Source: an uncultured Lysobacteraceae bacterium
Lineage (GTDB): Bacteria; Pseudomonadota; Gammaproteobacteria; Xanthomonadales; Rhodanobacteraceae
Length of the DNA: 8,608 nt
Assembly (NCBI GenBank): GCA_946480705.1
Contig: CAMLLF010000134.1
Location: 1-8,608 of the forward strand
Reading direction: 5' to 3'
Part shown: piece by piece, positions 1 to 8,608 of the stretch
How the letters are laid out: every line of letters begins with the position of its first letter
How positions within the stretch are numbered: position 1 is the first letter of the stretch
Notes under the pieces: generated by a model
Seen by the model: only the letters and a program-made list of their open reading frames with translations
Database searches by the model: none
Told to the model about the DNA's origin: nothing
Translations under genes and position numbers: made by a program

Positions 1-55
1 CCGGCCTGAACGGCCACGCCCGCCGAGTGTCGATCCCGCGCAGATTGCCGCGCGA

Positions 56-736
56 GTGCTGCCGCTGCGGCGTGCGTTGCTGCACGAGCTGCGCTGGCGG
101 CCGCCGGACGTGAATCGCCGCCGCGTGGCGGTCGCAATCGTCGTCGTGCTGCTCGCGCATCTGCTGCTCGTGCTGCTCGTGCGCGACGGCATGCGCATGA
201 AGCCGTTCGCGGACGACCGCCGCGACGTGCTGCGCGTGTCGCTGATCGAACGGCCGCCGCCGCCGTTGCCCGAGGCGTCGACGGTGCGCGAACTGCCGCC
301 GATGTCGGTCACGGCGCCGCCGACCGGAACGGCACGCAACGCGCCGGCGCCGACGCGCCGCGAGCAGGCCGTCCGCCCGGTCGAAGCGCCCGCGCCGTCG
401 GCCGGCGAGTCCGAAGGCGTCGTCGCGACGCCGGCGGCACCCAGCCTCTACAACGCCGACGGCAGCCTGCGCGTCTCGCCCGTCGCACCGGTTACCGAGC
501 CGCTGCATCCTTTGGAGCGCGACAAGCTCGCGGCCGAGGAGATGCTGCAGCGCGGCCACAACATCGTGCGCTGCAAGCGAACGCGCTTCGCGCGCGCCTA
601 CACGCCGGACGAAAGCCTCGGCGAACGCGCCGCGCGCAAGTACGGCGCCTATGTCGGGCTGTACAACCCGGCCGTCGCGCAGCAGGCCGCCAAGCGCGCG
701 GCCGACGCGCGCGAGAACTGCGACTGGGAAGAATGA
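56..736 (+). CDS. Proline-rich single-pass membrane protein of unknown function, possibly 5'-truncated by window
   Basis: I do not recognise this gene. From the GTG at 56 it encodes 226 residues: a basic N-terminus (RRR at 21-23), one strongly hydrophobic membrane segment at about 24-42, then a Pro/Ala-rich stretch (about 67-155, with PPPP at 67-70) and a charged C-terminal domain with two cysteines (C173, C222). The order short cytoplasmic end, one anchor, proline-rich spacer, small periplasmic domain resembles TonB-like proteins, but I see no TonB C-terminal signature, so this is only an architectural likeness. The frame is open without a stop back to base 2, and GTG 56 has no evident ribosome binding site, so the true start may lie left of the window. 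It ends at TGA 734-736, 19 bases from the convergent sdaA stop. The two cysteines could form a periplasmic disulfide (inference). Confidence 0.7.
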
Positions 737-755
737 GTTCGCGCCCGTGCGGCGC

Positions 756-758
<3 letters not shown>
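737..758. terminator. Short stem-loop between two convergent genes, possible bidirectional terminator
   Basis: The 19-base gap between the plus-strand stop (734-736) and the sdaA stop (756-758) holds an inverted repeat: GCGCC at 741-745, loop CGTGC, GGCGC at 751-755. Its place between convergent genes suits a shared terminator, but the stem is only 5 bp and there is no T-tract on either side, so intrinsic termination is doubtful. Confidence 0.25.
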
Positions 759-2138
<1,380 letters not shown>

Positions 2139-2197
2139 GAAACGGATTCCGGCGGGCTGGGTTGTTTATTCTATCCGGCCCCGACGGCCCGGACCTC
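2139..2197. promoter_or_regulatory. Divergent intergenic region between sdaA and glutaredoxin-like gene, candidate -10 box
   Basis: These 59 bases must carry the start signals of both divergent genes. The A/T-rich patch at 2162-2174 stands out from the G/C-rich surroundings. On the minus strand it contains TAGAAT (2173-2168), five of six matches to a sigma-70 -10 box, about 30 bases before the sdaA ATG. On the plus strand the same patch gives TATTCT (2167-2172), four of six matches, 25 bases before the other ATG. I find no convincing -35 box for either direction. Confidence 0.35.
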
Positions 2198-2434
2198 ATG
2201 ACGATGCGACTTGTGCTTTTCCAACGCGACGACTGTCATTTGTGCGATCTCGCGCTGGACGTGCTGGCCGAGGCCCGCGTGCCGGATTTCTCCAGCGTCT
2301 TCGTCGATTTCGACAACACGCTCGAAGCGCTCTACGGCGAACGCGTGCCCGTGCTGCGCGACGACGACGGCCAGCGCGAACTGGACTGGCCGTTCGACGC
2401 GGCGACGGTGTCGGCCTGGCTCGCGCAGGCATGA
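2198..2434 (+). CDS. Glutaredoxin-like small thioredoxin-fold protein (Glrx-like family)
   Basis: A 78-residue cytoplasmic protein of the short glutaredoxin-like family (DUF836 type). It starts with a hydrophobic first strand (RLVLFQR, 4-10) followed by the redox motif CHLC (C13, C16), a helix, a second strand (SVFVDFD, about 33-39) and ERVPVL (48-53), where P51 fits the cis-proline that shapes the active site in thioredoxin folds. Length agrees with the family, about 80 residues. The frame extends upstream to a TTG at 2162, but ATG 2198 (or ATG 2204, two codons on) places the first strand at the expected distance; no strong ribosome binding site distinguishes them. The substrate is unknown; it may reduce disulfides or glutathione adducts. 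It stands alone on its strand, divergent from sdaA and 47 bases from the convergent end of the prfH remnant. Confidence 0.85.
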   Translation: MTMRLVLFQRDDCHLCDLALDVLAEARVPDFSSVFVDFDNTLEALYGERVPVLRDDDGQRELDWPFDAATVSAWLAQA

Positions 2435-2481
2435 GTTCCGGTCATGGGCGGGCGGTCCGGCGTCGATTCCGCGTGCGGCGA

Positions 2482-3080
2482 TCAATCGGCGTCCGGAATG
2501 AACGCGGCGCCGCGGAACGTCCGCTGCGCATTGCCGCGATCGATGGCCCGATGGACCTGATGCCGGTCGGTGCGCTGTCCGGCGGCGACGGCCTTGGCCT
2601 GTTCGGCCAGCCGCTGCCGGATCAATGCGAGCGCGAGCCGCTTGTTCGCAAGTTGGCTGCGCTCGCTCTGCACCTTCACGCTGATGCCGCTCGCAAGATG
2701 GGCGGCGCGCACGGCGCTCGCGCCGGGGCCTGACGCGCGCACGGCTTCGAAGCGCACGGCGCCGTCGTCGCTGGTTGCCGGCAGCTCGAACGCGCGTCCG
2801 CCGAAGAACCCGTTCCTGCGCCGGTGCGTCGGCCGATAGGGGCTCGCGCAGATCCGCGGCAGCGTTCCGCTCCAGCGCCGCGCGAGTGCCGCGGCAGCGT
2901 CGCCGTCGAGCGCCAGCACGAGCGAGCGCCAGCCATCGGACTCCGCCCGGGCTCGGCTTCGAGCGTTTGCAGTCCCGCATCGCGTGCGAGTGCCTCGCGC
3001 TGCAGCAGCGCGAGCGCCTTGGCCACGGCCAGCGCGCACTCGGCCGGTGCCTGCGCGGCGGACAATTGCAGAAGTAGCAT
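2482..3080 (-). pseudogene. prfH: Peptide chain release factor H remnant, frameshifted and lacking the GGQ motif
   Basis: PrfH is a release-factor paralogue that acts on ribosomes with a damaged decoding centre and is usually encoded with the RNA ligase RtcB. Reading from ATG 3080 gives MLLLQLSAAQAPAEC and on to EAEPGRSP (residues 1-48), clearly the PrfH N-terminus. Family similarity then continues in another frame from about 2937 (DGWRSLVLALDGD, SPYRPTHRRRN, HLASGISVKVQSERSQ, NKRLA) to TGA 2484-2482. Inserting one base near 2937 would join both parts into about 199 residues, against about 205 in the family. Where the family has GPGGQHVNKTDSAV, this sequence reads GPGASAV (GPGAS at 2730-2716): seven residues including the catalytic GGQ are gone. 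A strong ribosome binding site, AAGGAAGG, sits four bases before the ATG. The gene follows the GTPase by 22 bases; no rtcB is in the window. It is most likely a young pseudogene; a sequencing error could explain the frameshift but hardly the GGQ loss. Confidence 0.88.
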
Positions 3081-3084
3081 CGTA

Positions 3085-3092
3085 CCTTCCTT
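3085..3092 (-). promoter_or_regulatory. Strong ribosome binding site of prfH remnant
   Basis: On the minus strand AAGGAAGG lies four bases (TACG) ahead of the ATG at 3080. It is the best Shine-Dalgarno match among the minus-strand genes in the window and fixes the start of the prfH reading frame. Its intactness contrasts with the damage in the coding part. Confidence 0.7.
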
Positions 3093-3102
3093 GGAAGAGC
3101 CT

Positions 3103-4458
3103 TCAGCGCGCGGCGCCGCCGCGCAGCCGCGCGAGGATTTCCTCGCGCGCCTCGCGCAGGATCGAATCGCGGTCGAGCTGCGCGACGATGTCCTGCACGA
3201 CGCGCTTCGGACCCGAATCGCCCCAGGACTTGCCGGCGACGAGATAGCGTTCGGCCGCGCGGCCGACGACCTGCGTCGCGTACCAGGCCAGCGCGCCCTG
3301 CGCGCCGGCGGTCAGCAGCGTCGACACGCCGGCGCTCGCGACCTTCAGTGCGGAAGCGACGAGGTGCACGCCCCAGATCGCGCCCATGAGCGCGGCGAGC
3401 TGGGCGCAGATCGTCAGGATCAGCTGGCCCGCCTCGCGCCGCGTCAGCGGCAGGCCGTATACCTTTCCCAGATGCATCACGAGCGCCGCGTCGAGCGCGG
3501 CCGCAGCGAGCAGGTCGGCGACCGGCACGGGATTCAGCGCGACGGCGACGCCTTTGGCGAGGCAGTAGTAGCGGATCACCGTGTCGGCGACGCCGCGGCG
3601 GACCTCGGCGATGCGCTGCGCGACCTGGTCGGACAGGCGACCCGCGAACAGGCCGGCGTTCAGCGCCGACAGCGTCTTGCCTTCGCGCGCGCAGATCGCG
3701 AGCAGGCGTTCGCGCAGGTCGTCGACCTCGGGCGGGCGGGCTTCGCGCCGCTCGCGTTCGCGGCCCTGCGCGTCGACCTCGACCACGCGCTGCGGCGCCG
3801 GACTCGCCGCGCAGGCGAGCACGTTGGCCGGCGGCACGATGCCCGCGGTGTGTTCGCGCAGGCGGACGAGCAGGCGTTCGCGCTCGGAATCGTCGTAGCG
3901 ATCGGCCTTGTTGAGCACGAGCAGCAGCGGCCGCTCGGTTGCCGCGAGCGTCGCGAGCGCATCGCGCTCGACCTGGGTCATGTCGCCGTCGACGACGAAC
4001 AGCACGAGGTCGCTGATCTCGGCGACCTCGAACGCGAGCCGCTCGCGCGCCTCGCCGTCGAGTTCGTTGATGCCCGGCGTGTCGATCAGATGCAGGCCCG
4101 AGCCGCCGGCTTCGGTCCAGCGCTGCTGTTCCGCGCGCGTCGTCGTGCCGTGGAGCACGCCGGTCCCGAACGCGTCCAGCCCGAGCAGCGCGTTGCCGAG
4201 CGCGGACTTGCCGACCGAAACGCGCCCGAACACGGCGACATGCAGTTCGCTGCGCGCGAGCTTGTCGAGCAGCGACTGGATGCGCGCGAACTCGTTGCCG
4301 AGTTCGCGCCGCACCGATTCGGGCACGGTCGGGTCGTCGAGCAGTTGGCGCAGCGCGTCGCTGGCCTGGTCGGCGGGCGAGGTTGACGCCGCCGGCGGCG
4401 CGTCGCTGCGCCACCAGCGGGCGACGGAATCGAACCAGCCGCCGAAGGGGTTGTTCAT
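3103..4458 (-). CDS. Era-like GTPase with C-terminal DUF697-type membrane region
   Basis: A 451-residue GTP-binding protein, probably on the inner membrane. The G domain shows G1 GRVSVGKS (78-85), G2 threonines in HGTTTR (103-108), G3 DTPG (126-129) and G4 NKAD (183-186), with ACAASP (215-220) in the G5 position; all nucleotide-binding residues are present, so it should hydrolyse GTP. The C-terminal part holds hydrophobic segments (about 291-325 and 343-400) with NPVPVADLL (309-317), the Pro-rich signature of DUF697 proteins such as YcjF. The ends of the chain are amphipathic and charged. ATG 4458 is the first possible start after an in-frame stop at 4503-4501, and the N-terminus MNNPFGGWFD looks genuine, although no ribosome binding site is seen and a hairpin abuts the ATG. 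Its G4 region closely resembles that of the other GTPase in this window, so the two are paralogues. The biological role is unknown; membrane remodelling, transport or stress functions are only suggestions. Confidence 0.9.
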   Translation of the reverse strand: MNNPFGGWFDSVARWWRSDAPPAASTSPADQASDALRQLLDDPTVPESVRRELGNEFARIQSLLDKLARSELHVAVFGRVSVGKSALGNALLGLDAFGTGVLHGTTTRAEQQRWTEAGGSGLHLIDTPGINELDGEARERLAFEVAEISDLVLFVVDGDMTQVERDALATLAATERPLLLVLNKADRYDDSERERLLVRLREHTAGIVPPANVLACAASPAPQRVVEVDAQGRERERREARPPEVDDLRERLLAICAREGKTLSALNAGLFAGRLSDQVAQRIAEVRRGVADTVIRYYCLAKGVAVALNPVPVADLLAAAALDAALVMHLGKVYGLPLTRREAGQLILTICAQLAALMGAIWGVHLVASALKVASAGVSTLLTAGAQGALAWYATQVVGRAAERYLVAGKSWGDSGPKRVVQDIVAQLDRDSILREAREEILARLRGGAAR

Positions 4459-4475
4459 CGCCGCTGCGAGCGGCG
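4459..4475 (-). other. Perfect GC hairpin directly before the GTPase start codon
   Basis: The minus strand reads CGCCGCT CGC AGCGGCG and then immediately the ATG at 4458: a 7-bp perfect stem with a 3-base loop. It occupies the place where a ribosome binding site should be, and lies in the 37-base gap after the yceI stop. It could hinder initiation, stabilise a processed mRNA end or be chance in GC-rich DNA. There is no T-tract, so it is not a standard terminator. Confidence 0.45.
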
Positions 4476-4495
4476 GCGCGCGTGCGCCGCGGCGG

Positions 4496-5035
4496 TCACT
4501 TCAGGACGAGGTGCGAGGTCACCGCGACGTCCGCGGCGATCAGGCTCGTGTCGGCCCAGTCGCCCGTGCCGACGTCGAAGTCCAGGCGCTTGAGCGTGGT
4601 CTGCACGTCGAGCGTCGCCGCGTCGCCGGCCGGCTTGAAGTCGAGCGTGAGCTGCACGGGCTTGGACTTGTCGCGGATCGTCAGCGTGCCGTCGGCGACG
4701 AGCGCGCCGCCCGACTCCTTGACCGCCGTGCTGACGAAACGCGCCTTCGGAAACTTCGCGTAGTCGAAGAACGCCGTGCCCTTGAGCTCGCCGTCGTAGT
4801 CGGAATTGCCGGTCGTCGCGCTGGTCACGTCGATCTCGACGTCGAGCTTCGCGTTCGCGAGGTCGGCCTTGTCGAGCGCGATCTTCGCGGTGAAGCGCGC
4901 GAACTTGCCGCTGAACTTCTCGCCCTGGTAGGTGCCGGCAAAGCCGAGCGTGCTGGACGGATCGACGGTCCAGTCCTTGGCCTCCACACCGCCGGCAGCG
5001 GCGGCGAGCAGGGCGATCATTGCGAAGCGCTTCAT
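4496..5035 (-). CDS. YceI family periplasmic protein (second YceI of the cassette)
   Basis: YceI proteins are periplasmic lipocalin-like barrels that bind a polyisoprenoid or quinone-type lipid in a hydrophobic core. This 179-residue chain has a Sec signal peptide (KR at 2-3, hydrophobic 4-14, likely cut after VEA at 17-19), then the family start DWTVDPSSTLGFAGTYQG (21-38), the central ALDKADLANAKLDVEIDV strand region (53-70), the GELKGTAFFDYAKFPKARF block (82-100) and the terminal strand ending in SHLVLK. Length is typical. The frame runs further upstream, to 5341, but that part is antisense-like sequence inside the cytochrome gene; ATG 5035 gives the signal peptide and overlaps the cytochrome stop by four bases (ATGA), with GGAGA 10 bases ahead. 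Translation is therefore probably coupled to the cytochrome b561, with which it presumably works. Confidence 0.95.
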   Translation of the reverse strand: MKRFAMIALLAAAAGGVEAKDWTVDPSSTLGFAGTYQGEKFSGKFARFTAKIALDKADLANAKLDVEIDVTSATTGNSDYDGELKGTAFFDYAKFPKARFVSTAVKESGGALVADGTLTIRDKSKPVQLTLDFKPAGDAATLDVQTTLKRLDFDVGTGDWADTSLIAADVAVTSHLVLK

Positions 5036-5694
5036 GGGTTCGGATTCTCCTGGGACGTGACGGTGGCCGGCGGCGGTACGACCGGCGCCGCGGGCGGCAC
5101 CGGCGCCGCCGCGGCGGGTTCGGCCGAGATGGGGGGCGTGCCGCGCCGGCGCAACAGCCCCAGCATGCGAACGAGTGTGTCGTCGCGATCGACGAAGTGA
5201 TGCTTCAGCGCGCCGCCGACATGGGCCGCGAGCAGCAGGGCGAGCAGATAGAAGCCGTATTCGTGCACGGCGTGCGCGACGCCCTTGAGGGACGCATCGG
5301 CGCCGCCGGTCAGGCTCGGCAGGTTGAAAAGGCCGAACCACTGCAGCGGATAGCCCGAGGCCGAGTTGTACATCCAGCCCGACAGCGGCAGCACGAGCAT
5401 GAGCACGTAGAGGAACAGATGCGTCGCACGCGCGGCCAGCGCCTGCCAGTGCGGCATCGGCACTTCATCGGGCCGGCGGTCGGCCATGCGCCAGGCAACG
5501 CGCAGCACGAGCAGTGCGAGCACGGTCAGGCCTGTCGACTTGTGCAGCGCGTATATCTTTATCTTCTGCGGCGAATTCGGCAGGTCGGCCATGTACAGTC
5601 CGACGGCGCCCAGACAGATGATGAGCACGGCCATGAGCCAGTGCAGCGTGCGGGCGCCGGCGCCCCAGCGGTTTGCGTCACTCTTCCAGGCCAT
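5032..5694 (-). CDS. cybB: Cytochrome b561, diheme inner-membrane electron carrier
   Basis: Prokaryotic cytochrome b561 (CybB/YceJ type), a four-helix diheme protein that passes electrons between quinone and partners at the inner membrane. The 220 residues show hydrophobic helices at about 18-37, 48-70, 88-109 and 142-163. RTLHW places H18 in helix 1, LHKSTG gives H51, and H144 and H158 in the last helix keep the 14-residue spacing of the E. coli ligands, so both heme sites look intact. After LGLLRRRG the chain carries an extra Pro/Ala-rich tail (about 187-220) that the short E. coli protein lacks. ATG 5694 lies 17 bases inside the upstream yceI and has AAGGA eight bases ahead, which supports this start; the stop overlaps the next yceI start by four bases. 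It is the centre of a yceI-b561-yceI cassette. The symbol follows the E. coli paralogue and may not reflect orthology. Confidence 0.95.
   Translation of the reverse strand: MAWKSDANRWGAGARTLHWLMAVLIICLGAVGLYMADLPNSPQKIKIYALHKSTGLTVLALLVLRVAWRMADRRPDEVPMPHWQALAARATHLFLYVLMLVLPLSGWMYNSASGYPLQWFGLFNLPSLTGGADASLKGVAHAVHEYGFYLLALLLAAHVGGALKHHFVDRDDTLVRMLGLLRRRGTPPISAEPAAAAPVPPAAPVVPPPATVTSQENPNP
5081..5109 (-). repeat. Short direct repeat in cytochrome b561 tail
   Basis: ACCGGCGCCGC occurs at 5081-5091 and again at 5099-5109, an 18-base period in frame with the gene. On the minus strand it encodes AAPV twice (residues 196-199 and 202-205) in the Pro/Ala-rich tail. Such in-frame repeats usually arise by slippage and suggest a flexible linker whose length may vary among strains. 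Confidence 0.5.
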
Positions 5695-6325
5695 CGCTGT
5701 CGTCCTTCGTCGCGGGTGTCGTTGCGGGCGGGTCGGCGGCGTCGCGGTCGCGCACGAACGCGGCTTCGATGCGCAGTTCCACCGCGTCGCCGACCGCGCT
5801 CATTACTTTGTCGATGCCGTAGTCGCTGCGCCTGAGCGTCGCGGTCGCGGAAAACCCGGCCGTGCGCTTGAACGTGTACGGGTCGCTCGCGAGCTTGTTG
5901 AGCCGGAACTGCAGGTCGAGCGGATGCGTGCGGCCGTGCAGTTCGAGTTCGCCGCGGATCGTGCCGCGGCCGTCCTCGCCGCGCTCGACGCTGCGGCTGC
6001 GATAGCGCGCCTGCGGCCAGCGCTTCGCATCGAGAAAACGCCAGGACTTCACGGCCTCTTCCCATTTGGCGTCGCCGAGCAGCAGCGAGGCGACATCGAC
6101 GCTGACGTCGAGCTGCGCGCTGCTCCAGTCGTCCGCGTCGAACTGCAGCCGGCCGTCGGAAATCTTGAACAGGCCGAGGCTGCGGTTGAAGCCCTGGTGA
6201 TCGATGCTGAACATCACCTGCGTGTGCACGGGATCGGCGCGCCAGGCCTGCGGCTGCGCGAACGCCGGCGCGGCGGCGAGCGGAGGCAGGCAGAGGCACA
6301 GCAGCGGAAGCGGGCGCAGTCGCAT
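5678..6325 (-). CDS. YceI family periplasmic protein with acidic C-terminal tail (first YceI of the cassette)
   Basis: A second, clearly diverged YceI-family lipid or quinone binding barrel, 215 residues. The N-terminus MRLRPLPLLCLCLPPLAAA is a signal peptide, probably cut after AFA (21-23). The mature part opens with WRADPVHTQVMFSIDHQGF (28-46), the usual YceI strand pair with D31 and H34, followed by LFKISDGRLQFD (52-63), SSAQLDVSVDVASL (68-81) and GELELHGRTHPL (125-136). After the barrel, which ends near residue 192, there is a polar tail (about 193-215) rich in D, P, A and T that the other YceI lacks. Cysteines C10 and C12 lie inside the signal and there is no clear lipobox, so secretion to the periplasm is more likely than lipidation. 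ATG 6325 follows a 90-base gap after the GTPase gene; the end overlaps the cytochrome b561 start by 17 bases. Confidence 0.93.
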   Translation of the reverse strand: MRLRPLPLLCLCLPPLAAAPAFAQPQAWRADPVHTQVMFSIDHQGFNRSLGLFKISDGRLQFDADDWSSAQLDVSVDVASLLLGDAKWEEAVKSWRFLDAKRWPQARYRSRSVERGEDGRGTIRGELELHGRTHPLDLQFRLNKLASDPYTFKRTAGFSATATLRRSDYGIDKVMSAVGDAVELRIEAAFVRDRDAADPPATTPATKDDSDGLEE

Positions 6326-6381
6326 GGCGGCTAGCTTCGCAGATTGTCACGGCGGGCAGAAGCGCGCGCGGCGGAAATGCA

Positions 6382-6400
6382 GTTGCGCCCGCGGCGCAAC
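6382..6400 (-). terminator. Stem-loop 16 bases after the upstream GTPase stop, possible terminator or operator
   Basis: GTTGCGCC (6382-6389) and GGCGCAAC (6393-6400) form a perfect 8-bp stem with a 3-base loop in the 90-base gap between the GTPase gene and the first yceI gene. On the minus strand it follows the GTPase stop by 15 bases and is trailed by TGCATTTCC, only a weak T-run. It could be an inefficient terminator, an mRNA processing site, or a dyad operator for the yceI-b561-yceI genes. Confidence 0.4.
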
Positions 6401-6415
6401 AATCCGGCGGATCTT

Positions 6416-7903
6416 TCAGCGCGCGTCGCGGTCGCCGGCCAGCCCGTCCAGCGCGAGTTTCGCGACGTGCGCGACGCGGCTGCGCGCCTGTTCCGACAGC
6501 AGTCGCTGCAAGGTCTGCTGCGCCTGCTCCTGATCGAAGCGATGCTGTTCGAGCAGCGTGCGGCCGACCGCATGCCCGAGGCTGTCGAAGATCAGGCCAT
6601 AGGCGACCGCGTGCACGACGCCGCCGCTCAGCGTGCCGAGTCCCGGAAACGCCTTGAGCGCGTTGCCGGCGATCGCGAGCACGATCGAACTCGTCGTGCG
6701 CAGATTCAGCGCCGCGTCGCGCAGGAACGCGTCGAGATCGATCTGCTTGACCGGAATCTCATGCAGCGCGGCGAGTTCGCGCACGAGCGACGTCGCGAGC
6801 GCGCCCTGGATCAGCAGATCGGTGCCCGGCGCGACGGCCGCGAGCGCGCCGATGATCGCGCGCCGCGTATGCCGGTCGACGATGGCCTGCGATTCGCGTT
6901 CCCGCATCGCGCGTTCGGCCGTGCCGAGCTGCTCGCCGAGCCTGCCGATCACGGCGCCGGCGCGTGCCTGCTCGAGCGCGCCGGCATCGGCGTCGAGGCA
7001 GTCCCGCAGCGCCTCGCGCAGCGGATCGAGCTGCGGCGGCGCGTCGCGCACGACGCGTTCCTCGCGGCCGTCGGCGAGGCGGCGCACGAACGACTCGCGG
7101 CCGCCGGCCTGCACCGCGACGACGCGATCGACGATACCGGCATAGCGTTCGCGCAGCGTCGCGAGCAACTGCGTGCGCTGCGTGTCGTCGTACTGGTCGA
7201 TCTTGTTCAGCGCGAGCAGCAGCGGCTTGCCGTAGCCGCGCAGCCAGCGCAGTTCCTGGTCCTGCGCGCGCGTGACGTCGCCGCCGGCGACATAGACGAC
7301 GGCATGCGCGCGCAGCGCTTCGTCGCGCGCCAGCGCCTCGCGTTCGCGCGCCTGGACTTCCTGCATGCCGGGCACGTCGGCGAGCACGATGTCGAGAGCG
7401 TCGACGCGGCCGCGGTGATGGCTCACGAGCGTCGTCGTGCCGCCGAGCACGTCGACGTCGACCTGGGCCTCGGGCGCGAGCGCGCGGACGAGACTCGACT
7501 TGCCTGCGCTGATTTCGCCGAACACCGCGACGTAGCGCTCGCCGGCCGCGGCGCGGCGGTCGAGCTCCTGCAGTTCGGCTTCGAAGCGCGCGGTTTCCGC
7601 CTGGCGCGACTGCAGCTGGCGGATCCTCTGTTCGACCGTGTCGCGGCTCGGTGCTGCGACCGGACGTGCGGCGCGCGGACGCGGATGCAGCAGCCGCCAG
7701 ACCGCCCAGGTGCTGAGTCCCGCGAACGCGGCGAGCGCGCCGATCAGCGCATAGCGCAGCAGCGCCGGCAGCCCGGCCAGTTCGCGCCAGAGTTCGAGCG
7801 CGCTGCGCGTCGCGCCGAGCAGCAGCCAGAGCAGGGCGATCGCGGCGAGCGCGAGGGCCAGGGCGAGCAGGGCGCGCAGCTGGCGCGTGTCCGGGGCGTT
7901 CAT
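6416..7903 (-). CDS. Membrane-anchored GTPase with N-terminal two-helix anchor and DUF697-like C-terminus
   Basis: A 495-residue inner-membrane GTPase. Two transmembrane helices at about 10-30 and 47-72 form a hairpin anchor, followed by a charged, probably coiled-coil stretch (88-120: EQRIRQLQSRQAETARFEAE). The G domain then shows G1 GEISAGKS (129-136), G2 GGTTT (154-158), G3 DVPG (176-179, valine replacing the usual threonine) and G4 NKID (233-236). The C-terminal part contains APGTDLLIQGALATSLVREL (358-377) and hydrophobic segments (about 405-440), the DUF697 signature region, and ends in an amphipathic Q/A/L-rich helix. ATG 7903 is chosen because upstream codons in the same frame are Arg-rich non-protein-like sequence that would run into the divergent gene. 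The G4 stretch KPLLLALNKIDQYDD matches RPLLLVLNKADRYDD of the second GTPase, so they are diverged paralogues. It is first in the minus-strand gene run. Function unknown beyond GTP hydrolysis at the membrane. Confidence 0.9.
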   Translation of the reverse strand: MNAPDTRQLRALLALALALAAIALLWLLLGATRSALELWRELAGLPALLRYALIGALAAFAGLSTWAVWRLLHPRPRAARPVAAPSRDTVEQRIRQLQSRQAETARFEAELQELDRRAAAGERYVAVFGEISAGKSSLVRALAPEAQVDVDVLGGTTTLVSHHRGRVDALDIVLADVPGMQEVQAREREALARDEALRAHAVVYVAGGDVTRAQDQELRWLRGYGKPLLLALNKIDQYDDTQRTQLLATLRERYAGIVDRVVAVQAGGRESFVRRLADGREERVVRDAPPQLDPLREALRDCLDADAGALEQARAGAVIGRLGEQLGTAERAMRERESQAIVDRHTRRAIIGALAAVAPGTDLLIQGALATSLVRELAALHEIPVKQIDLDAFLRDAALNLRTTSSIVLAIAGNALKAFPGLGTLSGGVVHAVAYGLIFDSLGHAVGRTLLEQHRFDQEQAQQTLQRLLSEQARSRVAHVAKLALDGLAGDRDAR

Positions 7904-8115
7904 GCGCCGATAGTACGCAAGTCGCCGACGCCGCAGGTATCGCCGTACGACGCCGGCGCATCGATGACGCTTTGTGCATTTTGGGCCGCGCGCACGTGCT
8001 TCTGGCATCATCGGCGCGCGCCGGCCGGGGCGGCGCGGCCGAGCGCCCGCGCGCGGCAACCGTATCGCGATTCGCCGCGTGCGTCGCACGATGCCGCGGT
8101 CCGCTGGAGGTGAGC
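7904..8115. promoter_or_regulatory. Divergent intergenic region between GTPase and sensor gene
   Basis: This 212-base stretch separates two divergent starts and must hold promoters for both. The left half contains the palindrome CATCGATG near 7959-7966 and a T-rich patch (GCTTTGTGCATTTTGGG, about 7969-7985) unusual for this DNA. A weak plus-strand pair, TTGGGC (7981-7986) and CATCAT (8006-8011), is a poor sigma-70 match with long spacing. On the minus strand TACTAT lies only a few bases before the GTPase ATG. None of these is convincing; I see no coding sequence here. Confidence 0.35.
8106..8110 (+). promoter_or_regulatory. Ribosome binding site of the sensor gene
   Basis: GGAGG lies five bases before the ATG at 8116, an optimal Shine-Dalgarno match that fixes the start of the right-end gene and the boundary of the divergent intergenic region. 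Confidence 0.8.
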
Positions 8116-8608
8116 ATGCTGCTGCGCTGGTCGCTGGCCGGGCTGTTGATGCTGTGCGCGGTCGCCGCGCGCGCCGCGCCGATGGCGGCAACCCCGATGT
8201 TCCGGCACTTCGGCGTCGCCGACGGCCTGCCGTCGTCGATCGTCTACAAGCTCGCCGAAGATCGCGACGGCTTCGTCTGGATCGGCACGCACGACGGTCT
8301 TGCGCGCTACGACGGCGTCAGCTTCCGTGTCTGGCGCACGATTCCCGGTGACGCCGCGTCGATCGCCGGCAACGAGGTCTCGGCGTTGTTCGTCGATCGC
8401 GGCAACCGCGTCTGGGCCGGCGGCGAAGGCAGCGGGCTCAACGTGCTCGACGAAACGCGCACGCGTTTTCGCCGCTATCGCCACGACCCGGCCGATCCGG
8501 CGAGCCTCGCCGCCGATGACGTCTGGGCCGTGAGTCAGGACGCCGGCGGAGCGATCTGGGTCGGCACCTATTCGGGAGGACTCGACCGGCTGCGCGACGA
8601 CGGCTCCG
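8116..8608 (+). CDS. Reg_prop-type sensor protein, N-terminal part (truncated by window end)
   Basis: The frame stays open for 164 codons to the window edge. A signal peptide or first membrane anchor (hydrophobic 4-18, then AARAAP) is followed by FRHFGVADGLPSSIVYKL (29-46), the standard entry into the periplasmic two-component-regulator propeller, and by repeated blades: DRDGFVWIGTHDGLARYDG (49-67), DRGNRVWAGGEGSGLNVLD (94-112) and DAGGAIWVGTYSGGLDRL (122-139). Each blade carries the W-x-G-x-x-x-G-L pattern of Reg_prop repeats. In complete family members the propeller continues to about 700 residues, then a Y_Y_Y domain, a membrane helix and a histidine kinase, hybrid kinase or GGDEF output; which output is present cannot be seen here. 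It likely senses a periplasmic ligand, perhaps a carbohydrate. Start ATG 8116 has GGAGG five bases ahead. It is divergent from the GTPase gene; no functional link is evident. Confidence 0.92.
   Translation, partial: MLLRWSLAGLLMLCAVAARAAPMAATPMFRHFGVADGLPSSIVYKLAEDRDGFVWIGTHDGLARYDGVSFRVWRTIPGDAASIAGNEVSALFVDRGNRVWAGGEGSGLNVLDETRTRFRRYRHDPADPASLAADDVWAVSQDAGGAIWVGTYSGGLDRLRDDGS

Follow-up and report, generated by a model that had tools for sequence, protein, structure and literature searches.

A probable prfH pseudogene with a frameshift and a missing GGQ loop in a Tahibacter-like lineage of the Rhodanobacteraceae

In the 8,608-nucleotide stretch of DNA analysed here (the window), the gene for peptide chain release factor H, prfH, is very probably (about 90%) a recently inactivated pseudogene in a Tahibacter-like member of the Rhodanobacteraceae. 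Because the reading frame is broken upstream in addition to the loss of the catalytic loop, the gene resembles an ordinary pseudogene more than a novel type of release factor. The sequence-only reading had described an otherwise well kept gene from which the GGQ loop was excised, as either an inactivating step or the source of a ribosome-binding, non-hydrolysing protein. Inactivation is supported by our results, but the N- and C-terminal parts of the gene lie in different frames, a frameshift overlooked in that reading. Judged from the sequence, the loop loss would be one lesion of several, neither the only one nor perhaps the first, as the upstream frameshift separates the start from the catalytic domain.

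Disrupted frames and the missing loop

The match of the window to the PrfH profile TIGR03072 is split, with profile positions 2–48 in one frame and 46–200 in another; chance similarity was ruled out by this profile match (E 2.5e-48). Similarly, tblastn with the intact homologue P0008 as query placed residues 1–73 at 3080–2850 and residues 47–206 at 2943–2485. The C-terminal part scored 164.3 bits, below the curated cut-off of 166.65, and the N-terminal part scored 38.3 bits in the other frame; no single open frame of the window passes this cut-off. The frame of ATG 3080 departs from the PrfH frame at approximately codon 47, and translation from this start therefore passes the GGQ site outside the PrfH frame. 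As the start and the C-terminal part are in different frames, the catalytic site would be unreachable from the native start even with the loop present. The genomes G369, G596, G597 and G601 carry intact orthologues at this locus, and the disruption is evident by comparison with them. The features are collected in Table 1.

Table 1. Positions of prfH features and neighbouring genes in the window
Feature	Position	Strand	Evidence or remark
prfH pseudogene (peptide chain release factor H), whole remnant	2482..3080	minus	TIGR03072 in two frames; tblastn with intact P0008
Frame of the native ATG: some 46 PrfH-like residues followed by loss of the PrfH frame; stop at 2676	2676..3080	minus	AGGAAGG precedes ATG 3080
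Net one-base frameshift, codons ~46–49	2938..2951	minus	Alignment with four intact relatives; TIGR03072; same break in P0241
C-terminal PrfH part, in a frame differing from that of the start codon, without GGQ loop	2482..2943	minus	TIGR03072, tblastn
Missing catalytic loop (GPG-AS)	2716..2730; 21 bases gone between ~2722 and 2721	minus	Alignment with four relatives; P0241 implies 20
Trp (at least 97% conserved) to Arg	2854..2856	minus	Common to P0001; also in intact P0018
Conserved Lys to Arg	2815–2817	minus	Common to P0001
Conserved Trp to Gly	2809–2811	minus	Common to P0001; also in P0100
gtp1, DUF697/MMR_HSR1 GTPase, intact conserved neighbour directly upstream of prfH	3103..4458	minus	
Glutaredoxin-like (DUF836) gene, intact, downstream of prfH, convergent	2162..2434	plus	

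Direct reading of the minus strand from 2730 to 2716 gives GGC CCC GGC GCG AGC (GPGAS), which confirms both the place and the lost GGQ loop as first described, and the flanks GPG and SAV are retained in the C-terminal part, as had also been stated. In the DNA alignment with the four intact relatives, 21 bases are absent, in frame with the C-terminal part; of GGQ they take away the second G and the Q, and with them the five codons that follow. The claim of exactly 21 bases holds against these relatives, but the protein record P0241 implies 20 at the same spot by frame arithmetic. A total of 564 homologues were found, and among the 120 listed and checked, GGQ is present in 119. The remaining one, P0061 (listed as Pseudomonas sp. 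PDM18), is a full-length PrfH with GPSGQ in place of GPGGQ, an altered GGQ motif in an open gene. The SXY anticodon motif, a feature named in PMC1586002, is present in the C-terminal part of the window gene (CASPYRP). The window gene thus shares with PrfH/RFH (TIGR03072) the sequence family in both of its parts, the SPY motif and the loop flanks, but differs in the absence of GGQ, the two frames, the changed conserved residues and the C-terminal score under the cut-off. Solved structures related by sequence to the intact homologue P0008 include 7sa4 and 9mor, both named release factor H.

Closest records, conserved residues and selection

The closest GGQ-bearing relative, P0001 (152 residues, 97% identical to the window, GGQHVNNAASAV), is listed solely from an internal start corresponding to GTG 2919 of the window, unlike most intact prfH copies, which start at residue 1; from this listed start in the protein record we infer an upstream break there too. 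P0241 (199 residues), which was found later in a search with the N-terminal part, has the same residues as the window in the N-terminal part, the out-of-frame middle and the C-terminal part (the last compared by eye), and it shares the frame break and the absence of GGQ. At the loop site P0241 comes back into frame, hence the implied gap of 20 rather than 21 bases. In sum, the frameshift is found in two records and implied in a third, and the loop is gone from two and kept in one. As two records show a gap, the loop loss is probably genuine; whether 20 or 21 bases are lost in the living strain is uncertain, and the window and P0241 may come from one sample. If the frameshift is indeed shared with the strain of P0001, it would be older than the loop loss, which would have occurred later, in the lineage of the window. 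On its sequence, the window prfH is predicted to yield no working release factor.

Outside the gap, 4 of 144 prfH residues differ between the window and P0001. The gtp1 protein of the window recurs without a single change across 451 residues on two contigs, of which one is possibly the window's own and the longer, which matches the contig of P0001 in length (174200 bases), is, we infer, that contig; the contrast between 4/144 and 0/451 residue differences (Fisher p 0.003) is consistent with a pseudogene. A scan of genome contigs with the C-terminal part found two loci only, in a Pseudomonas and a Patescibacteria record.

Changes at conserved residues also point to inactivation. Among 53 alignment columns with a conservation of at least 97% across 119 homologues, the window departs at nine (three substitutions and six deleted positions) and P0001 at five (four substitutions and one truncated position), while among the 119 homologues themselves there was no departure in 89, one in 19, two in 10 and three in 1. 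All three substitutions of the window are common to P0001. Two of them are also met, one at a time, in homologues of full length (P0018 has the Trp to Arg change and P0100 the Trp to Gly change), which speaks somewhat against inactivation, and for this reason the substitutions suggest decay but do not decide the matter.

The pairwise NG86 dN/dS values do not indicate a long relaxation and in this respect count against the pseudogene. For the C-terminal part of the window against the four intact copies they were 0.16, 0.40, 0.45 and 0.21, inside or close to the span of 0.14–0.36 given by the six pairings among intact copies. The remainder of the gene, for which the sequence-only reading had raised the question of constraint, appears constrained in these pairwise comparisons. 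Because dN/dS is not raised, the decay would have to be recent: most of the divergence of the window prfH probably arose under constraint.

Alternative readings of the lesions

The GGQ gap could instead be an assembly or sequencing artefact, caused by a strain mixture or a chimeric join, in which case the gene would be broken by the frameshift only, or not at all. We consider this rather unlikely, though worth weighing. The window and P0241 otherwise encode identical residues, yet at this very junction they are one base apart (21 against 20). All four residue differences between the window and P0001 lie C-terminal of the junction, the pattern expected if two strains had been joined; by chance, all four would fall on this side with a probability of about 0.09 (79/144 to the fourth power). 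On the other hand, a gap of about 20 bases is present in both records, though possibly from one sample, and the frameshift occurs in both and is implied in P0001. Moreover, both lesions fall within prfH, which makes up about 7% of the window (by chance approximately 0.005), and the other eight window proteins that were tested are each in one frame and match their relatives nearly full-length in a single stretch. This intactness of the neighbours also argues for a pseudogene, as do the match of prfH in two frames, the 21-base gap and one-base shift relative to the four intact relatives, the same out-of-frame middle in P0241 and the internal start of P0001 despite its GGQ.

A functional non-hydrolase, in the form of an internally initiated C-terminal piece predicted to bind ribosomes, is highly improbable. 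The C-terminal frame is open for 185 codons, the SPY motif and loop flanks are kept, and dN/dS is not raised. However, no clear Shine-Dalgarno sequence was seen in the 20 bases before the internal GTG 3039 (just an AGG ten bases ahead), and none in the 20 bases before GTG 2919. In addition, residues 1–46 lie outside this frame, substitutions affect two conserved Trp and one Lys, and the frame structure of P0241 differs at the same place. The non-hydrolysing ribosome binder proposed from the sequence thus finds little support, and we reject it for want of a clear start and in view of the other lesions. We likewise discard, as scarcely credible, a programmed frameshift at about codon 47 that would join the two frames and leave the loop as the sole lesion: the frames are one net base apart, and programmed frameshifting is used in many bacteria by a related gene, prfB (PMC12421855), but the four intact relatives cross this region in a single frame and inspection by eye showed no correctly phased slippery heptamer.

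Locus setting and the relation of prfH to rtcB2

The gene order shared at this locus is GTPase 2, YceI, cytochrome b561, YceI, GTPase 1, prfH, glutaredoxin and serine dehydratase. It is kept in G369, G596, G597 and G601, each with prfH in one open frame; the outer genes of this order are cut off in G597, where the contig is 7391 bases long. In the window, two related GTPase genes flank the YceI–cytochrome b561–YceI set (3103–7903), and a DUF697 region above the Pfam cut-off is found solely in the first of them. Intact prfH stands right behind the DUF697 GTPase gene at L069 (G369), L071 (G596), L072 (G601) and L073 (G597), and in G596 the GTPase stop overlaps the prfH start (TGATG). In G598 (L075:7740-7892), a prfH remnant of just 44 PrfH-like codons, with a stop after codon 50, is further support for inactivation in the window; it is cut at almost the same codon as the frameshift of the window, and the rest of the gene was not found in the 14 kb read at this locus. 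No prfH over the cut-off was found in G600, whose contig ends 94 bases past the GTPase match and contains no prfH start in that interval.

Within the family, prfH above the TIGR03072 cut-off occurs in 6 of 233 genomes. Two of the six (G595 and G599) have rtcB directly upstream, with the weak, split PF01139 match characteristic of rtcB2. In G369, G596, G597 and G601, draft genomes of unstated completeness, no RtcB2-type match was found, stronger PF01139 matches lying elsewhere only, and their intact copies pass the PrfH cut-off with no upstream rtcB. Similarly, no rtcB-like gene is directly upstream of the window prfH, where the DUF697 GTPase gene stands. In a phylum sample, 13 of 398 genomes have prfH over the cut-off, and an rtcB match adjoins it in 10 of these, the exceptions being G369, G743 and G877. 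The G743 copy (L085) is a divergent full-length PrfH, and no RtcB2-type match was found in that genome. The G877 copy (L088:1124-1624) is devoid of the first 44 profile positions and has an intact GGQ, again with no RtcB2-type match in the genome; the open frames beside it resemble an IS1 transposase. A contrast of broken and intact copies by rtcB2 status was set aside as evidence, since the window itself had been the point of departure.

A tree was built from 30 chosen rows, with further homologues added, the phylum genomes, P0115 and P0021 left out, and the window represented by its C-terminal part only. In this tree, 19 rows form one clade against the 11 others (support 99/95), the latter including the rtcB-linked G595 and G599. 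The clade consists of the window, P0001, the four genomes and 13 further homologues; where the locus DNA was read (the window and the four genomes), its copies follow a DUF697 GTPase gene with no adjacent rtcB2. Given this clade, the lack of an RtcB2-type match in the four drafts and the NG86 values of 0.14–0.36 among intact copies, we tentatively suggest, as a possibility against which the odds still lie, that prfH of the Tahibacter clade was uncoupled from rtcB2, settled once behind the DUF697 GTPase gene and was selected as a stand-alone rescue factor, the window and G598 representing loss under way.

Pseudogenes of prfH have been in print since 2006, for example in Escherichia coli K-12 (PMC1586002). 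The portions of that paper on which we draw count 23 genomes with prfH, whether intact or disrupted, among 311, discuss many pseudogenes and place a specific rtcB-like gene upstream of prfH in every observed case. The window gene resembles these pseudogenes, in which deletions, frameshifts or nonsense changes disrupt prfH, but it differs in having a GTPase gene upstream, and no loss of the loop itself was met among the lesions in those portions. In the excerpts of PMC9223846 used here, the RtcB2-PrfH module protects against colicin E3, E. coli BW25113 has a truncated RtcB2-PrfH operon, and PrfH is a rescue factor of damaged ribosomes; what we describe belongs to the same factor but differs in that the window prfH has no adjacent rtcB2 and the four relatives with intact prfH have no RtcB2-type match. 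A literature search, judged by titles and the beginnings of abstracts, found no report of prfH without rtcB or with a lost loop, which is weak evidence of absence.

By itself, the window prfH is of little significance, as one more prfH pseudogene. Its locus setting is slightly more important, since PMC1586002 and PMC6514570 describe a coupling between PrfH and RtcB. A clade with intact PrfH and no RtcB2, some members of which are losing the gene, would offer a natural way to ask whether PrfH is of use independently of the ligase.
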